Of a DNA stretch of 64,000 bases, positions 1 to 64,000 are shown piece after piece (positions within the stretch are counted from its first letter, which is position 1; every line of letters starts with the position of its first letter). The translations under genes and the position numbers were made by a program. The notes below the pieces were generated by a model. It did not search any database. It was not told the DNA's origin and worked only from the letters and a program-made list of their open reading frames with translations. The stretch is from Paludibacteraceae bacterium (GTDB taxonomy: Bacteria > Bacteroidota > Bacteroidia > Bacteroidales > Paludibacteraceae): NCBI GenBank assembly GCA_024401565.1, contig JAKSKU010000006.1, positions 21,910 to 85,909 of the forward strand, in the 5' to 3' direction.

Positions 1-549
1 AGTGAGCTTTTCGGACATGAGAAGGGAGCCTTCACGTCGGCTTTGAAGCAGAGAATCGGTAAATTCGAGCAGGCAGACGGAGGTACACTTTTCCTTGATG
101 AGATCGGAGATATGAGTTTGGCCGCGCAGACAAAGGTGTTGCGAGTGCTGCAGGAGGGAGTGCTGACAAGAGTAGGTGGAGACAAGGCTATAAAAGTAGA
201 CGTGAGAGTGATTGCGGCTACCAATAAGAACCTTAAGAATGAGATAGAGAAAGGCAACTTCAGAGAAGACCTTTACCACCGTTTGAGCGTCATCCCATTG
301 TGCGTGCCGCCTTTGAGAGAGCGTAAGGACGATATACCGTTGCTTGTGGAGCATTTCATAAGCAAGTATGACGCGGCCACGGGTCAGAAACATAAGTTTG
401 ACCAGGAAGCTATGACACATCTGCAGTCTTTTGAATGGAATGGAAATATCCGTGAGCTGAAGAATGTGGTTGAGCGACTTGCGATCTTGTGTAATGACGT
501 GATCACAGAAGAGGATGTGAAGAACTACGCAAGGCCAGTCTTCTTGTAG
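1..549 (+). CDS. NtrX-like sigma-54 activator, 3' part (5' end outside window)
   Basis: The window opens inside the AAA+ domain of a sigma-54-dependent transcription activator. Frame 1 reads through an [13 protein letters not shown] motif (the sigma-54 contact loop, usually GAFTGA), a Walker B ([11 protein letters not shown]), the sensor region (VIAATNK) and the R-finger area ([12 protein letters not shown]). Translation ends 168 codons after the first in-window ATG, directly after the AAA+ lid, with no Fis-type helix-turn-helix. From family knowledge, NtrX-like regulators of Bacteroidetes often have a TSA variant and stop here, so this need not be a truncation. The last few codons and the stop lie at the edge of a GTAGAGACGC repeat, so the exact C-terminus may have been altered. 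The receiver domain would be upstream of the window. Confidence 0.9.
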
Positions 550-577
550 AGACGCAAAGGCGTGCGTCTATTTCGAC
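543..577. repeat. GTAGAGACGC palindromic repeat, copy 1
   Basis: GTAGAGACGC followed by GCGTGCGTCT forms an imperfect palindrome. It supplies the TAG stop of the NtrX-like gene. Related copies lie at 32797-32823 and 46374-46401. Such palindromes are common dispersed repeats in Bacteroidetes. Confidence 0.6.
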
Positions 578-692
578 ACGTACGAGAGCCTAATTTGCGC
601 AATGAATTGTTTGTTTGTCGCGCAAATAGTGTTTTGTGGCATTTCAGCGTTGTTTTTATGCATATTTTTAGTGTCATTGAACATAAAGTTTT

Positions 693-700
693 TATTTTTG
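693..700 (+). promoter_or_regulatory. -7 box of the cellobiose phosphorylase promoter
   Basis: TATTTTTG matches the Bacteroidetes -7 consensus TAnnTTTG exactly. The -33 element is weak (TTTTAG near 667). The expected 5' leader is about 70 bases. Confidence 0.5.
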
Positions 701-773
701 TAGGCCCAAGAGTGGATTTATAATCTAGAAATTGGGTTTAGATTAGGAAATTTAAAAATTAATATAATTAAAC

Positions 774-3260
774 ATGGATTTTGGACATTTTGACGATGCG
801 AACCGTGAGTTCGTCATCACCAATCCCGCAACCCCATTCCCTTGGATCAACTATCTAGGAAATGAGGATTTCTTTGGTTTGATCTCAAACACAGCTGGTG
901 GATATGATTTCTACAAGGACGCTAAGTTCCGTCGTATCACACGTTACCGTTACAACGGTGTTCCTATGGATAACGGTGGTCGTTACTTCTACATCAACGA
1001 CAATGGTACAGTGTGGAACCCAGGTTGGAAGCCTTGCAAGACTCCGCTAGATTCTTACGAGTGCCGCCACGGTATGAACTACACTCGCATCACTGGTTCA
1101 AAGAACGGTATCGAGGCATCAGTTCTTTTCTTCGTTCCATTGAAGACATGGGCTGAGGTTCAGAAAGTGACATTGAAGAACACTACAACTTACACAAAGA
1201 AGATCAAGTTGTTCTCATTCGCTGAGTGGTGTTTGTGGAATGCAGCTACAGATATGGAGAACTTCCAGCGTAACTGGTCTACAGGTGAGGTTGAGATCGA
1301 CGGTAGCGTAATCTACCACAAGACAGAGTATAAGGAGCGTCGTGATCACTATGCATACTACGCAGTAACAAATGCAAAGATCGACGGTTATGATACAGAC
1401 CGTGAGTCGTTCATCGGTCTATACAACGAGTTCGCTGATCCTCAGTGTGTAATGGCAGGCAAGCCAGGTAACTCATTGGCACACGGATGGTCGCCAATCG
1501 CGTCTCACTACATCGAGGTTGAGCTTAAACCAGGTGAGAGCAAGGACTACATCTTCGTTCTTGGTTATGTAGAGAACAAGCAGGAGGAGAAGTTCTCTAA
1601 GGAGGACATCGCACGCAAGAAGAGCGGCGAGTTGATCTCTTCTCAGGATTCAGACGTAACACTAGTAAACAAGAAGAAGGCACAGGAGCTAATCAAGAGA
1701 TTCTCTACAGTTGCTGCTGTTGACGCTGCATTCGCAGAGTTGGCTAACATGTGGGATATCCTTCTTGACAAGTATGTTGTTAAGTCAGAGGATGACAAGC
1801 TTAACCGTATGGTTAACATCTGGAGCCAGTACCAGTGTATGATCACATTCAACTTCTCTCGTTCAGCTTCATTCTTCGAGAGCGGTGTTGGTCGTGGTAT
1901 GGGATTCCGTGACTCTAACCAGGACTTGGTTGGTTTCGTTCACCAGATTCCTTCTCGTGCTCGCGAGCGTATAATTGATATCGCGTCTACTCAGTTCCCT
2001 GACGGAGGTTGCTACCACCAGTACCAGCCACTAACTAAGCATGGTAACAATGACATCGGTGGTGGATTCAACGATGACCCATGCTGGTTGATCTTCGGTA
2101 CTGCTGCATACGTTAAGGAGTCAGGAGACTTCTCTATCCTTAAGGAGCCAGTTCCATTCGATAACAAGCCAGGTACAGAGGTTTCATTGTTCGAGCACTT
2201 GAAGATCTCTTTCAACCATGTTGTTAACAACCTTGGACCTCACATGTTGCCACTTATCGGTCGTGCTGACTGGAACGACTGTTTGAACTTGAACTGCTTC
2301 TCTTGGGATCCAAACGAGTCATTCCAGACTACAGAGAACAACTCAGTAGGTTCAAAGGCAGAGTCTTTGATGATCGCAGGTTTGTTCGTAGTAACTGGTA
2401 AGGACTATGTAGAGCTATGTAAGGAGATCGGTGAGACAGCAGAGGCTGAGCGCGCACAGAAGTGCATCGACTCAATGGTTGAGGCAGTTAAGAAGCACGG
2501 TTGGGACGGCGAGTGGTACCTACGTGCATACGACTTCTACGGAAACAAGATTGGTTCTAACGAGTGTGAGGAAGGTAAGATCTTCATCGAGTCTCAGGGA
2601 TTCTGTACAATGGCAGGTATCGGACTTGAGGAAGGTATGGTTGACAAGGCTATCGACTCATGTAAGAAATATCTTGACTGTGAGCACGGTATGGTACTTA
2701 ACAACCCTGCTTACACAACTTACCACGTTGAGATGGGTGAGATTTCTTCTTATCCTGCAGGTTACAAGGAGAACGCAGGTATCTTCTGTCACAACAACCC
2801 ATGGGTTATCATTGGTGAGACAGTTGCTTCTCGTGGTAACGATGCTTGGGAGTTGTTCCGCAAGATCGCTCCTATGTACTTGAAGGATCAGGCACTTCAC
2901 AAGGTAGAGCCATACGTAAACTGCCAGATGGTTGCAGGTAAGGATGCCGCTAAGCCAGGTGAGGGTAAGAACTCATGGTTGACAGGTACAGCTGCTTGGA
3001 TGTGGTTGACAGTATCTCAGTACTTGCTAGGTATCAAGCCTTCATACAAGGGATTGGAGATCAACCCATGTCTTCCATCAGACATGAAGCCTTACACAGT
3101 TAACCGTAAGTTCCGTGATGCTGACTACATCATTAGAGTAGTTCCTAATGGTGCGCAGAAGGGTGTAAAGAAGGTTACTGTTAACGGTAAGGAAATTGCT
3201 GGTAACATTGTTCCTATGCAGCCTGCTGGATCTAAGACTATTGTTGAGGTAGAGATGTAA
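774..3260 (+). CDS. Cellobiose phosphorylase (GH94)
   Basis: This cytoplasmic enzyme, 828 residues with no signal peptide, cleaves cellobiose with phosphate into glucose 1-phosphate and glucose. The sequence follows bacterial GH94 cellobiose phosphorylases from the first residues ([26 protein letters not shown]) to the end. It includes [18 protein letters not shown], the YHQYQPLTK region and [14 protein letters not shown]. The WND aspartate, about residue 502, is the expected general acid. Codon choice is strongly biased (GGT, CGT, AAC, TTC, AAG), which suggests high expression. A perfect terminator hairpin follows. Downstream are a GH5 glucanase and two sugar symporters, which fits intracellular phosphorolysis of imported cellobiose. 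A cellodextrin phosphorylase is the main alternative, but the near full-length match to the cellobiose enzymes argues against it. Confidence 0.95.
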
Positions 3261-3274
3261 TACATCTTCATAAA

Positions 3275-3306
3275 AATAAGGGGAGTGTTTAAAGACTCCC
3301 CTTATT
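3275..3306 (+). terminator. Intrinsic terminator or attenuator after cellobiose phosphorylase
   Basis: AATAAGGGGAGT and ACTCCCCTTATT form a perfect 12-bp stem with an 8-base loop, followed by a short T-rich run. It lies between the phosphorylase and the GH5 gene and could lower expression of the downstream genes. Confidence 0.8.
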
Positions 3307-3335
3307 CTATTTAGTCATTCATAAAAGGAAGAGAT

Positions 3336-4517
3336 ATGAGAAGACTGATATACATTATAGCGGTAATTGGAGCTGCTTTGATGTCAAGTTGTGGTCAGAA
3401 GACAGATGGAAAAGCATCAGAAGTAGTCGTTGACACTATTCCTCCAGTGCAGAAATATGGTGCATTGCAGGTAAAGGGATTGCAGCTATGTGACAAAGAG
3501 GGTAATCCTGTTCAGTTGGCTGGATTAAGCACTATGGGCTATCAATGGTTTGGCCAGTGCTATACAAAAGAGTCTATCACACAAATGGTGAAAGACTGGC
3601 ATATTAGCATACTTCGTTTGGCGATGTATGTGGAAGAAGGAGGCTATAATTATAAGCCAGAAATCAGAGATGAGATGTGTAATCTTATCGATGTTTGTGA
3701 GGAACTTGGTGTTTATTGTATCATGGACTGGCATATACTTACACCTGGAAATCCTCTAGATCCAAAATATTCGAAAGCAGAGGAATTCTTTAGATATATG
3801 GCGAAACGCAATGCTAACAAGCAGAATGTGTTGTATGAGATCTGTAATGAGCCTAACGGTAATTCGGTGACATGGGATACAATTGCTGTTTATGCCAACA
3901 AAATCATTCCAATCATACACGCGGCTTACGATAGTGTAAACGCACCTCATCCAATTGTTGTTGTCGGCACTCCTCAGTGGTGCCAGTTGGTAGATGCCTG
4001 CATCAAAGATGGCAGATACCAGGGCAACGGAAAGGATTTGGACGCATATTTGCCAGATCGTGACGCACGTTTGAAATATGATAACGTGATGTATTCGTTC
4101 CATTTCTATGCTGCCACTCATAATGAAGGATTTGAGAAAGACGGTAAGCCAAACTACTACGATATGTATTCATACTTGTATGAAGTGCTTGGCCGACTTC
4201 CAGTATTCTGTACAGAGTTCGGTTGTGTAGAGTCTTGGGGTGGTGGAGATGAGGATTTCGACCGCACAGACAGATGGTTGTTGATGCTTTCGGGTAACAA
4301 CGCGGGAAAGCAGAGAGTCAGCTTCTGTAACTGGAGCTTCTGCGACAAGGATGAGACAGCTTCTGTGTTGCGCCCTGGTTCTTGCCAGGCCAAAGACTGG
4401 GATAGCCGTACACCTGCAGGAGAATACTTGAAGAGAGTGTTGAATGTCATCAACTGCGGAGCTCAGGACACAAGTGTCTTGAAGAAGTCGAACATTTATA
4501 TTAAGAGACAAAACTAA
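3336..4517 (+). CDS. GH5 endoglucanase-type lipoprotein
   Basis: A secreted glycoside hydrolase family 5 enzyme of 393 residues. The N-terminus is a lipoprotein signal (MRRLIYIIAVIGAALMSSC), so the mature protein should be lipid-anchored in the envelope. GH5 landmarks are visible: ILRLAMYV, IMDWHIL, the acid/base glutamate in YEICNEPNG (E172) and the nucleophile in FCTEFG (E294), with SFHFYAATH between them. The overall pattern is that of GH5 subfamily 2 cellulases. It would cut cellulose or beta-glucan chains into oligosaccharides for the adjacent symporters and phosphorylase. The start is the ATG preceded by AAAGGAAGAG. Substrate (cellulose versus mixed-linkage glucan) cannot be settled from sequence. 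Confidence 0.92.
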   Translation: MRRLIYIIAVIGAALMSSCGQKTDGKASEVVVDTIPPVQKYGALQVKGLQLCDKEGNPVQLAGLSTMGYQWFGQCYTKESITQMVKDWHISILRLAMYVEEGGYNYKPEIRDEMCNLIDVCEELGVYCIMDWHILTPGNPLDPKYSKAEEFFRYMAKRNANKQNVLYEICNEPNGNSVTWDTIAVYANKIIPIIHAAYDSVNAPHPIVVVGTPQWCQLVDACIKDGRYQGNGKDLDAYLPDRDARLKYDNVMYSFHFYAATHNEGFEKDGKPNYYDMYSYLYEVLGRLPVFCTEFGCVESWGGGDEDFDRTDRWLLMLSGNNAGKQRVSFCNWSFCDKDETASVLRPGSCQAKDWDSRTPAGEYLKRVLNVINCGAQDTSVLKKSNIYIKRQN

Positions 4518-4539
4518 TACTAAAAAACATAGGTTTATT

Positions 4540-5976
4540 ATGGCTTTAATTGATCCAAACAATCACAAATTATCCATACTTGAGAAGTGCGCGTATGGAG
4601 CTGGTGATATGGCGTGCAATCTATTCTGGGGATTGATTTGTATCGCTTCTGCATTTTACACTGAGTATTTTGGCCTAGAGGCTGTAGTTGTAGCAACAAT
4701 GATGTTGGTAGTTGCATGTATAGATATCGCATTCGACGTCGTTATTGGTGCTATTGCGGACAGACACAAATCAAAGTGGGGACGTTTCCGTCCTTGGATT
4801 TTGTTTGGTGTTGTTCCATTCTGTATCATTGGTATTGTCACATTCACAACACCAGAGTTTGATACAACAGCTAAGACAGTGTATGCTTACATCACATTCT
4901 TGGCAATGCGTTTGATGTATTCTGTTGTAAATGTGCCTTACGGTGCTTTGATGGGTGTGATGAGCGCTGATTCAAATGAGCGTGATAAGGTGTCTGCATT
5001 CCGTAACATTGGAGCTCAGATCGGATGTATGGTCAGCTACGGTTTCGTGTTCACAATCGTACGTTTCATCATGGACTCTATGAACGTTGATGGTCAGAAG
5101 GCGTTCTCTACAACTGCTTTTATTTATGCGACAGCAGCATTCATCCTTTTGATGATCACATTCTTGTTCACAAGAGAGCGTGTTGAGCCAGCAGCTCAGG
5201 AGCAGTCTAATTTGTCTCAGGACCTTAAGGATTTGGGTAACAACAAGCCTTGGATCATGTTGACAGTTGCTAATATCGCAATGTTGTTCTTCGTGTTCGT
5301 ACACAATGGTTTGATCGCATACTATGCTAAGTATTATCTTGCAGATAGCTATGATACTGTTAACGATGTTGCTGTATTCAACGCTACATTGTTCGGATTC
5401 CAGCTTAACTGGGAGATAATCTCTACAATCCTATTGAGTATGGGTTCTATCCTTACTATCATCGGTACAATGCTTATCCGTCCAATCGTGTCTAAGTTTG
5501 GAAAGAAGCCAACATGGATCGGTTGTTTCGTTCTAGCGTCTGTATGTTCAATAATGTTGTTGTTCATCGACCGTACAAACATTGGTATGGTACTATTGTT
5601 CAACCTATTGTTCTCTTTGACTATCGGACCTTCAGGATACATGGTATGGAGTATGTATGCTGACGTTGCTGACAACGCTGAGGTTGAGACTGGTCGTCGT
5701 GCTACAGGTTTGATCTACTCTTCGGCTACAATGGCTCAGAAGCTTGGTCAGGCAGTTGCAAACTCACTTCCAATCTATTGCTTGGCTGCTGTTGGTTACG
5801 TTGCAAACACACAGCTTTCTGCCGATACAATCGACTCAATCAAAACAATCTATACTCTTGCTCCAGTAGTAGGTGGTGTGATTGGTATTGTAGCTTTGTG
5901 CTTCTATACAATTGATGAGAATAAGGTTAAGGCTAATTCTGAGAAACTTGCTCAGATGAAAGCTAACGCTCAGTAA
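4540..5976 (+). CDS. GPH-family (MelB-like) sugar:cation symporter 1
   Basis: A 478-residue, 12-helix inner-membrane transporter of the glycoside-pentoside-hexuronide:cation symporter family. Family landmarks are the N-terminal EKCAYGAGDMACNLFWG, the loop DRHKSKWGRFRPWILFG (the conserved D-R-x(5)-G-R-[FY]-R-P-W motif) and the later MYADVADNAEVETGRRATGL. It starts 22 bases after the GH5 gene and is probably co-transcribed with it. Cellobiose or short cellodextrins are the likely substrate, given the flanking GH5 and GH94 genes; this is inference. Codon bias is strong from the middle of the gene on. A paralogue follows at 6411. Confidence 0.92.
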   Translation: MALIDPNNHKLSILEKCAYGAGDMACNLFWGLICIASAFYTEYFGLEAVVVATMMLVVACIDIAFDVVIGAIADRHKSKWGRFRPWILFGVVPFCIIGIVTFTTPEFDTTAKTVYAYITFLAMRLMYSVVNVPYGALMGVMSADSNERDKVSAFRNIGAQIGCMVSYGFVFTIVRFIMDSMNVDGQKAFSTTAFIYATAAFILLMITFLFTRERVEPAAQEQSNLSQDLKDLGNNKPWIMLTVANIAMLFFVFVHNGLIAYYAKYYLADSYDTVNDVAVFNATLFGFQLNWEIISTILLSMGSILTIIGTMLIRPIVSKFGKKPTWIGCFVLASVCSIMLLFIDRTNIGMVLLFNLLFSLTIGPSGYMVWSMYADVADNAEVETGRRATGLIYSSATMAQKLGQAVANSLPIYCLAAVGYVANTQLSADTIDSIKTIYTLAPVVGGVIGIVALCFYTIDENKVKANSEKLAQMKANAQ

Positions 5977-6410
5977 ATCCACGGATTAAATATAGATAAA
6001 GGAGACGCGTTTGTTCGCGTCTCCTTTTTTTTATGCCAATTATTTGAAGATTATAACCAGTCGCCAGAAATGAGACTGAAGATGATCTGTTTAAGAAAAA
6101 TTAACACATTTTGTAAGCTATTGTTAAATATTATTTGTAGTTTCGCAAGGGAAGATGAATGCGTCAGTGAAGATTTATGAAGCATAATGTTATCAGTCCT
6201 ACAACTTATATTGTTGAAATTGTTTAGAAGTACGGATTGTCGGATCAAAATGCTTGATTGATTTAGCAACGCCAATTGATGATGAATGGATATACTGCCG
6301 TTGTCCCCGGTGAGGATGGTTTGATTTGTTGGTCCATAATAGATAGGGCAACTCGGTATGTGAATGTCAGAATAATATGATAATTAAATCTAATCAAAAA
6401 ACACAAATCT
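5977..6410. other. 434-base intergenic region between the two symporters
   Basis: It holds the terminator at 5998-6032 and presumably the promoter of the second symporter. No convincing open reading frame or RNA was seen. The centre is AT-rich and contains no clean TTTG / TAnnTTTG pair. Confidence 0.6.
5998..6032 (+). terminator. Intrinsic terminator after symporter 1
   Basis: AAAGGAGACGCG and CGCGTCTCCTTT form a perfect 12-bp stem with a 6-base loop and a long T run. Confidence 0.93.
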
Positions 6411-7871
6411 ATGGGTATTATTAATCAAAACAATCAGAAAGTATCCGTGCTTGAAAAGTGCTCGTATGGAGCTGGAGACTTGGCATGCAACCTTTTCTGG
6501 GGTATCTCTTGTGTGGCAGCGATGTTTTATACCGACTATTTTGGTATATCAGCTGCAGCGGCAGGAACAATGATGCTAGTCGTGTCGTACATCGATTTGA
6601 TTTTCGACATTTTCATTGGAGCAGCAGCCGATCGTTCCAACAGTAAATGGGGTAAGTTCCGTCCTTGGATTTTATATGGTTTCATTCCGTTCGTTGTTGT
6701 CGGATTCTTTACTTTCTATTCGCCTGATTTTGCAGAAACCACAAAGATTGTTTATGCTTATATCACATTCCTAGCCTTCAGAATTTTGTATTCAGTTGTA
6801 AACGTACCTTATGGAGCTTTGTTGGGAGTTATTTCAGATGATCCTAAAGTGCGTGATGAAGTGTCTGCATATAGAAATGTGGGAGCTCAGTTAGGAAACT
6901 TGGTTAGTTACTCAATGGTGTTCAAGTTTGCGGGAATGTGTAAGGAGACTTTTGGAGTATCCGCTTCTACAGGTTTTTCATACGTGGTATTTGTCTATGC
7001 TGTTGTGGCTGCGGTTCTTCTATTCTCATGTTTCTATTTCACTAGAGAGCGTGTGGCTCCAGTCAAGGAAGAGAACAACAACTTGATGCAGGACATGAAG
7101 GATATTGTCACAAACAAACAGTGGATTTGTTTGGCAATTGCAGGTATTGCGTTGATTCTATATACAAGCTGTCATAACACAATGGTTGCATACTATGCCA
7201 AGTATTTCATTGCTCAGATGGTTGCAAACCCTGAGTCTGCTGATGGAGTGGACTTTTTTATTACAGGAAAATTTCTTGGCTTTGAACTAGATTGGGAGTC
7301 GTTCTATTTCATTATTACGGGAATGGGAACAATCTTGACAATCTTGGGAACTATGATAATTCAGCCAGTTGTCAAGAGATATGGAAAGAAGGAGACGTGG
7401 ATTGGATGTTTTGTTATCTCTTCTTTCATTACTCTGGCTTTGGCATTCATATCTAAAGAGAGCTTGTCTATAATTATCATCCTCAACTGGATGTTCTCTT
7501 TGATTATCGGCCCTACAGGTTACATCATGTGGAGTATGTATGCCGACGTCGCAGATGACGCGGAGGTTGCCACTGGTCGTCGTGCTACAGGATTGATTTA
7601 TTCGTCTGCAACTATTTCTCAGAAGTTCGGTTTCGCAAATGCCAACTCACTACCATTGTTTGCTTTGGCTGCAATCGGATTTGTCGCAAATGATATTAAT
7701 ATGACAGTTGAGACTCAGGAGACTGTTAAGAACATCTTCGCTTTGGTTCCACTTGTTGGCTCAGCTCTTGGTATTGGAGCTTTGTTGTTCTATAATATTG
7801 ATGAGAAGAAGATTCAGGAGAATTCAAAGAAACTTGCTGAGATGAAGTCTAATTCTGTTTCGGCAGAGTAA
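6411..7871 (+). CDS. GPH-family (MelB-like) sugar:cation symporter 2
   Basis: A 486-residue paralogue of the preceding symporter, with the same N-terminal pattern (QNNQKVSVLEKCSYGAGDLA), the loop DRSNSKWGKFRPWILYG and MYADVADDAEVATGRRATGL. It has its own upstream region and terminator, so it is probably a separate transcription unit. Codon bias is weaker than in symporter 1 and in the phosphorylase, which suggests lower or conditional expression. The substrate may be a longer cellodextrin or another beta-glucoside. The pair looks like an old tandem duplication: the two proteins are clearly related along their whole length but diverged. Confidence 0.92.
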   Translation: MGIINQNNQKVSVLEKCSYGAGDLACNLFWGISCVAAMFYTDYFGISAAAAGTMMLVVSYIDLIFDIFIGAAADRSNSKWGKFRPWILYGFIPFVVVGFFTFYSPDFAETTKIVYAYITFLAFRILYSVVNVPYGALLGVISDDPKVRDEVSAYRNVGAQLGNLVSYSMVFKFAGMCKETFGVSASTGFSYVVFVYAVVAAVLLFSCFYFTRERVAPVKEENNNLMQDMKDIVTNKQWICLAIAGIALILYTSCHNTMVAYYAKYFIAQMVANPESADGVDFFITGKFLGFELDWESFYFIITGMGTILTILGTMIIQPVVKRYGKKETWIGCFVISSFITLALAFISKESLSIIIILNWMFSLIIGPTGYIMWSMYADVADDAEVATGRRATGLIYSSATISQKFGFANANSLPLFALAAIGFVANDINMTVETQETVKNIFALVPLVGSALGIGALLFYNIDEKKIQENSKKLAEMKSNSVSAE

Positions 7872-7897
7872 GTATTCCTCCTTTGTGGCATATTATT

Positions 7898-7928
7898 GGA
7901 GACGCGAGAATATTGCGTCTCCTTTTTT
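7898..7928 (+). terminator. Intrinsic terminator after symporter 2
   Basis: GGAGACGC and GCGTCTCC arms are followed by six T. The stem is built on the same GAGACGC core as the terminators at 5998 and 61128. Confidence 0.88.
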
Positions 7929-7970
7929 ATCCTAGAGACACCTGTTTTTTTTATATTCATAAATAATTGT

Positions 7971-7978
7971 TACTTTTG
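7971..7978 (+). promoter_or_regulatory. -7 box of the GH8 promoter
   Basis: TACTTTTG is an exact TAnnTTTG match. The T-rich -33 region lies about 20 bases upstream. The leader is about 70 bases. Confidence 0.55.
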
Positions 7979-8053
7979 TACCAGTTATAACATAGATGTA
8001 AGAAGCTGTTTGACTGCAATAAATTTGATTATAATCTACAAAAATAGAAATAC

Positions 8054-11000
8054 ATGAAACAATTCTATTCTAAAGTCCTTGCTTTGGTAGGTTTGTCTTT
8101 GGCTTCGTTGTCTGTCTCTGCTATTGGTAGGGACTGGAGCGATGACGACTATATCAAGACAGACATCAATTCAGGAAATCCGGCATTTCCATTTCCTCAG
8201 TTCTTGGAATACAAAACAGGTAAGTCTCTTGCCAAATACAATGCGGAAGGAGTCACTCATGCCGACATGGAAAAGACTACACGTGAGGCGTATGAGATTA
8301 TGAGCCACCGTTGCCGTTATGAAGGAGGAACACATTGCGGTGTGCCTTATATTACGTTTAATGGCAAGAATGTACCGTCAACAACATATTCACCATACTG
8401 CACGGAAGGAGATGGATATATGATGTTGGCTGCTGCTATCTATGCAGATCAGCCGACGTTCAACGGTTTGTGGATGTATATCCATGATTATAAGATCCCT
8501 AATGTGATTAGGTATAAGGATGGAGAGGTGAATTATCCGAACTATAAGATAGGTTCTGGTTTGCCTATATGGACTGCGGATGAAAACACGAATGATAAGC
8601 TTACTGAATATGATGCTACTGCTACTGATGGAGATGAAGACATCGCCATGGCTCTACTTATGGCGTATAAGCAGTGGGGTGAATTCATGATGCAGGATGG
8701 TAAAAAGGTGCTTGATGCTAAAGGAGATCCCATATCTTATAAAAAGGCGGCTGAAGATATTCTGAAGGCATTCGTTGACACACTTAGGATACAAAATTTT
8801 AATCTGGATGGATCTATTTATGATGGTGGCCATATGAGTGGCGACATTGGAATAGATGGATATGTGAAGAGTGGCAATAAGTTTGGTGATATATCAAATT
8901 GGAGAATGACACAGACGGATTTTCCCGAGATTAGTAAATTGTGTATTTTTGGTTCCGTTTCGAATTTGTATTTTGATTATTGTGCTCCATCTTATTATAA
9001 TGAATTTGCAAAATGGCTTGAAAGTGATGATGTAGAGGCTACTGACTGGCAGATAAATCAGTACAAGCGTGCAGAGGCATCGTCGGACTGGCTTATAGGT
9101 CAAGCTTATGAGCAGGGACTTATTGCAAGTATCGGCAAGTGTAATATTGACCAGAAAGACGATACAAAAGTCACATTCTCTAATTTTTCAGAAGGAGAAG
9201 ACTTCCGTGCTATGTGGCGAACAATACAGAATTATTTGTGGCATGGTGATTCAGAGACAACATGGGATCCTAAGACTCATCAGGTAGAAAAAGGAGCAAA
9301 CACTTATGAGGGTGATATGGCAAGGCGTATGGCAAGCTTTTTAAAGAACCCTAATGACTATTGTGATAATTTTATGATTGTTCCTGATCCAAACTTGTTG
9401 AAATGGTGGGGACCAAGTCAGATAAATCAGTGTTATAATATGTATGGGGAAGTTCCTAATCGTTATAGACTTAATTATACTGTTGGAGCATCCGCAGCGG
9501 CTATTGTAGCAAACGGAGATATCGATCAGGTGGCCGACATGTACCGTCAAAGTGAACTGATGTGGGATGATGCTTCTGCTTCTGATGAACTTACTGATGA
9601 CGAAAGGTATATAAAAAGTACACCTAATTACTTTCATGGATGGTTTCGTGTGCTTGGATTGGTTATTAATTCTGGTAACTGGCATGCTCCAAGCAACATG
9701 AATTCGGCAGCTAACATGAAGGTATATATGTCTGTGGATAAGACGTATGCTAACGTTGGTGATTTTGTTGAATATGAGGTTCAGTGTCGTAACTATGGTA
9801 GCGAAGACGCTTTAGGGGTAAAGATTGAGACGGAAATAGATCCAAACTATGAAGTCGTAAGTATTTCTGACGGTGGTGAGTTTGTAAACGGAAAGATTGT
9901 TTGGAATATTGGGTCAGTGCCTGGTTTTAGGACTGGACATTTGGCTGAAACAATGGATACTGTATCTTTCCGTGTGGTTGTGCGTGACACTCTAAATCCA
10001 CGTATTGCTTTGAAAAGTGAGATCTCTGGTACAAACTTCGACAATTGGACTAGCAATGAGTATCCAAACAATGCAACATATACGATGGAACGTAATATGG
10101 TCGACATTGTGAACAACGAATTTGCTACAGAAATAACGTTCGATAAGCGAGAGGCGGTGCCAGGTGATGTGGTGACAGCTACTGTTTCATTTGCTAGCAA
10201 TGGACAGAAATGGTTGAATGGTGGCCGTAATCATGTCAATTTCACACATGGCAACAAAGATGTAGATTATTCGTTGTTCCTATTAAGCAATATCTATAAT
10301 GATGCTTATGAGGCATACATTGATTTAGGCAACTACCGTTTTTCATACTACATGCATGATGACGCTGTTGGCTTGTTTGACGAAGAGGAAAATCCTACAG
10401 GATGGTCTGTGCGATTAGACAATAATTCTGATTTGGAAAAGTATGGATATAATCCTGAGTCGGCCAAAATTTATAGTCAGTTGATACACAGCAATGATTC
10501 TACAATTAAGTGCAATCAGAGATTCATTGTGCAATTGCCACAAACACTCATTGCAACTACAAGTTATATGCAAAGCTCAAGGCTATACAAGTATATGATC
10601 CATAAAGGAGCATGGGGAGCAGAATCTTTCCGTATTAAGATGTCGACAAATCCAATAAGAAGAATAGAGGAATTTTTGGATGATGATTGGTCTTATGATA
10701 AGAGTTTAGAGGTGGATTATTTTGACGGACGTGAACTCTATACTCCAGTTTCTCCTAGCTATGCGAGCGATGATTTAGGACAGGAGGTGACATCATACGC
10801 TCGCTATTCATGCACTCCATTGGAGAATGTGTTTGACCGTGTGATGGTAGAGGAGTTCGACGGCTATGCATGGCGTAGAATTCTAGGTGAGGGCTTTCCT
10901 ACTTTGGGTGTGCATGATGTAGAGTCATGGGACACTATTCCTGCTGAGTTTGAGTTTGCGGGATGGGTAGACAGCACAATCTTTGGCTCGGTCGCCAAGT

Positions 11001-11440
11001 ATTATCCTGAAGCAGAGGGGTCTGGTTACACTGGTGTAATCAAATGTAGTGTTCCTGAGTGCTTGAACGGTATAAAGGATAAATTGGTTTACAAATTGAA
11101 GATTAAAGAAGCCAAATCTTCTGTAGCGGAAAAAGAGGTTGTTTCTGATGTGGATGTTTCTTCGTCAGTTGGCATCTCAAAAACTTCTGCGTCATTGCTT
11201 GTAAAGTATGAGCTTTCAGATTCTAAGTCGGTTGCAAACGATGCGTACAAAGTTTACGCAAAGAATGGAGAGTTGGTAGTTGTGTTCAATGATTCTGATG
11301 AGCATGAACTTACAGTCACTAACGCACTGGGCTCTATTTCTAAGTATACTGGAGTGAGCGGAACATTCAACATTTCGCTTGTTGCTGGTGTTTATATGGT
11401 TTCAGTCGATGGAGAGACTCAAAAGGTAGTGGTTAAATAA
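8054..11440 (+). CDS. T9SS-exported GH8 glucanase, multidomain
   Basis: A secreted 1128-residue glycoside hydrolase family 8 enzyme. It has a signal peptide (about residues 1-23). The GH8 catalytic domain carries the expected acid in CTEGDGYMML (E118) and the family signature around ATDGDxDIA (aspartates 192 and 194), continuing into MAYKQWG. After about residue 550 there is a DUF11-like beta domain (VGDFVEYEVQCRNYGSEDA), then a long region of unknown fold. The last ~70 residues end in GVYMVSVDGETQKVVVK, typical of a T9SS type A sorting domain. This directs outer-membrane export and surface attachment. It would make the first cut in cellulose or beta-glucan for the upstream locus. The promoter is its own (7971), and no SusC/D genes accompany it. 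Confidence 0.92.
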   Translation: MKQFYSKVLALVGLSLASLSVSAIGRDWSDDDYIKTDINSGNPAFPFPQFLEYKTGKSLAKYNAEGVTHADMEKTTREAYEIMSHRCRYEGGTHCGVPYITFNGKNVPSTTYSPYCTEGDGYMMLAAAIYADQPTFNGLWMYIHDYKIPNVIRYKDGEVNYPNYKIGSGLPIWTADENTNDKLTEYDATATDGDEDIAMALLMAYKQWGEFMMQDGKKVLDAKGDPISYKKAAEDILKAFVDTLRIQNFNLDGSIYDGGHMSGDIGIDGYVKSGNKFGDISNWRMTQTDFPEISKLCIFGSVSNLYFDYCAPSYYNEFAKWLESDDVEATDWQINQYKRAEASSDWLIGQAYEQGLIASIGKCNIDQKDDTKVTFSNFSEGEDFRAMWRTIQNYLWHGDSETTWDPKTHQVEKGANTYEGDMARRMASFLKNPNDYCDNFMIVPDPNLLKWWGPSQINQCYNMYGEVPNRYRLNYTVGASAAAIVANGDIDQVADMYRQSELMWDDASASDELTDDERYIKSTPNYFHGWFRVLGLVINSGNWHAPSNMNSAANMKVYMSVDKTYANVGDFVEYEVQCRNYGSEDALGVKIETEIDPNYEVVSISDGGEFVNGKIVWNIGSVPGFRTGHLAETMDTVSFRVVVRDTLNPRIALKSEISGTNFDNWTSNEYPNNATYTMERNMVDIVNNEFATEITFDKREAVPGDVVTATVSFASNGQKWLNGGRNHVNFTHGNKDVDYSLFLLSNIYNDAYEAYIDLGNYRFSYYMHDDAVGLFDEEENPTGWSVRLDNNSDLEKYGYNPESAKIYSQLIHSNDSTIKCNQRFIVQLPQTLIATTSYMQSSRLYKYMIHKGAWGAESFRIKMSTNPIRRIEEFLDDDWSYDKSLEVDYFDGRELYTPVSPSYASDDLGQEVTSYARYSCTPLENVFDRVMVEEFDGYAWRRILGEGFPTLGVHDVESWDTIPAEFEFAGWVDSTIFGSVAKYYPEAEGSGYTGVIKCSVPECLNGIKDKLVYKLKIKEAKSSVAEKEVVSDVDVSSSVGISKTSASLLVKYELSDSKSVANDAYKVYAKNGELVVVFNDSDEHELTVTNALGSISKYTGVSGTFNISLVAGVYMVSVDGETQKVVVK

Positions 11441-11492
11441 TTCTTTGTATAAGAGACGCGGTACAACACCACGTCTCTGCGGAATTTTAAAT

Positions 11493-11524
11493 AAAAAATG
11501 GCGGACTTCGGTTCGCCATTTTTT
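11493..11524. terminator. Bidirectional terminator between GH8 gene and tRNA-Leu
   Basis: AAAAAATGGCG and CGCCATTTTTT pair around a 10-base loop. The T runs on both strands suit both the GH8 transcript and the convergent tRNA transcript. Confidence 0.85.
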
Positions 11525-11582
11525 GCTTTTTAAGGTGGCCATATATGCCAAAACAAAAAAGGAGAACATTTCTGCTCTCCTT

Positions 11583-11667
11583 TGGTGCGGATGACGGGAC
11601 TCGAACCCACACACCTCTCAGTACTAGATCCTAAGTCTAGCGCGGCTACCAATTACGCCACATCCGC
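11583..11667 (-). tRNA. tRNA-Leu (anticodon UAG)
   Basis: On the minus strand GCGGATG pairs with CATCCGC. The anticodon loop is CTTAGGA, giving anticodon UAG (reads CUA/CUN, leucine). There is a long variable arm, as expected of a class II tRNA, and a GGTTCGAGTCC T arm. The 3' CCA is encoded. The gene runs from 11667 down to 11583. Confidence 0.96.
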
Positions 11668-11778
11668 ATTTGCGATTGCAAAGGTATAGCCATTTTGAAC
11701 GTTCTCCAAATATTTTGGAGACTTTTTTAAAAAAATGTTTGTTATAGTTTGAAAATCAATATAATAAAATTACGATTA

Positions 11779-11846
11779 AAACCAGAAACCTGAAACCTGA
11801 AACTTGAAACCAGAAACCAGAAACCAGAAACCTGAAACTTGAAACT
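11779..11846. repeat. 7-bp tandem repeat, about 9.7 copies
   Basis: Units are AAACCAG, AAACCTG and AAACTTG in mixed order with exact 7-bp phasing. The array ends at the stop codon of the amidase gene. A second heptamer array (TTTAGCA) ends the window. Confidence 0.95.
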
Positions 11847-12627
11847 ATTTCATCTCAAAAGCATCCGCGTCTTTCCAAACAGGGAATTTCTTACGGAACT
11901 TCTCCAAAGCCTCTTTGTCGAATTCGGCCACGATGATTTTCTCGTCGCTCTCTGCTGTTGCCATTGTCTTGCCTTTGAAGTCGTAGACGACGCTCTGACC
12001 GTTATACTCGATGCAGAGATTGTCGACACCGATGCGGTTGGATCCGCATACGTAGGCTTGGTTTTCGATGGCTCTTGCTTTCAATAGCGTAGTCCAACCG
12101 TCGATGCGGGCGGTAGGCCAGTTAGCCACGTTGATTAGGATGTCGTAATTGTTGTTCTTGTTGCGCATCCACACTGGGAATCTGACGTCGTAGCAGACAC
12201 TGAGGCTGATGTTCCAACCTTTGTAGCTGACAATCGTCTGCGTCTCTCCACCAGAGAATGCCTCACGCTCCATTCCGATGGAGAAGAGGTGCTTCTTGTC
12301 GTAGACGCTAACACTTCCGTCTTCAGTGATGAAGAAACAACGGTTGAACACTTTCCCGTCTTCTTTGATTGGCAATGATCCGCAGATTGCCATACCGAAT
12401 TCTTTAGCCAAGGATTTGATCTTGGCTATCGACTTGCCATCCATGTCCTCCGCGAAATTGTGGGCGTCGGTAGAAAATCCGACGTTGTACATCTCTGGCA
12501 GCACCAAAAGATCCAACTTTGGATTCTCTGCGTTGCCGCAATATTTCTTTATCTCTTCCTCGACGTGGATATTGTTGGCGTCGGGATTCATCCATTGAAT
12601 GTTGTATTGGAATACTCCGATTTTCAT
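11845..12627 (-). CDS. Nitrilase-superfamily amidase (YafV / omega-amidase-like)
   Basis: A cytoplasmic carbon-nitrogen hydrolase of about 260 residues. The catalytic triad is visible as glutamate in LVLPEMYNVGF, lysine in YDKKHLF and cysteine in SVCYDVRFPVW. The pattern MYNVGF/KKHLF/CYDVRFP resembles E. coli YafV and Nit2-type omega-amidases, which hydrolyse alpha-ketoglutaramate or alpha-ketosuccinamate and are thought to repair or salvage transamination products. I prefer the ATG at 12627 (MKIGVFQYNIQW), because nine more codons up to 12654 would place the start inside a perfect hairpin. The gene ends against the heptamer repeat. Exact substrate is not certain. Confidence 0.88.
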   Translation of the reverse strand: MKIGVFQYNIQWMNPDANNIHVEEEIKKYCGNAENPKLDLLVLPEMYNVGFSTDAHNFAEDMDGKSIAKIKSLAKEFGMAICGSLPIKEDGKVFNRCFFITEDGSVSVYDKKHLFSIGMEREAFSGGETQTIVSYKGWNISLSVCYDVRFPVWMRNKNNNYDILINVANWPTARIDGWTTLLKARAIENQAYVCGSNRIGVDNLCIEYNGQSVVYDFKGKTMATAESDEKIIVAEFDKEALEKFRKKFPVWKDADAFEMK

Positions 12628-12642
12628 GTTCTTATCGATTTT

Positions 12643-12684
12643 CCTATGGTTCATCTTTGAGCTGGCTCAAAGATGAACCATAGG
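12643..12684. repeat. Perfect 20-bp inverted repeat with 2-base loop
   Basis: Arms 12643-12662 and 12665-12684 are exact reverse complements (outer CCTATGGTTC, inner CTTTGAGC). The element lies just upstream of the amidase start on the minus strand. There is no T run, so it is not a standard terminator. Confidence 0.95.
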
Positions 12685-12729
12685 CTATTAATTAAACTGA
12701 CCGTTACCACGGTCGAGAATTGCTTTATC

Positions 12730-12766
12730 TGAAATTTTACGATTTATTTTACGGAAATTTTACGTT
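12730..12766. repeat. CGTAAAATTTCCG repeat, copy overlapping a gene end
   Basis: On the minus strand ACGTAAAATTTCCGTAAAAT and a following CGTAAAATTTC match the element at 30796-30893. The repeat contains the last codons and the TAA stop of the glycosyltransferase gene. Confidence 0.75.
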
Positions 12767-13847
12767 CCGCTTCTTTATAAATTGCTTTTAATTTTTCCTC
12801 CTCTTTCTCCCAACACAATTCTTCAGCTAAGCGGCTGAATTTATCGTGGTCGATTGGTTCGTCGAGCATGGAATTGATTGTGTCAGCCAACGCTTTTGGA
12901 GAATAGTCGGAGATGAGTTTGCCGGTTTCGTGAGTGGCTACGATTCTGTGTATCTCAGGGAAATCGGTTGCCAAGAGAGGCACGTGGCACTGGATCATGT
13001 CGAACACACGGTTGGGCAAAGCGTAGTAGTAGCTCAACCCCTGATTCTTAAGCAGGCAAACTCCAATTGCCGCATGCTTGGTGATAGAGGCAAGCTCGGC
13101 ATACGGGATATGGCCAAGGAAGATGATTCTATCGTTGGCTTTAGTCTTGAGCTCTTCGTAGAGGTCTCCCTTGCCGGCCACCACGAAAATTGCATCTTCT
13201 CTGACGTATGGCATCGCGTCGATGATCCATTCCACTCCGCGCCCAACGTTGACCGCACCCTGGTAGAGGATGATTTTTTTGTCGAGTGGAATTGAGTGTA
13301 TCTCTGTCGACGGAATATCGTCCAGACTCTTGTATGACGGCATGTTGCGCACAACGCCGAGGTTCACGCCATAACGTTTTTTGTAATAGTCCGCGATAGA
13401 CTGGCATACAGTGTACCCATGCTTGACCTTTGGCAGAATCCAGTCTTCGATTTTGGTCCACACTCCCTTCACAAACTTGCGGTTTGTCACCTCTGGCACC
13501 TCTGGGAAAAGTTCATGCAGATCCACCACTAGAGATTTGCCACGGAGTTTAGCTGCAAGATAAGTGCCGGCAAGAGCGTCGGTGTCGTTGGCTGTGAAAA
13601 TGTCAGCGTCTGCAAAAAGCAGGTGAAAAAAGAATCTGAGGTTGATTTCGGCGTAGAAAAGCACACCACGTTTGAAGAAGACGTTGAGACGCTCTGTGGA
13701 GTATTCTTTCTGGTAGGGGTGGCATGGACGGCTTTTACATCCCACCACCGTCACCTCATAGCCGAATTTATGGAGCGACGTCGCCACTTTATTGACGCGT
13801 TGGTCGCTTTCCAGGTTGTTTGTGACAGTGAGTATAATTCTGCTCAT
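12744..13847 (-). CDS. GT4-type glycosyltransferase
   Basis: A GT-B fold glycosyltransferase of about 367 residues, probably cytoplasmic or membrane-associated, working in envelope or surface glycan synthesis. It shows the N-terminal LTVTNNLESDQRVNK common in Bacteroidetes GT4 proteins, a nucleotide-binding C-terminal half (ILYQGAVNVGRGVEWIIDAM, VVAGKGDLYEEL) and a late acidic region near LLATDFPEIHRIV. The start is set at MSRIILTVTN (13847); the longer reading from 13874 adds nine residues of poor character. The C-terminal residues RKISVK and the stop lie within a dispersed repeat, so the original end may have been different. The acceptor sugar is unknown. Confidence 0.85.
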   Translation of the reverse strand: MSRIILTVTNNLESDQRVNKVATSLHKFGYEVTVVGCKSRPCHPYQKEYSTERLNVFFKRGVLFYAEINLRFFFHLLFADADIFTANDTDALAGTYLAAKLRGKSLVVDLHELFPEVPEVTNRKFVKGVWTKIEDWILPKVKHGYTVCQSIADYYKKRYGVNLGVVRNMPSYKSLDDIPSTEIHSIPLDKKIILYQGAVNVGRGVEWIIDAMPYVREDAIFVVAGKGDLYEELKTKANDRIIFLGHIPYAELASITKHAAIGVCLLKNQGLSYYYALPNRVFDMIQCHVPLLATDFPEIHRIVATHETGKLISDYSPKALADTINSMLDEPIDHDKFSRLAEELCWEKEEEKLKAIYKEAERKISVK

Positions 13848-13938
13848 TTCTTTGTCTTTCAAGATTCTGCACAAATTTAAGTGTTTTTTCGTTTTTTAGC
13901 CTTCTATTTTGTATTTTCGCATGCAAACACATGATAAA

Positions 13939-14880
13939 ATGATGAAGAGTACGTTTTCCCATATATTTTTTGCAGTTGGTTTTGCTACGTTAACTAGTTG
14001 TTTTGCAGATTCTAAATCGGAATTTGCACAATTTCCGCCGGTGAATAAGAATCAGCAAACACAAGAAAAACAGTCACCGTCTACTTTACCGTCCACATCG
14101 AATTCGTCAAGTAAATACACCACTGCGGATGCGATTGCCGACTTGAGAAAAATGGGTGAGGGAGACACTATGTTCCAACATTCCACTCCAAGAGGAAAAA
14201 TGTATCATCACAAACATTATTTTTTGTCGTACAGCGAAAAAGACGAGCAGCCAGAGTGGGTGAGCTATGAACTTACATACGAGGAGGTGTCGGAAAAATC
14301 TGTAAAGAAAGAGGATTATTTCAATGAAGACCCTATAATCGAAACAGGTTCAGCCACTTATGCCGACTATTCCGGCACTGGTTACGACCGTGGACACATG
14401 GCTCCTTCGGCAGATTTCCGATTCGACAAAGATGCTCAATATGAGTGCTACTACATGAGCAATATGAGTCCGCAACTCCATAGCTTCAACGCAGGAATGT
14501 GGAATGACTTGGAGGCTGTAACCCGTTATTGGGCAAGACTTTACGGAAAAGTATATGTGGTGAGTGGACCGTTGCTTACAGGCAAGGAGCAAAAGCTTAC
14601 CAAACAGAAAGGCGGACGAAATATCCGTACGAGAGTATCCATCCCAACACATCATTTCAAGGTGGTGTTTGATTACAGCAGCAAGACCCATCCAAAGATG
14701 ATAGCATTCCTTATGCCTAACGAAAACAACGTCAAAGGAAAAATTATGGATTATGCCATGACGGTGCGTGAATTGGAACAAAAAACCAATATAGATTTCT
14801 TCAAGAATATGCCTCGTGAGACACAGGATTATCTTGAGACTTACATGAAAAAGAGTGAGTGGAAAACGTACGATAATTAA
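13939..14880 (+). CDS. DNA/RNA non-specific endonuclease, lipoprotein
   Basis: A secreted nuclease of the beta-beta-alpha metal (NUC1/EndoG) family, about 313 residues. The N-terminus is a lipoprotein signal ending in ATLTSC. The catalytic motif is YDRGHMAPSADF (DRGH), followed by the metal-binding Asn region YYMSNMSPQLHSFNAGMWNDLE. Between signal and catalytic domain is a low-complexity linker rich in Gln, Ser, Thr and Pro. It probably degrades extracellular nucleic acids for nutrition. The start is placed at the ATG ATG pair (13939/13942). The -7-like TATTTTCG at 13912-13919 argues against earlier starts. Confidence 0.92.
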   Translation: MMKSTFSHIFFAVGFATLTSCFADSKSEFAQFPPVNKNQQTQEKQSPSTLPSTSNSSSKYTTADAIADLRKMGEGDTMFQHSTPRGKMYHHKHYFLSYSEKDEQPEWVSYELTYEEVSEKSVKKEDYFNEDPIIETGSATYADYSGTGYDRGHMAPSADFRFDKDAQYECYYMSNMSPQLHSFNAGMWNDLEAVTRYWARLYGKVYVVSGPLLTGKEQKLTKQKGGRNIRTRVSIPTHHFKVVFDYSSKTHPKMIAFLMPNENNVKGKIMDYAMTVRELEQKTNIDFFKNMPRETQDYLETYMKKSEWKTYDN

Positions 14881-14922
14881 GATTTTCAATCGTTGATTCT
14901 TAATTATAAACGTAAAAAGTGC

Positions 14923-14930
14923 TATCTTTG
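14923..14930 (+). promoter_or_regulatory. -7 box of the beta-helix/ACP-KS operon; leaderless start
   Basis: TATCTTTG is an exact TAnnTTTG match. Only five bases separate it from the ATG at 14936, so transcription should begin at or next to the start codon. Confidence 0.6.
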
Positions 14931-14935
14931 CGAAC

Positions 14936-17900
14936 ATGAAATGGAATAAAATTATTTTAATAAATATATTCATGCTCTTGGCCATTGTGATGAGCCCGGC
15001 GCATGCTGCTTATTATGGCCTTTTTGAGACTCCGTCTACCACAGATTCGATGGCCATAATGAAGTCAAGAAAGAGTGATGAGAATATCACATGGCTTTGT
15101 AAAAAGACCAAGATAAAGCATAAGATACAACTTCGCCGAAGCCGTTATAAACTATCGAAAGAGGATCAGTCGATGCATGAATTGAGTGAGCCGGTCACTG
15201 TTGTGGTGGCATCTCCGTTCAGCGTTGTGAAAATGACAAAGGCAATGTCGTTTGAGGAAATGGGTTTCCCTACGGCTGATTGGTTGGAAGATGCGACTAT
15301 AACATTGACGTTTAAGCGCAGTGGAGCGCCTGACACTCTATATGTCGGAATGCCAGCGCCAGAGAAAGAGCGTCCTGCTCCAAAGATTGTCGAGGAGAAC
15401 GGTAAAAGTATGTTTGTGTGCCGTGGAGAATGTAGAAATTTCCGCGCCAGTGTGCCCAAAGGTCTGCCTGAATCAAACCTTATCTACAACTGGTATATTG
15501 ACGGAGAGTTGATGACTGGACGTAACGACCGTTGGTTTGAGACATATTCACGTACAAATTATGACGATGGAGAGCATATCATATCATGTGATGTGAGAGT
15601 TGGAGAAAATGGAAAACCGTCGCCACGAGCTGAATACAAGATTGTGCAGTCTACTTCCAATGAGAACTGTGTGAAGAGCGTTAGAGCTGTGCCATATTGG
15701 GGAGTTGAGTGTGCTAATGAATCAGATCCTAGTGATTTCCGTTGGAATGAGACATGTGAATGGGGATCATTCTCTTGGATTCCAATTGAAAATTATTCGC
15801 ATTTCTATCTTGAGGCAATCAATCGTAAAGTTGTGGCTAAAAAGGTCACAAACGATCCTGCGATAAAGAATTTCCAGCTAGTTGAGGATAGTGAAATAGA
15901 TGATGAGTACAAGTTCTTTGATCTTCCTTTGAATGTCAAGGCATATGCAGAGGAGCCATTTGAAGGACAGACTATTTATTTCCGTTTTATCGGTGACACA
16001 ATTCATTTCACAACGACTCCGTATATTCGTCCATTTGTCGAGTTGAGCCCAACATACATCGACATTTGTGAGAATGCGTTTGACGCGGAGAAAATAGAGT
16101 TGACAGCACAAGCGTCTGGTTTCTTGCCTGGCACTGTTCAGTATGTATGGATGTATAGCAAGGAGAAAGACGGTGTTTATGAAGAGTTGAAAGCTCCACA
16201 TGTTAGAAACTTTGTGCCATCACGAGCAGGATTCTATAAGGTAAAAGCTACAGATAGAGTATACTCTTGTGAGAGTGAGGCTGTGGAGGCTGGTTTGAAA
16301 AACACTGATTGCCAGCCAGTGGAGATCATCTGTACCGACAGAGATTATGTATGTAAGGATTCAAAAACGATTTTGAAATCTTCATTGGTAGGAGATGAGT
16401 ACAAATACAAGTGGTATGTCGGACGAATGGATGCGACAGATGTTGAGGATTTGCATGAGGTGCCTAATGAAACGTCTGCCACTTTGCAAGCAGGTGCCAA
16501 TGTTGAGGGTGAGGGTTATTTCCTTCAGGTAGAGAAAGACCGTCGCACAATATTGTCTTATCCATTCCATGTGCGTAAGCTGGCCACTATGAATGGAAAC
16601 GTCTCGTTGGATTTGCAGATGTTCCCTGGCACTGTATGTGAGGGAAGTATTGTTAATATCAAGGCGTCCGTTTTGACAAATGTCTTTGATTTCTCTTTGA
16701 TTAATGGAACATACGATTATCGATTCTTTAAGAAAGGTCTTTATGATTACGACTACCGTGAGGTCAAGTATGTGAAGAGCGCGAGATCAACGGCTATTCT
16801 TCAGGAAGTGGCTTCTGCCCCTGCGTCATATAAGGTGGAGGTGATCGGATGTAATGGAAAGAACAGGAAGGACGAGCCTGTTGATATGATACCAAGAAAC
16901 GACAATAGCTGTAATGCTAATGAGATATATGTAAAAGAAGACGGTAATGACGATGAGAACGATGGACGTAGCTGGGCCACAGCATTCCAATCGTTAGACC
17001 GTGCGATACAGGAGATAGAAGCAATGCGTTCAACACAGGCGCATGCAAGCGATCAGATAGAGGTGCATCTGGCGGAGCAGGTATATACTCCTTCATCAGA
17101 GGAGGGATTCATATTCCCATCCAACGTTACAGTATATGGAGGTTATGACATATCTCCTGTCGACGGAACAGCTAGTGGAAAGACTCGTAATCCTCGCACT
17201 CCTGCCAATCCAGAAGGAAATATGACAGTGTTCAAGGTTGAGGATCCTAATGGAAGATTGGTGTCAATGGTGGATAAGCATGATATCAAGTTCTGTGGCA
17301 TCATCTTCGACGGCTCAAGCCTTGCAAGCGAGAGTGATTTGACAGGTAGGGCAATGAGAATAGAAAACAGTAATGTCACTATCGACTCATGTGTTATTAA
17401 CGGATTCTATTTCAAGTCGACACTTAACAGCCCTGTCACTGCTATCGCAATCGAAAAGGGAAACGGAAAGTCACACTCTAAGGTTTTGATTAAAAACACT
17501 ACTTTCACCCAGATCAAGGGAGGACAGGTTGGAGCTTGTATCTCTGTGATGGATGACTGTGATTTGGATATATGGAATTCATGTTTCAACAACAACTCAT
17601 CTCTATATAGAGGAGGTGTCACATTGTTGAGCTACAATGTAAGTCCAAAGATCAATATCTACAACTCAACATTCTATGATAACCAGTGTACATCACCTAT
17701 CGGTTATTATGGCCGTGTGTTGATGCGATTTGTGGGAGGCAATCCTACAGTCAATATCTATAGCTCTACATTGAGCGGACGCATGTATAAAGAGGCTGGT
17801 ACACTAAAGATCTACAACTCATTGATTGAGTGTGCGGGACGTTGTGACGAGTATGTCAACAACTATCCGGCAAAGTCCAAGTTTAACGAGGCCACAAAGG

Positions 17901-19540
17901 ATGCCAACGAGACGTTGTGGGCTAAAGAGTTCTTGGCAAACTTCAAGGGTACGGTAGCTTCTAAATTGTCGTCGCGTGGTGGTATCACTCAAGTGTTGAT
18001 GCCAAGCAACAAGCTTGAGATTGTGGGTCAGGCTGGAGCTCCACACAAATATACTCCTTACGACCAGCGTGGTATACAGCGTTCTACTATTACAAGTACG
18101 TTTGGAGCTTGTGATGCCGACTATTCGGCTGTGATTGAGATTACTCAACAGGGTTGTCCTGACCACAAGAACACAATAGCTACATTCAAGTCTACAATAT
18201 CTGGTTTGACAAATGCGATGTACCAGTGGGTCGACAACTACAATGATCTTCCAAACGAGAAGAAGAGCACAATGAAAGATGCTCCGATCGGAACATACTG
18301 GTTGGATGTCAAAGGTATGGATGCTTCTGGCAACTATGTCACTATTTCAAGTAACGAGATACGTGTGTCTGACATGTGTGAGGAACCAGGTGTGTTCTAT
18401 GTGAAGACAATGGAAAAGGGAGGTAGCGATGAGTTTGCCGGCACAACTTGGGATCAGGCGTTTGAGTCGTTGGAGATGGCACTTACTGCTGTTGCGAAGT
18501 ATAAGAAAGAGAAGGGTGCTGATGCGGCAACCACTATTCATATCGCTGGTGGAGAATATAAGTTGAAGAAAGACGCTGGATTGACGCTAGGTGATCTTCG
18601 CAACGTCACTATTCTTGGTGGTTACGGATCGTCTCCTGTCAAGGGTGCTAAACGTGCTCATAAGCGTACTCCTTCAGATCCAGGATTTGAGACACGTATC
18701 CTTGCTCATAGCGAGAAAGGTAAGTTTACTACGTTTGAATCGTCAAATAAAAACTGGAGATTCGCCACATTGCATTTTATCGGCACTGATGGCAATGTCT
18801 CACCGTTCATCTCGGTTAATGGCGGAGACATCACTCTAGATTCTTGTTTGATCAGTGGATTTATGTCGGACGCTGACGCTCCATTCTTGAATGTGGCTGA
18901 GACGTCAAAACTGATGATCAACTCTTGTTATGTATATTCAAACAAGGCTGTTAGCGCGGCATTCTTGAACGTCGTGAACAAGGGTAACAAATCGAACATC
19001 GTCGTGTGCAACTCAACATTCCAGGATAACACATCATTGAAGAATGGAGGATCCGTGATCTATACATCACTTTCGTCTCCATCAATCTCGCTTATCAATT
19101 CGACATTGTTCAACAACGCTTGCGACAACGAGGCATACGTTGGAGCTGCCACAATCAGAATGACTGGAGGCCATCCGTCGTTAAACGCTGTCCACAGTAC
19201 ATTGTGCGGACCATACTTCTTCGAACAGAGTGGTGCCAAACTTTATAACTGTATTGTTGAAGCAGTGGGTAATGCGGATCTTGGAAACAGCTACAAGCAG
19301 GGCAAGAGTGATTTGACTAAAGCTTCACAAGCTGTTGCTCCTGCTGATCACGAAGAGTTCAAGACTTTATTCTCAAATATCAAACTTGGAAGCAGCAATA
19401 CTCCGGTTTTGCCATTGGTGAAGGATATTGCCAAAATCTCTGTTACAAAGTCGTCATGTTCAGAATGCTCAATCGCTAAGGATCAGACTGGAGCTGACAG
19501 AAAGAGTGATGCAGTTACTCCAGGTGCGGTAGAACAATAA
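14936..19540 (+). CDS. Giant exported protein with Ig-like and two beta-helix modules
   Basis: A 1534-residue exported protein of unknown function. It has a signal peptide (cleavage near SPAHA-AYYG). Residues of about 160-650 look like repeated Ig/PKD-type beta domains with CEN/CQ-type cysteines. Two parallel beta-helix modules follow. One starts near YVKEDGNDDENDGRSWATAF and the other near YVKTMEKGGSDEFAGTTWDQAF. They share the same order of landmarks (YGG/LGGYGSSPV, SCxINGF/SCLISGF, NSTFYDN/NSTLFNN), so this is an internal duplication. The C-terminus (DRKSDAVTPGAVEQ) lacks a recognisable T9SS tail. It begins a ten-gene operon: the next gene (ACP) starts 24 bases later. A surface glycan-binding or lyase-like role is possible, but no active site is evident. 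Confidence 0.8.
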   Translation: MKWNKIILINIFMLLAIVMSPAHAAYYGLFETPSTTDSMAIMKSRKSDENITWLCKKTKIKHKIQLRRSRYKLSKEDQSMHELSEPVTVVVASPFSVVKMTKAMSFEEMGFPTADWLEDATITLTFKRSGAPDTLYVGMPAPEKERPAPKIVEENGKSMFVCRGECRNFRASVPKGLPESNLIYNWYIDGELMTGRNDRWFETYSRTNYDDGEHIISCDVRVGENGKPSPRAEYKIVQSTSNENCVKSVRAVPYWGVECANESDPSDFRWNETCEWGSFSWIPIENYSHFYLEAINRKVVAKKVTNDPAIKNFQLVEDSEIDDEYKFFDLPLNVKAYAEEPFEGQTIYFRFIGDTIHFTTTPYIRPFVELSPTYIDICENAFDAEKIELTAQASGFLPGTVQYVWMYSKEKDGVYEELKAPHVRNFVPSRAGFYKVKATDRVYSCESEAVEAGLKNTDCQPVEIICTDRDYVCKDSKTILKSSLVGDEYKYKWYVGRMDATDVEDLHEVPNETSATLQAGANVEGEGYFLQVEKDRRTILSYPFHVRKLATMNGNVSLDLQMFPGTVCEGSIVNIKASVLTNVFDFSLINGTYDYRFFKKGLYDYDYREVKYVKSARSTAILQEVASAPASYKVEVIGCNGKNRKDEPVDMIPRNDNSCNANEIYVKEDGNDDENDGRSWATAFQSLDRAIQEIEAMRSTQAHASDQIEVHLAEQVYTPSSEEGFIFPSNVTVYGGYDISPVDGTASGKTRNPRTPANPEGNMTVFKVEDPNGRLVSMVDKHDIKFCGIIFDGSSLASESDLTGRAMRIENSNVTIDSCVINGFYFKSTLNSPVTAIAIEKGNGKSHSKVLIKNTTFTQIKGGQVGACISVMDDCDLDIWNSCFNNNSSLYRGGVTLLSYNVSPKINIYNSTFYDNQCTSPIGYYGRVLMRFVGGNPTVNIYSSTLSGRMYKEAGTLKIYNSLIECAGRCDEYVNNYPAKSKFNEATKDANETLWAKEFLANFKGTVASKLSSRGGITQVLMPSNKLEIVGQAGAPHKYTPYDQRGIQRSTITSTFGACDADYSAVIEITQQGCPDHKNTIATFKSTISGLTNAMYQWVDNYNDLPNEKKSTMKDAPIGTYWLDVKGMDASGNYVTISSNEIRVSDMCEEPGVFYVKTMEKGGSDEFAGTTWDQAFESLEMALTAVAKYKKEKGADAATTIHIAGGEYKLKKDAGLTLGDLRNVTILGGYGSSPVKGAKRAHKRTPSDPGFETRILAHSEKGKFTTFESSNKNWRFATLHFIGTDGNVSPFISVNGGDITLDSCLISGFMSDADAPFLNVAETSKLMINSCYVYSNKAVSAAFLNVVNKGNKSNIVVCNSTFQDNTSLKNGGSVIYTSLSSPSISLINSTLFNNACDNEAYVGAATIRMTGGHPSLNAVHSTLCGPYFFEQSGAKLYNCIVEAVGNADLGNSYKQGKSDLTKASQAVAPADHEEFKTLFSNIKLGSSNTPVLPLVKDIAKISVTKSSCSECSIAKDQTGADRKSDAVTPGAVEQ

Positions 19541-19563
19541 TCTAAGACTAAAGGACTATACAG

Positions 19564-19818
19564 ATGGATACATTGATAGCAAATTTGAAAGAGCAGTTGT
19601 GTGAGGCGTTGTCGCTTGAAGATATTAAGCCAGAGGAGATAGGCATTGACGATCCTTTGTTTGGTGACGAAGGTATCGGCCTGGATTCTATTGATGCCCT
19701 TGAGATCATACTTTTGATTGAGAAAAAGTATGGGATCAAGATTACTGATCCAAAGAAGGCTAAGGAGGCGTTCACTTCTGTTCGCACAATCGCACAGTTC
19801 ATTTCTGACAATAAATGA
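19564..19818 (+). CDS. Acyl carrier protein
   Basis: An 84-residue acyl carrier protein. The phosphopantetheine attachment serine is S42 in GIGLDSIDALEI. Helices and acidic character fit the family. Being paired with a dedicated ketosynthase and a chain-length-factor-like protein, it is likely specific to a secondary acyl/polyene pathway rather than housekeeping fatty acid synthesis. Its stop overlaps the ATG of the ketosynthase (ATGA), which implies translational coupling. Confidence 0.93.
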   Translation: MDTLIANLKEQLCEALSLEDIKPEEIGIDDPLFGDEGIGLDSIDALEIILLIEKKYGIKITDPKKAKEAFTSVRTIAQFISDNK

Positions 19819-21023
19819 TGAGAATCCTTTGTTGCGCAAGTAGCATTGTAAGTGTGTCGGGAATAGGTGTCGGCAAATGTTTCGATGATGTTGCCGGTGC
19901 GGATATCGAGTGCCTAAAACCTCGTTTCCTGTCAACTGCTGTTGATGTGCCTTTGCGTGAGATTCCATTCAGCAACGAAGAAATTTTTAAAATGTTGGCA
20001 GACAACTATAGTGTTGTTCTGCCTTCTCGTGTTTATACGCGTACAGCTTTGCTCTCTATGCTGACTGTGGCAGACTTGCTTAAGTCTTCTCCGGATGTGT
20101 CGGGAAAGAGAGTGGTTGTTGTCAATGCCACCACTGCGGGTGGAATGGATAAGAGTGAGGTTTATTATCATAATCTTACTGTAGACGGTAGTGCTGATTT
20201 GGCATTGGTGGCCGGACATGAGCCTGCTGACGCCACTAATTTAGTTTGTGGTTTTCTTCAGAGCAGGGGTGCGGAAGTGGTGTGGAGTACAACCGTCAGC
20301 ACTGCTTGCTCCTCATCATCTGTGGCGATAGGAATCGGTATGGATATGCTTAGATCTGGCGACGCTGACTATGCTATATGCATGGGTGTTGATCCGTTGT
20401 GCAAGTTCACGGTTAACGGTTTCAACTCACTTGGAATTTTAAGTAAAAACGTTTGCCGCCCATTTGACGCCGAGAGAGACGGATTGAATCTTGGAGAGGG
20501 TGCGGCAAGTGTGATGCTGGCAGGTGACGAATTTATTTCCAGCGTCTCTGACAACATTCCTACATTGTGTGAAGTGCTGAGTTGCGAGACTGCTGCCGAC
20601 GCGTATCATCAGACCGCTACAAGTCCGGATGCTGTAGGCCCTACACTTGCAATGAAAGCGGCATTGAGAAAAGCTGGAGTAGACGCAGGTCAGATAAGCT
20701 ACGTCAACGCCCACGGCACAGCCACTCCCAACAATGATGAGTCGGAGTCGACAGCCATGATCAACATATTCGGTGAGAATGTGCCACCGTTCAGCTCCAC
20801 AAAATTCTGGACAGGCCACACACTTGGAGCCAGTGGCGTGTTAGAGTTCGCTTTGTCGGCGGAGATGTTGTGCAGACAGACACTTCTTCCTACACGTAAT
20901 TTCAAGAATGAGGAGCGTTTGACTCCCGTCACTACAGCGGTTAAAACCCCTCTTGAGTATATAATGACAAATTCGTTTGGCTTCGGCGGAGGAGCAACGT
21001 CTATAATAATAAAAAAGGTATGA
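19815..21023 (+). CDS. Beta-ketoacyl-ACP synthase (KS), catalytically intact
   Basis: A 402-residue ketosynthase of the FabF/KS-alpha type. The Cys-His-His triad is present: C165 in STACSSSS, H300 in NAHGTATPNND and H335 in TGHTLGASG. It would condense malonyl-ACP with a growing acyl chain on the upstream ACP. The next gene is a homologue without the catalytic cysteine, as in KS/CLF pairs of type II polyketide, aryl polyene or flexirubin-type clusters. No ketoreductase, dehydratase, AMP ligase or thioesterase is found in the operon. Both of its ends overlap neighbours by 4 bases. The product cannot be predicted. Confidence 0.93.
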   Translation: MMRILCCASSIVSVSGIGVGKCFDDVAGADIECLKPRFLSTAVDVPLREIPFSNEEIFKMLADNYSVVLPSRVYTRTALLSMLTVADLLKSSPDVSGKRVVVVNATTAGGMDKSEVYYHNLTVDGSADLALVAGHEPADATNLVCGFLQSRGAEVVWSTTVSTACSSSSVAIGIGMDMLRSGDADYAICMGVDPLCKFTVNGFNSLGILSKNVCRPFDAERDGLNLGEGAASVMLAGDEFISSVSDNIPTLCEVLSCETAADAYHQTATSPDAVGPTLAMKAALRKAGVDAGQISYVNAHGTATPNNDESESTAMINIFGENVPPFSSTKFWTGHTLGASGVLEFALSAEMLCRQTLLPTRNFKNEERLTPVTTAVKTPLEYIMTNSFGFGGGATSIIIKKV

Positions 21024-21868
21024 GTTGCTATATCAAAAAAGTCGCCACTGTTTCGCCGATCGGAGATTTGGGAGAAAATGTAAATCTTAATTCGTTTGCA
21101 GCAAGCGCATGTGTTGCTGACGAACCTGATTATAAGACGGTGATCACTAATGCCAATCTGCGCAGACGAATGAACAGAATGTTGAAGATGGGCACGTATG
21201 CCGCATTGAAGTGTATGGGGGATGATAGTGTCAGTTTATTGCTTACAGCAACGTCGCTCGGCTCGATATCGGACACGGAGAAAATGCTCGACACTATATA
21301 TACAAGCGATGAGACATTGGGAAATCCAACGGCATTTATTCAAAGCACTTTCAATACTTTGGCTGGCAATATAGCCCAGATCAAGAGCATACATATCCCA
21401 AACATCACATTTGTAAATCGTGGCAACACAGTGGCTAATGCTCTTAAATACGCGCAGGTAAAACTTGCGGATGATATTGAGAGCATACTGTTTGTATCGT
21501 CTGATGAGAAGACGGAATTGTCGGAGTCGGTGTTGTCGCAGTTTGATCTTTCTGCCGACGGCAAGTATGGTGAAGGAGCGTCTGCCATGATTCTGTCGTC
21601 CGAGAAAACGGAATCGTTGGCTGAAATTGTCTATTCGCAATGTGGTGTTGATCTTCAAACAGCATTGACGGAAATGGAGCTTTCCACTGATGATGTTGAG
21701 ATACTAGACTCTAAGAGATGGTGTGGTGAGTATGGCACATCACAAGCATTTGGCGTTGCACTTGCGGCAAAGATGATGGAATTTGGAATGTTTGACGGAA
21801 AGAGTCACGTCGCAATAGAGCATAGATATGGGCCGGATAAAAGTGTGGTTATTCTAAAGAAATCATAA
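21020..21868 (+). CDS. Chain-length-factor-like ketosynthase homologue (Ketosyn_2 type)
   Basis: A 282-residue protein shorter than a full ketosynthase and resembling the 'beta-ketoacyl synthase, N-terminal' (chain length factor) family of Bacteroidetes aryl polyene clusters. The segment that should carry the nucleophile reads QSTFNTLAGNIAQ, with no cysteine. Later landmarks are GEGASAMIL and YGTSQAFGVALAAKM, degenerate forms of KS motifs. It probably forms a heterodimer with the upstream KS and limits chain length; this is inference from family and order. It overlaps the KS by ATGA. Confidence 0.82.
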   Translation: MSCYIKKVATVSPIGDLGENVNLNSFAASACVADEPDYKTVITNANLRRRMNRMLKMGTYAALKCMGDDSVSLLLTATSLGSISDTEKMLDTIYTSDETLGNPTAFIQSTFNTLAGNIAQIKSIHIPNITFVNRGNTVANALKYAQVKLADDIESILFVSSDEKTELSESVLSQFDLSADGKYGEGASAMILSSEKTESLAEIVYSQCGVDLQTALTEMELSTDDVEILDSKRWCGEYGTSQAFGVALAAKMMEFGMFDGKSHVAIEHRYGPDKSVVILKKS

Positions 21869-21893
21869 AAACACAAGTCTCCAGCGTATTGCA

Positions 21894-22580
21894 ATGTATA
21901 TACTAGTTATTATAGTGCTTGTCCTAGCATTCTTGGTTTGGTCGGCTGCCGACATATCGTCGGGAGTTTATGTAAAAACATTTTGTGGAATCAAGAATTG
22001 TGATGAAAAAATAGTATCTTTGACATTTGATGATGGTCCGGAAACAGGCACTACAGAAAAAGTGTTGGAGATCTTGAAAAAGTATGATGCCAAGGCTACT
22101 TTTTTCTGCATTGGAAGAAAAATAGAGCCGAATTATGCCGTTTTTAAACAAATTATAACATTTGGGCACACATTAGGCAATCATTCTTTTCATCACAACG
22201 ATAATTTTTCTCTACTTTTGCCATCGGAGATGAGGAAAGAGATAGAAATGTGTCAGGCAGAAATCAGAAAACATGCTGGATACGAACCGATTTTTTTCCG
22301 ACCACCGCTTGGGGTCACAAACCCGATGTTGGCAATAGCGTTGAAGACATTCAAGTTTGAGATTGTCGGATGGAACGTAAGGCCGTTCGATACCTCCGCC
22401 AAGAATGCTGAAGAGGTCAGCCAACGAGTGATTCGCAAGATAAAGCCAGGGGCAGTGGTGCTGCTACACGACCGTATGTCGCATACGCCTGAGGCTTTGG
22501 AGACAATTCTTGAATGGCTCTATGCCAACGGATATAAAGTTGTGCCGTTGGAGGAGATGATGAGCCATCGGAAACAATAA
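21894..22580 (+). CDS. Membrane-anchored polysaccharide deacetylase (NodB domain)
   Basis: A carbohydrate esterase family 4 / NodB homology domain of 228 residues with an N-terminal membrane segment (residues 1-18). Landmarks are SLTFDDGPE (metal and base aspartates), GNHSFHH (H-x3-H metal site), FFRPPLG and VVLLHDR. It should act in the periplasm on an N-acetylated sugar. It follows the CLF gene by 25 bases in the same operon. Similar deacetylases occur near aryl-polyene-like gene sets, from my recollection of such clusters, but the substrate is unknown. Confidence 0.9.
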   Translation: MYILVIIVLVLAFLVWSAADISSGVYVKTFCGIKNCDEKIVSLTFDDGPETGTTEKVLEILKKYDAKATFFCIGRKIEPNYAVFKQIITFGHTLGNHSFHHNDNFSLLLPSEMRKEIEMCQAEIRKHAGYEPIFFRPPLGVTNPMLAIALKTFKFEIVGWNVRPFDTSAKNAEEVSQRVIRKIKPGAVVLLHDRMSHTPEALETILEWLYANGYKVVPLEEMMSHRKQ

Positions 22581-22611
22581 ACGAGAAAGGCTAACATAAA
22601 AATAGAAAAAC

Positions 22612-23286
22612 ATGAAAAACTTATTAAAGAATATTGCAGTTAGTGTCATCGCAATGATGATGTCTGTAGGTTCTGTTTTCGCAGAAGTGCCTGCAGGATT
22701 CAAGGCGTCTTCATCAATGGAGAAGTTTAGAACCGACATGCTTTCCACTGCAAAGGCAATGACTTCGATGAAGAGTGATTTCGTCCAGACAAAGCATATC
22801 GCTGGAATGACTAAAGATATTGAGTCGACTGGAGAGTTCTGTTTTAAGAAAGATGACAAGTTGTCTTTGGAATACAAAAAGCCAATGGCGTCTCAGATTG
22901 TGATGAACGGTTCCAAAATCAAGATGGTCAGTGGCGGAAGAGCGACTATTATGGATGGAAACTCAAATCCAGCTATTGCTAATTTGAAGAATATGATGTC
23001 GTCATGTTTGTCGGGCCAGTTGCCTACTAACTCCAAGGATCTTAAGCTTGATTTGTACGAGAACGACACACAGTATCTTGTGACTGTCACTCCTGCTGAA
23101 GGCAGCAACCTTGCAAAGCGTACTGATCACATGGAGATCGTGGTCATGAAGGCTGACTACACTATCGTAAGCTTTAAGATGGTAGAGAAGCCAAAGGGCA
23201 ACAAGGGTAGTGACTACATGCAGTTTACATTCACTAACATGAAGCGTAACATTGCGATCGACGATGCGGTATTTAAAGTACAGTAA
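22612..23286 (+). CDS. LolA-like outer-membrane lipoprotein carrier
   Basis: A 224-residue periplasmic protein with a signal peptide (cleavage near SVFA-EVPAG). It resembles LolA: the early MKSDFVQTKHI, then STGEFCFKKDDKLSLEYKKP and a half-barrel-like series of beta strands. LolA paralogues occur in aryl polyene clusters, where they are thought to ferry the lipid product to the outer membrane. Here it stands between the deacetylase and a small lipoprotein, so the operon product is probably a lipid destined for the outer membrane (inference). It could instead be the general LolA of the cell, but the operon context argues against this. Confidence 0.85.
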   Translation: MKNLLKNIAVSVIAMMMSVGSVFAEVPAGFKASSSMEKFRTDMLSTAKAMTSMKSDFVQTKHIAGMTKDIESTGEFCFKKDDKLSLEYKKPMASQIVMNGSKIKMVSGGRATIMDGNSNPAIANLKNMMSSCLSGQLPTNSKDLKLDLYENDTQYLVTVTPAEGSNLAKRTDHMEIVVMKADYTIVSFKMVEKPKGNKGSDYMQFTFTNMKRNIAIDDAVFKVQ

Positions 23287-23291
23287 GTACG

Positions 23292-23918
23292 GTGATTAAA
23301 AGAATTCAAACTTATTTTTTATGTGTTTGTGCGTGCATCCTCTGTTTTAGTGGATGCTCGGACAAACGTTTCTCTGCTTTACAGACATCAGAGACGGGAC
23401 AATATGCCCGTAATGATTTATATCCGTTATTGACAAAAAGCGGGGAGAGCGTGATGTACAACATGACGCTTACATATAAGGAGTTGAGCATGAACGGTTT
23501 CATGGTGGCAACGATGGAAGAAGACGAGAGTATTCACGTCGTATGCACCGCATTCATGGGAATGACGCTGTTCGACTTCACGATCAAAGAGCGTGGATTT
23601 GACGTCAATTCTTGTATGGATCAGCTCAATCGACCTGTCATTCTTCACATTCTGAAGAAAGACCTTATCACGTTGTTCACACGCAATGTGAAATCCACTT
23701 TCAAAGCAAAAAGATACAGTGAGCCGGCGAAGACAAAACTAGGCTATAAGATTCGTACTGCCACAGGTAGGGCCCACTATTTGATCGACAACAACAGCAA
23801 AAGAGTCAATCATGTAAGTATTTCTGGTGGACCGTTGCGTGCTGAATTCTCATATTCCGACGAGGCTATTCTTATCGCGCATCCACGTTTGGGTCTGGAG
23901 ATGACGCTTTATCAGTAA
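23292..23918 (+). CDS. Small lipoprotein of the ACP-KS operon, unknown function
   Basis: A 208-residue lipoprotein with signal sequence LCVCACILCFSGC; the start codon is GTG at 23292, five bases after the LolA-like gene. The mature part is beta-rich and shows no motif I recognise. Its position beside a LolA paralogue recalls the small DUF3261-type lipoprotein of proteobacterial aryl polyene clusters, but I see no sequence signature strong enough to assign it. Confidence 0.75.
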   Translation: MIKRIQTYFLCVCACILCFSGCSDKRFSALQTSETGQYARNDLYPLLTKSGESVMYNMTLTYKELSMNGFMVATMEEDESIHVVCTAFMGMTLFDFTIKERGFDVNSCMDQLNRPVILHILKKDLITLFTRNVKSTFKAKRYSEPAKTKLGYKIRTATGRAHYLIDNNSKRVNHVSISGGPLRAEFSYSDEAILIAHPRLGLEMTLYQ

Positions 23919-23931
23919 ACACTTGTTGCTT

Positions 23932-24669
23932 ATGCGTATTTGTGCTGTGATCCCCAACTACAATAATTGTAAGACTATCTGCGATGTCGCCAAATCGGTG
24001 ACAGAATACGTGGAGAGAGTTTATGTGGTGGATGATGGAAGTACAGACGATAGCAAATCCCTATTATCAGTATTAAGCAGTGAGGAGAAGAGGATAAAAG
24101 TCCTCTCATTGCCAGTGAACAGTGGCAAGGGGAAAGCTCTCACCGCTGGTTTTGCCGCTGCATACGCAGATGGATACACTCATGCTGTGACACTTGATGC
24201 CGACGGACAGCATTTCGCTGACGACATTCCAGGAATGGTGGCAAAAGTGTCTGATGAAAGGCCTACTTTGGTGTGTGGTGTGAGAAACATCACGACGCAG
24301 AAGAACATGCCGTCTAAAAACACATTCGCCAACAAATTCTCAAATTTCTGGTTTAAGGTGGAGACGGGAAGGGAGATACCCGACACACAATGCGGATTCC
24401 GTGTCTATCCGTTGAAGGAGATAACAAAGAGACATATTTTCTCATCAAGATATGAAGCTGAACTGGAGATGCTGGTCAGACTATGCTGGGCTGACGTTGA
24501 TATCCAGACCAATCCTATAAAGGTGTATTACGCACCGGAAGGCGAGCGAGTGACTCATTTCCGTCCGTTCGCTGACTTTTCCAGAATATCGGTCATGAAC
24601 ACAGCGCTATGTACGGGAGCATTATTCTACTACTGGCCTAAAACATTGTTGCGACATGTCTTCGGGTAA
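23932..24669 (+). CDS. Family 2 glycosyltransferase
   Basis: A GT-A fold glycosyltransferase of about 245 residues. Landmarks are AVIPNYNNCKTI, VYVVDDGSTDDSK, VNSGKGKALTAGF and the DXD-like THAVTLDADGQH, then QCGFRVYPLKE. This resembles dolichol-phosphate mannose synthase-type GT2 proteins. The ATG at 23932 is used; an earlier TTG would add three residues. In related Bacteroidetes clusters GT2 and DUF2062 occur together or fused, and here the DUF2062 gene overlaps its end. It may glycosylate the acyl product. Confidence 0.9.
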   Translation: MRICAVIPNYNNCKTICDVAKSVTEYVERVYVVDDGSTDDSKSLLSVLSSEEKRIKVLSLPVNSGKGKALTAGFAAAYADGYTHAVTLDADGQHFADDIPGMVAKVSDERPTLVCGVRNITTQKNMPSKNTFANKFSNFWFKVETGREIPDTQCGFRVYPLKEITKRHIFSSRYEAELEMLVRLCWADVDIQTNPIKVYYAPEGERVTHFRPFADFSRISVMNTALCTGALFYYWPKTLLRHVFG

Positions 24670-25111
24670 TGAAAACGGGTGGAAGCAGAGACTGAAGAAT
24701 TTCTTCACGTCTGACTTCAACATTAGAAAAGAAAGCAATGCCAGAGTGGCGTCTGCCGTCATGATAGGAGTGCTTGTGGCGATCTTGCCGATTTGGGGGT
24801 TCCAGATGATGGCAGGTGTGGCTTTAGCTCAGATATTCAGATTGAACAGACTGGTTGTGCTGGCAGCGTCTAACATATCAATGCCACCTATGCTCTTCGG
24901 CATACTGTATGCGTCTTATGAGTGTGGAAGAGTATTGTTCCCTGATGAGGAACCCATGTCATTAGGTAAAATTACCGTCGACTCGGCTCTTCAGAGTGGA
25001 GCTTGCTACTTGGTGGGGGCTATAATATTTGCAATAATTTCTGCAGTTATTGCATACATAATCAGTTTTTTATTATTACATTTGCTACGAAGAAAAACAC
25101 AACTACCATGA
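24656..25111 (+). CDS. DUF2062 membrane protein
   Basis: A 151-residue inner-membrane protein with the DUF2062 pattern: RVASAVMIGVLVAILPIWGFQM, then ALAQIFRLNRLVVLAASNISMPPM, and two further hydrophobic segments at the C-terminus. It overlaps the GT2 gene by 14 bases, supporting a functional pair. The molecular function of DUF2062 is not established. Its stop overlaps the ATG of the next gene (ATGA). Confidence 0.85.
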   Translation: MSSGNENGWKQRLKNFFTSDFNIRKESNARVASAVMIGVLVAILPIWGFQMMAGVALAQIFRLNRLVVLAASNISMPPMLFGILYASYECGRVLFPDEEPMSLGKITVDSALQSGACYLVGAIIFAIISAVIAYIISFLLLHLLRRKTQLP

Positions 25112-26046
25112 TATTTCCAGAATTTCTGCAACAAGGTGATTTAGTCACTATCGTATCTCCAAGTGGAGCTATTGATGGCGATGTGATAGAGCAGGCAGCT
25201 GCAGCCATTCGCCAGTTGGGCTACTCGGTAAAGATTGCTGAGCACGCCAAGGGTAAGCATCATCGTTTTTCGGCGACTGATGAGGAGCGTCTTGCAGACC
25301 TACAGTCGGCACTCGACGATCCACAGACTCGTGTTATCATCTGCGGACGTGGAGGATATGGTTTGACACGTATTGTAGATCGTTTGGATTTCACCAAGTT
25401 TGTGGAAAATCCAAAGTTTGTTGTAGGTTTCAGTGATATCACCGCACTTCACGCGGCTATCCTTACAAAGGCCAAATGCTGCTCCGTTCACGGACAGATG
25501 GCTAAAGCTTTCGTGGGTTATGACGCCACTTTGGATAAGAAGGATGCCGCTAATCCGGAGATTGCGGAGTCGATAGAAGAACTGTTGAATATTCTGACGG
25601 GTGTTCGCCGTCGTCAGACATATTTCTCATATAATCAGAGAAGTCGTGTGGCAAGAGAGAAAGTGAAGGGTAGATTGTTTGGCGGAAACTTGAGCCTCAT
25701 CTATGCGCTTCGCGGTACTGATCTCGATATCACAAAGCAGTCTGGAATCCTTTATATTGAGGATATCGGTGAGAGAATGTACAGTATCGACCGTATGATG
25801 CAGAATTTGCGTATGAGCGGTGTGTTTGGCAGAATAAAAGGTTTGGTGGTAGGCAAGTTCACTGATACTGATATTGATAGCTCATTCGGAAGTATTGAGG
25901 ACTTGATTTTTGAGGTCACAAAGGGTTATGATTTCCCTATCTTGTTTGATATCCCGTTTGGCCATGTCGACAGGAATCTTCCGATCATCAATGGCTCTGT
26001 AGCGTCGATTGCAGCTAATGCGTTGACATTCAAGACAAAGAAATAA
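25108..26046 (+). CDS. LD-carboxypeptidase (S66 family)
   Basis: A 312-residue serine peptidase of family S66 (LdcA/MccF), which trims the terminal D-Ala from peptidoglycan tetrapeptides in the cytoplasm during wall recycling. Landmarks are VTIVSPSG, ICGRGGYGLTRI, the nucleophile serine in VVGFSDITALHAA, GRLFGGNLSLIYAL with YIEDIGE, and the late histidine in PFGHVDRNLP. The start is the ATG overlapping the DUF2062 stop. It is the last gene of the operon before a strong terminator. A link to the acyl pathway is unclear; it may simply share transcription. Confidence 0.92.
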   Translation: MIFPEFLQQGDLVTIVSPSGAIDGDVIEQAAAAIRQLGYSVKIAEHAKGKHHRFSATDEERLADLQSALDDPQTRVIICGRGGYGLTRIVDRLDFTKFVENPKFVVGFSDITALHAAILTKAKCCSVHGQMAKAFVGYDATLDKKDAANPEIAESIEELLNILTGVRRRQTYFSYNQRSRVAREKVKGRLFGGNLSLIYALRGTDLDITKQSGILYIEDIGERMYSIDRMMQNLRMSGVFGRIKGLVVGKFTDTDIDSSFGSIEDLIFEVTKGYDFPILFDIPFGHVDRNLPIINGSVASIAANALTFKTKK

Positions 26047-26068
26047 TCGACATTATATAGATATCTAG

Positions 26069-26096
26069 AGGCAGGTTTTAATGACCTGCCTTTTTT
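26069..26096 (+). terminator. Intrinsic terminator closing the ten-gene operon
   Basis: AGGCAGGT and ACCTGCCT arms with a 7-base loop are followed by TTTTTT. It also lies at the 3' end of the convergent esterase gene. Confidence 0.92.
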
Positions 26097-26099
26097 GTT

Positions 26100-27275
26100 T
26101 CATGGAACTATAAATTTCATACTTTTTTTGCCGTCAATCCTTAAAATATAGGATCCGGCAGGAAGTGAAAATAAGAAACTGCAATGTATGTCTGTGGAGA
26201 ATAATTGGCAGCCGTAGAAATTATATATCTCTATGTGGTGCTTTTGGTTGTCAGTGAACACAATTCTGTCTTTGAACAACTTGAATTCATCCATGTCTAA
26301 AGGGCTCGGCTCATTGTAGACGGCAGTGAAATGTTCATCGTGGTTTTGCATAATGTAAACGTAGACATTGTCTTTGGAAATGACGTCTCCTTTATCATTC
26401 TTCCAAAAACATTTGTCTGCTACCGTGACGCCATAACTTTTCAAGGTCACGTTGATGCCTTCAGGAAACGTGGCGGAATGGGATATTGACGACGTCTTGC
26501 TTTCGTTGTCAGTGTCGAAAGTCACGTTGTATCTTGGAGCTGTGGCGTCGGCAAGTGTTTTGAGTCTTTTGTCTGTCGATTTCTCTATCTCCTCCACAAT
26601 GTATCTGGCAAAATCTGTCGCTCCTGTTTCCTGTAGGTGGACACCGTCTTCTTTACCTTCTGGATATGCGATATATTCGTTTGGCATATAGTTGTTGTGA
26701 CGGTAGTAAGTGTTGTATTCGATCCCCGACTCATTGGAGAGATTATAGCCGAAAGTGTAGAGATCGATGAAGGGAGTGTTGTATTTCACGGCGGCTTCTT
26801 GCATTGCCTTTGGATGCTGACCATATGTTTGCTTAAGTTCTCCGTTTGTGCTCCACCAGTTTCGGTTGACGGTAGACAAAAGGACAGGTATAGCGCCTTT
26901 TCCCCTTGCCGCATTGCAGAATATGCCGATATAGTTGATGAATTCATCTGTTGTTGTGCAGACAGACGAGTATGTGTTGGAGTCGTTTGCTCCGAATGAG
27001 ACAAACAGATAATCACCGCTGCTTATTTTAGCAATCACATTGCTCCAGTATTCCTTGTAAAAGCTTTTTGTGGATGTTCCGCCGACTGCTTTGTTGTATA
27101 CAACTACCTTGTCTTTATCGAAAAAGTGATGCAGCACGGCTCCCCAGCCCATGCATGGATAGCTGTCTTGACCCCATGTCTCGGTTGTGCTGTCACCAAT
27201 GAGGAAGACGTGTGTGCGTGCTTCGATGGTGAAGAAGAAGAATGTGCAGATCAGCGGCAAAAGTCGTTTGAGCAT
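26100..27275 (-). CDS. SGNH esterase (rhamnogalacturonan acetylesterase-like), T9SS-type tail, copy A
   Basis: A secreted SGNH/GDSL hydrolase of 391 residues with a signal peptide (about 1-18). The conserved blocks are all present: LIGDSTTETWG (nucleophile Ser), AVGGTSTKSF (Gly), SFGANDSN (Asn) and EDGVHLQETG (Asp/His). The order and spacing resemble rhamnogalacturonan acetylesterases (CE12), which remove acetyl groups from plant pectin or related glycans. After the catalytic domain there is a repeat-like domain, then a C-terminal segment ending in PAGSYILRIDGKKSMKFIVP, typical of T9SS type A sorting signals. A close paralogue lies immediately upstream at 27282, seven bases away, so the two are co-transcribed. 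Confidence 0.88.
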   Translation of the reverse strand: MLKRLLPLICTFFFFTIEARTHVFLIGDSTTETWGQDSYPCMGWGAVLHHFFDKDKVVVYNKAVGGTSTKSFYKEYWSNVIAKISSGDYLFVSFGANDSNTYSSVCTTTDEFINYIGIFCNAARGKGAIPVLLSTVNRNWWSTNGELKQTYGQHPKAMQEAAVKYNTPFIDLYTFGYNLSNESGIEYNTYYRHNNYMPNEYIAYPEGKEDGVHLQETGATDFARYIVEEIEKSTDKRLKTLADATAPRYNVTFDTDNESKTSSISHSATFPEGINVTLKSYGVTVADKCFWKNDKGDVISKDNVYVYIMQNHDEHFTAVYNEPSPLDMDEFKLFKDRIVFTDNQKHHIEIYNFYGCQLFSTDIHCSFLFSLPAGSYILRIDGKKSMKFIVP

Positions 27276-27281
27276 ATCTGA

Positions 27282-28463
27282 TTATTTAATTGTAATCTTT
27301 ACACTTCTTGCCTTGTCTAATGTCAGAATATAGGTTCCGCTAGGCAAGTTGAGAGGGAACTCGTGTTTAGACGATGCGGATGAGACAAGGGCTCCGTTTA
27401 GCGAATATATGTGGATAGTATGAGTCTCGTCGTCTGCAAACATAATCCCGTCGGGAAGAACAGTCAGATAATCGGAGGAAACGTTTTTGACGGCAGGAGA
27501 ATGGTCGTATATGGCAGTGAAATGTTCGTCGTGGTCTTGCATCACATATATGAACAGACTGTTGGTGGAAACAATCTCACCTTTGTAATTAGACCAAATA
27601 CATTTGTCGTATTCTGTGATGCCATAACTCTTCATAGTGACGTTGATTCCTTCAGGAAACGTGGCGGAACGTGTGATCGACGTCATTCTGCTTTCATCGT
27701 CTGCGTCAATCACAACGTGGTATCTTGGTTTGGTGGCATCAGCGAGAGTTTTGAGTCTTTCATCTGTCGAATTCTCAATCTCCTCCACGATATATCTGGC
27801 ATAATCTATAGCTCCGGATTCTTGAAGGTGAACCCCGTCTTCCTTCCCGTCTGGATATCCCTTGTATTCATTGGGATGATAGTTGTTGTGACGGTAATAA
27901 GTGTTATATTCTGGTCCCACTTCGTTAGAAAGCTTCAAACCGAAGTTGTATAGGTCGAAAAAAGGAGTGTTGTATTTTTCGGCGGCATTCTTCATCGCCT
28001 GGGGATGCATTCCGTATGAAGATTTGATTATAGTGTCATACCACCAGTTTCGGTTGATGGTAGAAAGAAGGACAGGGATAGCGCCTTTTTCTCTTGCCGC
28101 ATTGCAGAATATGCCGATATATTCTATGAATTCGCCTGTTGTTGTATATCCTAAAGAATAGGTGTTTGAATCGTTTGCACCAAAGGAGATGAACAGATAA
28201 TCTCCGCTATTGATGTCTGCAATCACATCATTCCAGAACTCGTTGTAGAAAGTTTTGGTAGATGTCCCTCCCACAGCTCTGTTGTCTACAATAACTTTAT
28301 CTTTATCGAAAAAGTGTTGGAATACGGCTCCCCAACCCATGCATGGATACCAGTTTTTCCCCCATGTTTCGGTTGTGCTGTCTCCAATAGTAATGACGCG
28401 GATGCTCGCTTCTACATTGACGCATGCGAATATTGATATTATAAACAGAAGTAGTTTTGACAT
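27282..28463 (-). CDS. SGNH esterase (rhamnogalacturonan acetylesterase-like), T9SS-type tail, copy B
   Basis: A tandem paralogue of the gene at 26100, about 393 residues, nearly colinear along its whole length. The catalytic blocks are TIGDSTTETWG, AVGGTSTKTF, SFGANDSN and EDGVHLQESG. The C-terminal sorting-type segment ends in PSGTYILTLDKARSVKITIK. I set the start at 28463 (MSKLLLFIISIFACVNVEA), which gives a clean signal peptide. The longer reading from 28499 runs into the -7 box. It is the first gene of the pair. The catalytic halves are more alike than the C-terminal halves, which suggests duplication followed by divergence of surface-display regions. Confidence 0.88.
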   Translation of the reverse strand: MSKLLLFIISIFACVNVEASIRVITIGDSTTETWGKNWYPCMGWGAVFQHFFDKDKVIVDNRAVGGTSTKTFYNEFWNDVIADINSGDYLFISFGANDSNTYSLGYTTTGEFIEYIGIFCNAAREKGAIPVLLSTINRNWWYDTIIKSSYGMHPQAMKNAAEKYNTPFFDLYNFGLKLSNEVGPEYNTYYRHNNYHPNEYKGYPDGKEDGVHLQESGAIDYARYIVEEIENSTDERLKTLADATKPRYHVVIDADDESRMTSITRSATFPEGINVTMKSYGITEYDKCIWSNYKGEIVSTNSLFIYVMQDHDEHFTAIYDHSPAVKNVSSDYLTVLPDGIMFADDETHTIHIYSLNGALVSSASSKHEFPLNLPSGTYILTLDKARSVKITIK

Positions 28464-28487
28464 TATATACACCTTGTTTGCAGACTG

Positions 28488-28495
28488 CAAAATTA
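28488..28495 (-). promoter_or_regulatory. -7 box of the esterase pair
   Basis: On the minus strand TAATTTTG matches TAnnTTTG exactly and lies about 25 bases before the chosen start at 28463. Confidence 0.5.
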
Positions 28496-28509
28496 GCAAA
28501 TAAATAAGG

Positions 28510-28545
28510 GAATTATATTATAGTTGTCCAAACTTTCTCTTTTAA
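28510..28545 (+). repeat. AATTATAT/GTTGTCCAAAC dispersed element, copy 1
   Basis: AATTATATTATAGTTGTCC continues into AAACTTTCTC. Related copies lie at 37457-37492 (+) and 32681-32719 (-). Confidence 0.55.
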
Positions 28546-28606
28546 CCTCCTTGGAGTAAAGATTTGAGGCAACCACACATAAAATGAGTATGTTTTTATT
28601 GGAAAA

Positions 28607-28638
28607 TTTGCTGGTGAACCTCATTTCTCATACTTTTG
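28607..28638 (+). promoter_or_regulatory. Bacteroidetes promoter TTTG-N20-TACTTTTG
   Basis: TTTG (28607-28610), 20 bases, then TACTTTTG (28631-28638) is a textbook -33/-7 pair for the small exported protein at 28674. Confidence 0.75.
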
Positions 28639-28673
28639 AAGACGCTAACTATTGGCAATAAACAAACAGTTAT

Positions 28674-29240
28674 ATGAAAAAAGCTATATACATATTGGTA
28701 TTGTTCGCATTATCTGTTGTGACGGTGGAAGCCAGGCAGACAACCTCTGTCGGTGCTGCCAAATATTACACTGACGACATACTTCGTGAAATGGGATGCA
28801 GAAAGCAAGACTATCTGAGAATGGTGGCTGAAAAAGGTTATACAGAACAGGAGGTAGGAGAGGTGGCACTGTTGATCTCACAGTCGGAGTCGGAAATACG
28901 GAAAGGTTCCAAAATCTCAAAAAAGTATTGGGTGAAGACGTTGAAGGATCGGGAAAACAAAGAGAGTTATGCTGTCGCTGACTATATAGGAATGATTGTC
29001 GAGTTGATTGAGCCTATCCACGCTCAGGCTTATGTCAAATCTAACAAGAAAGATTCTGACGTTCCTTTGGTCACTCGTTTTAGCGCCACTAAAGCAGACT
29101 ATCCTTCAGACATCAATGCGGAATACCAGTCGTTTTTCCCGAATTGGCTACAGATAAATGACTCTTATCTTCAGCATGTTCATACGAAAGCGTGTGACAG
29201 CCCCAATTCTAGATGCCCGAACAAATTCATTAAGTATTGA
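28674..29240 (+). CDS. Exported protein of unknown function
   Basis: A 188-residue protein with a signal peptide (cleavage near VTVEA-RQTTS). The mature part is helical and charged, with a C-terminal stretch holding two cysteines (TKACDSPNSRCPNKF). I recognise no family. It is a single-gene transcript with a very good promoter 36 bases upstream and no close neighbours on its strand. Confidence 0.7.
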   Translation: MKKAIYILVLFALSVVTVEARQTTSVGAAKYYTDDILREMGCRKQDYLRMVAEKGYTEQEVGEVALLISQSESEIRKGSKISKKYWVKTLKDRENKESYAVADYIGMIVELIEPIHAQAYVKSNKKDSDVPLVTRFSATKADYPSDINAEYQSFFPNWLQINDSYLQHVHTKACDSPNSRCPNKFIKY

Positions 29241-29286
29241 CGCTATTTTCTGCTTCAGTGGAAAAATGCTCCGTCAGTGCAATAGG

Positions 29287-30078
29287 TCAGAACATTTCAC
29301 TTCCAAGCTCTTGTAATGGTTCTTCGAATGATTCCCATGTTGTATTTGTCCCGTCGTACTCAAACATATTATATTCTTTTATGCATTTTTTCCCAGTAAG
29401 ATAGTTTATGCTGGTCTCTACTGTATAACCATCACTTTTGTTAATTGAAATTTGATCATATCCGATTTTGTAGAACTTATTATCTTGAAAGCGATATTTG
29501 GTTGTATATGCGGTTGATCCCCAACCACCACCATCGCTCAATTGATCACACAATACTTTCAGAACACCTTTTTCTGTAATTTCGAGATTTGCATGGTTCC
29601 ATACACCCATTTTGTCAATTTCAATCAATCCTTTCCATGCTTTGTACTGTGTGAATGTGCCATCACCATTTCCCCAATAGATGGCAAAGATTTGTGGATT
29701 TTCATTTACTGAATAGTACTCGTACTCAGTCGTTCCAATTTTTCTGGCATTAAACACAAGATCCGCAATACCGTCTTTATTAAGGTCGCCTGTGGCCTCG
29801 TTTTTTATTTCCCATTGTTCAGGGATTATTTCCTTTGTGTTGCGTCCTTCTTTATTGAAAACATGACCATATTCGCACAACTCATTGTTTATGATCTCTT
29901 CCTCCTCATATTCTTCATCATAATACTCAGATGGAAAAGCTACTGCGACAGAATCATAATCCGAAGGATAATCTGTATTTTGTTGTGATTCTTCATTTTC
30001 AACTGCCTTTTGATTGCAGGAAATTAGTGCAAAACAGATAATGATGTTTGTTACGATGATATGTTTTATTCTGCTCAT
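29287..30078 (-). CDS. Lipoprotein with FG-GAP/EF-hand-like repeat
   Basis: A 263-residue lipoprotein (signal ICFALISC) followed by a very acidic linker rich in Glu, Asp and Tyr. The segment GDLNKDGIADLVFNARK is the calcium-binding D-x-[DN]-x-D-G motif of FG-GAP/VCBS-type repeats; a second, weaker one is WGNGDGTFTQY. Such proteins are usually surface or periplasmic and binding rather than catalytic. No enzyme motif is visible. Function is unknown. Confidence 0.75.
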   Translation of the reverse strand: MSRIKHIIVTNIIICFALISCNQKAVENEESQQNTDYPSDYDSVAVAFPSEYYDEEYEEEEIINNELCEYGHVFNKEGRNTKEIIPEQWEIKNEATGDLNKDGIADLVFNARKIGTTEYEYYSVNENPQIFAIYWGNGDGTFTQYKAWKGLIEIDKMGVWNHANLEITEKGVLKVLCDQLSDGGGWGSTAYTTKYRFQDNKFYKIGYDQISINKSDGYTVETSINYLTGKKCIKEYNMFEYDGTNTTWESFEEPLQELGSEMF

Positions 30079-30209
30079 TTCTCAGGATGTTAGAAACCTA
30101 TTATTTATTGCAAAAATAACAATAATCACTTGGCTGGGCAAAGAAACGGTAAAGAAAAAGAAGACGACACAATGCCGTCTCCTTGTCTGGTCAGAATGGA
30201 AAGACTGAA

Positions 30210-30758
30210 TTACTTTCCGAAGTATCTGTTGTAAAGACCACGGAAGCCCTGTCCGTGACGAGCCTCATCCTTAGCCATCTCGTGAACAGTGTCGTGGATT
30301 GCGTCAAGATTCTGAGCCTTTGCGTTCTTTGCGATACGGAACTTATCCTCGCAAGCTCCAGCCTCAGCGTTCATTCTCTTCTCAAGGTTAGTCTTTGTGT
30401 CCCAAACTACATCACCAAGAAGCTCTGCGAACTTAGCAGCGTGCTCAGCCTCCTCGAATGCGTAACGCTTGAATGCCTCTGCGATCTCTGGATAACCCTC
30501 GCGATCAGCCTGACGACTCATTGCCAAGTACATACCAACCTCTGAACACTCACCGTTGAAGTGTGCGTTAAGATCCTTGATCATCTCTGGATCACATCCC
30601 TTTGCCACACCAATCTCGTGCTCTGTAGCATAGTTGACTGGTGCTGACTCATCAAGCTCCTTGAACTTACTTGCTGGAACCTTACACTGTGGGCACTTCT
30701 CTGGTGCACTATCTCCTTCGTGGACGTAACCACATACTGTACAAATGAACTTTGCCAT
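30210..30758 (-). CDS. Rubrerythrin (reverse domain order)
   Basis: A 182-residue non-haem iron peroxidase that reduces hydrogen peroxide. The N-terminus is a rubredoxin-like zinc/iron site ([10 protein letters not shown] and CPQCKVP), followed by the ferritin-like diiron domain ([40 protein letters not shown]). Rubredoxin before ferritin is the 'reverse rubrerythrin' order of anaerobes. Codon use is biased to preferred codons, so expression is probably high. PerR and a flavodiiron protein lie upstream on the same strand, forming an oxygen/peroxide defence group. Confidence 0.95.
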
Positions 30759-30795
30759 AATAATATAGTTTTAGTTTTTTGGTTTTTATTATTTA

Positions 30796-30893
30796 ATTAT
30801 AACGTAAAATTTCCGTGAAATGATTCGTAAAATTTATTGTTGAATAGGATCAAATCATAATTTCCGTGAAATTTTATGAAAATTTTACGTTCA
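30796..30893. repeat. CGTAAAATTTCCG inverted-repeat element, full copy
   Basis: ACGTAAAATTTCCGTGAAAT at the left and a reverse-complementary copy at the right (AAATTTTACGT) bound a ~98-base AT-rich element between the flavodiiron and rubrerythrin genes. A half copy is at 12730-12766. It fills the promoter region of rubrerythrin. Confidence 0.7.
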
Positions 30894-30905
30894 ATTGTTT
30901 ATCTG

Positions 30906-32066
30906 TTATTCCAACACCTCTTTAGCCAATGCGACTAATGATGCCTCCTGATCTGCTTTCAATGCCGACTTGATTGTGACAACTGTGTCGCAGATCTTAA
31001 TGTCTTTCATCGCCTCAAGTTTCTCTCTCATGAATTTGCCTGATACTGGAGCCCATGTGCCGTTCTCAATGATGCCGACGGTACGCTTCTGATAGTTCTT
31101 GCTTTTCAAATGTGAAAGGAAACTCTCCATCGGAGGGAATAGGCCTCCGTCGTATGTAGGAGCAGCAATGATCATTCTGCCGTATCTGAATGCGTCTTCG
31201 ATGACTTCTGCCTCGTCGTCGCGGCTAAGATCGCTCACAACAACCTTCTTTGCACCCTCTTTCTCAAGGATCGACGCGATCTTCTCTGCGGATCTCTTTG
31301 TGTTGCCGTGGATCGACGCGTATGCCACCAACACACCGTCACTCTCCACACCGTATGAGCTCCATGTGTTGTAAAGGTCGATATAGTAGCCAAGATTATC
31401 CTTTAGTACTGGTCCGTGGAGTGGGGCGATAGTCTTGATGTCAAGCGACGCCGCTTTCTTCAACAACGCCTGCACCTGCACACCATACTTTCCACAGATA
31501 TTGAAATAGTAGCGTCGAGCCTCACATGCCCAATCGCCATCATATTTAGAGATCGCACCGAATTTGCCGAATCCGTCGGCAGCAAACAACACCTTCTCGT
31601 TGCTCTCGTATGACACCATCACCTCTGGCCAATGAACCATCGGAGCGAATACGAAAGTAAGGTTGTGATTACCAAGGCTTAACGACTCGCCGTCTTTCAC
31701 CTCTATTTTTCTGCCATCAAGGTTGACATCAAAAAACTGAGCCATATAAGTGAATGTCTTGGCATTACCAACGATTTTAGCTGTAGGGAATACCTCCAAC
31801 GCTTTCATCATCGAACCAGCGTGGTCTGGCTCCATGTGCTGGCAAACGATATAATCAAGGTTTTTGCCTCCCAACACTGCCTTAACATTGTTGATCCACT
31901 CATCTGTCTTTCTCGCGTCGACAGTGTCCATAACAGCTGTCTTCTCATCAAGAATGACGTAAGAATTGTACGAAATGCCCTCTGGCACTACATATTGGCT
32001 CTCAAACAAATCAATATCCAAGTCGTCGACGCCAACATATCTGATTTTTTCAGAAACATTCATCAT
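30906..32066 (-). CDS. Flavodiiron protein (FprA-type A flavoprotein)
   Basis: A 386-residue cytoplasmic oxygen or nitric oxide reductase. The N-terminal metallo-beta-lactamase-like domain carries the diiron ligands in CQHMEPDHAGSM, VHWPEVM, AADGFGKFG and APLHGPVL. The C-terminal flavodoxin domain binds FMN (VAYASIHGNTKRSAEKIA, AAPTYDGGLFPPM). The start is the ATG ATG pair at 32066, which lies 11 bases after the end of the PerR-like gene; earlier codons would overlap it. It removes O2 directly in an anaerobe and is probably co-transcribed with, and controlled by, the upstream PerR. Confidence 0.94.
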   Translation of the reverse strand: MMNVSEKIRYVGVDDLDIDLFESQYVVPEGISYNSYVILDEKTAVMDTVDARKTDEWINNVKAVLGGKNLDYIVCQHMEPDHAGSMMKALEVFPTAKIVGNAKTFTYMAQFFDVNLDGRKIEVKDGESLSLGNHNLTFVFAPMVHWPEVMVSYESNEKVLFAADGFGKFGAISKYDGDWACEARRYYFNICGKYGVQVQALLKKAASLDIKTIAPLHGPVLKDNLGYYIDLYNTWSSYGVESDGVLVAYASIHGNTKRSAEKIASILEKEGAKKVVVSDLSRDDEAEVIEDAFRYGRMIIAAPTYDGGLFPPMESFLSHLKSKNYQKRTVGIIENGTWAPVSGKFMREKLEAMKDIKICDTVVTIKSALKADQEASLVALAKEVLE

Positions 32067-32077
32067 AACTGTACTAT

Positions 32078-32512
32078 TTATTTTGATTCTTTGACTTTCT
32101 GTTTTTTCATACACTTCTCACAAATGCCAGTAAGGTTCAATTGCACATTCTGGATGTTGTGTGAACCGAATTCCAACGATGACAGTTCGTTGATGATTGG
32201 CATCTTAGAAGGAAAAATATCGTAGATCATTCCGCAATGCTGACACAAGAAATGAGCATGAGCGGATATGTCTCCGTCGAAATGCACACACTTGTCCTCA
32301 ATGTTTAATTGAGCCGCAGCACCGTTTTCTACGAATAGTTTAAGAGTATTGTAAATTGTGGTTTTGGAAAGAGTGGATATCTCCTCATGAAGAGCCTCAT
32401 AGATTTCCTCCACTGTCGGATGTGTTTTATGAGTCATCAAATACTTCATCACTGCCACTCTCTGTACTGATGGTTTTATTCCAAATTTTAATATGTAATC
32501 CTCTACTCTCAT
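32078..32512 (-). CDS. perR: PerR/Fur-family peroxide-responsive repressor
   Basis: A 144-residue Fur-family metalloregulator. The winged-helix part includes HPTVEEIYEAL and LSKTTIYNTLKLF. The metal site reads VHFDGDISAHAHFLC, followed by CQHCGMIYDI and the second pair CEKC (structural zinc). The aspartate in MIYD at the position of PerR Asp104 suggests a PerR rather than Fur type. It is first in an operon with the flavodiiron protein. A palindrome just upstream (32521) may be its own operator. Confidence 0.85.
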   Translation of the reverse strand: MRVEDYILKFGIKPSVQRVAVMKYLMTHKTHPTVEEIYEALHEEISTLSKTTIYNTLKLFVENGAAAQLNIEDKCVHFDGDISAHAHFLCQHCGMIYDIFPSKMPIINELSSLEFGSHNIQNVQLNLTGICEKCMKKQKVKESK

Positions 32513-32520
32513 ATTTGCAA

Positions 32521-32537
32521 TTTGTTATGATTACAAA
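32521..32537. promoter_or_regulatory. Candidate PerR operator
   Basis: TTTGTTATGATTACAAA is a near-palindrome with TTTGT/ACAAA arms, eight bases upstream of the perR start on the minus strand. It resembles PerR/Fur boxes in form; binding is inferred. Confidence 0.4.
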
Positions 32538-32594
32538 TTTACAATGAATTTAATTATTCGCAAATTATTTTTTTGTTTTTTGAAAAAAGTGATA

Positions 32595-32719
32595 GTGTAG
32601 CAGTTGCCCAAAACGAGGATTGTTAAGGGCGGAACGCCCTAACCCCTCCATCCAACGCGAGTCCGTAGGACGAGCGTATAAAAAATAAGAGTGTTTGGAC
32701 AACACGTATATAATTGCAA
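32595..32719. repeat. GTTGCCCAAA-ended element (MITE-like)
   Basis: The left end reads GCAGTTGCCCAAAACGAGG. The right end, on the minus strand, reads AATTATATACGTGTTGTCC then AAACAC. The ends are related inverted repeats. The interior holds the hairpin AGGGCGGAACGCCCT. Related ends occur at 28510, 37457 and 44545. Confidence 0.5.
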
Positions 32720-32796
32720 AAATAGGGGAAGTTTATTAAAACTTACCCCTATAAATTATTATGACACGAATTTGTTACGATACGGATGTCAACTGT

Positions 32797-32823
32797 GACA
32801 CGTCCGTGCGTCTCTACGTGCAG
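32797..32823. repeat. GTAGAGACGC palindromic repeat, copy 2
   Basis: ACACGTCCGTGCGTCTCTAC on the plus strand is the reverse complement of the copy at 46374. It ends six bases before the ilvE stop codon. Confidence 0.7.
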
Positions 32824-32828
32824 ATGAA

Positions 32829-33851
32829 TTATTCAACGATCATTACCCAACCGTGCTTGTCCTCGATCTCTCCGTACTGGATGCCACGGATAGTCTTGTA
32901 AAGCTTCTCGCTGATTGGTCCAGGAGTGCCATTCTTAGCGATGACGTAGCTCTTACCGGCATCTGGATCATCAATACGTGAGATAGGGCTGATAACGGCA
33001 GCTGTACCACATGCTCCAGCCTCTTCCATTGTCTCAAGTTCCTCGATAGGAATTGCTCTCTGCTCAACCTTCAAACCAAGATCACGAGCGATCTGCATCA
33101 AACTGTTGTTTGTGATAGAAGGAAGGATTGATGTAGACTTTGGAGTGATATATGTATTGTTCTTGATACCGAAGAAGTTAGCAGCACCAGCCTCGTCGAT
33201 ATACTTCTTCTCCTTAGCGTCAAGGTAGAACTCACATGAGTAACCAAGGTCGTGAGCACTCTTGTTGGCCAAAAGGCTGGCAGCGTAGTTACCACCTACC
33301 TTGTAGATACCTGTTCCAAGAGGAGCTGAACGGTCGTACTTACGAGTCACAACGTATGGAGTTGTAGCGAAACCACCCTTGAAGTATGGACCTACTGGAG
33401 TCACGAACATCATACATAGGTATTCAGTAGAAGGGCGAACACCTACCTGTGCGCCGATACCGATAAACAAAGGACGGATATACAATGAAGCACCGCTCTC
33501 GTAAGGTGGAATGAAACGCTCGTTAAGCTTAACAACCTTCTTCACCATCTCGATGAACTTCTCAGTAGGAAGCTCAGGCATCAAAATACCCTGGCAAGTG
33601 TGCTGAAGACGCTCTGCGTTTGCCTGTGGGCGGAAGACGCGGATCTTACCGTCTTTACATCTGTAAGCCTTCAAACCTTCGAATGCCTCCTGTCCGTAGT
33701 GTAGGCAAGTAGCAGCCATGTGGATGTTCAATGTCTCCTCTGAGCTAACCTCGATCTCGCCCCATTTGCCATCTCTCCAATAGCAACGAACATTATAATC
33801 TGTCTTTCTATAGCCAAATCCCAAATTTGACCAATCAAGTGTATCAGCCAT
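32829..33851 (-). CDS. ilvE: Branched-chain amino acid aminotransferase
   Basis: A 340-residue class IV PLP-dependent transaminase converting leucine, isoleucine and valine to their 2-oxo acids with 2-oxoglutarate, in the cytoplasm. The PLP lysine is K184 in GTGIYKVGGNYAAS. Other landmarks are HYGQEAFEGLKAYR, SLYIRPLFIG, YIDEAGAANFFGI and EEAGACGTAAVISP. Length and order match the BCAT group related to eukaryotic enzymes. The codon bias indicates high expression. It is a single gene with its own -7 box at 33886. Confidence 0.97.
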   Translation of the reverse strand: MADTLDWSNLGFGYRKTDYNVRCYWRDGKWGEIEVSSEETLNIHMAATCLHYGQEAFEGLKAYRCKDGKIRVFRPQANAERLQHTCQGILMPELPTEKFIEMVKKVVKLNERFIPPYESGASLYIRPLFIGIGAQVGVRPSTEYLCMMFVTPVGPYFKGGFATTPYVVTRKYDRSAPLGTGIYKVGGNYAASLLANKSAHDLGYSCEFYLDAKEKKYIDEAGAANFFGIKNNTYITPKSTSILPSITNNSLMQIARDLGLKVEQRAIPIEELETMEEAGACGTAAVISPISRIDDPDAGKSYVIAKNGTPGPISEKLYKTIRGIQYGEIEDKHGWVMIVE

Positions 33852-33885
33852 AATTTTTCTAATTTATGAATTTCATTACTTTCTA

Positions 33886-33893
33886 CAAAAATA
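33886..33893 (-). promoter_or_regulatory. -7 box of ilvE
   Basis: TATTTTTG on the minus strand matches TAnnTTTG exactly, about 35 bases before the start codon. Confidence 0.55.
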
Positions 33894-33944
33894 ACGACTT
33901 TTTTAGAATGGTGTTTTCAAATGGGGGATTTTTTTGGCAATTAT

Positions 33945-34043
33945 TGCAAAAGTTGTACCCACAAAATTACTAAAATCTGCAAAAATCGCACCCGGAAAAC
34001 TATCAAAATCTGCAAAAATCGCACCCGGAAATAATTATGAGCT
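33945..34043. repeat. 33-bp tandem array A, three units
   Basis: Units start at 33945, 33978 and 34011 with TGCAAAAGTTGTACCC or TGCAAAAATCGCACCC; units 2 and 3 are nearly identical over their first 21 bases. No spacers separate them, so this is not a CRISPR. Confidence 0.9.
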
Positions 34044-34071
34044 TAACTTTTATGGCATATTCGTTGTCGTT

Positions 34072-34203
34072 TACTCTCGCTTTCGTGATGATTTGATAGT
34101 TTTATACTCTCGTTTTCGTGATGATTCGTTTGTTTTATACTCTCATTTTCGTGATAATAATATATATTTGTACTCTCATTTTCGTGATAATTAATATGGA
34201 AAG
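34072..34203. repeat. 33-bp tandem array B, four units
   Basis: Units start at 34072, 34105, 34138 and 34171 with TACTCTCGTTTTCGTGAT or close variants, followed by AT-rich variable halves. The fourth unit runs into the start codon of the DUF4143 gene at 34196. Confidence 0.93.
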
Positions 34204-35542
34204 AAAGTTATATAGTAAATTAAAAAATTGGAAATCAACCCAAAATGGCAAATCTGCGATTATGGTTGATGGAGCCAGACGTGTAGGCAAAAGTTATATA
34301 GTAGAAGAGTTTGCTAAAAAAGAGTACAAATCATACATACTTATTGACTTTAACTACGCAGACAAAAGTGTTATAGACATCTTTGAAAGATACCTTACTG
34401 ATTTGGACACGTTTTTTTCGTATTTGAGTCTGTTTTATAGAAAAACTTTATATGTGCGCGAGTCTGTTATTATTTTTGACGAGGTCCAACTATATCCTAA
34501 AGCAAGAGCTGCGATAAAATACTTGGTTCAAGATGGACGATATGATTTTATCGAAACAGGATCGTTGGTCAGCATCAATAAAAATGTAAAAGACATAGTG
34601 ATTCCTTCTGAAGAATATCATATAGATATGCATCCCATGGATTTCGAGGAGTTTCTGTGGGCCATTGGAGAGAATCAAATGATGGATTTTATAAGGAATT
34701 GCTTTGCGAAAGGCATGTCTCTTGGTCCACTTCATCAACGAGCAATGGATTATTTCCGTCAATACATGTTGGTAGGAGGAATGCCTCAAGCTGTTCAGGA
34801 ATATGTCGACAAAAAGGATTTCGTGTCAGTAGATTTTATCAAACGAAATATTATAAGGCTTTATCGTAACGATATATCAAAGTATGCTACAGGATTTGAA
34901 ACCAAAGTGACAAGCATTTTTGATGAAATTCCAGCCCAATTACAAAAACATGAACGAAAATTCAAATTGTCAGACATCTCAGACAAAGCTCGTTTTAGAG
35001 AGTATGAGAGTTCGTTTTTCTGGTTGAACGAGTCAAGAATTGTAAATCTTTGCTTTGGGGCAACAGAGCCTAACGTCGGACTTAGATTAAGAATGGATGC
35101 AAATACATTGAAGTGCTATATGCATGATACAGGTCTTCTTGTGTCGATGGCTTTCGACGAGAATGAAATGGTAAACAACAACTTATATATCAGATTGTTG
35201 ATGGACAAATTGGAGACTAATAGTGGAATGTTGGTTGAAAACATTGTGGCTCAAATATTAAAAGCAAACGGACATAAATTGTATTTCTATTCTCGTAATT
35301 CTGATGTAAAGGAGGATCGTATGGAGCTTGATTTTCTAATATTAAAACCAGATGTCTCAAATCGTCATAATATCTCCCCGATAGAAGTCAAATCATCCAC
35401 TCGATTCTCCACAACATCACTCAAAAAATGTATTGCAAAGTATAAGAATTATCTGGGGACTGCGTACGTTGTGTACCCTGGGGATTTCAAGGTTGAAGAT
35501 GGAATTACATATATTCCTATGTATATGGCGACGTGTTTGTGA
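34196..35542 (+). CDS. AAA ATPase with C-terminal DUF4143 domain
   Basis: A 448-residue protein of the AAA_14/DUF4143 family. The P-loop is GARRVGKS (residues 26-33), Walker B is VIIFDEVQ, and a sensor-like FIETGSL follows. The C-terminal DUF4143 half has a PD-(D/E)XK-like signature: ELDFLIL (D379) and PIEVKSS (E397, K399). It may therefore be an ATP-driven nuclease. The family is widespread in Bacteroidetes and archaea, often in many copies, and has no established role. The start at 34196 is chosen because it follows the repeat array directly; the fourth repeat overlaps it. No partner gene is adjacent on the 5' side. Confidence 0.9.
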   Translation: MERKLYSKLKNWKSTQNGKSAIMVDGARRVGKSYIVEEFAKKEYKSYILIDFNYADKSVIDIFERYLTDLDTFFSYLSLFYRKTLYVRESVIIFDEVQLYPKARAAIKYLVQDGRYDFIETGSLVSINKNVKDIVIPSEEYHIDMHPMDFEEFLWAIGENQMMDFIRNCFAKGMSLGPLHQRAMDYFRQYMLVGGMPQAVQEYVDKKDFVSVDFIKRNIIRLYRNDISKYATGFETKVTSIFDEIPAQLQKHERKFKLSDISDKARFREYESSFFWLNESRIVNLCFGATEPNVGLRLRMDANTLKCYMHDTGLLVSMAFDENEMVNNNLYIRLLMDKLETNSGMLVENIVAQILKANGHKLYFYSRNSDVKEDRMELDFLILKPDVSNRHNISPIEVKSSTRFSTTSLKKCIAKYKNYLGTAYVVYPGDFKVEDGITYIPMYMATCL

Positions 35543-35803
35543 ATTTTCACTACATTTGTGTTTGAAACTAAAACATAGTAGAATGAGATAAAACAACAAT
35601 TCGGAATACTACATAATTTCAAGTATAGAGCTTTTGCTCTTATTCTCAGCAAATAAAAACCGCCAATTTTTGTTAGACCTGAAGAATGAGCAACGAAAGT
35701 TCACGTCTAGGGCGTGGACTGTTTCGTGTTTGTCGCAGGTCTAAGGTTCTTGGCGGTACCCATTTGCAGTGACAAACAAATGAAACGGTCGATGCCTTTT
35801 TTT
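35543..35803. other. 261-base gap carrying the structured RNA candidate
   Basis: The gap between the DUF4143 gene and the small HTH gene is AT-rich up to 35655 and then contains the long hairpin at 35659-35757. Confidence 0.7.
35659..35757 (-). ncRNA. Candidate structured RNA, ~100 nt, four stacked stems
   Basis: Nested arms pair along the whole segment: ACCGCCAA with TTGGCGGT (35659/35750), TTAGACCTG with CAGGTCTAA (35673/35736), ACGAAA with TTTCGT (35693/35722) and GTTCACG with CGTGGAC (35699/35713), closing on loop TCTAGGG. On the minus strand the outer stem is followed at once by a TTTTTATTT run, like an intrinsic terminator, so I favour a minus-strand transcript. Alternatively it is the 5' leader of the HTH gene at 35804 on the plus strand. 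I do not recognise a known RNA family. Confidence 0.55.
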
Positions 35804-36001
35804 ATGGACATTTTTATAGGAAAACATATACAAGATAAAATGAAAGAACAAGGCAGGAGTGCATCCTGGCTTGCACGTCAACTTTGCTGTGACAGAACAA
35901 ATATTTACAAAATCTACAGAAGAAAGAGCATAGACACAGACGTCCTTCAGAAAATATCAGATCTGCTTGGCTATAATTTCTTTGAACTGTACAAAAAATA
36001 A
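35804..36001 (+). CDS. Small XRE-like HTH protein
   Basis: A 65-residue protein read from MDIFIGKHIQDKM. The helix-turn-helix is RSASWLARQLCCDRTNIYKIYRRKSIDTDVLQ (about residues 18-49), followed by ISDLLGYNFFELY. Small single-domain proteins of this type occur widely in Bacteroidetes. Earlier in-frame ATGs (35780, 35792) are possible, but anything upstream of 35758 would be inside the hairpin. It may regulate itself or the neighbouring cassettes; a palindrome at 36055-36071 lies just after it. Confidence 0.75.
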   Translation: MDIFIGKHIQDKMKEQGRSASWLARQLCCDRTNIYKIYRRKSIDTDVLQKISDLLGYNFFELYKK

Positions 36002-36054
36002 GGCTGTTTAATAATTTGCCTAACCTTTGTAATACCCTTGCTGTCTCCAAATTT

Positions 36055-36071
36055 TCTACATTATGTAGAAT
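36055..36071. promoter_or_regulatory. Operator-like palindrome
   Basis: TTCTACATTATGTAGAA is a perfect palindrome of two 8-base arms around one base, followed by T5. It lies between the HTH gene and the next gene and could be a protein-binding site or a short terminator. Confidence 0.45.
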
Positions 36072-36134
36072 TTTTAGCTATAAATTGAGGAAATAATGGC
36101 AATGTGAAATTTATTGATAATCAGTCAAAATACA

Positions 36135-36142
36135 TATTTTTG
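36135..36142 (+). promoter_or_regulatory. -7 box upstream of the UDG-like gene
   Basis: TATTTTTG matches TAnnTTTG, with ATTG 18 bases upstream at 36113. The leader to 36267 would be about 120 bases. Confidence 0.45.
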
Positions 36143-36266
36143 TAGATATGAAAGGTAAGATACATTACGTGCAGAATTGAGCACAATTTTGTATCTCTTA
36201 TAGACTTTTTGGATAAAAACCTCCATAAGCCTTAACGGTAAAATTTATTAATCAAAAGTCAAAAGC

Positions 36267-36977
36267 ATGAATAAAAGTTTTGATGCTAAGTTTTCTGAAA
36301 TTTCAGAACTTAGATGGATTCCATGGATTGGAGACAATTATGAAAGTGCTTCCTGTAAGATTCTGTTGGTTGGAGAAAGTGTGTATGCAACAAGCGAAGA
36401 TCCAATGGAATCGTATGATGCAATCAATTCTAATCCCGATTATGTGAGAGATAGAAATGTAAGTTGGTGGGCCAATTGTCCAATGGAAAATCTTAAATCA
36501 TTTCCTAAAAACACTATGAACGTTCTTTGTCAAGAAAATTCATTTTTGAACGACGAACAATTCAAAAGTAAGTTTTGGAATGGAGTCGCTTTCACAGAAG
36601 TTGTACAGGAAGCAATGACTGACATCAATCAAAGACCATCCCAAGAACAAAGAAAAGAAGGATTGAAAGCGTTGTTTAAGGTATTGGATATTTTGAAACC
36701 AAACTTTGTATTGTTTTTAGGTAATGAAAGTTTGAAAGACCAGTTTATGAAAAAAGCTGTCAATGACCTTAATGTTTGTTTTGAAGAATGTCAATGGAAA
36801 GAAAGTGAAAATGTAAAAAGAAATCATTTTCGTGTTTCGTCATATAACCAGCAATATCCACTGATGGCCATACCTCATCCTTCCAGAATATTGGTGAACG
36901 ATAATCTTAAGATGTTGTGGCACAACGAAATAAAGAGGGAATGCCCCGAGATTATAGATTATTTTAATAGTCTATAA
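36267..36977 (+). CDS. Possible uracil-DNA-glycosylase-fold protein
   Basis: A 236-residue cytoplasmic protein. The arrangement CKILLVGESVY near the N-terminus, KPNFVLFLGNESL in the middle and LMAIPHPSR near the C-terminus recalls the motif layout of the uracil-DNA glycosylase superfamily (a G-rich beta strand, a central hydrophobic strand, and an H-P-S loop). The first motif lacks the usual GxDPG form, so substrate specificity is open. It is isolated between a small HTH gene and a strong terminator within the accessory stretch. It could be a defence or DNA-modification-recognition protein; this is inference and rather uncertain. Confidence 0.55.
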   Translation: MNKSFDAKFSEISELRWIPWIGDNYESASCKILLVGESVYATSEDPMESYDAINSNPDYVRDRNVSWWANCPMENLKSFPKNTMNVLCQENSFLNDEQFKSKFWNGVAFTEVVQEAMTDINQRPSQEQRKEGLKALFKVLDILKPNFVLFLGNESLKDQFMKKAVNDLNVCFEECQWKESENVKRNHFRVSSYNQQYPLMAIPHPSRILVNDNLKMLWHNEIKRECPEIIDYFNSL

Positions 36978-37032
36978 ATGAAAAGTGGACAGCATTCTAT
37001 TATAAATGTATTTGTCACTTTTTGAGATAATT

Positions 37033-37075
37033 AAAGCCGTTTTAGAGATTTGATTTAATCTCTGAAACGGCTTTT
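37033..37075 (+). terminator. Strong intrinsic terminator after the UDG-like gene
   Basis: An 18-bp stem (AAAGCCGTTTTAGAGATT with its complement, one G-U pair) around a 6-base loop, followed by T5. Confidence 0.95.
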
Positions 37076-37127
37076 TGAAATTCGCCCCACAAAACCTTAA
37101 CCATAAAATCAATAAAATTTTGGAATT

Positions 37128-37457
37128 ATGTGGAACAAAGTAGATATGGTGGGGAAAAACCTTGTTGATAATGGATTCTATAAAGCAGTTGGGAATCATT
37201 ATGGATTTATCAATGGAGCAACCGCATGGGTGGCAGTACCAATGTCGATTAAGCAATGGAATGATGTTTGTCTTTGCTTAGTGTCAAGACCACATGAGTT
37301 TTATTCGAGGATTAATTGGAAAACAAGGACCATTACAGTAAGATACATCTATGGTGATGATATTTACATTGTATTTAAGGTACATCGCCATTACATATAT
37401 GTGATGTCCTTCTCAGAATTGTATGGATTATATCCCTCACTTGTAGACTCAAAATAA
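37128..37457 (+). CDS. Small protein of unknown function
   Basis: A 109-residue protein beginning MWNKVDMVGKNLVD, with several aromatic and beta-prone segments (ITVRYIYGDDIYIVFKV) and no signal peptide. I recognise no family. It lies between a terminator and the repeat region that flanks the ATPase gene. Its coding status rests on length, an ATG after an A-rich leader and normal codon use. Confidence 0.5.
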   Translation: MWNKVDMVGKNLVDNGFYKAVGNHYGFINGATAWVAVPMSIKQWNDVCLCLVSRPHEFYSRINWKTRTITVRYIYGDDIYIVFKVHRHYIYVMSFSELYGLYPSLVDSK

Positions 37458-37492
37458 TGCAATTATATACAAGTTGCCAAACTCGCTTATTT
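37457..37492 (+). repeat. AATTATAT/GTTGCCAAAC dispersed element, copy 2
   Basis: GCAATTATATACAAGTTGCC continues into AAACTCGCTTATTT directly after the stop of the small gene. It matches the copies at 28510 and, inverted, 32681-32719. Confidence 0.6.
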
Positions 37493-37591
37493 CCATTCTC
37501 TCGCCCTACGGTCCTAAAATACCATCTCCGTAACTCATTTTTTTAGACCACTTATGGAGGACCTATCTTAAAATATTTCCTCCGTAACCTA

Positions 37592-37672
37592 TAAAAAATA
37601 TGCCTTCATAGCGGATTATGATATACTTTATTCCGCTATGAACACTAAAAATATGCTTTCGTAGCGGAATAT
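37592..37672. repeat. TTCCGCTATGAA palindromic repeats, left flank of the ATPase gene
   Basis: A half unit ending CTTCATAGCGGATTAT is followed by a full hairpin unit, TTCCGCTATGAA ... CTTTCGTAGCGGAA (37631-37670). The same half/full order occurs on the other side at 39242-39340. A second pair, CTCCGTAACTCATTTTT (37529) and CTCCGCAACTCATTTTT (39355), also flanks the gene. Confidence 0.9.
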
Positions 37673-37752
37673 ACGATAAAAATCACCTCTTTAGAATATC
37701 GATTTACTCAATTTTCGCATGTGCCATCACCATCACTATATAATCACAAAAG

Positions 37753-39192
37753 TCATTTCATCAAATCTTCAATCGTTACAACTGATTGGAAATTATTTGA
37801 ATACTCATTTTGTCTGAGTCCAAATGTGGTTATAAGCGTTGTGTGGACATTTAGTTTAGGAAATTTCTCCTCAATTTGCTGTGTTCTCCTTCTTAATGTT
37901 TCATCATACGATTTGTCTACCGTGAATTGGTCCTTGTAGAATTTCATCTCGCAGATATTGACCACATTATCAGCTCTCTCTATCACCATATCTATCTGCA
38001 TTCCAGGATTATTTTCTGATGCTGACACTATATATGCCGATTGTTTCGACGATACACTGCCAATCCCCAGTGCTGATTTTATCTGTTTCGCATGATTGAA
38101 ACAGATCTCTTCAAATGCAATCCCTTTCCATGAGTTGTATTCTGGCTTGTTGATTTTATGTGCCCAATAATCTTCATCTTTCCCTTGATATCCTTCCACA
38201 AACGTAATCCAAAACCAACAAAATGGATCGGAAAGTTTGTAGTGAACATTCCTCTCAGAGTATCCAAACGGAACATATTTCTCCACAAAATCACTCGCAA
38301 TCAATGCCTTTAACAAATTGCTTAAATCACCATTGTTGGATATTCCGACTTTCTTAGCAATCTCGTCGCGCATGTATCCATAATGCCTTGTAAATAAGCA
38401 TTTAATGATTTTTTTGCAAACTGTGTCGTTGATGAATAGCGAACCAAAAAGTCTGTCGAACTCATCTGTTAACTTTGGATTTTTGCAAAAAAACAATTTG
38501 TCAATATTTTGTGCTAACGACAGTGAACGATTGAAATAGTTCATATAATACGGAATGCCACCAAGTGTCATATATGCTTGAATGACATCGTAATCTGACA
38601 TTTTTATGGAGTTGGCATTGTAAAACTCCCTGCACTCTCGTAAAGTGAATGGAGAAAGTTTTATTTGGGAAGTCAATCTGTTGTAAAGACCTCCCTTGTT
38701 GTTTATGAGGTTGTCGACAATCCACGACGTTGCAGATCCACACACCACAAACAAAAGATTTCTACGTGATGCTCCCCAACCATTCCAAAATGCTTCCAAA
38801 GCAGTCACAAATCCAGATCGTGCAGTATCCATCCATGGCAATTCATCAATAAAAACTACTTGTCGTGTGCCATTGTCAAGACGGTCAAGCAATTGCTCAA
38901 GCATGAAAAATGCCTCAAGCCAATTTTTAGGACATGATTGTCCCTCAAGCCCATACCGTATCAACGAATAATAGAAATTCTGTAGTTGATCCTTGGTCTT
39001 ATTAGACTTGCTTTTTTCAATTGGCGACAGTCCTGTGTGCGAGAAAGTCATGACGTCTCTAAAGACCTCCTTAACCAAGAATGTCTTTCCAACTCGTCTT
39101 CTCCCATAGACAGCTACAAACTCAGATTGCTTGCTGTTGTATAGTTTTTTTAGTTCTTCTATTTCCTGTTTTCTTCCAACTATCTCGCACAT
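37753..39192 (-). CDS. Archaeal-type AAA ATPase with C-terminal DUF234 nuclease-like domain
   Basis: A 479-residue ATPase of the Pfam ATPase_2/DUF234 type. The N-terminus reads VGRKQEIEELKKLY, the P-loop is GRRRVGKT (residues 30-37), and Walker B is VVFIDELPWMD. The C-terminal region has a PD-(D/E)XK-like signature with D401 (MQIDMVIE), E415 and K417 (CEMKF). The start is MCEIVGRKQE at 39192; the longer reading adds 12 residues of poor character. The gene is bounded on both sides by the same palindromic repeats in direct orientation. The family has no established function. Confidence 0.9.
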   Translation of the reverse strand: MCEIVGRKQEIEELKKLYNSKQSEFVAVYGRRRVGKTFLVKEVFRDVMTFSHTGLSPIEKSKSNKTKDQLQNFYYSLIRYGLEGQSCPKNWLEAFFMLEQLLDRLDNGTRQVVFIDELPWMDTARSGFVTALEAFWNGWGASRRNLLFVVCGSATSWIVDNLINNKGGLYNRLTSQIKLSPFTLRECREFYNANSIKMSDYDVIQAYMTLGGIPYYMNYFNRSLSLAQNIDKLFFCKNPKLTDEFDRLFGSLFINDTVCKKIIKCLFTRHYGYMRDEIAKKVGISNNGDLSNLLKALIASDFVEKYVPFGYSERNVHYKLSDPFCWFWITFVEGYQGKDEDYWAHKINKPEYNSWKGIAFEEICFNHAKQIKSALGIGSVSSKQSAYIVSASENNPGMQIDMVIERADNVVNICEMKFYKDQFTVDKSYDETLRRRTQQIEEKFPKLNVHTTLITTFGLRQNEYSNNFQSVVTIEDLMK

Positions 39193-39241
39193 AAGCAGTT
39201 CTATAAAAATCGTTATGCAAATATGCACATTTTTTTGTTAT

Positions 39242-39340
39242 ATTCCGCTACGAACACCTAAAAATATATCTTCATAGCGGATTATGACATATGATATTCC
39301 GCTATGAATACCTGAAAATAAGTTTTCGTAGCGGAATTTA
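39242..39340. repeat. TTCCGCTACGAA palindromic repeats, right flank of the ATPase gene
   Basis: Two full hairpin units occur here: TTCCGCTACGAA ... CTTCATAGCGGA (39243-39281) and TTCCGCTATGAA ... TTTTCGTAGCGGAA (39296-39336), separated by about 14 bases as on the left flank. They occupy the 5' region of the ATPase gene. Confidence 0.9.
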
Positions 39341-39405
39341 ACTTCGATACCTCCTCCGCAACTCATTTTTTCTCCTTTCGCAACCAAGTTGCATTTCCTA
39401 TTCCA

Positions 39406-39413
39406 TACCTTTG
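39406..39413 (+). promoter_or_regulatory. -7 box of the methyltransferase gene
   Basis: TACCTTTG is an exact TAnnTTTG match 47 bases before the start codon. Confidence 0.5.
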
Positions 39414-39460
39414 CATCGTAATTAAAAAATAAACAAAAGGATAATCAAAATAATTGGGTT

Positions 39461-40060
39461 ATGATTTGGGATTTGCTTTCACCGTTATACGACTTATTTG
39501 AAACTGCCTACAATGGCAAGTGTTTCAAGGGTATTGCAGAAGAGATTAAGAATCACGTGGATAAGGACGACGTTGTGCTTGAATGTGCCTGTGGCACTGG
39601 CCTGCTGACTCTGCCTATGGCTCAGAAGTGTAAGGAACTTATCGCTACTGACTATTCCGACGGTATGCTAAAGCAGACTCAGAAGAAGATTGGCGGATAT
39701 TCCAATACGAAGATTCAAAAGGCAAGTATTCTGGATATTCCTTTTGAGGATAACCGTTTCGACGTTGTGGTTGCTGCCAATGTGATCCATCTACTTGACG
39801 ATCCTGGTAAGGCTCTTGCGGAGATGAAAAGGGTGTGTAAACCTGGTGGTAAACTTATCATCCCTACTTACGTAAATAAGGAGAGCAAGAATTCGATGGT
39901 GGCAGCCAAACTGCTTTCTATGCTTGGTGTGGACTTCAAACGCCAATTCAGTTTGGATTCATACAAGGAGTTTTTCGCTAATCATAATGTTGAGGTGAAG
40001 GAGTATCACGTCGTGGAGGGAAGAATGCCGTGTGCGTTTGCGATAATAGTAGCCCCCTAA
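39461..40060 (+). CDS. SAM-dependent methyltransferase (class I, UbiE/type 11-like)
   Basis: A 199-residue class I methyltransferase. Motif I is VVLECACGTGLLTLP, followed by the acidic end of strand 2 (LIATDYSDGML), the strand-4 segment RFDVVVAANVIHLLDD and the post-motif MKRVCKPGGKLIIPTYV. The substrate is unknown; a small molecule or quinone-like acceptor is usual for this group. The last codons (GTA GCC CCC TAA) lie in the GC-rich repeat at 40050, so the C-terminus has probably been replaced by the repeat. Confidence 0.88.
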   Translation: MIWDLLSPLYDLFETAYNGKCFKGIAEEIKNHVDKDDVVLECACGTGLLTLPMAQKCKELIATDYSDGMLKQTQKKIGGYSNTKIQKASILDIPFEDNRFDVVVAANVIHLLDDPGKALAEMKRVCKPGGKLIIPTYVNKESKNSMVAAKLLSMLGVDFKRQFSLDSYKEFFANHNVEVKEYHVVEGRMPCAFAIIVAP

Positions 40061-40103
40061 AGGGGGAACTGCAGCCCCCTAACCCCCTGAAGGGGGAATT
40101 TGT
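40050..40103. repeat. GC-rich inverted repeat, left end of the DUF559 cassette
   Basis: Two units: AGCCCCCTAAAGGGGGAACT, then AGCCCCCTAACCCCCTGAAG continuing GGGGAATTTGTA. Each contains a CCCCCTnAAGGGGG hairpin. The same unit occurs in inverted orientation at 40557-40630. Confidence 0.95.
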
Positions 40104-40129
40104 ACTATGCTATTATTTTGTTAAATTTG
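40099..40129 (+). promoter_or_regulatory. Promoter of the DUF559 gene, -33 box inside the repeat end
   Basis: TTTG (40099-40102), 19 bases, then TAAATTTG (40122-40129): both boxes are exact. The TTTG is part of the inner terminus of the GC-rich repeat. The ATG is four bases after the -7 box, so the mRNA is expected to be leaderless. Confidence 0.7.
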
Positions 40130-40133
40130 CAAT

Positions 40134-40499
40134 ATGAATAGTGCAGATCCAGCTTATTACGAAGAATTAAAATTACGTGCAAAACACAATCGCAATAATC
40201 CGACAGAAGCAGAATCCTATTTATGGGAAATGCTTCGTGGCAAAAAAATGGAAGGTTATAAATTCCGTCGTCAACACATTATAGGTAAATACATCGCAGA
40301 TTTCATTTGTTTAAGCAATTCGTTAATTATTGAAGTCGATGGTGGTTATCATGACACCCAAGAACAACAACATGATGATGCTGTTCGTACTGCGTTTCTT
40401 GAAGAACAAGGGTATAAAGTCATAAGATTCAAGAATGAGGAAATTATTGCAAACACCGACGTCGTACTCAAAGAGATAAAAGCAAATCTACTCAAATAA
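40134..40499 (+). CDS. DUF559 endonuclease-like protein (VSR fold)
   Basis: A 121-residue protein of the DUF559 family, related to very-short-patch-repair endonucleases and the PD-(D/E)XK fold. Landmarks are NNPTEAESYLWEMLRG, the GYKFRRQHIIGKYIADFIC strand with D56, LIIEVDGGYH (E67, D69, H73) and YKVIRFKNEEI. All expected acidic residues are present, so it should be catalytically competent. No experimental role is known to me for the stand-alone family. It lies alone between inverted GC-rich repeats, with a promoter that starts in the left repeat. Confidence 0.92.
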   Translation: MNSADPAYYEELKLRAKHNRNNPTEAESYLWEMLRGKKMEGYKFRRQHIIGKYIADFICLSNSLIIEVDGGYHDTQEQQHDDAVRTAFLEEQGYKVIRFKNEEIIANTDVVLKEIKANLLK

Positions 40500-40505
40500 T
40501 TTTTC

Positions 40506-40513
40506 TATTTTTG
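40506..40513 (+). promoter_or_regulatory. -7 box of the antiporter gene
   Basis: TATTTTTG, an exact TAnnTTTG match, begins seven bases after the DUF559 stop and lies 27 bases before the antiporter ATG. Confidence 0.5.
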
Positions 40514-40540
40514 TATAGAAATTCAATTATCTAATACAAA

Positions 40541-41896
40541 ATGGAAGATCCAACAAATAATTATAGTTCACAAACTCCCCCTTCAGGGGGCCGGGGGGCT
40601 ACAACTCCCCCTTCAGGGGGCCGGGGGGCTGCTTCAGGGGCTTTGTCTCTCTCCCCACTTCTTTTATTCTTTATATGTTACGTCGGAGGCAGTATCGCTC
40701 TTGGCGACTTCTACGCTATTCCGATTATAGTGGCTTTCGTGGTGACGAGCCTTTATGCGTTGTTGGTCTTCCGCAACGACACTTTCAATAATCGTGTGAT
40801 GGCTTTCGCACGTGGTGCCGGAAACGAAAACATCATGTATATGGTGTTGATCTTCATTTTGGCTGGTGGTTTTGCCTCACTCGCTAAAAGTATCGGAGCT
40901 ATCGACGCCACTGTCAACCTATGCCTTTATGCGTTGCCGACGTCGCTCCTCCTTCCTGGATTATTTCTTGCCACATGCTTGGTGTCGATGAGTATCGGCA
41001 CTTCTGTAGGATCTATTGCCGCATTGGTGCCATTGGCTGCTGGACTTGCCGACCAGACTGGCAATAGTGTGGCTCTCTACACTGCCTGCATCGTGGGTGG
41101 TGCTTTCTTCGGCGATAATCTTTCTTTCATCAGCGACACTACCATCGTTGCCACTCGTACACAGGGAATCGCCATGCACGAGAAATTCAAAGCGAATATC
41201 AAGATTGCCCTTCCTGCCGCACTCGTTTCGATGATAATCTACGTGGTGATGGGATTCGGTTCGGAGGCAAGCCACACGGTTCAATCCCCTGATTTCTTAC
41301 GCGTGCTTCCTTATTTGGTGGTGTTGGTTTTGGCTGTTTGTGGTATCAACGTCATCATTGTGCTTGCAATCGGTATCGCTCTATGCACGCTTCTTGCAAT
41401 GTGTCTTGACGGTACTGCTTTCACCTCCATTATGCAGTCTGTCGACGGGGGAGTGAAAGGCATGAGTGAACTTATCATCGTCACGTTGCTTGCCGGAGGA
41501 CTGATGGAGTTGATTAGAATAAATGGTGGTATCGACGTGGTGATGGATGCCATCAAACGAAGTGTTAAGAAACGTCGTGGGGCAGAGTTGAGCATCGGTG
41601 CACTTGTAATGGCTGCTGACTTCTGTACTGCCAACAACACTATCGCCATCTTAACAGTAAGCTCACTTGCTAAGGAGATTTCCGAACGATTCAATATCCC
41701 GCCTCGACGTGTGGCAAGTCTGCTCGACACGTGGAGCTGCATCGCACAGTCGATTATTCCGTATGGAGCCCAACTTCTAATCGCGTCGGGACTTGCCCAT
41801 ATTGCGCCCACTGAGATTATCAGCCATCTCGTCTACCCATATATATTGGCCGTGATCACATTTGGGGTAAGTGTTATAGGAAAAAACCGTGCATAG
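40541..41896 (+). CDS. NhaC-family Na+/H+ antiporter with repeat-encoded N-terminus
   Basis: A 451-residue inner-membrane sodium/proton antiporter of the NhaC family with about 11-12 hydrophobic segments. Family landmarks are SMSIGTSVGSIAALVPLA, ACIVGGAFFGDNLSFISDT and AADFCTANNTIAIL. Residues 12-20 and 22-30 both read TPPSGGRGA, the translation of two GC-rich repeat units; a third partial unit follows. The membrane domain only begins at about residue 36. The repeat is in frame and appears tolerated as a cytoplasmic tail. No alternative start downstream of the repeat is evident, so the native start was probably lost or replaced. Confidence 0.9.
   Translation: MEDPTNNYSSQTPPSGGRGATTPPSGGRGAASGALSLSPLLLFFICYVGGSIALGDFYAIPIIVAFVVTSLYALLVFRNDTFNNRVMAFARGAGNENIMYMVLIFILAGGFASLAKSIGAIDATVNLCLYALPTSLLLPGLFLATCLVSMSIGTSVGSIAALVPLAAGLADQTGNSVALYTACIVGGAFFGDNLSFISDTTIVATRTQGIAMHEKFKANIKIALPAALVSMIIYVVMGFGSEASHTVQSPDFLRVLPYLVVLVLAVCGINVIIVLAIGIALCTLLAMCLDGTAFTSIMQSVDGGVKGMSELIIVTLLAGGLMELIRINGGIDVVMDAIKRSVKKRRGAELSIGALVMAADFCTANNTIAILTVSSLAKEISERFNIPPRRVASLLDTWSCIAQSIIPYGAQLLIASGLAHIAPTEIISHLVYPYILAVITFGVSVIGKNRA
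40557..40635. repeat. GC-rich inverted repeat, right end of the DUF559 cassette, inside the antiporter gene
   Basis: Two almost identical 30-bp units, each CTCCCCCTTCAGGGGG then CCGGGGGGCT, plus a partial third unit (CTTCAGGGG). In reverse complement they match the left copies at 40050-40103. Confidence 0.95.
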
Positions 41897-41943
41897 ATCA
41901 CTCTATACACGGTTTAAACAAAGTTGAATAAGAATTTTCTGAT

Positions 41944-43599
41944 TTAGATGACCTCTATTCCCTTCTCTTTGCAGATCTCAAGTCCGATTCCACCAAGCTT
42001 AAACTTCTGGATTTTACCTGAACCTGTTAGAGGGAATTGGTCGATGAAGAATACGTATTTAGGGATCTTGAATCTTGCGATCTTACCTTTGCAGTAATCC
42101 ACTACGTCTTCCTCATTTATATCGGCTCCGTCGTGCTTGATAATGAATGCACCTACTTGTTCACCGTACTTCTTGCTTGGAATACCTGCCACCTGCACAT
42201 CCTTGATGCCTGGCATACTCAACAAGTATTCCTCTATCTCGCGTGGATAGATGTTCTCTCCTCCACGGATAATCATATCTTTGATACGACCTGTGATGCG
42301 GTAGTAACCGTCTTCATCCTTGATGCCCAAGTCGCCAGAATGAAGGAATCCGTTGGCGTCGATTGTTTCGTTTGTGGCCTCTTCATTCTTGTAGTAACCC
42401 TTCATCACGTTGTAGCCTCGGCAACACATCTCTCCCTGCTCTCCCACAGCACACTCTTTTCCTGTCTCTGGGTTTATTACCTTGACCTCCACCTCTGGAT
42501 AGTCAACACCTACTGTAGTGCAACGTTTCTCAAATGGATCGCGGATATTTGTGTGAGACATTCCTGGAGACGTCTCTGTAAGGCCATATACCGACGTCAT
42601 CTTCATGAACATCTCCTTCTCCACACGCTTCATCAACTCGACAGGACAAAGAGCTCCTGCCATGATTCCTGTGCGAAGACAAGTAAGGTCGAACATGCTG
42701 AACATTGGATGGTTGAGCTCGGCGATGAACATTGTAGGCACTCCGTAAAGGATTGTGCAACGCTCTTTGTGGATCGACGCAAGCACTACCAATGGATCAA
42801 ACTTCTCAACCATCACCATAGTTGAACCGTGTGTTAGGCAAGCCATTGTGGCAAGCACCACTCCGAAGCAGTGGAATAGGGGCACGCAAGTACAAAGTTT
42901 ATCGTCTTGAGAGAACTCCATCTGAATACCTGTGGCGTATCCGTTGTTGGTGATATTATGGTGTGTAAGCATCACACCCTTAGGAAAACCAGTTGTGCCG
43001 GAAGTGTATTGCATATTCACAACGTCGTGACATTTGACGTTGGCGCGAGCTGCTTTTAGCTCATCGTCTGCCGACATCTCACCCAAAAGAAGTAGCTCTT
43101 GAGTGTTGTACATACCACGATGCTTCTCCGAACCTATATATACTATCGTCTTCAACAATGGCAGATTTTCATTGTTAAGATGACCTCTCTGTGAAGTCTT
43201 CAGTTCCGGCAACATTGTGTATGTCATATCCACAAAGTCGGATTCCCAAGTGCCGTCGATAATAAACAATGCGTTCAAGTCGGCGTTCTTGCAAAGATAC
43301 TCAAGCTCGTTCTGCTTGTAGTTTGTGTTGACGGTAACTGCTATAGCACCGATTTTGGCACAAGCGTAAAGCACAATTAGCCAGTCTGGGACGTTTGTTG
43401 CCCAGATGCCAACGTGGTGACCTGGCTTGATTCCCACAGCCAGCATACCCTTAGCCATATTGTTGACGCGAGTATCTGTCTCTTTCCATGTCAGGCGGAA
43501 ATCTCTGTCGGAGTAGACGATGCAATCCTTGTCAGGAGTCTCGTTCGCCCATTTTTCCAACCAGTCAGGAATAGTATTGTTAGAAAGGATAGATGCCAT
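41944..43599 (-). CDS. Acyl-CoA synthetase (AMP-forming)
   Basis: A 551-residue ATP-dependent acyl-CoA ligase that activates a fatty or carboxylic acid through an acyl-AMP. Motifs are [18 protein letters not shown] (P-loop), [29 protein letters not shown] and the C-terminal catalytic lysine region [13 protein letters not shown]. The pattern resembles medium/long-chain ligases of the FadD/FadK kind. It follows the cupin regulator by four bases in one operon. The substrate is not resolvable from sequence. Confidence 0.93.
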
Positions 43600-43603
43600 A
43601 GAT

Positions 43604-44164
43604 TTAGTCGATTGGAGAATACAACACTGCTAATAGCTTTACTGTGCCACCATTCTTTGCCTTAACGCAGTGTGACACAACAGAGTCGAAGTAAAGGCTG
43701 TCTCCTTTTTCCAAAGTGTATGTCTGATTGCCATAAACAACCTCTGCGCTTCCTTCAAGCACATATATTAATTCCTCACCTTCGTGGCTTGACATTGTGT
43801 TGTCAGTGTCTTTGATGTCTACAATGAAAGGGTTGATTCTGCAGTTGCTTTTGCCGTGAGTCAGCGAACTGTAGTTGGCGAAATCAGGGTGGGACCCCTT
43901 GCCGTTATTGAAATTTGTAGAATTGTACACCTCTCCTGCCTTTGTCAGTACAGGGCCAGATACGTTGTCTACCTCTAGTAATGTGTCGACACGCAAACCT
44001 AGTGCTCTCGACACCTTTATAATAACTGCTGACGAAGGAGTTTCGTTTCCATTTTCTATCGTAGAAAGCACGTCCGCACTCACTCCGCTTCTTTCTGCCA
44101 GTTCCTCAATGCTCAGTTTCTTCTGCTCTCTGAACTGCTTAATCTTTTCGTTAATTAAACTCAT
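43604..44164 (-). CDS. XRE-family regulator with C-terminal cupin
   Basis: A 186-residue transcription factor. An N-terminal HTH ([33 protein letters not shown] region, residues about 7-40) is joined to a cupin_2 domain ([39 protein letters not shown]). Such proteins sense small molecules through the cupin. It probably regulates itself and the acyl-CoA synthetase four bases downstream. A TTGCACA/TGTGCAA motif cluster lies 200-300 bases upstream. Confidence 0.92.
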
Positions 44165-44364
44165 TGTTGTTTATGTTTCGTGTCAAAATCCGAATGGTTG
44201 TTCAAATTTTCGCCATTTTGACATTGTTCTTTTTTATTACTGATTATTTAAAAAAATCATCGTTTGACGACTTTGCAAACTTACTTTTTCGGATTTATAA
44301 AAAAAGCTTTTTGAGTACTTTTTTTGGGTGAAAAACATAGCTTTTTCTCATTTTTTTTGACCCT

Positions 44365-44471
44365 TTGCACACTTGATTTTTCTTTGTGCAAGAAATCATT
44401 GCACACTTTTTTTCCGTTTGTGCTATTCTCAAATTTTCTCCTTTTTTGTGCAAATTTTCTTCATTGCACAT
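44365..44471. promoter_or_regulatory. Cluster of TTGCACA / TGTGCAA motifs
   Basis: Sites at 44365 (TTGCACAC), 44384 (TTGTGCAA), 44399 (TTGCACAC), 44418 (TTGTGCT), 44446 (TTGTGCAA) and 44464 (TTGCACAT) alternate in orientation at 14-28 base intervals in T-rich DNA. They may be a multi-site operator. Confidence 0.45.
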
Positions 44472-44544
44472 TTAAATATAAAGTGAGCGGAGAAGATTGT
44501 GTGAAAAAAATAATGAATATATATTCCTATTCAAATTTTGGGAC

Positions 44545-44614
44545 TATATGGCAGTTGCCCCAAATGAGGATGTCTTCGATGTAGAGCGAGCGTTAGAAGA
44601 TCTGTGTTGGGCAA
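44545..44614. repeat. GTTGCCCCAAA-ended element, second copy
   Basis: The left end GGCAGTTGCCCCAAATGAGG resembles 32601-32618. The right end GTTGGGCAATT (44606) is inverted to it. Confidence 0.4.
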
Positions 44615-45071
44615 TTCATATATGTTTATCTTTAATTTTATGGTATGATTTGTTCACAATTGTGCTGAGGCTTGACCTTTCCCTTTTTTGAGTTGTCTTA
44701 TTTTATCATAATCTTGTAAAATCTCTTCAACTGAAAAAAATGGTCCATTTCATCGTGTTTTTTCTATATTTTTGCCTGCGGTTCAAGAAAAACGTGAACT
44801 AATATTGCTTAAAATGTTTAGTCGCATTGCTAAATATGCACTAATTTTGTTAAACGTAATATTTAGATGAATTCTAAATGTCTTTTGGGGATTTTCAAGG
44901 TGTTCTGTCTTTAATGTGGACACTAAGATTTATCCTAAAACAACGAGAATGTCAAAAGTTGGAAACTTTGAAATCCGTTGTTAGGAAAGTATTGATTAAT
45001 TAGAATAATGTGTTAGATTGAGTATATTTAGGCATCATTGGCCGTGAGGTTAATGATGTGGAGAATGAAAG

Positions 45072-45100
45072 CCAGACCTTGAGTCTGGTTTTCTATTTTT
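45072..45100 (+). terminator. Intrinsic terminator without an upstream gene
   Basis: CCAGAC and GTCTGG close a 5-base loop, followed by TTTTCTATTTTTT. No protein gene precedes it on this strand within 900 bases, so it may end a small RNA. Confidence 0.7.
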
Positions 45101-45195
45101 TGTTCATTTCTATAACATAGATGAATTTTGATCATGTTAATTGTTCTATATTAGAAAAATTATTGGTCAAAAGGTAATTTTTGTCCTTTTATTAT

Positions 45196-45203
45196 TATAT
45201 TTG
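45196..45203 (+). promoter_or_regulatory. -7 box of the AraC-type regulator
   Basis: TATATTTG matches TAnnTTTG and ends nine bases before the ATG, giving a leader of about five bases. The -33 box is not clear. Confidence 0.45.
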
Positions 45204-45211
45204 TCTCGACT

Positions 45212-46363
45212 ATGGAAAACACAAAGGGCAAATATTGGACAAAAATCGCTATTATGGCAGTAATTCCAGCTATTTTAGTTGGGATAATCTATGTATGTAC
45301 ATTGAGACCGACATTTGATTTGTTGGACGATTCACAAGAATTTAAGATAACTCGTCAGGTAGATTCTTCTGATGGCGGAAATTCTGAATTGAAACTTGAG
45401 AAAACTGCTGAAGGTGTGAATATGAGGTTCACGCTTAGATCTTCATTTGCATATCCTTATGTTGGATTAGAGATTCATAAAGATGATTATTCAACATTCC
45501 CACTAGACAATTATATTGTTGAGGCTGAAATAGAGAGCGATGAAGATATGCGTTTTTCAGTCAGGTTGCAAGAGGAGTTTGATTTTGGAAGTAAGGGAAT
45601 TGCCTATCCTACAGCAGTTTATTCATTCCTATTGAAGAAAGGTAATAATAAGTTTGATATTCCAGTAAATGATATCAAGGATATTCCAGAGTGGTGGTAT
45701 GCTTCATATCCACAGTGGACTACAGATGTCCAGAATATGAAATATGAGAATATCAAGATTTTTTGGCTTACTGCCGACAATTCGATTGAGAAGGATGTAG
45801 AGCATGTGGTAAAAGTAAAGACTCTTCGACTCGTTCCTATTGCGGGAAATGGTTTTTTGAGTGACGCAATTTACATGATGCTTGCTTTTTGGGCAATACT
45901 AGCGGTTGTTGCTCTTTATCTTCGTAGAAATAATGAAAAGAGAGAAGAGAGTAATGTGGAACAATCGCAACCACAGCAGGTCGTGTATATTCCGTATGAA
46001 AAGCTTGACACTGAAAAAGATACTGTTGATTTGAAGAGAGAGATTCTCACTTTCATCGGAAAAAACTACCCGAATCCAGAGTTGAAACTGGCTGATATCG
46101 CTAAGGCATTGTCAATGACTGAAGATAAGACGTCTGAAGAGATACGCGTCGCTACAGGCAAGACATTCAAGGCATATCTCAATACTATACGAATTGAGGA
46201 ATCAAAACGTCTGTTAAAAGAGACGACTATGCAGATTTCGGAAATCGCATTCTCTGTCGGGTATAATAATGTGCAGCATTTCAACCGTGTATTTAAAGAA
46301 AGTGTTGGCGTTGCCCCTGGGGCATTCCGTGATGGAGCGAGTGGTGAAGACCTAAAAGAATAA
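45212..46363 (+). CDS. Membrane-bound AraC-family regulator
   Basis: A 383-residue transcription factor with two membrane segments (about residues 10-28 and 218-238). An extracytoplasmic domain of ~185 residues between them is rich in beta strands and aromatic residues, resembling a carbohydrate-binding or CIA30-like fold. The cytoplasmic C-terminus is an AraC HTH: LKLADIAKALSMTEDKTSEEI, then MQISEIAFSVGYNNVQHFNRVFKE, with the usual GVAPGAFR end. It may sense a periplasmic ligand and act on DNA from the membrane. No adjacent target operon is obvious. Confidence 0.88.
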   Translation: MENTKGKYWTKIAIMAVIPAILVGIIYVCTLRPTFDLLDDSQEFKITRQVDSSDGGNSELKLEKTAEGVNMRFTLRSSFAYPYVGLEIHKDDYSTFPLDNYIVEAEIESDEDMRFSVRLQEEFDFGSKGIAYPTAVYSFLLKKGNNKFDIPVNDIKDIPEWWYASYPQWTTDVQNMKYENIKIFWLTADNSIEKDVEHVVKVKTLRLVPIAGNGFLSDAIYMMLAFWAILAVVALYLRRNNEKREESNVEQSQPQQVVYIPYEKLDTEKDTVDLKREILTFIGKNYPNPELKLADIAKALSMTEDKTSEEIRVATGKTFKAYLNTIRIEESKRLLKETTMQISEIAFSVGYNNVQHFNRVFKESVGVAPGAFRDGASGEDLKE

Positions 46364-46373
46364 ATTAGAAAAT

Positions 46374-46401
46374 CACGTAGAGACGCACGGACGTGCGTCT
46401 A
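46374..46401. repeat. GTAGAGACGC palindromic repeat, copy 3
   Basis: CACGTAGAGACGCACGGACG is followed by TGCGTCT, an imperfect palindrome 11 bases after the AraC stop codon. Confidence 0.75.
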
Positions 46402-46443
46402 ACCCATTATTTAAAAATCAATTCAAATTATTATTTCTGTCAG

Positions 46444-46475
46444 ATTGCGTCTATTTCCAAAAAAGAGTAATTTTG
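46444..46475 (+). promoter_or_regulatory. Promoter of the flippase gene
   Basis: ATTG (46444-46447), 20 bases, then TAATTTTG (46468-46475). The -7 box is exact and the -33 box is one mismatch from TTTG. Confidence 0.6.
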
Positions 46476-46497
46476 TGCCAAACAAAGAACAGAGAAA

Positions 46498-47979
46498 ATG
46501 GCAGAAATGAAAAATCTTGCCCGTCAGACTGCGGTCTACGGCATTAGCAACATCCTTGGAAAGTTCCTCAACTGGTTGCTTGTCCCACTTTACACATATA
46601 TTTTAACGTCAAGTGCTGAATATGGAATAGTCACAAATCTTTATGCGTGGACTGCGCTATTGCTTGTGATTCTCACATATGGAATGGAGACTGGATTTTT
46701 CCGTTTTGCCAACAAAGAGGGAGCGGATGCACAGAAAGTCTTTGGCACAGTGCTCACTTCTGTCGCTACAACTTCAGCAATCTTTGCTGTGTTGGTGATG
46801 CTGTTTTCTGATAATGTGGCAGTTTGGCTAGGCTACCCGACACATCCGGAGTATATCACGATGATGGGAATCATTGTTGCTATAGATGCCGTCGGCACAA
46901 TACCTTTTGCATATTTAAGATATGAGAATAAGGCAGGAAAGTTTGCTATCTTCAAACTTTTGATGATAGCGGTAAACATTGCCGCAAATCTGTTCTTCCT
47001 GATTCTATGCCCGAAAATGAAGAATGATTGGGGTGTGGATTTGCCGTTTTATGATGAGAACTACGGTGTTGGATATGTGTTTGTTTCAAACTTGGTATCC
47101 ACTCTTTTTGTCACCTTGCTTTTATTGCCAGAAGTAAGGAAGGCAAAGTCGCCAGATGCGGAGTTGCTAAAGAAAATTCTGGGTTATTCGTTGCCTTTGC
47201 TGCTGCTTGGAATAGCAGGAATTATGAATCAGACGATAGACAAAATATTGTTTCCGTATTTGATGAACGACAGGGCAATTGCAGATTCTGAACTTGGAAT
47301 TTACGGTGCATGTTTTAAGGTGGCGATGGTCATGATGGTGTTCACGCAGGCATTCCGTTACGCTTATGAGCCATTTGTATTTGCGCAGAGCAAAGGAGAA
47401 GACAAGAAAGTGCAGTATGCTTTGGCTATGAAATACTATGTTATCTTTGCTTTGTTGATCGCATTGGGAATGTCATTGTTCATCGACTTGTTCGCTTTGT
47501 TGGTTTCACCTTCATACAGAGTCGGCATGACAATTGTTCCATTGGTGTTGTTCACATATCTATTCCAAGGAATCTATTTTAATCTGTCGATATGGTATAA
47601 GCTGACCGACCGCACACATTGGGGAGCGATACTGTCTACAATCGGTCTGGTAATCACATTGGTCGTGAACATAGCGTTAGTTCCAGGGTTTAGTTATTAT
47701 GGCTCAGCTTTGGCGTCGTTTTTGTGTTATTTGAGTATAACAGTCATATCATATATAATGTCGCAGAAGTACTTCCCAATTGACTACGACAACAAAAGTC
47801 TGGCAATATACTTTATGTTGGCGTTAGGCCTATTTGCTGTATTTCACTTCTTTGCACCAGAAAGTATGATTCTGAGATTGCTTATGTCGACGGCATTATT
47901 GGCAGTCTATGTCGTGGTTTTGTTTAAGAGAGATTTTCCAGCATCGTCATTGCCAGTGGTTGGAAAATATTTCAGATAA
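46498..47979 (+). CDS. Polysaccharide flippase (Wzx/MATE-like)
   Basis: A 493-residue integral membrane protein with about 14 hydrophobic segments, of the oligosaccharidyl-lipid flippase type. The N-terminus LARQTAVYGISNILGKFLNWLLVPLYTYIL is typical of Bacteroidetes lipopolysaccharide/capsule flippases. It would move lipid-linked sugar units across the inner membrane. It stands alone between an AraC regulator and the T9SS adhesin gene, with its own promoter and terminator, rather than inside a polysaccharide cluster. Confidence 0.9.
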   Translation: MAEMKNLARQTAVYGISNILGKFLNWLLVPLYTYILTSSAEYGIVTNLYAWTALLLVILTYGMETGFFRFANKEGADAQKVFGTVLTSVATTSAIFAVLVMLFSDNVAVWLGYPTHPEYITMMGIIVAIDAVGTIPFAYLRYENKAGKFAIFKLLMIAVNIAANLFFLILCPKMKNDWGVDLPFYDENYGVGYVFVSNLVSTLFVTLLLLPEVRKAKSPDAELLKKILGYSLPLLLLGIAGIMNQTIDKILFPYLMNDRAIADSELGIYGACFKVAMVMMVFTQAFRYAYEPFVFAQSKGEDKKVQYALAMKYYVIFALLIALGMSLFIDLFALLVSPSYRVGMTIVPLVLFTYLFQGIYFNLSIWYKLTDRTHWGAILSTIGLVITLVVNIALVPGFSYYGSALASFLCYLSITVISYIMSQKYFPIDYDNKSLAIYFMLALGLFAVFHFFAPESMILRLLMSTALLAVYVVVLFKRDFPASSLPVVGKYFR

Positions 47980-48344
47980 AGGAAAGACGGGTTATCCCGT
48001 CTTTTTTGTTATAAAAGAGACGGCAATTATAGGCAAGGACAATGTTTGATTTGTTTAAGAGCAAATCCTATTTGTTGAGAGGCAAAAAGATTATAGATGC
48101 GCATAATTATTCCAATATTCTTGTATTTAATGTTTTTATATTACGTTTAGTAAAAAACTTTTAATACTATGTTCTTTAACAACAAAACGTTGTTTTTTAG
48201 TCAAAATAAAAAAGAAATAATCGTTAATAAACTTTAATTGTTATGAATTTTTGTTATTTTAGCGACCGCTTTGGAGTGTGTCCTGCTCTAAAGTGGGTAT
48301 GAAAATAGAAAAACAAAACAAAAAAGATATCTAATATCTAAGAT
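47980..48344. other. 365-base leader region of the giant adhesin gene
   Basis: After the flippase terminator the region is AT-rich. An ACAAC/GTTGT hairpin with T6 (48179-48199) and a -7-like TATTTTAG at about 48254-48261 precede the giant gene. No gene was seen. Confidence 0.6.
47983..48007 (+). terminator. Intrinsic terminator after the flippase gene
   Basis: AAAGACGGG and CCCGTCTTT with a 4-base loop and T6. Confidence 0.95.
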
Positions 48345-51300
48345 ATGAAAAACTTAATATCTTATAAAAAGTCCGGTCTGAATGCTTTGCGAAAGGCATT
48401 ATCATTATTTGTAGTATTGTGTACGGTATTTCAAACCTCATTTGCTCAGGAGATGTATGTGGATGGTTGGTATAATACGTATAGTCCTGTAGACCATCCT
48501 GGTAAAGATGAAGTGTCTCGTGTAGCCTCTATTGATGAGTGTGGAATGCTTTATCGAGTAACTATTCTAAAAGAGGATCCAAGCAAAGTCGGAGAGTTCG
48601 TTATCAAATACAGAGGAAGTGATATTGACTTGAACGATGTTGTAAGTGAGATTCCAAGTAGCGAGTTTACTTGTGAGAACGACAAAGATGGCAAGCCACG
48701 CTGTAAGTTCAGTGTCAAGAGCAATGATGATCCTTATGTTTTCTATTTGAATACGGCTGCCGAAAAGGTGACAGTCACAAAGACAGAGCCTGTCAAGGTA
48801 GATGCAGTGAAGATTTCTACATCTCAAAGCACTAAGGCAAATGTAGGTTCAACTATCTCATTTGCTAGCAAACTATGTTTGACTGGAGATGTGAAAAGCT
48901 ATGATTGGAAAGTAAGTACTGATAATGTCACATGGATCTCTCCAGAAGAAGGCAATGGAAAGCAGACATTCGATTTCACGGTATTGTCTGATGTGAAGTA
49001 TGTAAGATGCGAAGTGGAGTATGATAATGGGTCTATTAAGACAGTTAAATCTAATGTTATTACACTTTCTCCTTCAAAAGCGTCATTTAATATAGATGTC
49101 ATTGCTGAGGGTGCACGTTATATAAATGCGATAGAGCGTGAGGTTCCATCTTGGAGAGATGTCGTGATCAAAGTTGCTGACTACCCATCTTCTAAAATAT
49201 TAAGTTCAAAAATCAGCTATAAGTCATTTGATGAAGACGCCTCTTATTCAGCGATGACTGATAAAGAGGCTAAGTTTGATGCGGAAAACACAGCATGGAC
49301 AATTTACTCAGATAAGAGTGGATGGATTAAAGTAGAATTAGAAGTGGAGGTTCCAGCTTTGGATGGTACAACAGTAAAGGAGAAGATTGCTAAGGAAATT
49401 CTTTTCCGTGTTGTTTATTCCCCAGATAAAGAGGATGCCACACAGATGTTGTTTGAGGATGATTTCGGTTATTTCCAAGGAAATGAATACCACTATGTGA
49501 AGTATAAAAATGGTGCGGTCGATGACGAGGATGCAGTTGAGCCTTTAAACGCTAGCCTTCCAAGCAATGTGAAGTGGATGAAGGATATGAATGGATTCAT
49601 TCCAGGAAAGACTTCTGGTGGACATGATTTTGCGTTGGATGATCCAAGAACAGTGTCTCTTCCAGTTGTTGACGGAAAAGTTGATCGTTCAGGATGTACA
49701 TGGGGTAATAGTGATCCATACCAGTGTTGGTGTGAGAATGGATTCCGTGTAGAGGATAGTTACTATGCGTTTGTTTCGGATCCTGCAATGGCAGAAGGAG
49801 GCGGAAAGACAAATGGCGACCCTAACGACTATTGGTCGGGATCAGACCATACAGGTAATACAGACGGTACGAAGCATGGTGCAATGTTGATGGTAAACTG
49901 TAATCCTGAATCACAGGGTGTAGTTATTTATGAGAGACCTTTCCAAATCGCTGGTGAGTGTTCCAATGTGATGGTTTTGTTCTCTGCATTTGTAAGCAAC
50001 GCACAGTCTAGAGCGGAAGGTGGTATGCCAGTTAATATCCGTATGGATATTTACGATGAGGATGGAGTAACACTTTTGAAAAGCATTGAGTCTGGAGATG
50101 TGGTTACTCGTAACTATGCTGCTAATTCTTGGTCTAATTTGACTGCTTTGTTCCCATTGAGTAAGGGTAACAGTGATTCTCCAAAGAAGTATGTTTTGAA
50201 GATCACAAACAACATGGAAGGTAATAACGGTAACGATATCTTGCTTGACGATATTTCACTTCAGGTATGTTTCCCTGAAATTGAGGTTAAGGCAGAAGTC
50301 GAAAGTAATGAGAGATTCGGTGAGGACACAGTCGTTATTTGTGGTAAGCAGAGAACACTTACTTTGACTGCGTTCAACAGAGCAGGTATTGAAAACTATA
50401 TCCCTTCTCCTTCTTACTTGTTCCAGTATTATGACGAGGACAGCAAAGTATGGATGAATTTGCCAAAGGGAATGTCTAATGAAAATGCAATCACTTCAGA
50501 TCCTACAAGGGAGATTGAACTTAGCAATACAGGATTTAATGGAGACACTAAGTTCCGTGTGATCGTAGGTAATGATGCTACTACTATTGAGAAGGTTATC
50601 GACGAGACTATCAAAAATCCTGACTGTAAGTTCACATATGCAGTATCAAGAGATTTCCATGTTAAGTTTAATCCTCTTGGTGCAGATTTGGATTTGTTCG
50701 GATGTATCGGAGAGACTATCAATATTAATGCTGACGCTAATGGCCGACCAACAATTGAATGGCAGGATTACGCAGGAAATGTGTTGGCATTGAATGATTC
50801 AATCAAGAGCATTTCAGGCGACAAAGTAGAGTTTGTTATTCCTGAGTCAATTTTGACATCTAACAACAAGTCGGATACTCTATACATGTTGGCTACAACA
50901 GTGGGTGGTCTTTGTACAGACACTCAGATTGTGGCAATCACTAAGTATGACGATTTGGATTTCAAATTTGATAACGATACATTCTATTGTGAGTTTGGAG
51001 GAAATATCAACGCGGTTGATGTTTATCCAACAAGCGGAATCAGTTACGTCTGGAAGTTGAAAGATTCAGACTTGGCCGACCAGACTGGTTCTACATTTGA
51101 AGTTAAAAAGTCGAGTCCGGAGATTTTTGACAATACTGTTACTGTGACAGGTACAGCAACAGGTTACTGTCCTATAACTAAGTCGACTGACTTCAGCATC
51201 TATCGTCGTTACAGCTTGGAATTGACAGTAGACGTAGAAGGAAATCCGGAGAAAGTAGCTAATGTCTGTTTGCCTACAGATGGAGAGAACTCTTCACGAG

Positions 51301-54300
51301 TAGACTTGACAGTGAAGAAGATATTCGCAGATAACCCTGCACCGTCTTATGCTAACGAGAAAGTTACTACTTATTTCTGGTATAGAAAAGATGGCAATAA
51401 TGATTCTACACTTATCGGACAGGGTTCTGATACTAAGTTTGTAGATCGTTTGACTGAGAATAACGTATATAAATATTCAGTAACAGCTCTTGATTCTGTC
51501 TGCTACAAGAATGACGGTGTCGCTACATCAGACAGCACAATCATTAATGCAAGAAAGCCGCTTGTAGTTGAAATATCAGAAGATAAGGCAGAGCTTTGTA
51601 AGGGAGACGCCGTCACTTTGACTATTGAAATAACAAATGCGTTGAAGGTTGACACAATCACTTCTCTTCTATTTGAGAATGATGCCTACCTAACATCACT
51701 AAAGGGTGCGTCTAGAAGAACAGAAACTTATATTCCAGAGAACAAAACAACTAAAAAAGAGACAAAGAATATAAGGGTTGAGGTTATGGATAAGATCTGT
51801 AGCCCATCAAAACCAGTTACTGATGAGGTTTCGTTTGATGTCTTTGTTCCACTTAAGGTATCTCTTACAACAGATGCAGATCAGGGTGGTGTTCAGAAGT
51901 GTATCAGAAAGGAAAACAATGATGACTTCGTTAATGCGACATTGACAATTGAAGAGGGAGATTACCGTTCTATTCAGTGGTTTGATGGTTTGCATTCAGA
52001 CATGTTGCAGCGACCAGTGACAGTATCTCATGGAGAGAATACAATTTGGGTAAAGGCATATGATAATGTTTGTCGCACATCTGCGGAGGCATCTGTATTG
52101 GGCGCTGACGACACTATCACAGTCATTGCAAGTGAGCCTTTGATTGTCAAGTTGGATGCAAGCAAAGAGGACTTGTGTAATGGAGATACAATTGAGTTCA
52201 AATTGAAAACTAGCAATATCTTGGCAAACACATCTTATAATGTAAGATGGTATGAGAATGGAGTTCAGGATCCTTTGGTTGCGTCAACTCCAAATATCAC
52301 AAGAGTTCATATTCCTAGCAACGCTACAAACTTTGTAGAGAAAAAGACAATGGTTGTTAAGATTGACGACAAGGTATGTAATGGAGGAAACGATGTGATG
52401 GACAGTGTTTCTTACAACGTCTTGATCCCAATCAAGTTGACATTGGAACATAATGCTGTGGTCAATGGATCTACTCTTCAGAAGTGTATTGCAGTGCCAA
52501 ATGTAGACAATGTTGTCGACTTGGAGGTAAAGGTTGTTGCTGGTAATCCAAGCAAGTTGACATGGTCGGATGGCAAGTACAATGATGATCTTGTATTTAA
52601 GCGTGAGTTTGTTGTCTCACCAGGAAAGAATCCTATCTCTGTTGTAGGATCTGATGGAGTTTGTCCTGCGTCAGCAAACGACAATGACGACTTGAATATC
52701 GTGGCTGGTAGTCCTATCACATTGAGCATTACGCCAAAGAATCCAGATGTTTGTGACGGATCAGATGTTGCATTCGATTTGGTTGTGACAAATTCTTTGA
52801 CTCCTAATAATGTTTCTGTAAGATGGTATGAGGATGCAACACTATTGTATACTTCATATAATGCAGATACAACACAGAATCATACATCATCTAACTCAAC
52901 AATGGCAAAGTTAGTCAAGACTATGGTTGTTAAGACTGATGATGAGATTTGTAGCAAGGGAACAGAAATTGTGGCATCCGCTGATTATACAGTATATAAG
53001 CCAGTCAAGTTTAATTTGACATCTGATGCGATCGAGTTCAATATCTCAAATCGTAAGTGTTTGGGTCAGACATCTCATGGATCACAGACAAGTGCTGACG
53101 TCACTGTTAATCTAACACAGGGTAACCCTACTAAGTTTGTATGGTCTGATGATATCATATGGGAGTGGAAATGGACTGATGGTTACGTGAACCAAAGAGT
53201 ACGTACATTCAACTTGGAGCAGGGAACTAACACGTTGTCTGTTGTAGCTTACGATGAGGTATGTAATAAGGAAGGTGCTGCTGGCCAGTTTGAAGGAGAA
53301 GGTCAGAATATTGAGATTGAGGCAAGAAAGCCAATCTCTGTTGATTTGAAATTGGTTGAAGGTCACACTCCAATGTGTAAGGGAGAGGAGATCAAGCTTG
53401 AGGCTATTGTAGAAAACCCAATGCCTGGAGAAAGGACAAACCTTATGTGGAATGAGAACCACGGAGTTGAGAACGGTTTGATGGAAAATGGAAGTTACGA
53501 GACTGATCTATTTGCTCCAGAAGTTGGTCCATCTTCATACTCTATCCAAGCAAGCGAGGATTCTGACACTCCAATCTGTCCGGCACAGTCTGCTTTCTTA
53601 TCTGTATCGACTCAGGTAAATACAACACTTAGCGTTTCTGCTGACAAGTATAACATCTGTCAGGATACAACAGGAAAGGATACTTTGGCTTATGTCGTTT
53701 TGACTGCAAAAGTATTGACAGGAGATCCTACTGGTGTTATCTGGAACACAGGAGACACAACTAAGTTGAAAGCAGGTATCTCAAGATTGAAGGTTAACCC
53801 TATGGAGAACACTGTATATAGTGTATATGGTTACGATAAGGTATGTAAGAAGACGACACCAGCAAAGGCTAAGGCTATCAGTGTTGATCACAGAATCTAT
53901 TTGACAATGTCGGCTGAAGACTATAATGTGCAGATGGGTGACACAGTCAGATTGCATGCAGAAACGTCTATTCCGTATAAGGGATCATACACATGGAACT
54001 TGTTGGCACCAGAGGAGAATGAGTTGGCAACAACTAAAAAGCCAAAGTACAATGTGTATGTTGAAGGAAATGCTCCATACGAGTTTGAGGTAACTATCAA
54101 TAACGGAAACTGTGGATACCGTACAGCAGAGTCTATTACGGTTGACGTTGCCGACTATGTGGTTGTACCTAACGTGATCACTCCTTACAACGGAAATCCA
54201 AAGAACGATAAGTTCATGGAGGGTTACGATGTTACAATCTTCAACCGCTATCAGGAGACAGTGTATGAGGGTAACGACGGTTGGGATGCAACTTACCGTG

Positions 54301-54392
54301 GTGAGCTTGCTACTCCAGGTACTTACTTCTACATAGTAAGAAAGAAGGATGGCAGAGTGTTGAAGGGAACAGTTGAAGTATATAGAAAATAA
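48345..54392 (+). CDS. Giant T9SS surface protein with gliding-motility-type C-terminal domain
   Basis: A 2015-residue secreted adhesin-like protein. A signal peptide follows a longer n-region (cleavage near QTSFA-QEM). The body is a chain of Ig/PKD-like beta domains. From about 51550 to 53900 a ~195-residue unit is repeated about four times, each starting near a [LM]C.G[DE] motif (ELCKGD, DLCNGD, DVCDGS, PMCKGE). The C-terminus VVPNVITPYNGNPKNDKF through ATPGTYFYIVRKKDGRVLKG is a gliding-motility-associated (CHU_C, T9SS type B) sorting domain. The next gene overlaps its stop (TAATG), followed by PorP/SprF. This resembles the SprB/SprF arrangement of flavobacteria. Confidence 0.92.
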   Translation: MKNLISYKKSGLNALRKALSLFVVLCTVFQTSFAQEMYVDGWYNTYSPVDHPGKDEVSRVASIDECGMLYRVTILKEDPSKVGEFVIKYRGSDIDLNDVVSEIPSSEFTCENDKDGKPRCKFSVKSNDDPYVFYLNTAAEKVTVTKTEPVKVDAVKISTSQSTKANVGSTISFASKLCLTGDVKSYDWKVSTDNVTWISPEEGNGKQTFDFTVLSDVKYVRCEVEYDNGSIKTVKSNVITLSPSKASFNIDVIAEGARYINAIEREVPSWRDVVIKVADYPSSKILSSKISYKSFDEDASYSAMTDKEAKFDAENTAWTIYSDKSGWIKVELEVEVPALDGTTVKEKIAKEILFRVVYSPDKEDATQMLFEDDFGYFQGNEYHYVKYKNGAVDDEDAVEPLNASLPSNVKWMKDMNGFIPGKTSGGHDFALDDPRTVSLPVVDGKVDRSGCTWGNSDPYQCWCENGFRVEDSYYAFVSDPAMAEGGGKTNGDPNDYWSGSDHTGNTDGTKHGAMLMVNCNPESQGVVIYERPFQIAGECSNVMVLFSAFVSNAQSRAEGGMPVNIRMDIYDEDGVTLLKSIESGDVVTRNYAANSWSNLTALFPLSKGNSDSPKKYVLKITNNMEGNNGNDILLDDISLQVCFPEIEVKAEVESNERFGEDTVVICGKQRTLTLTAFNRAGIENYIPSPSYLFQYYDEDSKVWMNLPKGMSNENAITSDPTREIELSNTGFNGDTKFRVIVGNDATTIEKVIDETIKNPDCKFTYAVSRDFHVKFNPLGADLDLFGCIGETININADANGRPTIEWQDYAGNVLALNDSIKSISGDKVEFVIPESILTSNNKSDTLYMLATTVGGLCTDTQIVAITKYDDLDFKFDNDTFYCEFGGNINAVDVYPTSGISYVWKLKDSDLADQTGSTFEVKKSSPEIFDNTVTVTGTATGYCPITKSTDFSIYRRYSLELTVDVEGNPEKVANVCLPTDGENSSRVDLTVKKIFADNPAPSYANEKVTTYFWYRKDGNNDSTLIGQGSDTKFVDRLTENNVYKYSVTALDSVCYKNDGVATSDSTIINARKPLVVEISEDKAELCKGDAVTLTIEITNALKVDTITSLLFENDAYLTSLKGASRRTETYIPENKTTKKETKNIRVEVMDKICSPSKPVTDEVSFDVFVPLKVSLTTDADQGGVQKCIRKENNDDFVNATLTIEEGDYRSIQWFDGLHSDMLQRPVTVSHGENTIWVKAYDNVCRTSAEASVLGADDTITVIASEPLIVKLDASKEDLCNGDTIEFKLKTSNILANTSYNVRWYENGVQDPLVASTPNITRVHIPSNATNFVEKKTMVVKIDDKVCNGGNDVMDSVSYNVLIPIKLTLEHNAVVNGSTLQKCIAVPNVDNVVDLEVKVVAGNPSKLTWSDGKYNDDLVFKREFVVSPGKNPISVVGSDGVCPASANDNDDLNIVAGSPITLSITPKNPDVCDGSDVAFDLVVTNSLTPNNVSVRWYEDATLLYTSYNADTTQNHTSSNSTMAKLVKTMVVKTDDEICSKGTEIVASADYTVYKPVKFNLTSDAIEFNISNRKCLGQTSHGSQTSADVTVNLTQGNPTKFVWSDDIIWEWKWTDGYVNQRVRTFNLEQGTNTLSVVAYDEVCNKEGAAGQFEGEGQNIEIEARKPISVDLKLVEGHTPMCKGEEIKLEAIVENPMPGERTNLMWNENHGVENGLMENGSYETDLFAPEVGPSSYSIQASEDSDTPICPAQSAFLSVSTQVNTTLSVSADKYNICQDTTGKDTLAYVVLTAKVLTGDPTGVIWNTGDTTKLKAGISRLKVNPMENTVYSVYGYDKVCKKTTPAKAKAISVDHRIYLTMSAEDYNVQMGDTVRLHAETSIPYKGSYTWNLLAPEENELATTKKPKYNVYVEGNAPYEFEVTINNGNCGYRTAESITVDVADYVVVPNVITPYNGNPKNDKFMEGYDVTIFNRYQETVYEGNDGWDATYRGELATPGTYFYIVRKKDGRVLKGTVEVYRK

Positions 54393-55717
54393 TGGGAATG
54401 AAAAATATAGTCACAATGAAAAAAGCACTTTTCACATTTGTGATTTCCGCATTGCTTGCCACTAATGTTTGGGGTGTGGAACGCAGATTCGGAACAGGTT
54501 TCTACGAATTTAATTCGTCAAAGCAGAACAATAAGAAAGATGAGCAGCCGATGTCTGCTTACAAGGATGGTTTCTTTGTATTCTTCCGTGCTGATACTGC
54601 TTATAAATTTAAACCAGGCAAGGATTTGGATTTGGCGAACGTTGAACAGTGCCCAGAGTTGATGGGCTTGGGTATTCAGGGAACATTCGCGTATGATAGA
54701 AACAAGGGTAAGCTTTATTTTTCAAAGAAGGATTCCCAGGGTAACTCTGAACTTTATGAGGCTACCGATGACGACGGTAAGTGGAAAGATGTCAAGAAGC
54801 TGAAGATCAAGGGAACTATGGCTCAGGCAAAGGAGGTCCACGGATCTTCATTGGCAATCGGACGTTGGAACCACTATGTGCCAGGAGTAAAGGGATTCTT
54901 TAACCCATGTATCGGTCGTGCCGGACGTCGTATCTATTTTTCTGGTGAGTTTATGGCCGGAAAGGGAGGCAGAGACATTTGGTATATCGACCAGGATAAG
55001 GATGATGAAGGAATGTGGACAAAACCAGAACCTGTAAGCGATGAGATCAATTCTCAGAACAGAGAAGATTATCCATTCGTTGTAGCGGATACTGCTTTGT
55101 ATTTCGCATGTAATAAGGTTACAGGAAAGGGTGGTATGGATATCTACGTCAGCCACAAGGGAGCGAAGGAACAGTATTGGGGTAAGCCTCAGAATTTGGG
55201 TGAGCTTTTCAATACAAGCGCTGATGAGTACAATGCTGTGGGTAACGCATATTCAATGTATTTCTTGTCTAACAGACAAGGAGGCAAAGGTGGATTTGAT
55301 ATCTATTATCCTAACAAGTATAATGTGAAGAGAACAAGTGAGTTGACACCAGACTTTACTTGTGACGAGCCAAAGGGATTCAATTGGGTGTTGTTCTTCT
55401 TTGATTTCGGAAAGACAGATATGAAACCAGAATACGACGCACAGTTGGATGAGTTGCTTCGTGCAATGAATGAGTTCCCTGGAGGTAAGTTTGAGATCTC
55501 CGGACATACAGACTCCCGTGGTTCTGCTGATTTCAACAAGAAGTTGTCGCAGAAACGTGCTGATTATGTACGAAGCTTGTTGATTTCGAAAGGTTATCCA
55601 GCTAATTTGATTGTCTCTGTGGGACGTGGTATGGAGGATCCGGTAATTCCTAATGCGGAGTTGGAGGAGCAGCACGAGCAGAACCGTCGTGTAGAAATAA
55701 AATTGTTGAACGAATAA
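54392..55717 (+). CDS. Outer-membrane OmpA-domain protein of the adhesin operon
   Basis: A 441-residue exported protein; a signal peptide follows MKKALFTFVISALLATNVWG. The ATG at 54416 is a reasonable alternative start. The middle region has beta-propeller-like repeats of the PD40/WD40 type (GRRIYFSGEFMAGKGGRDIWYI, YPFVVADTALYFACNKVTGKGGMDIYV, NAYSMYFLSNRQGGKGGFDIYY). The C-terminus is an OmpA domain (FEISGHTDSRGSADFNKKLSQKRADYV, ending RRVEIKLL) that binds peptidoglycan. It likely anchors the T9SS-exported partner or the PorP/SprF protein. It overlaps the giant gene by one base. Confidence 0.9.
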   Translation: MGMKNIVTMKKALFTFVISALLATNVWGVERRFGTGFYEFNSSKQNNKKDEQPMSAYKDGFFVFFRADTAYKFKPGKDLDLANVEQCPELMGLGIQGTFAYDRNKGKLYFSKKDSQGNSELYEATDDDGKWKDVKKLKIKGTMAQAKEVHGSSLAIGRWNHYVPGVKGFFNPCIGRAGRRIYFSGEFMAGKGGRDIWYIDQDKDDEGMWTKPEPVSDEINSQNREDYPFVVADTALYFACNKVTGKGGMDIYVSHKGAKEQYWGKPQNLGELFNTSADEYNAVGNAYSMYFLSNRQGGKGGFDIYYPNKYNVKRTSELTPDFTCDEPKGFNWVLFFFDFGKTDMKPEYDAQLDELLRAMNEFPGGKFEISGHTDSRGSADFNKKLSQKRADYVRSLLISKGYPANLIVSVGRGMEDPVIPNAELEEQHEQNRRVEIKLLNE

Positions 55718-55733
55718 GGAGAAAACATAGAAT

Positions 55734-56660
55734 ATGAAGAAAATATTTATTGTATTAGCATCGTTGCTATTTACGATTTCTGCTTATGCACAGCAGGATT
55801 TGCTAATGACTCAGCAGTTTTTCTCACGTATCAATAAGAACCCGGCTGGTATCGGTAACTTTGAGCAGATTGATATCTTTATGTTAGGTCGTTTCCAGTG
55901 GGTGGATATCAAAGATTCTCCTAAGTCTGGAATTTTGAATGTTCAGACATTTAAGCCTGACTACAATTCGGGATTCGGTTTTTCTATGAGCTACGACGAC
56001 CTTGGTCCTGCAAAGGGAAGTTTCAATCCTAAGTTGGTTTACGCATATGTATTGCGTCTGCGTGAGGATATGGTGCTTTCTATGGGTATGAGTGCTGGTG
56101 TGCAATATGCGTATTTTGACGCTAGCAGATATACACTTTCTGACCCAACAGAGGCTACTGTAGATAATGATTTCTCTTTTGAAAAAACAAAGGGAATCCA
56201 TCCGGATGTTGATTTTGGTTTGGAGTTTTCTAATCCTAAATATATGTTCGGTGTTTCTGGAACACACCTTTTGAAGTATAAGGCAACAACAACACAGTCG
56301 TCATTGCATATCAATGGTTACGGACGTTATTTCGCAGAATTGTCTGAGAATTTTGTCTTGGCTCCTGCTTTGGCGTACACATGGCATGAGAAGATTGCTG
56401 TCGCTGAGATCAATGCCATCTTATTCTACAAGAATTTCATTTGGGGCGGTATGACATATCATCCAGATATGTTCCAGAAGTTTGGCACTAATCCAATCGC
56501 ATTCCAGATAGGAGCTGAATACAAGAACTTCCGTATCGGATATACATTCGACTACAACTTCGGTAATGTATCCAGATTGTCTGGTACTGCGCATGAGTTG
56601 ATGTTGTCATATAGTGTTCAGACAAAGAAGACAAAGACTCCATACGAGAGATTTGAGTAA
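55734..56660 (+). CDS. PorP/SprF-family type IX secretion membrane protein
   Basis: A 308-residue outer-membrane beta-barrel with a signal peptide (AYA-QQDLLM). The start of the mature protein, QQDLLMTQQFFSRINKNPAGIG, is characteristic of the PorP/SprF family, which handles T9SS type B substrates at the cell surface. It is the third gene of the operon with the giant C-terminal-domain protein and the OmpA protein. The last strand ends in ELMLSYSVQ. This protein probably serves the adjacent adhesin specifically. Confidence 0.94.
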   Translation: MKKIFIVLASLLFTISAYAQQDLLMTQQFFSRINKNPAGIGNFEQIDIFMLGRFQWVDIKDSPKSGILNVQTFKPDYNSGFGFSMSYDDLGPAKGSFNPKLVYAYVLRLREDMVLSMGMSAGVQYAYFDASRYTLSDPTEATVDNDFSFEKTKGIHPDVDFGLEFSNPKYMFGVSGTHLLKYKATTTQSSLHINGYGRYFAELSENFVLAPALAYTWHEKIAVAEINAILFYKNFIWGGMTYHPDMFQKFGTNPIAFQIGAEYKNFRIGYTFDYNFGNVSRLSGTAHELMLSYSVQTKKTKTPYERFE

Positions 56661-56679
56661 TAGTCAATACTATAGAATT

Positions 56680-56713
56680 AAGCCGGGATATCAGATGATG
56701 TTCCGGCTTTTTT
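56680..56713 (+). terminator. Intrinsic terminator of the adhesin operon
   Basis: AAGCCGG and CCGGCTT with a 16-base loop, followed by T run. Confidence 0.85.
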
Positions 56714-56852
56714 GTTTGGGCGGGTTTCAAACCCACCCGAGTTGTACAAAATGAGAAGGATTATCTCATTTGAAATATGTTGTGCAAAATAAAAGTTGTC
56801 ATTTTATAGATTTGAGTTTGTTTATTTGGCTTATTTTGTTTTGATTTGTGTA

Positions 56853-56875
56853 TGATTTGATTCTAAATCAAATCA
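56853..56875. promoter_or_regulatory. Operator-like palindrome upstream of the caspase operon
   Basis: TGATTTGATT and AATCAAATCA, exact complements, are separated by CTA. There is no T run. It lies 57 bases before the first gene and could bind a dimeric regulator. Confidence 0.5.
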
Positions 56876-56931
56876 GTCGGAGATTAGGCGATGCCGAAAA
56901 AAAATCGCTTGGGATTTAATTTGGGATAACA

Positions 56932-57609
56932 ATGAAAAAATTATTACTTTTAGTAGCAACAGTTGTTGCTTCTCTTTGTGTAGCGTCTGCAGCTAGTGAT
57001 GATTATAAAGAGTTGATGAAGGAAAGAAAAGAAATGCGAAAGCTTACAAAGTCACAGTTGAACGAAAGAGCTTCTAAAGATGCTAAAAAAGATGCCAAGA
57101 AGTATGAGAAAGAAGGTTGGACAGTGAGTCCTGGAGCATTGCCTTTGGTAAAACAGTTGGATCGTTCATACAATATGCAGATGGAGTTTAACGAAGATCT
57201 TACACCTAAATATATAGTTGCCAATGCACAGTCTATAGGAGAGAACTATGACGGAGCAAAGATGCAGGCGATGGAACTTGCTAAACAGGAGTTGGCAGGA
57301 AAGATCCAGACTGAAATCACAGCATTAGTTGAGAATACGGTGGCTAACAAGCAGTTGGCTGCGGAAGAGGCTGCTTCAATGGTGCAGACAGTAAGTGCCA
57401 GCAAGAACTTGATCTCACAGAAGATTGGTAGAGTTTTGACAGTCGTTGAGTGCTATAGATCAGCGCAGAATAAAAACAAGGAGGTACTTGTTTATATTGC
57501 TTATGATATCAATAATGCATTCAGAGATGCAAAGCAGGTTATTCGTGAGGAGTTAGAGAAGAAGGGAGAGAATCTACAGGGCCAACTTGATAAGTTCCTT
57601 GGTTTATAA
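56932..57609 (+). CDS. Exported helical protein, first gene of the caspase operon
   Basis: A 225-residue protein with a signal peptide (cleavage near CVASA-ASDD). A strongly charged helical segment (KELMKERKEMRKLTKSQLNERASKDAKKD region) is followed by a mixed domain with IVANAQSIGENYDGAKMQAMELAKQEL and VLVYIAYD, reminiscent of LPP20-type lipoprotein folds but without a lipobox. I recognise no definite family. It is 17 bases from the DUF4384-like gene, and four exported proteins are encoded in a row. Confidence 0.75.
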   Translation: MKKLLLLVATVVASLCVASAASDDYKELMKERKEMRKLTKSQLNERASKDAKKDAKKYEKEGWTVSPGALPLVKQLDRSYNMQMEFNEDLTPKYIVANAQSIGENYDGAKMQAMELAKQELAGKIQTEITALVENTVANKQLAAEEAASMVQTVSASKNLISQKIGRVLTVVECYRSAQNKNKEVLVYIAYDINNAFRDAKQVIREELEKKGENLQGQLDKFLGL

Positions 57610-57626
57610 TTTGAAAATCATTACGT

Positions 57627-58502
57627 ATGAAGATAAAAAATCTCATACTGACCTTATGCCTTTGTCTGCCCGTTGTTACATTTGCTCAACGGACAGACAA
57701 AGTTTCTGCGACATATACTTATACGGCTACAAAGACGATGCCTATCAGTCAGGCAGAACAAATTGCTTTGGAAAGAGCTAAGATCCAGGCCATCGCAGAA
57801 AAGTATGGCACATTGGTGTCGCAGTCTAATACTACATATGTTAGAAATAACGACGGAAAGTCTACCATCGACTTCAATTCTGTCAGTTCTTCGGATGTAA
57901 AGGGAGAGTGGATAGAGACAATAGGGGAGCCTGAGTTTTCTAATCCAATTTTCGAAAAAGATATTTATTCTGTTACCGTTACCGTAAAAGGAACGATAAG
58001 AGAGATTGTTTCGTCTCAAGTCGAATTGGACTATGCTGTGCTTTGCAACGGATTTGAAAGCAGAAATGAGCGAACTCAATTTAAGAACGGAGACGATATG
58101 TATTTACGTTTCCAGTCGCCAGTCGATGGGTTCCTAGCGGTGTATTTAGTTGACCATAATGCGGGGTCTGTATATTGTCTTCTTCCTTATGCAAGAAGTG
58201 GAATGGCGTCGCAGACAATTGAACATGACAAAAAGTACATTTTCTTCTCATCTCAATATGCGGAAGATGAGGTGAAGAACAAAGTGGATGAATATAATCT
58301 TACTACGTCAGTAGAGCAGGAGAGAGATGATATTGTTGTGCTGTTCTCTCCAAATAAGTTTACAAAAGCCAATTCAGAACAAACGGATGAATTGTTGCCA
58401 AGAGAATTGTCAATTAAAGCTTTTGATACGTGGCTTGGCTCAGTAAAGAGAAAAGATAAGGATTTTGTGGAAAAGCGAATCGTTCTTGAAATAAGAAAGT
58501 AA
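57627..58502 (+). CDS. Exported DUF4384-like protein
   Basis: A 291-residue exported protein (signal LCLCLPVVTFA-QRTD). The first half has an LPP20-like pattern (MPISQAEQIALERAKIQAIAEKYG). The second half resembles DUF4384: KNGDDMYLRFQSPVDGFLAVYLVDHNAGSVYCLLPY, then HDKKYIFFSSQ. From family knowledge, DUF4384 domains occur beside or fused to caspase-like domains. It lies directly upstream of the caspase gene, which supports that assignment. Confidence 0.8.
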   Translation: MKIKNLILTLCLCLPVVTFAQRTDKVSATYTYTATKTMPISQAEQIALERAKIQAIAEKYGTLVSQSNTTYVRNNDGKSTIDFNSVSSSDVKGEWIETIGEPEFSNPIFEKDIYSVTVTVKGTIREIVSSQVELDYAVLCNGFESRNERTQFKNGDDMYLRFQSPVDGFLAVYLVDHNAGSVYCLLPYARSGMASQTIEHDKKYIFFSSQYAEDEVKNKVDEYNLTTSVEQERDDIVVLFSPNKFTKANSEQTDELLPRELSIKAFDTWLGSVKRKDKDFVEKRIVLEIRK

Positions 58503-58536
58503 TCTATACGGTTGAAAAGGATTTATATTGTGGATT

Positions 58537-60192
58537 ATGAGGAATAAGTGGTTTTCATTAGCATTTTTGACGTTGCTGTGTGCGGTTCCTTCAGCCGCGC
58601 AGAATCATCATGAAGCGGTATCTCAAACCGTCAGGCTGAAAGTGGAGAATAAAGAACAACTTCAGAAAAAGCTTCAGATGGAGAATAAGATCAATCAGAT
58701 GAAGTGGCAGGCCGAACTGGATAAAGAGAGAAACAGTCTTGCTGATGACAGAAAGATTTCCGAGGATGTGAAAGTGACGGTTACTCCTAAAGTGGCGATT
58801 GACACTACGGAAACCGGAGATGAGGAGATGAATTTGAATGTCACTTTTTCTTATGAGACAATGCCTTCTTCCACACGAATAAAAGTAGGAAACCAGACTG
58901 ATGATTATCCCGCGGGAGCTTATTTGATGTTGTCTTCCAATGCGTGCAGGCTTACGTGTGATTTTTTGAAAGGCAAAATTGAGGGAGATTTGCAGAAGTA
59001 TTTCACTCCGGGCCGAATGATTACCGTTAAAATCACTGGAGCCACAGACGGATCTCCAGTCACAGGTAAGATTCCTTACGGTGGCGAATATGGAGATTTT
59101 AAGAACAAGATGATGTATTTGAATGGTAAGTTGAGTGGACTTACTGTTACGGAGCAAACAGGTATCACGTCTAATGCGCAACTCGCTTTTTTGAGAACAC
59201 AAGGTGTGGAGGATTTTATCAAAAACTTCATTGATCCTATGGCGTTCACCAAAAACAGATTCCAGATATTTGCGGTAGAGAATGAGCAAAAGGGAAGTCA
59301 GTACAGACGAATTGACGTTGAACTGATCATACATGGTGCTTACAATGAGGAATTGAGTAATGTGCAAGAGAAGAAAGCTGAAGAGCAGGTTCAGACAGTA
59401 CCTGATGTCGATGAGAATATTCCTCAGTCGACAGAGGTTGATGAAGACGTTATAGCATTGGTTATTGCCAATGAAAATTATGATAAATCCTCTGGTCTGA
59501 TTGCTAATGTGCCATTTTCGCAAAATGATGGAAAAGTGTTCTGCGAATATTTGAAAAAGACTTTGGGAGTCCCTAGTGAGCAGGTCAAATATTTGAGTGA
59601 TGCCACTTATAATCAGATGCAGTCGGGTTTTGATTGGCTGGAGAAGACAGCTAAGGCTTGGAATGGCAAAGCTAAAGTTATAGTTTACTATTCAGGACAT
59701 GGTATGCCTATAGTATCGTCTAATTCGACGTATCTTGTACCTGTTGATGCCAATCCCACACGTCCGGAGCAGATGTGCGAGTTGAAGAAACTCTATTCGA
59801 CGCTTTCTGCGCTTCCAACTCAGTCGGCAGTATGTTTCCTAGACGCATGTTTTTGTGGAACACAAAGAAATGGCAAGATGATGTTGGAGGGAACGCGTGG
59901 AGTCGCAATTAAGGTGTCACAAGAAGATGTCACAGGTAATGTGGTAGTGTTTTCAGCTACTGGAGAAATGCAGTCGGCACATCCTTATAAGGAGCAACAG
60001 CATGGATTGTTCACATATTATTTGTTGAAGAAGATTAAGGAGTCGTCGGGAAATGTTTCTTTAGGAGATCTTTTCCAGAGCGTAAAGTCGAATGTTGAGA
60101 AGAAGGCGAGCCTGAATTCTTGGGAGCAAACACCTACGGTGACTTCGTCTACACGTAGTGAGATAAATTGGGAAAACAATAAGTTGCATTAA
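58537..60192 (+). CDS. Exported caspase-like (C14) protease
   Basis: A protein of about 551 residues with a signal peptide (TLLCAVPSAA-QNHH), a charged coiled-coil-like segment near residues 20-65, a middle beta-rich region, and a C-terminal caspase fold from about 305. The catalytic dyad is visible: His388 in VYYSGHGMP and Cys438 in FLDACFCG. The caspase start is VIALVIANENYDKS. Within the middle, LAFLRTQGVEDF and RRIDVELIIHG recall a divergent OmpA-like domain. The start at 58537 (MRNKW) gives the best signal peptide. An exported caspase should act in the periplasm or at the surface, unlike cytoplasmic defence caspases. Confidence 0.9.
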   Translation: MRNKWFSLAFLTLLCAVPSAAQNHHEAVSQTVRLKVENKEQLQKKLQMENKINQMKWQAELDKERNSLADDRKISEDVKVTVTPKVAIDTTETGDEEMNLNVTFSYETMPSSTRIKVGNQTDDYPAGAYLMLSSNACRLTCDFLKGKIEGDLQKYFTPGRMITVKITGATDGSPVTGKIPYGGEYGDFKNKMMYLNGKLSGLTVTEQTGITSNAQLAFLRTQGVEDFIKNFIDPMAFTKNRFQIFAVENEQKGSQYRRIDVELIIHGAYNEELSNVQEKKAEEQVQTVPDVDENIPQSTEVDEDVIALVIANENYDKSSGLIANVPFSQNDGKVFCEYLKKTLGVPSEQVKYLSDATYNQMQSGFDWLEKTAKAWNGKAKVIVYYSGHGMPIVSSNSTYLVPVDANPTRPEQMCELKKLYSTLSALPTQSAVCFLDACFCGTQRNGKMMLEGTRGVAIKVSQEDVTGNVVVFSATGEMQSAHPYKEQQHGLFTYYLLKKIKESSGNVSLGDLFQSVKSNVEKKASLNSWEQTPTVTSSTRSEINWENNKLH

Positions 60193-60206
60193 AACTGAAT
60201 GAGAAA

Positions 60207-61115
60207 ATGAAAAAATATATTATAGGTTTGTGTACTGCAGCGTTGTCATATTCTTCTGTGTCTGCACAAGGTATGGTTGAAAACATAACAGTTCAACCTC
60301 AAGATTCGTTGGTATATGTGTTTTATCAATTAGCAAGAAAAGCAAATGTAGATTTATATATATCATTAAACAACGGTATCACATACAAAGGACCTTTGGC
60401 AGAGGTTAAAGGAGACGTGGGTGTAGATGTTGAGCCAGGCGATAAAATGATTTGTTGGCATGCCTTGAAGGAGATGGGCGAGTTCGACTCTAATTCTGTG
60501 AGATTCAAGATTTCCGCGGATGAGACAAAAGATAAGAAAGAGGAAGTGAATGATGAAAATGCTGTCGATTTGGGACTTCCGAGCGGAACGTTATGGTCAA
60601 GAATGGATTTGGGAGCGAAGAAGCCGGAATCGCGTGGTGATTATTTTGCTTGGGGAGAGACGTCGCCAATAGGTAGCTATACCGGTAATGGTGAGTGTGT
60701 CACTTGCGGAATGAGGTATGACGCTTTGTTAGAGAATGGAATCATAGATTCTGCTGGTGTGTTGACTCCAAAGTATGATGCCGCCACTGTATTGCTTGGT
60801 GAAAATTGGAGAATGCCGACAAAGGAGGATTTTGACGAGTTGAAGCTTAAGTGCACATGGACGTGGGTGAAGCATAATGGAGTATGTGGATACAGAGTTA
60901 AGGGTCCTAATGGCAAATACATTTTCCTTCATGCTGGCGGATGTAGAAAAAAAGATGATCTGGACAAGATTTGTGAGAATGGCCATTATTGGTCGTCAAC
61001 TGTCTACCGAGGAGCTAATACAGCCAATAGCATGTTCTTCGATGCCAGTGAGTTTGGCAGACGCAACGACAGAGATTTTGGTCAGTTGATAAGGCCTGTA
61101 TACAACAAGAAGTGA
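60207..61115 (+). CDS. Exported protein with Fibrobacter-type major paralogous domain
   Basis: A 302-residue exported protein (signal SYSSVSA-QGMV). The N-terminal part is a short beta domain. The C-terminal half matches the Fibrobacter succinogenes major paralogous domain: VDLGLPSGTLWSRMDLGAKKPESRGDYFAWGE, then NWRMPTKEDFDELK, GHYWSSTVY and the end IRPVYNKK. The function of this domain is not established; it is common in surface proteins of gut Bacteroidetes and Fibrobacteres. It is the last gene of the caspase operon, 15 bases after it, and could be the substrate or surface partner. Confidence 0.88.
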   Translation: MKKYIIGLCTAALSYSSVSAQGMVENITVQPQDSLVYVFYQLARKANVDLYISLNNGITYKGPLAEVKGDVGVDVEPGDKMICWHALKEMGEFDSNSVRFKISADETKDKKEEVNDENAVDLGLPSGTLWSRMDLGAKKPESRGDYFAWGETSPIGSYTGNGECVTCGMRYDALLENGIIDSAGVLTPKYDAATVLLGENWRMPTKEDFDELKLKCTWTWVKHNGVCGYRVKGPNGKYIFLHAGGCRKKDDLDKICENGHYWSSTVYRGANTANSMFFDASEFGRRNDRDFGQLIRPVYNKK

Positions 61116-61127
61116 TAAATATATGCT

Positions 61128-61153
61128 AAGAGACGCGAACACTCGCGTCTCTT
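61128..61153. terminator. Bidirectional terminator between convergent genes
   Basis: AAGAGACGCGA and TCGCGTCTCTT are perfect 11-bp arms around ACAC. It separates the caspase operon from the convergent MFS gene. The stem uses the same GAGACGCG core as 5998. Confidence 0.85.
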
Positions 61154-61154
61154 C

Positions 61155-62357
61155 TTATTTCCCTTTAGGCATTCCATTTCTTCTCCACAATATTGTGGCA
61201 AGCACGCCCATCGCTATACTCAATGTCCAGACGTAGACGAATGAAACCCTCAATCCGAATGCGTCGGCGATGTTGGCAATCAAGAATGGTCCGAATAGGA
61301 ATCCTGTTCCGCTGATGGTGTTGACCATTGCGATTCCAGCTCCTGGAGAGATGTCGGGCTGACTACCTGCCTGACTATATACGATTGGCACCACGCAACT
61401 CATGCCGATGCCTGTGATGAATAGGGCAATCACGGAGATGGCGAAGGCTGCGTCGCCGAAAGACGCTGCGCTTGCGAACATCGCTAATCCCAAACATGCG
61501 ATACCGCTGCATACCACCAATATGAATGTCTCTGAAAATCTGTTTCTTACAATGTCGCCCAAGAATCTGCCTATTGACATGAATGCCGCGTAAGCCGCTA
61601 ATCCTAACGGAGCAAGATTCTGAGGCAATGTTATCACCTCGTTCATGTATGTCGTGCTCCATGTCGACACCACGCCTTCGATAACACGGCTGAAAAGAGC
61701 GAAGAAGGCAATCAATAGCAATATGCCTTTGGGAAAGAGCAGACGGAATTTCTTATCCTCCGCATTTTTCTTGGGTCTCTCTCTGATAAGGAAACGACGC
61801 AAGAGTATCAATTCGGCGTAGACGCATCCTGACGCGGTCGCAAAATGGGCCCATGTCGGAATATCAAAAGTCAGGAATGTGATGGCTACAAGTGCTCCGG
61901 TGAGAGTGCCGACGTAGTAGATCGCGTGAAACTTGCTCAAGATGCTTCGTTTGTAGGCTTTCTCTACAAGGATTGAGTTGCCGTTGATTGCTATGTCAAA
62001 AAGCGACACGAACATGCCGTAGCCCACACAGACAGGATACAGCAGATACTTTGACGGCATGATCGGAATCAAGGCGAATAGGGTTGCCACGATAAAACCC
62101 ATCAGCGTCATATTCTTGCTTCCATAACGGTTGGCAAGATTTGAGCAGACAGGCATAATGAGAAGTCCTCCAATCGACATCGACAACTCCATCAGTCCAA
62201 GTCCGGTGAAATTAAAATCGTAGATGATTTTCAGGGCAGGCATTCGCGAGAAAAGTGTGGCGAATGTGAAACCTGCGAAGAAGTACATGGTCATCAATGC
62301 ATAGCGGGCATGGTTCTTCGCCAGACGCAATTCCGCTGCTGAATAAATTTTATTCAT
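61155..62357 (-). CDS. MFS transporter
   Basis: A 400-residue, 12-helix major facilitator. Visible landmarks are the early FAGFTFATLFSRMPALKI and the loop SNLANRYGSKNMTLMG between helices 2 and 3, the A-motif position. The second half repeats the pattern (FMSIGRFLGDIVRNRFSET). The FxxGxxxATxxSRxP start resembles transporters annotated as fucose/sugar or drug/H+ exporters. The substrate is unknown. It is a single-gene unit. Confidence 0.85.
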   Translation of the reverse strand: MNKIYSAAELRLAKNHARYALMTMYFFAGFTFATLFSRMPALKIIYDFNFTGLGLMELSMSIGGLLIMPVCSNLANRYGSKNMTLMGFIVATLFALIPIMPSKYLLYPVCVGYGMFVSLFDIAINGNSILVEKAYKRSILSKFHAIYYVGTLTGALVAITFLTFDIPTWAHFATASGCVYAELILLRRFLIRERPKKNAEDKKFRLLFPKGILLLIAFFALFSRVIEGVVSTWSTTYMNEVITLPQNLAPLGLAAYAAFMSIGRFLGDIVRNRFSETFILVVCSGIACLGLAMFASAASFGDAAFAISVIALFITGIGMSCVVPIVYSQAGSQPDISPGAGIAMVNTISGTGFLFGPFLIANIADAFGLRVSFVYVWTLSIAMGVLATILWRRNGMPKGK

Positions 62358-62509
62358 TTTAGAATTAAAACATCATTTGTGCTTCGTTTGAAGCGATAGC
62401 GTTTGTTTGAATCGGCCGCAAAGTTAGTAATTAATCACAAATGTTATTTGAAATGTTGTGATTTTTATGTTGTAGATACATGAAAATTGAAAAATAAGGT
62501 GGTGGTATA

Positions 62510-63637
62510 TCACTTTATCAAAGATTCGTATATCTCTTTTATTTCTCTTGAGCACTGCTCTTCAGAGAATCTCTTTGCGTACACTTTTCCGTCCGCAATC
62601 ATTTTTGCTCTTAATCCGGAATCTGTCAAGACGCGATTGATTGCATCCGACATCTCTTTGTCGTTTGTGGGGTTGACGTAGATAGATGAAGCGCCACCAG
62701 CCTCTTCCAAGCATGATCCTGTGGCGGCTATTACTGGCACTCCTGCGTTCAAAGCCTCAACGATCGGAATGCCGAAACCTTCGTAGAAAGATGGGTATGC
62801 GAACACTTCCGCCTGCGCGTAGACGGCAGGAAGATCTTTGAAGTCAATACCCGAGATGACGGTAACCCTTGCGTCTAACCCATTGCTTTTGACATACTCA
62901 TCGATTTTTGCCGCATACTTTGTGCGTCTGCCGACAATCACAAGAGATATGGCTTCATCAATATCCTTTAGGGCTCTGACGATCTGCAGAGCGTTCTTGC
63001 GTGTCTCGATGCTTCCGACGTTAAGAATGTATCTTTGGGGAAGATTGTATTTTTGTGAGACGCGAGCCTTTTCGTCTTCACCTATCTCCTTGGCAAACTG
63101 TGCGTCGCAACCCTGGTATACCACTTTGATTTTGGCAGGGACGATATTATACAGTTCCACGATATCTTTCTTTGTGCGTTCGCTTACGGCAATCACCATA
63201 TCTGCATTCTCCGCAGCCTTGCGAAACTTATAGTCGTAGATTTTACGGTCGATGAACTTGTAGCATTCCGGCATTTTGCGGAAGATGAGGTCGTGGATCG
63301 TCACCACACTTTTCATCTTGCTTTTGGCGATGTTGAGAGGCAGCTCATTGCTCAATCCATGGAATATCTCAGCACCGTCATTTTCTGCATCTTTAGTGAC
63401 TCCGAATGTGCGCCACACACTTGCGAAGACAGAACTGTTGATCACTAGTCTTATCTGTGGAGAGAACGTGTCCATGATTCTCTGCATCCACGCGTTCATT
63501 CTGCCTTTAGGTGAATAGACGACGAATTTATCGTCGGCATCAGCATGCTTGCATAGTGATTCCAACACATATCGGCTATAGTTGCCGAGACCAGTCCCAT
63601 TTTTTACGGCTCTTTTGCCGTCGAACGCAATTTTCAT
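62510..63637 (-). CDS. GT4-type glycosyltransferase
   Basis: A 375-residue GT-B glycosyltransferase. Landmarks are the N-terminal GTGLGNYSRYVLESL, SVVTIHDLIF, the C-terminal YILNVGSIETRKNA and the E-x7-E motif region in SFYEGFGIPIVEALNAGVPVIA. It is probably a mannosyl- or glucosyltransferase for surface polysaccharide. The start at 63637 (MKIAFDGKRAV) is fixed by the -7 box at 63656-63663, because a start at 63658 would be inside it. Confidence 0.93.
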   Translation of the reverse strand: MKIAFDGKRAVKNGTGLGNYSRYVLESLCKHADADDKFVVYSPKGRMNAWMQRIMDTFSPQIRLVINSSVFASVWRTFGVTKDAENDGAEIFHGLSNELPLNIAKSKMKSVVTIHDLIFRKMPECYKFIDRKIYDYKFRKAAENADMVIAVSERTKKDIVELYNIVPAKIKVVYQGCDAQFAKEIGEDEKARVSQKYNLPQRYILNVGSIETRKNALQIVRALKDIDEAISLVIVGRRTKYAAKIDEYVKSNGLDARVTVISGIDFKDLPAVYAQAEVFAYPSFYEGFGIPIVEALNAGVPVIAATGSCLEEAGGASSIYVNPTNDKEMSDAINRVLTDSGLRAKMIADGKVYAKRFSEEQCSREIKEIYESLIK

Positions 63638-63655
63638 CTGAAAGTTATTATGACG

Positions 63656-63663
63656 CAAAATTA
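63656..63663 (-). promoter_or_regulatory. -7 box of the GT4 gene
   Basis: TAATTTTG on the minus strand matches TAnnTTTG and gives a leader of about 15 bases to 63637. Confidence 0.6.
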
Positions 63664-63687
63664 GACATTTTTATTTAGATAAAGTAA

Positions 63688-63717
63688 GAGCAGAGTCGCA
63701 TAAAAGGGACTCTGCTC
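63688..63717. other. 10-bp perfect hairpin between the GT4 gene and tRNA-Leu
   Basis: GAGCAGAGTC and GACTCTGCTC surround a 10-base loop. No T run follows on either strand, so its role is unclear. It is upstream of both divergent transcripts. Confidence 0.6.
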
Positions 63718-63792
63718 AGATTATTGATTATTTTTGCTCAAATACTTTGTTTATTTTCTAAAATCTTGCGAAATTCGCGTTGCTTTTGAAAA

Positions 63793-63875
63793 GCCCAAGT
63801 GGCGAAATGGTAGACGCGCTGCTTTCAGGTGGCAGTGGCCGCAAGGCTGTGCAGGTTCGAGTCCTGTCTTGGGCA
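63793..63875 (+). tRNA. tRNA-Leu (anticodon CAG)
   Basis: GCCCAAG pairs with CTTGGGC. The anticodon loop TTCAGGT gives CAG. A long variable arm (GGCCGCAAGGCTG region) and GGTTCGAGTCC T arm are present. The discriminator is A; CCA is not encoded, as the next bases are CAAAG. Confidence 0.96.
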
Positions 63876-63932
63876 CAAAGAAATTCGAAATTAGGAATGC
63901 TGAATCTTTTATTTTTTATTTTTTATTTTTTA

Positions 63933-64000
63933 TTTAGCATTTAGCATTTAGCATTTAGCATTTAGCATTTAGCATTTAGCATTTAGCATTTAGCATTTAG
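63933..64000. repeat. 7-bp tandem repeat TTTAGCA, about 9.7 copies, running off the window
   Basis: Perfect heptamer repetition from 63933 to the last base, preceded by a TTTTTTA-rich stretch. It directly follows tRNA-Leu(CAG). The array may continue beyond the window. Confidence 0.97.

Follow-up and report, generated by a model that had tools for sequence, protein, structure and literature searches.

A DUF559 nuclease gene bounded by GC-rich inverted repeats is confirmed as a real feature of the window (the whole 64,000-nucleotide stretch of DNA analyzed here), and the locus is read, with a probability of about 0.7, as a free-standing example of a selfish, mobile Bacteroidota cassette in which inverted palindromic ends surround this single gene. 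On the best reading, the logic of the cassette is close to that of REPIN/RAYT systems or of a homing gene, without an HUH transposase and without an evident intron or intein. The wider proposal, to which we give even odds, is that such cassettes are mobile elements of a new class: each would be a hairpin-ended unit with a single gene, driven by a homing-type (Vsr/EDxHD) nuclease that recognizes the unit's palindromes and spreads REPIN-like doublets, and would lie unspliced and in frame inside housekeeping proteins across Bacteroidota. That in-frame insertion is the larger fact, which was not visible in the window from which the original prediction was made.

Results

The DUF559 (PF04480) gene occupies positions 40134–40499 of the forward strand and encodes a 121-residue protein with a Vsr/EDxHD-type restriction fold, which matches the Pfam profile over residues 12–119 at 131 bits (curated cut-off, 20.6). 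Direct reading of the sequence places this gene within two inverted pairs of GC-rich palindromes. On the left, an outer palindromic repeat on the forward strand (40050–40068; core CCCCCTAAAGGGGG at 40053–40066) is followed by the inner forward-strand repeat AGCCCCCTAACCCCCTGAAGGGGGAATTTGT (40073–40103; palindrome at 40083–40096); on the right, the inner repeat AACTCCCCCTTCAGGGGGCCGGGGGGCT (40573–40600) and the outer repeat (40603–40632, containing a AACTCCCCCTTCAGGGGGCCGGGGGGCT copy at 40603–40630) both lie on the reverse strand as the inverse of the left form. The two AACTCCCCCTTCAGGGGGCCGGGGGGCT copies are 30 nt apart and nearly the reverse complement of the left form; arms 40071–40100 and 40603–40632 are 87% complementary, and a longer arm pair of 88 nt is 72% complementary. 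A cassette end, read from the outside inward, consists of a C-run, a second C-run, a short loop, and a G-run. The inverted flanks of the original prediction are thereby borne out, although it had placed a single repeat on each side, where there are two. Up to one mismatch being allowed, CCCCYKRARGGGG has 12 matches in the window, every one within the four repeat copies (expected count, 0.16; 12 reached in 0 of 100 shuffles), and CCCCCTGAAGGGGG has nine in the 2.18-Mb genome assembly (78% complete), four of them at the window's DUF559 locus. One DUF559 gene was detected in this genome, which is that of a gut-type bacterium.

Both neighboring genes, on the forward strand, run into the cassette. 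The open reading frame of the left neighbor, a SAM-dependent methyltransferase (39461–40060), terminates within it and takes its stop codon from the outer left repeat; in that of the right neighbor, an NhaC-like gene of the Na+/H+ antiporter family (40541–41896), the right repeats encode an N-terminal extension (residues about 11–30), both being translated to TPPSGGRGA residues. The reading frames thus agree with the earlier description of the left repeat as the end of the methyltransferase gene and of the right repeat as lying inside the NhaC gene. The inner end of the left repeat had also been proposed to supply the −33 TTTG of the nuclease promoter. This holds for the window copy, where TTTG (40099–40102) is followed by 19 nt, by TAAATTTG (40122–40129), and by the ATG at 40134, so that forward-strand positions 40099–40129 (TTTG-N19-TAAATTTG) match the Bacteroidota-type promoter. 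It does not hold generally: of 120 domains outside clear in-frame insertions, only two were found to have a complete −33/−7 pair of the TTTG type within 260 nt upstream, which rules out a repeat-borne promoter as a general feature of the cassette and makes it a property of the window copy.

Among nine genomes of the genus, the window's own included, eight carry DUF559, seven at the same site and one elsewhere (G005, in which NhaC is broken at a contig end); G006 has a match to neither DUF559 nor NhaC, and no empty site for the window locus was found in the nine. Since DUF559 sits at the same site in seven of nine and no empty site is seen, the window copy looks old and inherited in place. The empty sites that had been anticipated were not found at this locus; empty, scarred, and filled states do occur at a site in IleRS, described below.

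Association of the repeats with DUF559 was assessed in samples that are biased towards strong matches. The family collection (automatic plus 100 hand-taken regions, near score order to about 92 bits, with a few matches of similar score skipped) held 132 domains, of which 14 with incomplete 250-nt flanks or N were left out; a further collection of named loci (the best 80 of 577) and survey loci (the best 29) held 109, of which five were left out. Pooling gave 241 domains, or 233 distinct ones (eight were the same element from two collections); 238 of the 241, duplicates included, served for the same-site, residue-conservation, and promoter comparisons. Inverted repeats flank 97 of 118 DUF559 domains in the host family vs. 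35 of 2459 control windows. Repeat and DUF559 occur together in 57 of 200 genomes, DUF559 alone in 35, the repeat alone in 20, and neither in 88 (odds ratio, 7.2; within-genus permutation, p = 0.002); inverted repeats are enriched at DUF559 genes, as the original proposal would have it. The 20 genomes with a repeat and no DUF559 match, and the 35 with DUF559 and another or no repeat form, count against the cassette model. In the named and survey sets the palindromes mostly take other forms, and exact CCCCTNAAGGGG flanks only 7 of 105 domains; of the 39 named in-frame insertions, 19 fall below the threshold for inverted repeats. Outside the host family the repeats therefore have other sequences.

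Derivatives that lack DUF559 include inverted doublets, solitary repeats, and half-repeat scars, some of which share a host site with full cassettes. The inverted doublets are common and co-occur with DUF559: 567 were counted in 48 of the 200 genomes (opposite order, 54 in 10), and near-identical 57-nt doublets stand at several positions in G040 and in G097. The palindromes might be REPs of the usual kind, mobilized by a Y1 transposase (RAYT/IS200-type) whose gene lies elsewhere in the genome, DUF559 being merely adjacent, and Y1_Tnp genes were indeed found in 116 of 200 family genomes, with inverted repeats of their own at 31 of 48 Y1 genes examined (picked from the matches listed for one seed protein, mostly in repeat-bearing genomes). 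This explanation is very unlikely, however: CCCCTNAAGGGG lies on both sides of 0 of those 48 genes and on either side of one, as against 31 and 40, respectively, of 122 family DUF559 domains, so that ownership of the repeats by a RAYT is unsupported, and repeat and nuclease diverge in step within genomes.

In all sets pooled, 113 of the 233 distinct domains lie in frame inside larger proteins, among them IleRS, LeuRS, ValRS, MetH, PurL, UvrA, and RecG, and the linkers between host and DUF559 are translated repeats. Both repeats lie within the host reading frame in 77 of 77 in-frame cases, which were selected for an open frame. The hosts fall into 26 clusters, an upper figure because several single members are alike (DegT; DNA methylases of type ISP and other kinds). 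When 27 host proteins, L094 not among them, were scanned against Pfam at E ≤ 0.001, no intein family was listed, and the insert is apparently unspliced and retained in the host protein. No report of DUF559 with repeats, tRNA synthetases, or endonucleases, or of in-frame palindromes of Bacteroidetes, was found in the open-access literature. The long reading frames could instead be artefacts of assembly or annotation, or the insert could be removed from RNA or protein, the host gene not being truly fused; many of the loci come from metagenome assemblies, contigs seem to break at repeats (in G049, two near-identical copies at IleRS sites are on two contigs), a longer insert in IleRS of G057 contains stop codons, and an open frame was itself the selection criterion. 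We consider this very unlikely, as like fusions are present in isolate genomes and in the single-contig genome G031 (L104, L134), and homologous open-frame fusions recur at the same site in many species.

The limits of the unit were examined in cross-gene pairs of related cassettes, in which alignment stops at the outer ends of the repeats. Both outer ends were reached within 12 nt in 18 of 28 non-independent pairs, the other 10 being short at one or both ends; the 18 represent three gene combinations, and 16 of them come from PurL/SpoIID. The terminal inverted repeats thus delimit the unit in the manner of a transposon, and the proposal that repeat, DUF559, and inverted repeat form one unit agrees with where these copies end. 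One loop of IleRS is empty, scarred, or filled depending on the species, with a solitary repeat in L177, and IleRS of G031 contains in-frame inverted pairs without DUF559. No target-site duplication was evident by eye at 10 IleRS junctions, which were viewed without a strict pre-insertion allele. DUF559 may alternatively be a useful accessory domain for repair, editing, or defense, gained by aminoacyl-tRNA synthetases, MetH, PurL, and others, and not selfish at all: it is under purifying selection, it persists long at its sites, and several of the proteins that host it act in DNA repair or restriction (UvrA, UvrC, RecG, HsdR, and type ISP). Such a role is nevertheless improbable as an explanation, given that the hosts are unrelated and share no function, the presence of DUF559 is patchy, the same unit is bounded by terminal repeats across genes, and empty and scarred sites exist. 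Matches to PADLOC defense models were weak (the strongest covered 51 residues of DpdF at 1.2e-5, followed by HEase at 8e-4 and mREase_II at 1.1e-3), and a defense role was rejected.

The closest relative of a DUF559 domain is usually the domain at the same site in another genome (75 of 105 vs. 5.3 when shuffled), and same-site DUF559 is less conserved than its host protein. Identity of DUF559 exceeded that of the host by more than 5 points in 1 of 189 LeuRS pairs, 0 of 66 MetH pairs, and none at six other sites; 21 apparent MetH exceptions were discounted, all of them comparing two different MetH sites. Apart from the one LeuRS pair, horizontal homing between species at a single site was therefore rejected; nothing points to recent horizontal transfer, and the majority of cassette copies look old. 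These same-site comparisons weigh against the cassette model.

The DUF559 fold matches those of the homing endonuclease I-Bth0305I, the nearest solved and characterized fold after the DUF559 structure 3hrl, and of Vsr. Residues E27, D56, E67, D69, and H73 are invariant in 80 sequences, with D56, E67, and H73 present in 238 of 238, and these conserved acidic and histidine residues may, by analogy, be catalytic; DUF559 is a predicted Vsr/EDxHD restriction-type nuclease that would cleave DNA. A model of the RecG–DUF559 fusion was too poor to use (mean pLDDT, 44.7) and was discarded. This fold, the insertions in conserved genes, the site specificity of DUF559 lineages, and the solitary repeat at the IleRS site of L177 would all suit a classical homing endonuclease gene, one that cuts a solitary-repeat or insert-free allele and is copied by double-strand-break repair rather than in a REPIN-like manner. 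That account is tentative and rather unlikely: between species, same-site DUF559 similarity does not rise above that of the host gene (the LeuRS pair excepted), the 121-residue protein is too small for the extra DNA-binding modules of phage homing enzymes (as described in the available part of PMC3943268), and the widespread doublets would go unexplained.

Discussion

Enrichment at DUF559, co-occurrence across genomes, shared ends, and the IleRS states support the original proposal of a mobile unit that combines REP/RAYT-like logic with a Vsr-like nuclease; that the cassette moves and that its nuclease cleaves is inferred. As we picture the cassette, DUF559 would recognize the repeats of its own cassette, whether in duplex, cruciform, or single-strand hairpin form, and nick or cut there, and the break or freed strand would allow the cassette and the doublets to be copied elsewhere through recombination or replication. 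Repeats read as proline/glycine-rich peptide could serve as tolerable linkers, so that loop insertions in essential proteins would survive and clean loss would be difficult. As with RAYTs, inheritance after insertion would be mostly site-bound, cassettes being lost at times and seldom jumping, while doublets multiply. If this is true, many "ordinary enzymes" of Bacteroidota contain a nuclease domain of foreign origin together with linkers that the repeats encode, a natural experiment on the tolerance of essential proteins to large in-frame inserts; a candidate spreader of the GC-rich palindromes of Bacteroidota is identified, along with a restriction-fold, non-HUH path for the upkeep and copying of bacterial palindromic repeats; and a small palindrome-linked nuclease becomes a candidate DNA tool.

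Several known systems resemble the cassette in part. Caulobacter VsrA has the DUF559 domain family in common with it and is reported to cause the SOS response in cells without the methyltransferase ScmA; VsrA is hypothesized to be an enzyme of mismatch-repair type, however, and the available portion of the report mentions neither repeats nor mobility (PMC12907096). Rickettsia palindromic elements are likewise found in frame inside unrelated proteins (metabolic genes in the available text of PMC10969869 and PMC3733652), as the cassette palindromes were here, but in those portions they are described as about 150 bp long with a conserved peptide, and no nuclease gene is mentioned. I-Bth0305I shares the EDxHD fold, and homing genes also reside in conserved genes (PMC3943268, as far as the available text describes them); in the cassette, by contrast, the domain stands alone, the ends are palindromes, the insert appears to be retained in the protein, and no intron or intein is evident, inteins having been gauged by the Pfam scans of 27 host proteins. 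REPIN/RAYT systems, described in the available part of PMC8049555 as repeat doublets with a dedicated and mostly vertically inherited enzyme gene, share with the cassette the association of palindromes with such a gene, its mostly vertical descent, and the multiplication of gene-less inverted doublets, which were found among the 200 genomes. The cassette differs in that its repeats, which are other than those of REPINs, flank DUF559 and not a Y1 HUH transposase such as RAYT, its enzyme is a nuclease of the Vsr/PD-(D/E)XK fold, it inserts in frame into genes, and a genome can have as many as several copies of its enzyme.

DUF559 Cassette of the Window and Its Genus

A unit bounded by inverted GC-rich repeats, with an apparently intact nuclease gene, resides in many genes and has derivatives that lack DUF559. 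In the window, the DUF559 gene (40134–40499; 121 aa) lies between a methyltransferase gene and an NhaC-like antiporter gene; its placement between inverted GC-rich repeats, as described in the original prediction, was borne out by direct sequence reading and a pattern count. Two palindromes spaced 30 nt apart are found on each side, the left pair inverted relative to the right; the methyltransferase reading frame terminates within the left repeat, and the right repeats encode the antiporter N-terminal residues TPPSGGRGA. These palindromes are beyond chance, since the pattern has 12 matches in the window vs. 0.16 expected and 4 of the 9 genome copies (at most one mismatch) lie at one DUF559 gene, the sole one found in an assembly that is 78% complete. 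The cassette may also carry the antiporter promoter: TATTTTTG (40506–40513), just 3′ of the DUF559 stop codon and 27 nt 5′ of the antiporter ATG, fits the Bacteroidota −7 form TAnnTTTG. An ATPase_2 (PF01637) family gene (37753–39228, opposite strand) lies upstream of the methyltransferase gene.

Eight of the nine genus genomes have one DUF559 gene each, and none was found in the ninth (G006). In seven, including the window's genome, the gene occupies the window's site with one or two palindromes on each side; that of G005 (locus L017) is at another place, likewise palindrome-flanked. The empty site anticipated for the window locus did not appear: no clean empty allele was found among the genus genomes examined, in which G006 gave no NhaC hit and the G005 NhaC gene is broken at a contig end. 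At the seven antiporter loci examined from other genera, the neighbors are different and the repeat-coded extension was not seen.

Association of Repeats with DUF559

When the two 250-nt flanks were compared with each other (local score at least 28), inverted repeats accompanied 97 of 118 family domains vs. 35 of 2459 displaced control windows, confirming the predicted enrichment beside DUF559 genes; the same held for named loci (58/77 vs. 21/2135 controls) and phylum survey loci (16/27 vs. 0/111). All 38 stand-alone named genes passed the threshold, vs. 20 of the 39 in-frame ones. At scores of at least 32, median repeat length was 34 nt and 122 of 149 repeats formed a C-run–loop–G-run hairpin. 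Repeat similarity tracks nuclease similarity (Mantel rho 0.41; 0/300 permutations), also within single genomes (11 genomes, 40 elements; 1/5000 permutations), which would be the case if the nuclease moved and evolved together with its cassette; shared descent of the whole cassette, without recognition, would yield an identical correlation.

Among 200 family genomes, 77 contain the exact palindrome CCCCCTNAAGGGGG and none contains its reversed control. DUF559 and repeat occur together in 57 genomes, DUF559 only in 35, repeat only in 20 and neither in 88; the expected co-occurrence is thus upheld (within-genus permutation p 0.002), and the two counts are correlated (Spearman 0.58). Doublets, the inverted pairs without DUF559, number 567 across 48 genomes in cassette orientation and 54 across 10 genomes in the opposite order. 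This opposite-order group resembles a separate, larger hairpin and may be a further repeat type based on that palindrome; its outer stems (e.g., L372–L387) read GGGGCRG...CYGCCCC, and its doublets are consecutive in some genomes (G041, G175).

A Y1/RAYT transposase, present in 116 of the 200 genomes, was considered as the owner of these repeats. CCCCTNAAGGGG occurs on both flanks of 31 of 122 family DUF559 domains vs. 0 of 48 Y1 loci (one extra locus, which had no flank, was left out), and on both flanks of 7 of 105 named and survey domains, where other palindrome forms are found. This candidate is not supported, as the 48 Y1 loci examined have other repeats. The Y1_Tnp (RAYT-like) genes (L388–L435) have inverted flanking repeats of their own in 31 of 48 cases, unlike those of DUF559.

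In-Frame Insertions in Host Proteins

DUF559 was detected in 92 of 200 family genomes and 222 of 392 phylum survey genomes. Many family matches lie within long open frames, and the loci read include isoleucyl-, valyl- and leucyl-tRNA synthetases (IleRS, ValRS, LeuRS), UvrA, PurL, MetH, PrmC, and others; linkers to the host protein are translated palindromes, e.g., PPKSPLGD...KSPKGDLGG or LSPNPSPEERGT...PLSSGEGAGGEV. The family set, 80 named loci (the best of 577) and the best 29 survey loci gave 233 distinct domains, of which 113 are in frame (at least 120 aa of host sequence before DUF559 and at least 60 aa after), although all three sets are skewed to strong matches and such fractions are not phylum-wide rates. 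The insertions fall into 26 host clusters (IleRS 22, LeuRS 19, MetH 18, PurL 9, ValRS 7, UvrA 5, RecG 5, SpoIID 3, DegT 3, HsdR 3, plus others), and both repeats lie within the host frame in all 77 distinct in-frame cases above the repeat threshold. Pfam scans of 25 cluster representatives confirmed MazG, UvrC, Lhr, methylmalonyl-CoA mutase, and GH31 as hosts; two additional scanned proteins are DUF559–guanylate kinase fusions. DUF559 is fused ahead of guanylate kinase in Prevotellaceae (L226; L243, Hoylesella timonensis), and, among the references of PMC3733652, one title gives guanylate kinase of Rickettsia as a repeat-insertion host. Isolate genomes also contain fusions (RecG of Flavobacterium difficile and Aequorivita todarodis, IleRS of Marinilabilia salmonicolor, Lhr of Mucilaginibacter sp. 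OK268), and in three genomes (G083, G058, G077) the sole IleRS among the matches listed bears the insert. Restriction-modification-type hosts (type ISP, Eco57I-like, HsdR, N6/N4 methylases; L119, L282, L128, L287, L096, L283, L298) make up a noticeable share.

Unit Boundaries and Inheritance

Where DUF559 copies in different genes are aligned, similarity runs from the left to the right outer repeat end and then stops, the flanks being unrelated; such pairs are PurL/SpoIID, MetH/TPR protein, two DNA methylases, and, in genome G049, a pair of 96%-identical copies that lie on separate contigs in different IleRS places (the second assigned to IleRS by similarity to L191). In a sixth pair, from two IleRS sites, alignment is limited to the domain. 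In 18 of the 28 cross-gene pairs, the alignment ends no more than 12 nt from the outer repeat end on either side. In the other 10 it falls short on at least one side, and no alignment extends more than 8 nt past these ends. The 18 full-length pairs represent about three transfers, since they derive from only three gene combinations, 16 being PurL/SpoIID.

Several states of one site are seen in IleRS. The loop HYPFE...PADFISEG is readable in 24 of 30 uninterrupted genes, which are best-scoring loci and so biased against inserts; it holds a solitary repeat in one (L177) and half-repeat remnants in three (L165, L178, L180), and no repeat or remnant was recognized in the remaining 20. Full cassettes occupy the loop in other IleRS genes, and the IleRS of a single-contig genome (G031) has in-frame, DUF559-less inverted pairs at two sites. 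No target duplication was evident at the IleRS junctions read. One IleRS gene (G057; L189, contig 23, about 2700–4250) has DUF559 at the first site; its second site is occupied by a longer insert containing stop codons and a RhuM-family ORF (PF13310), so the gene is either split in two or misassembled.

For 75 of 105 labeled DUF559 domains (5.3 with shuffled labels), the closest other domain comes from a different genome but the same host site. Compared at a single site, host proteins are better conserved than the nuclease, and there is no sign of recent transfer; cassettes are therefore mostly inherited in place, with some loss and occasional jumps, and doublets are numerous.

Comparison with Known Systems

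The nuclease would act on the repeats, driving copying, and fused host–DUF559 proteins would be made and be functional unspliced. A real nuclease is plausible because the DUF559 protein VsrA of Caulobacter is described in PMC12907096 as responsible for an SOS response in cells without a DNA methyltransferase. No prior report of such cassettes was found in searches of an open-access library. The cassette works similarly to a homing gene, with no intron or intein evident at the loci read and no intein family listed in the Pfam scans of 27 host proteins. The in-frame habit is common to Rickettsia palindromic elements, as described in PMC10969869 and PMC3733652. The REP/RAYT-like logic of the original prediction stands as to the co-occurrence of repeats and DUF559. 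The cassette is no RAYT system itself but works similarly to REPIN/RAYT pairs, for which PMC8049555 describes the same pattern of an enzyme gene mostly inherited in place and numerous doublets.
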